Below, one piece after another: positions 1-6,157 of a stretch of DNA of 6,157 bases. Origin of the DNA: Candidatus Fermentibacterales bacterium. GTDB lineage: Bacteria > Fermentibacterota > Fermentibacteria > Fermentibacterales > JAFGKQ01. The stretch spans positions 1 through 6,157 of the forward strand of contig JAFGKQ010000132.1 in NCBI GenBank assembly GCA_016928495.1. Direction: 5' to 3'. Both the position numbers and the translations under genes were made by a program. Under the pieces are notes generated by a model that saw only the letters and a program-made list of their open reading frames with translations, was not told where the DNA came from and made no database searches. Every line of letters begins with the position of its first letter. The first letter of the stretch is position 1.

Positions 1-317
1 CGGGACTCGAACGTGCCCTGCTCGGGCCTGAAGATCATGGTCCCCGTAAGGTCCGCCGGAAGGAGGTCGGGAGTGAACTGGATCCTGCAGAACTCCGCTT
101 CCAGACACCTCGCGAGGGTTCGGGCAGCCATGGTCTTGGCGAGCCCCGGGACTCCCTCGATCAGCACGTGCCCCCTGCAGAGCAGAGCCGTCAGGATGCC
201 CCTCTGGAAGTCACGCTGACCCACGATCACGCGCCGCATCTCGGCCTGGAGCCTCTCGAGGTCGCCCGAGATCTCCTGTATCTCTCTCCTCAGGTCTTCG
301 ATCTGCTCACGAGGCAT
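1..317 (-). CDS. MoxR-family AAA+ ATPase, N-terminal part (3' end cut by window edge)
   Basis: About 105 N-terminal residues are visible; the family is usually 310-330 residues, so two thirds lie beyond position 1. After a charged, helical lead (residues 1-28) comes VIVGQ (30-34), then HVLIEGVPGLAKT (50-62), which contains the MoxR-type Walker A GVPGLAKT, and then RIQFTPDLLPADLTGT (78-93), the family hallmark. Walker B, the sensors and the arginine finger are outside the window. MoxR ATPases are cytoplasmic chaperone-like AAA+ proteins, often paired with DUF58 and VWA-domain proteins that may lie further downstream; their substrate cannot be told here. The start is uncertain: ATG at 317 is 13 nt from GAGGAG (336-331), while an in-frame TTG at 329-327 sits 6 nt after AGGAG (340-336) and would add four residues. 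An in-frame stop at 353-351, which is also the stop of the mutase gene, limits upstream extension. The gene follows the phosphomutase by 33 nt. Confidence 0.93.
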   Translation of the reverse strand, partial: MPREQIEDLRREIQEISGDLERLQAEMRRVIVGQRDFQRGILTALLCRGHVLIEGVPGLAKTMAARTLARCLEAEFCRIQFTPDLLPADLTGTMIFRPEQGTFES

Positions 318-330
318 GATCTCAGCCAAG

Positions 331-340
331 CTCCTCTCCT
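331..340 (-). promoter_or_regulatory. Shine-Dalgarno region of the MoxR gene
   Basis: On the minus strand this reads AGGAGAGGAG, two overlapping purine-rich ribosome binding motifs just after the phosphomutase stop codon. Spacing suits the TTG at 329-327 (6 nt from the first AGGAG) better than the ATG at 317-315 (13 nt from the second), so the first four residues of the protein are uncertain. Confidence 0.6.
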
Positions 341-350
341 GCGATCCGTC

Positions 351-1715
351 TCAGCCCGGTTCCTCTTCCGAGGCCTGCGCCAGGGTCTCGCGGACGATCC
401 TCTCGTACTCGTCCAGGCGCTCCCGGCTGGAGGCCTCGAATCTCATGACCAGAACGGGCTGAGTGTTCGAGGCCCTCAGGAGTCCCCATCCATCCGGGAA
501 CTCGATCCTGACGCCGTCTGTGGTGTCCACTTCGTAGCCTCTGTCAGAGAGCCTACGCCTGACCCTATCCACGAGGGCCGCCTTTTGTTCCTCGGGGCAT
601 GCCTCCCTTATCTCCGGCGTCGAGACGACCTCCGGCAGATCCGACAGCCTCCGGCTCAGTGGTTCCTCTCCGTCCGACAGCACCTCGAGCAGCCTGAGGG
701 TGGCGTAGAGGGCGTCGTCATACCCGTAGTAGCGATCCCTGAAGAAGACGTGACCGCTCATCTCTCCGGCGAGCAACGCGTTCTGCTCGATCATGTTCTT
801 CTTGATGATCGAGTGGCCGGTAGCGCTCATCAGGGGACGCCCTCCGGCCTTCTCGACCTCGCTGAAGAACAGCCTGGACGCCTTGACCTCCGAGATCACC
901 ACGGCCCCGGGGTAGGAGCGCAGCAGAGCCCTGGCAAGCAGGATCAGCACTCGATCGCCCCAGACGATCTCTCCCCTCTCGTCTACTACTCCGAGCCTGT
1001 CGGCATCTCCGTCATATGCAACGCCGAGATCGGCTTTCTCGCTCAACACGAGCCATCTGAGATCGCGGAGATTGGAGGGGACCGTGGGATCCGGGTGATG
1101 GTTGGGAAAGCTGCCGTCCATCTCGCAGAAGATAGGGACGACCTCACACCCCAGCCTGCCGAGGACATCACAGGCGACACCCCCACCAGTGCCGTTGCCG
1201 CCGTCCACCACTACTCTGAGGGGACGACCCAGGCAGAACTCCGAGACCAGCCTGTCCGTGTATCGGTCGTAGAGATCAACCCTGTCGGCGTGGGCCTCAC
1301 CGAACGGCTCTGTCCAGGAATCCTCCATGCTGTCCGCGAGCCCTGCTATCTCGGGGCCATACAGAGTGTGACGCCCCAGCATCATCTTGAACCCGTTGTA
1401 CTCCGGGGGATTGTGGCTGCCGGTGATCATCACCGTGGCCTCCGGATCGTCCAGCGCGTAGCAGGCAAAGTAGGTCATGGGCGTGGTCTGCACGCCGAGA
1501 TCGATCACCGAAGCGCCCGTCGAGCAGATACCGCGCGCCAGCCACTCGAAGAGCTGACCACCCGAGGGCCTGCAGTCGCGCCCCACCGCCATCCTCGCTC
1601 CCTCGCCCCCGGCTCTCCGGGAGAGCTCTCTCCCGAGCATGAAGACCGTAGACTCGTCGAGGCCGGCTCCCGCAACGCCCCTCACGTCGTACATCCTGAA
1701 GATGGAACGGTCCAT
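351..1715 (-). CDS. phosphomannomutase/phosphoglucomutase (alpha-D-phosphohexomutase family)
   Basis: A complete 454-residue enzyme of the usual length for bacterial PMM/PGM (about 450-465). The family interconverts hexose 1-phosphates and 6-phosphates (mannose and/or glucose) through a phosphoserine, feeding nucleotide sugars for polysaccharides, lipopolysaccharide or glycans; it acts in the cytosol. All four signatures are present in order: the N-terminal IFRMYDVRG (5-13); the phosphoserine loop TGSHNPPEYNGFK (98-110) with the likely catalytic Ser100; the Mg-binding loop DGDADR (235-240); the sugar-specificity loop GEMSGH (317-322); and the phosphate-binding loop RASNTQP (414-420). GHSIIKKNM (300-308) is also typical. 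GEMSGH and RASNT resemble the dual-specificity PMM/PGM type more than phosphoglucosamine mutase, but substrate preference is inferred. ATG at 1715 is chosen because AAGGGAG (1730-1724) lies 8 nt upstream and the protein then begins at the conserved region; an in-frame GTG at 1736 would add seven residues and overlap the previous stop. Confidence 0.95.
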   Translation of the reverse strand: MDRSIFRMYDVRGVAGAGLDESTVFMLGRELSRRAGGEGARMAVGRDCRPSGGQLFEWLARGICSTGASVIDLGVQTTPMTYFACYALDDPEATVMITGSHNPPEYNGFKMMLGRHTLYGPEIAGLADSMEDSWTEPFGEAHADRVDLYDRYTDRLVSEFCLGRPLRVVVDGGNGTGGGVACDVLGRLGCEVVPIFCEMDGSFPNHHPDPTVPSNLRDLRWLVLSEKADLGVAYDGDADRLGVVDERGEIVWGDRVLILLARALLRSYPGAVVISEVKASRLFFSEVEKAGGRPLMSATGHSIIKKNMIEQNALLAGEMSGHVFFRDRYYGYDDALYATLRLLEVLSDGEEPLSRRLSDLPEVVSTPEIREACPEEQKAALVDRVRRRLSDRGYEVDTTDGVRIEFPDGWGLLRASNTQPVLVMRFEASSRERLDEYERIVRETLAQASEEEPG

Positions 1716-1723
1716 GGGCTCGG

Positions 1724-1730
1724 CTCCCTT
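1724..1730 (-). promoter_or_regulatory. Shine-Dalgarno of the phosphomutase gene
   Basis: The minus strand reads AAGGGAG, 8 nt before ATG 1715-1713. It begins on the last base of the upstream gene's TGA (1732-1730), so ribosomes finishing the pseudokinase gene are well placed to reinitiate. This decides in favour of ATG 1715 over GTG 1736. Confidence 0.7.
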
Positions 1731-2542
1731 CAGCACCCCTGCTTCCCGGCGGCGGAGTCGGTGAGCAGCTCTATCGAGTAGTGGCCAGGGCCCTCACCCG
1801 ATGATAGCATGCCTCCGTGTGCCGAGACGATTTGCCTGGCAAGAGCAACGGGAAGCGCGGAGGACGATGCATCGCTATGAGGCTCACCCGTGTAGCCGAT
1901 CTCGAGCCTCGCCCTGGAGGACGAGGCGCTGGCGACCACCCTTACGTGCAGCACCTCCCCCCTGGCGGCGTGCCCGATCGCATCCGACAGCAGCTCGACC
2001 AGTGCCCTCGTCAGGTACTCGCGATCGGCCCTGACTGCCACGTCCCGGTCGGAAGCGACGGCGAGAGAGAGGCCCCTGGCGGAGACCTGCCCGCCGAGAG
2101 CGTGGATGGCCTCCATCAGCACCTCGTCCAGGGCGAGAGAGGCTCCTCTCTCGAGCAGAGGCGGACGCCCGGATTCCAGCTCCATGGAGTGCAGCTCGAG
2201 TATCTCGCCCAGGCTGTCCAGGTAGTGATCGAGCCTGTCCAGGTCTCCGCGCATGGCCTCCGTGGCGGAGTGGATCTCCTCTGTGGTCAGGAACGGCTGG
2301 GCCAGCAACTGCGCCCTGCTCCGGATCGAGGACAACGGCGCCCTGATCTCGGCGCCTATCCTCACGAGGAGCTCGGTCCTGAAGCTGTCCAGCGACTCGA
2401 TCTGCGAGGAGAGGTCGTCCAGGCTGGAGCGCAGCTCGCGCGCCCTGGACCTCCAGGACGCGGCAACTCGCCGGGACCTTTCTGCGAGAACCAGGAGAGC
2501 TACGACCACCAGGCCGCCAAGCCATGCGGGTATCTGGTTCAG
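1730..2542 (-). CDS. membrane-anchored histidine-kinase-like protein with degenerate catalytic motifs (probable pseudokinase)
   Basis: 270 residues from a proposed CTG start. Seen: one membrane helix at residues 5-20, followed by the Arg-rich ERSRR, which suggests a cytoplasmic C-terminus; a charged, possibly coiled-coil stretch at 30-58; a DHp-like region (52-120) with IGAEIRAPLSSI at 62-73; and a HATPase-like region (about 138-262) ending in ALARQIVSAHGG (233-244) and an HATPase-style final strand. In HisKA kinases the segment reads S-H-E-[LI]-R-T-P-L; here the phosphoacceptor His is Ala64 (codon GCC) while Glu65, Arg67 and Pro69 remain. The N-box ELLSDAIGHA (183-192) has Glu183, Asp187 and Gly190 where Asn, Asn and Lys are usual. 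The G1 box DxGxG is replaced near GYTGEP (216-221), and the G2 glycines are missing. It therefore should not autophosphorylate; a scaffold, sensor or allosteric role is inferred. There is no extracytoplasmic sensor domain. Conventional ATG starts at 2587 (no visible ribosome site, 44 nt overlap) and 2644 (101 nt overlap) are the alternatives. Confidence 0.8.
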   Translation of the reverse strand: MNQIPAWLGGLVVVALLVLAERSRRVAASWRSRARELRSSLDDLSSQIESLDSFRTELLVRIGAEIRAPLSSIRSRAQLLAQPFLTTEEIHSATEAMRGDLDRLDHYLDSLGEILELHSMELESGRPPLLERGASLALDEVLMEAIHALGGQVSARGLSLAVASDRDVAVRADREYLTRALVELLSDAIGHAARGEVLHVRVVASASSSRARLEIGYTGEPHSDASSSALPVALARQIVSAHGGMLSSGEGPGHYSIELLTDSAAGKQGC

Positions 2543-2543
2543 C

Positions 2544-4202
2544 TCAGCCTCCCTCCTTCCAGGTCCTGCCGAGCGAGCTGAAGGCATCCCAGAAGGCGGG
2601 AAGAGTGAAGGAGAGCAGAGGCATCTCGAGCAGAACGCCTCCATCGCGTCTCAGGAGTCTGAGCGTCCCGGTCTGCTCCGGGGAGCAGGCCGTCTCCGGC
2701 GACTCGGGACAGGCGCAGCCGAACCTGTCGAGGAAGGCGGCCTGAACGAGCAGCCTCGCCCGATCGTCGCCGCACTGGAGCTCGGGAAGGGGAAAGGACT
2801 CCAGGCGCCCGAGGAGCCTCGAGATCGTGATGCCTATCAGAGCGGCCGGGGAGTTGCCGGGCAGGACGGCGCCCGGTCCTCGCAGCCACTCGCTCTCGCC
2901 CCCGAGGAGGAGCAGGGGAACGTCCGATAGCCTGCCGTCGGAGGAGAGGAGCCCCGCAAGGCTGGCAGCATCGGAGTTGCCGTAGGAGCCCTGCAGGATC
3001 ACCAGGTCCGGTCGCATCGCCTCGCATGTCGAGATCAGGTCGAAGGGCCCCGGAGCCAGAACCGGCACTCCCCCGGCCTCGAGGACCAGGCTGCTGAGCA
3101 TCGACCCTGTCTCCCTGCGCGAGGTCCAGAAGGCAACAACGGGCCTGAAGGCGCAGTTCCTCGAGACCCACTCCCGGCTCGAGGCAAGCACGCTGTTCAC
3201 GGCGGAGAGCAGAGTGGACTCGTCGATCGGCTTGCGGAGGTCGGCGCTGGCGGAGCTGGAAGAGACCCTGAGCAACCGAACCAGGGAGGTCGACGGGTTG
3301 CTCCTTATCGCCCCGGCGACCGCCTCGACCTCTGCGTCCTCCAGGTAGTCGTCGAGGAGTATGATGTCCGGTCCGAGCCTCTCGGCGAGGCTTGCGCAGC
3401 GTGCTGCCTCGCTGATGGGAAGCACCGCGTAGCCCGCCCTGATCGAGAGGCATCGCGACATGTGGAGGAGGGACTCGTCGCTCGAGACGACCATCACGAC
3501 CGTTGGAAAGCCATGCACGAGCGCTTCGTCCATGGCGAACACGGGACACGAGAGGCAGGGTTCCGCGCAGGCATCCCGGTCACGCACGAGGGCGCAGCCC
3601 CTCGTTTCGCTGTCGAAGGACCAGCAGGGGCGTGAAGAGTCCAGGAGGGCCGGACATGCCGGGACGCTGTCAGCGTCATGCCCGGCCGCAGGCGCCGGCT
3701 GGCAGCGGGCGGGGCAGGCGCTGAAGACGATGGGCGACGAGGCGCGGGACCCGCGCCAGACCGAGAAGCGGCCGGTCTCGGCCCGCACGAAGCGCAGACG
3801 CAGGCCCCGGCACGTCCCGTCAGGATCGATGGGCATGATGGACCCGCCAAGAGCTGCGAAGAGCTCCTCGATGCGAGGACTCGGCTGGACCGGCCCGGAG
3901 TCTCCGTCCCGAAGGAGGTCCAGACAGACTGTCTCGCCCTGCTGAAAGGTTCTCATCCTCACTTTCACGGGCCCTCCATCCGTCGAGGTGCCCGAAACGA
4001 GACCAACGGCGGCCCTCAGTGCCCGGTCCATGAGCCTGGCATCCGAGATGACGTTGGAAACGCCCTCTATGCCGGAAACGTCGACTCCCTGACCGCTGCC
4101 TTCGCAGGCGGAAGCCGTCCTGAGGACCGCGTTCACCAGGTTCACCATCGAAAGGGAGGTGGGGAAGAGCAGTGGGCTCGTCTGGCGCCCGTCGTCGCTC
4201 AT
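2544..4202 (-). CDS. multidomain signalling protein: degenerate HATPase-like / Cys-rich module / receiver / pseudo-receiver
   Basis: 552 residues, soluble, no signal peptide or membrane helix seen. Residues 14-139 have the order of a histidine-kinase ATPase domain (a helix at the N-box position, GGPVKVRMR at 76-84, and LFAALGGSI at 114-122 like the C-terminal LGGxI strand), but the N-box Asn residues are absent. Residues 160-222 hold eight Cys (163, 167, 183, 193, 203, 212, 216, 219) with CPA, CW and CxxxCxxCP spacing, resembling the two-CW type of putative metal-binding domain. Residues 232-340 are a receiver domain with Asp242, phosphoacceptor-position Asp284 (DIILLDDYL, 279-287), Ser314 and Lys324 (LRKPI). 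Residues 353-465 look like a second receiver in which the Asp position is Gln404 and the Lys position is Leu447. The last 85 residues, with four more Cys, are unassigned. ATG 4202 begins 3 nt after the pilT stop and has no clear ribosome site, suggesting coupled translation. There is no DNA-binding or other recognised output domain. Domain calls are by eye; exact function is unknown. Confidence 0.8.
   Translation of the reverse strand: MSDDGRQTSPLLFPTSLSMVNLVNAVLRTASACEGSGQGVDVSGIEGVSNVISDARLMDRALRAAVGLVSGTSTDGGPVKVRMRTFQQGETVCLDLLRDGDSGPVQPSPRIEELFAALGGSIMPIDPDGTCRGLRLRFVRAETGRFSVWRGSRASSPIVFSACPARCQPAPAAGHDADSVPACPALLDSSRPCWSFDSETRGCALVRDRDACAEPCLSCPVFAMDEALVHGFPTVVMVVSSDESLLHMSRCLSIRAGYAVLPISEAARCASLAERLGPDIILLDDYLEDAEVEAVAGAIRSNPSTSLVRLLRVSSSSASADLRKPIDESTLLSAVNSVLASSREWVSRNCAFRPVVAFWTSRRETGSMLSSLVLEAGGVPVLAPGPFDLISTCEAMRPDLVILQGSYGNSDAASLAGLLSSDGRLSDVPLLLLGGESEWLRGPGAVLPGNSPAALIGITISRLLGRLESFPLPELQCGDDRARLLVQAAFLDRFGCACPESPETACSPEQTGTLRLLRRDGGVLLEMPLLSFTLPAFWDAFSSLGRTWKEGG
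2548..2558 (-). promoter_or_regulatory. strong Shine-Dalgarno before an apparent CTG start
   Basis: The minus strand reads AAGGAGGGAGG, a near-perfect anti-16S match inside the last codons of the upstream gene. AAGGAGG ends 9 nt before CTG 2542-2540, and the overlapping GGGAGG ends 5 nt before it. No in-frame ATG, GTG or TTG lies at a suitable distance downstream. The upstream stop TGA (2546-2544) and this CTG are separated by one base, which fits coupled translation. Confidence 0.6.
3183..3509 (-). other. receiver (REC) domain with conserved phosphoacceptor Asp
   Basis: Codes for residues 232-340 of the 552-residue protein. Hydrophobic strand VVMVV then SSDES gives the acidic site (Asp242, with Ser241 in place of the first Asp). 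The third strand leads to Asp284, Ser314 lies after the fourth strand, and Lys324-Pro325 matches the conserved KP. These are the residues a receiver needs to take a phosphoryl group from a kinase. Confidence 0.7.
3537..3731 (-). other. Cys-rich putative metal-binding segment (two-CW-like) within the signalling protein
   Basis: Codes for residues 158-222 of the 552-residue protein. Seen: CPARC (163-167), CPA (183-185), CW (193-194), C203 and CAEPCLSCP (212-220). The paired CPx/CW motifs with a final CxxxCxxC suggest Zn or Fe-S coordination. The link to the two-CW family is from memory of its pattern and is not verified. Confidence 0.5.
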
Positions 4203-4205
4203 GGG

Positions 4206-5282
4206 TCAGACGAGGCCGCTGAGACGCAGCGCCAGATCGCCAGGGTTGGAGGCAGTCGAAAGCGCCTCCTGCTCGGAGATGTAGCCCTTCTGGAACAGCC
4301 TTGCGAGCTCTCCGTCGAGGGTCCTCATGCCGTACTGGGACGCGGACCGCTCCATGGCTTCGGGCAGCTCGCGCTCCCTTCCCGGCTCGAGTATGAGGTC
4401 TCTTATGAGCGGTGTCGCGATGAGGAGCTCCGTTGCAGGGATCAGGCCGGGCCGGTCAACGCGGGGAAGCAGCCTGAGAGACACGATGGCCTGAAGCACG
4501 CCGGAGAGCTGCGTCCGCACCTGGTTGTGCTGATAGGACGGGAACAGGTCGATTATCCTGCTGATCGTCGCCGCTGCCCCGCTCGTGTGGAGGGTCCCGA
4601 GCACCAGGTGCCCCGTCTCTCCCGCGACCAGGGCGGTCTCCAGGGTCTCCGTGTCCCTGATCTCTCCTATGAGTATCACGTCGGGATCCTGGCGGAAGAC
4701 GCTGTTCAGGGCGGATGAGATGCTCTCCGTGTCCTGCCCTATCTCGCGCTGGGTCACTACGGAGAGCTTGCTGGAGAAGAGGAACTCGATGGGGTCCTCC
4801 AGGGTGACGATGTGCGCGTTCCTCCGGGTGTTGATGATCTCGGTCATGGCCGCCATCGTCGTCGACTTCCCCGAGCCGGTCGGCCCGGTGATGAGAACGA
4901 GCCCGCTACGCAGCAGGGCTACGTCGGCCAGCTTGGAGGGAAGGTTCAGGTCATCGAGGCGCGGGATCTCCAGGGGCACCACCCTCACCGCGAGCTGGAC
5001 AGTGCCCATCGACCTGAAGACGTTGACCCTGAACCTGGCCAGGCCCTCGATGCTGATGGCGAAGTCGACCTCGCCCTTCCTCTGGAACCTGTCGCGCTGA
5101 TCTTCGCCCATCAGCTCGAAGGCCACCCTGAAGGTGTCCTCGCGTGACAGGGGGCCGTGGTCGCCCATGGCTCCCAGAGCGCCTGCGGCCCGGACCACGG
5201 GCGGCGAGCCGGCCTTGAGATGGATGTCGCTGGCTCCGCTCTCGACAGCCTTGGCGAGGATGTTCCTGATCTCCTGCTGCAA
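4206..5282 (-). CDS. pilT: PilT-like type IV pilus retraction ATPase
   Basis: A complete 358-residue protein of normal PilT length (about 345-370). PilT forms a cytoplasmic hexamer at the pilus base and uses ATP hydrolysis to depolymerise the pilus, driving twitching, adhesion and DNA uptake. Seen in order: GASDIHLKAG (16-25) of the N-terminal domain; RFRVNVF (83-89); Walker A GPTGSGKST (133-141); the Asp box TLEDPIEF (160-167); Walker B with catalytic Glu, ILIGEIRD (203-210, Glu207); the His box GETGHLVLGTLHT (221-233, His225 and His232); and LFPSYQHNQVRTQLSG (246-261). The C-terminal PilT helix normally reads AIRNLIRE; here it is PLIRDLILE (291-299), a moderate variant. GMRTLDGELARL (318-329) is typical of the retraction-motor tail rather than PilB. 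The start is TTG at 5282-5280, the only start codon between the in-frame stop at 5318-5316 and the conserved region, with a purine-rich GGGAAGGGACAGGA upstream. It lies 28 nt after the radical SAM gene and 3 nt before the signalling gene. Confidence 0.95.
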   Translation of the reverse strand: MQQEIRNILAKAVESGASDIHLKAGSPPVVRAAGALGAMGDHGPLSREDTFRVAFELMGEDQRDRFQRKGEVDFAISIEGLARFRVNVFRSMGTVQLAVRVVPLEIPRLDDLNLPSKLADVALLRSGLVLITGPTGSGKSTTMAAMTEIINTRRNAHIVTLEDPIEFLFSSKLSVVTQREIGQDTESISSALNSVFRQDPDVILIGEIRDTETLETALVAGETGHLVLGTLHTSGAAATISRIIDLFPSYQHNQVRTQLSGVLQAIVSLRLLPRVDRPGLIPATELLIATPLIRDLILEPGRERELPEAMERSASQYGMRTLDGELARLFQKGYISEQEALSTASNPGDLALRLSGLV

Positions 5283-5310
5283 ATCCTGTCCCTTCCCGGA
5301 GCCAGGCCGC

Positions 5311-6157
5311 TCAGGTCAGGGCTTCAAGCCCGCCCTCGACGGCAACAACCCTGCATCCGACAGCGTCTGCGATGTCTCCGACCGTCAAGCCGTCGAGGCT
5401 GAGGCCTTCCCTGTTGAACATCACATCCGGGAGGCAGACGGGCTCTTCTACCTCTCCGGCCGACCCTATCCGGCGGATAATATCCCAGCCGCCCAGCAGC
5501 CCCGCAACCCCGACGCTCTCGCCGAAGGTCGAGTTCTCCGCCCCCACCACGCCGTAGCCCGTTCCATCGAGGATCTCCGAGAGGAATGGCAGGCACATGC
5601 TGCCCGTGACCAGGGTTCCCGATCCGCTCCAGCCCCGGCCGCTTGCCCTTCTGGACGCCGCAACGTCCAGGAGAGCCGCGAGCAGGCCAATGCCGTTCTC
5701 GGCCTGCGGGCAGTCGACGTAGTGGTCCATTCCAGGAACTGCCCTTCCGGCGATCAGATAGAGCTCGTCAGCCCCGTATGCCCATCTGGTTCCCATGCGA
5801 TTCAGCGCCGTCCTCTGGAACTCCTCCACGAGGCACAGGGCGGCCTCCGCCTCCCCTCCCGTCAGCCCGCGAAGGGGCGGAGACACCCCGGAGTCGGTCT
5901 TCCTGTGAGAGGTCAGACCGAGCGGGACGACACCGACCGAACGCAGGCCCGGTGCCAGCGAGATCAGGTCCTGCAGAGTGCTCCGGAGCCTGGCCCCATC
6001 GTTCCATCCGGGAACGACCACGATCTGGGCGTCCACGCTGATCCCACCCCGGACGAGCTCTCCGAGCGTCTCGAGCACCGGCAGATCGTGCTGATGGCCG
6101 AACATCCGGCCCCTGAGAGATGCGTCCGTGGTATGAACCGAGACCCGAACAGGGCTC
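5311..6157 (-). CDS. radical SAM / DUF512 family protein, C-terminal part (5' end outside window)
   Basis: An open frame of 281 residues runs from the window edge to TGA 5313-5311; the internal ATG at 6105 is not the true start, since conserved sequence continues upstream. Seen: VSVHTTDASLRGRMFG just inside the edge, like the VHATxPxLRxxMLG region of this family; QIVVVPGWND (6027-5998), like QIVLCPGxNDG; SVGVVPLGLTSHRK (5940-5899), the family's VVPxGLTxxR; PQAENGIG (133-140 counted from the 6105 Met), like QxENGVGM; and ENSTFGESVGVAGLLGG (190-206) ahead of the C-terminal FNxEGLxLDGLT, which matches the DUF512 end. These proteins normally carry a PDZ-like domain and a CxxxCxxC radical SAM cluster at the N-terminus, which would be beyond 6157. 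The biochemical reaction is not established to my knowledge; an Fe-S oxidoreductase role is only an annotation by family. It is the first gene seen in the apparent operon, ending 28 nt before pilT. Confidence 0.9.
   Translation of the reverse strand, partial: SPVRVSVHTTDASLRGRMFGHQHDLPVLETLGELVRGGISVDAQIVVVPGWNDGARLRSTLQDLISLAPGLRSVGVVPLGLTSHRKTDSGVSPPLRGLTGGEAEAALCLVEEFQRTALNRMGTRWAYGADELYLIAGRAVPGMDHYVDCPQAENGIGLLAALLDVAASRRASGRGWSGSGTLVTGSMCLPFLSEILDGTGYGVVGAENSTFGESVGVAGLLGGWDIIRRIGSAGEVEEPVCLPDVMFNREGLSLDGLTVGDIADAVGCRVVAVEGGLEALT

Follow-up and report, generated by a model that had tools for sequence, protein, structure and literature searches.

A pseudo-receiver (PsR) is a receiver fold that lacks at least one of five active-site residues (DD, D, T/S, and K) (PMC12632262). 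The pseudo-receivers of the ShkA and CikA hybrid kinases are known to be regulated by contact or ligand (PMC12632262), and in FrzS of Myxococcus an Asp-less receiver is required for social (pilus-driven) motility without phosphorylation (PMC1974792). LvrB, a hybrid response regulator of Leptospira, is represented in the PDB by its phosphorylated receiver form and its ADP-bound catalytic domain. FrzS contains one receiver only, in a protein context other than the one described below; to our knowledge, it has neither a Cys module nor an ATPase fold, and no PilT paralogue is encoded beside it. The two-CW hybrid histidine kinases, such as the L199 ORF with the order PAS–two-CW–HisKA–HATPase–REC, bring together a Cys module, a HATPase fold, and C-terminal receivers.

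The window analysed here, which is the whole 6,157-nucleotide stretch from a Candidatus Fermentibacterales bacterium, encodes a 552-residue protein (2544–4202, minus strand; hereafter the window protein) whose sequence suggests a hybrid histidine kinase now devoid of catalysis: it no longer has the DHp domain with its His, the ATP-binding boxes, the metal-binding pair of the receivers, or the Asp at two of the three sites. The architecture is unusual but derivable, being that of a catalysis-stripped hybrid kinase beside a private pilus motor, and hybrid-kinase ancestry is natural given the architecture of the L199 two-CW hybrid kinase, whose module set the window protein shares. It differs from the L199 ORF in that its Cys module follows the ATPase fold, it has neither a DHp domain with its His nor the ATP boxes, and each of its receivers is degenerate. 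Like ShkA and CikA, the window protein joins a kinase architecture to an internal pseudo-receiver (PMC12632262), whereas those kinases are catalytically active and its own kinase part is dead and reduced to an ATPase fold; like FrzS of M. xanthus, it would tie a phosphorylation-independent receiver fold to pilus-driven motility (PMC1974792). An unusual combination of receiver and kinase domains is also shared with LvrB, which is chemically competent and differs in domain order.

Domain architecture of the window protein

The ORF, called from an ATG at 4202 to a stop at 2544 on the minus strand, is a real gene, since its GC content by codon position (0.65/0.55/0.83) is of the coding type, as in the neighbouring genes, and since collinear orthologues with 25–33% identity are found in two further genomes, G002 and G005. 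Each of the three genomes comes from a different family of one order, and these three orthologues, one of them interrupted, are all that were found. The G005 orthologue comprises 550 residues, and the G002 orthologue (L002:736-2736) spans 667 codons with a single in-frame TGA, placed in the first receiver fold, which is either a true stop or an assembly error; given this TGA, the G002 gene may be dispensable or decaying. The N-terminus of the G002 orthologue is longer by about 120 residues, and its start is faintly PAS-like (2.3% in profile comparison versus a maximum of 0.4% for shuffles, suggestive at most). No RNA element was found in the window.

No family for the whole protein was found in Pfam, NCBIfam, or PADLOC, in line with the non-standard layout described in an earlier note on this DNA, and a PDB sequence search gave no real match. 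NCBIfam returned sub-threshold receiver matches alone, at about residues 234–317. Homologue searches recovered the full-length orthologues in G002 and G005; no distant full-length homologue was found in a first set of 146 and a subsequent set of 385 genomes from other lineages, where all further matches are receiver-only and lie within about positions 214–491 of the 587-position model. The species genome collection was scanned twice, once without a match and once with receiver-only matches.

For the piecewise comparison with the three-orthologue alignment, profiles were built from 73 receivers and 18 histidine-kinase cores. Residues 10–148 (3759–4175, minus strand) match the histidine-kinase cores with a probability of 86.8% (hhalign, E = 4.3e-6), compared with a maximum of 1.1% for column-shuffled profiles (n = 20). 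There is no Pfam match to this part, and similarity is weak at the sequence level; the profile comparison confirms the predicted degenerate kinase ATPase (HATPase_c-like) domain, and HATPase similarity is found within residues 14–139, where it had been placed before. None of the N-box Asn, G1, and G2 boxes is present at the aligned positions in any of the three orthologues. The structure model of the N-terminus has a pLDDT of 55 and matches histidine-kinase catalytic domains (VIA-align Z up to 12.3, with the LvrB catalytic domain as the top match, tied with others), and its alignment rows are HATPases, so it is not independent of the profile result. The absence of a DHp domain also holds: Pfam gives no HisKA match with a phospho-accepting His in the window protein, and the stretch ahead of the ATPase fold is too short to hold one. 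The N-terminus of the window copy is shortened.

The ATPase fold is followed by a Cys module (residues 155–227; 3522–3740, minus strand). Eight of the 19 Cys residues of the protein lie within one 60-residue stretch (permutation p = 0.017), and four residues with the spacing C183-x9-C193-x22-C216-x2-C219 are kept in all three orthologues, which bears out the metal-type cluster seen earlier; three of the four occupy invariant alignment columns, and C183 comes from a separate alignment. The R191-P192-C193-W194 (RPCW) motif is conserved in all three as well, at an overall identity of about 27%. The window pattern CPAxx...RPCW...C...CLSCPVF fits the second half of the two-CW domain (NF045718), for which the pattern is C..CW..C..CxxC-[PDE]-[VF] and the window reads CPALLDSSRPCW...CLSCPVF. 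In hhalign comparisons with true two-CW sequences, the window module reaches 44–62%, a score attained by none of 60 shuffles; the G005 module is weak (7–22%) but likewise scores higher than every shuffle, and the shorter G002 module is not significant against a short-form two-CW profile. Two-CW membership is withheld because the module scores below the curated NF045718 cut-off of 35 bits, at which there is no match in G000 and none at the G002 or G005 locus, and residues 155–227 are best viewed as a putative eroded two-CW-like module. True two-CW modules of other lineages occur in histidine kinases, hybrid histidine kinases, and GGDEF, HD, and MCP proteins. The Cys site would hold Zn or Fe–S, and redox or metal sensing by the module is possible.

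The remainder of the protein comprises three receiver folds (REC1, REC2, and REC3). REC1 (residues 233–345; 3168–3506, minus strand) is supported by hhalign (99.4%, E = 5.7e-22) and by the residue table. It retains Asp284, Ser314, and Lys324, the first two of which are invariant in the three orthologues while the third is kept in two, and the acidic metal-binding pair is gone (S240-S241 in the window, SS in G002, and SG in G005), as are the greater part of alpha4 and the DGxxV motif. REC2 (residues 350–470; 2793–3155, minus strand) is supported by hhalign (96.5%, residues 350–468), a partial model, and Foldseek, and lacks the DD pair, the phospho-Asp (Q404 instead), and the Lys. REC3 (residues 471–552; 2544–2792, minus strand) is a truncated receiver fold (hhalign 54.8%; shuffles reach at most 0.4%) without the Asp; it is longer and much clearer in G002 (PPLLVIEDDSLLGILQAAFSDRYGYRC...) and G005, and the window copy has suffered an internal loss. 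Segment-wise profile searches thus recover the HATPase, REC1, and REC2 as the earlier note proposed, and assign residues 466–552, left unassigned there, to the third fold. In the AlphaFold model of REC2–REC3, the first 60 residues, which form the REC2 core, have a pLDDT of about 90, and Foldseek on the REC2 model returns receiver matches, FrzS among them; the model was built with receiver rows and supports the profile result without being independent of it.

No part of the window protein reaches the PF00072 curated cut-off of 30.2 bits, whether searched on its own or in the genome scan, and REC1 lies below it in every orthologue (20.1 bits in G005). The complete set of five active-site residues is present in none of the three folds. 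REC1 counts as a pseudo-receiver because S240 S241 stand in place of its acidic pair, and REC1 and REC2 both fall under the pseudo-receiver definition (PMC12632262); the tandem receiver folds described previously therefore stand, but the supposed intact receiver is itself a pseudo-receiver. A role as phosphoryl acceptor, which had also been suggested, becomes doubtful for the same reason: Asp284 is still present in REC1, but the acidic residues that would bind the metal ion needed for phosphorylation are not. Residual phosphorylation could explain the kept Asp284 and Ser314 and the Lys found in two of the three orthologues. No output domain is recognised in the window protein, as previously stated.

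PilT3 and the neighbouring histidine pseudokinase

Directly upstream of the window-protein gene lies PilT3 (4206–5282, minus strand), a retraction ATPase paralogue of the PilT/PilU family (TIGR01420, 420 bits versus a cut-off of 319), and the same holds in all three loci. The three PilT3 proteins form a clade of their own (support 100/100), with 69–70% identity among themselves; their identity to other full-length PilT copies does not exceed about 50%. Searches of the phylum and of the order gave the same 42 genomes, among which PilT3 and the window protein occur in the same three, adjacent each time; neither gene was found in the other 39, several of which are incomplete. The window, G005, and G002 share the gene order PilT3, window protein, HK-like protein, and phosphomannomutase, while in the remaining phylum loci examined the HK-like protein and phosphomannomutase follow a DUF512 or TPR protein, with no PilT3 and no window protein. 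That one site is occupied in all three families suggests an old pair of PilT3 and the window protein that has been lost repeatedly, rather than a recent transfer. A mobile unit carrying the PilT3 gene at varying insertion sites was considered and rejected, as one and the same chromosomal spot is occupied in all three genomes.

Two further features of the neighbourhood were observed. A DUF512/radical-SAM protein (5311–6156) is encoded upstream of PilT3 in the window, is absent from that spot in G002 and G005, and abuts the HK-like gene in other genomes (L050 and L063). The conserved upstream TPR protein (L050:1157-3010, L051:2718-4544, and L069), for which Pfam reports TPR and nothing else, contains a segment like KRKRLGEYLVTDDLLKADDVLKALEVQ...LGDVLVDMGMVSRRQVREAL that resembles the MshEN-type domain found at the N-terminus of pilus ATPases.

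The gene directly downstream of the window protein (1730–2542, minus strand) encodes a membrane-anchored protein with HisKA and HATPase similarity. Its positional orthologues were compared at 36 loci (the window and L050–L084): the phospho-His column holds His in none of the 36, the N-box Asn is present in none, with Glu in 34, and the G2 box is deleted in all, whereas canonical histidine kinases have the His in 17 of 18 cases and the N-box Asn in 15 of 18. These losses mark it as a histidine pseudokinase, with the kinase fold but without the phospho-His and the ATP-box residues, and both the window protein and its neighbour lack residues competent for phosphotransfer. In each of the 36 loci examined across the phylum, the pseudokinase gene precedes phosphomannomutase, and MoxR comes next in those loci that were read. 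No ATG, GTG, or TTG is present for it near the end of the window-protein gene (2500–2570); AAGGAGG lies 9 bases ahead of an in-frame CTG at 2542–2540, which is likely its non-standard start, and the alternative ATG at 2644 would overlap the window-protein gene by about 100 bases. A sister relationship between this pseudokinase and the N-terminus of the window protein is unsupported (hhalign 1.3%).

Four of these findings go beyond what the earlier note described: that there is a third receiver, that the gene is strictly paired with a PilT paralogue, that the Cys module is of two-CW character, and that the adjacent kinase is itself dead.

Possible roles beside a pilus retraction motor

The best explanation, to which we give a probability of about one half, is that the hybrid kinase without catalysis regulates PilT3 or acts as its scaffold in a non-catalytic manner, with the Cys site tuning the contact. 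The window protein would bind the co-encoded PilT3, as scaffold or allosteric regulator, through its receiver folds as contact surfaces, and the adjacent membrane pseudokinase would possibly join this contact. The four-Cys site, either structural or metal/redox-sensitive, would tune the contact, which in turn would set the timing of type IV pilus retraction by PilT3. The basis on which binding to PilT3 is proposed is gene adjacency, in three of three loci, and control of pilus retraction by the window protein is likewise a proposal. In favour of this explanation are the domain homology above shuffles, the lost residues, the conserved Cys residues and RPCW motif, the pairing with PilT3, and the dead neighbour (36 of 36 loci), as well as the occurrence, in phyla other than this one, of a like Cys module beside HisKA/HATPase, GGDEF, HD, and MCP domains, and the precedent of FrzS; against it are the small number of orthologues (three), the in-frame TGA in one of them (G002), the kept Asp284 and Ser314 of REC1 with the Lys in two of three, and the low confidence of the ATPase model, which was built from HATPase rows.

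Asp284 and Ser314, invariant in the three orthologues, together with Lys324 in two, would fit an orphan response regulator, in which a canonical kinase encoded elsewhere phosphorylates Asp284 of REC1, whose state is then relayed to PilT3 or some other partner. In the genome scan, 22 receiver matches were found, 19 of them over the curated cut-off. Such a regulator is unlikely, however, as none of the three orthologues retains either acidic position and REC1 is degraded in its DGxxV motif and alpha4 and scores below PF00072 throughout. It is similarly improbable that the gene is a relic, that is, a lineage-specific hybrid kinase gene decaying with no function today: although the losses in REC3 and at the N-terminus of the window copy, the in-frame TGA in G002, and the absence of the gene from most of the phylum would agree with decay, the window and G005 frames are long and intact, the locus, order, and key Cys residues are unchanged across three families at about 27% identity, and the divergence equals that of the neighbouring pseudokinase, itself kept in every locus examined.

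A further possibility, which we regard as rather unlikely, is that the protein is foremost a cytosolic metal or redox sensor, whose Cys site (Zn or 4Fe–4S) controls assembly and whose receivers contact targets other than PilT3. The four conserved Cys residues and the input position that two-CW-like modules occupy in signalling proteins would suit such a sensor, but the function of two-CW domains is not established in the literature consulted, the site may be purely structural, and the linkage to PilT3 favours a pilus role. Regulation of PilT3 by a non-catalytic scaffold can also be taken further, to a pair of one pseudokinase and three pseudo-receivers that has lost all phosphotransfer chemistry and would steer a dedicated retraction motor by contacts gated by a cysteine–metal site; this extension is offered tentatively, and at rather low odds.

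How pseudo-receivers switch without phosphate has been described as an open question (PMC12632262). In the window protein and its neighbour, receiver, kinase, and sensor-type modules are all eroded and yet are kept beside PilT3, an enzyme of measurable activity, which makes the pair a clean example of how signalling folds are put to use again once their chemistry is gone. A second and broader example is the neighbouring kinase, dead and present in 36 of 36 loci examined across the phylum.
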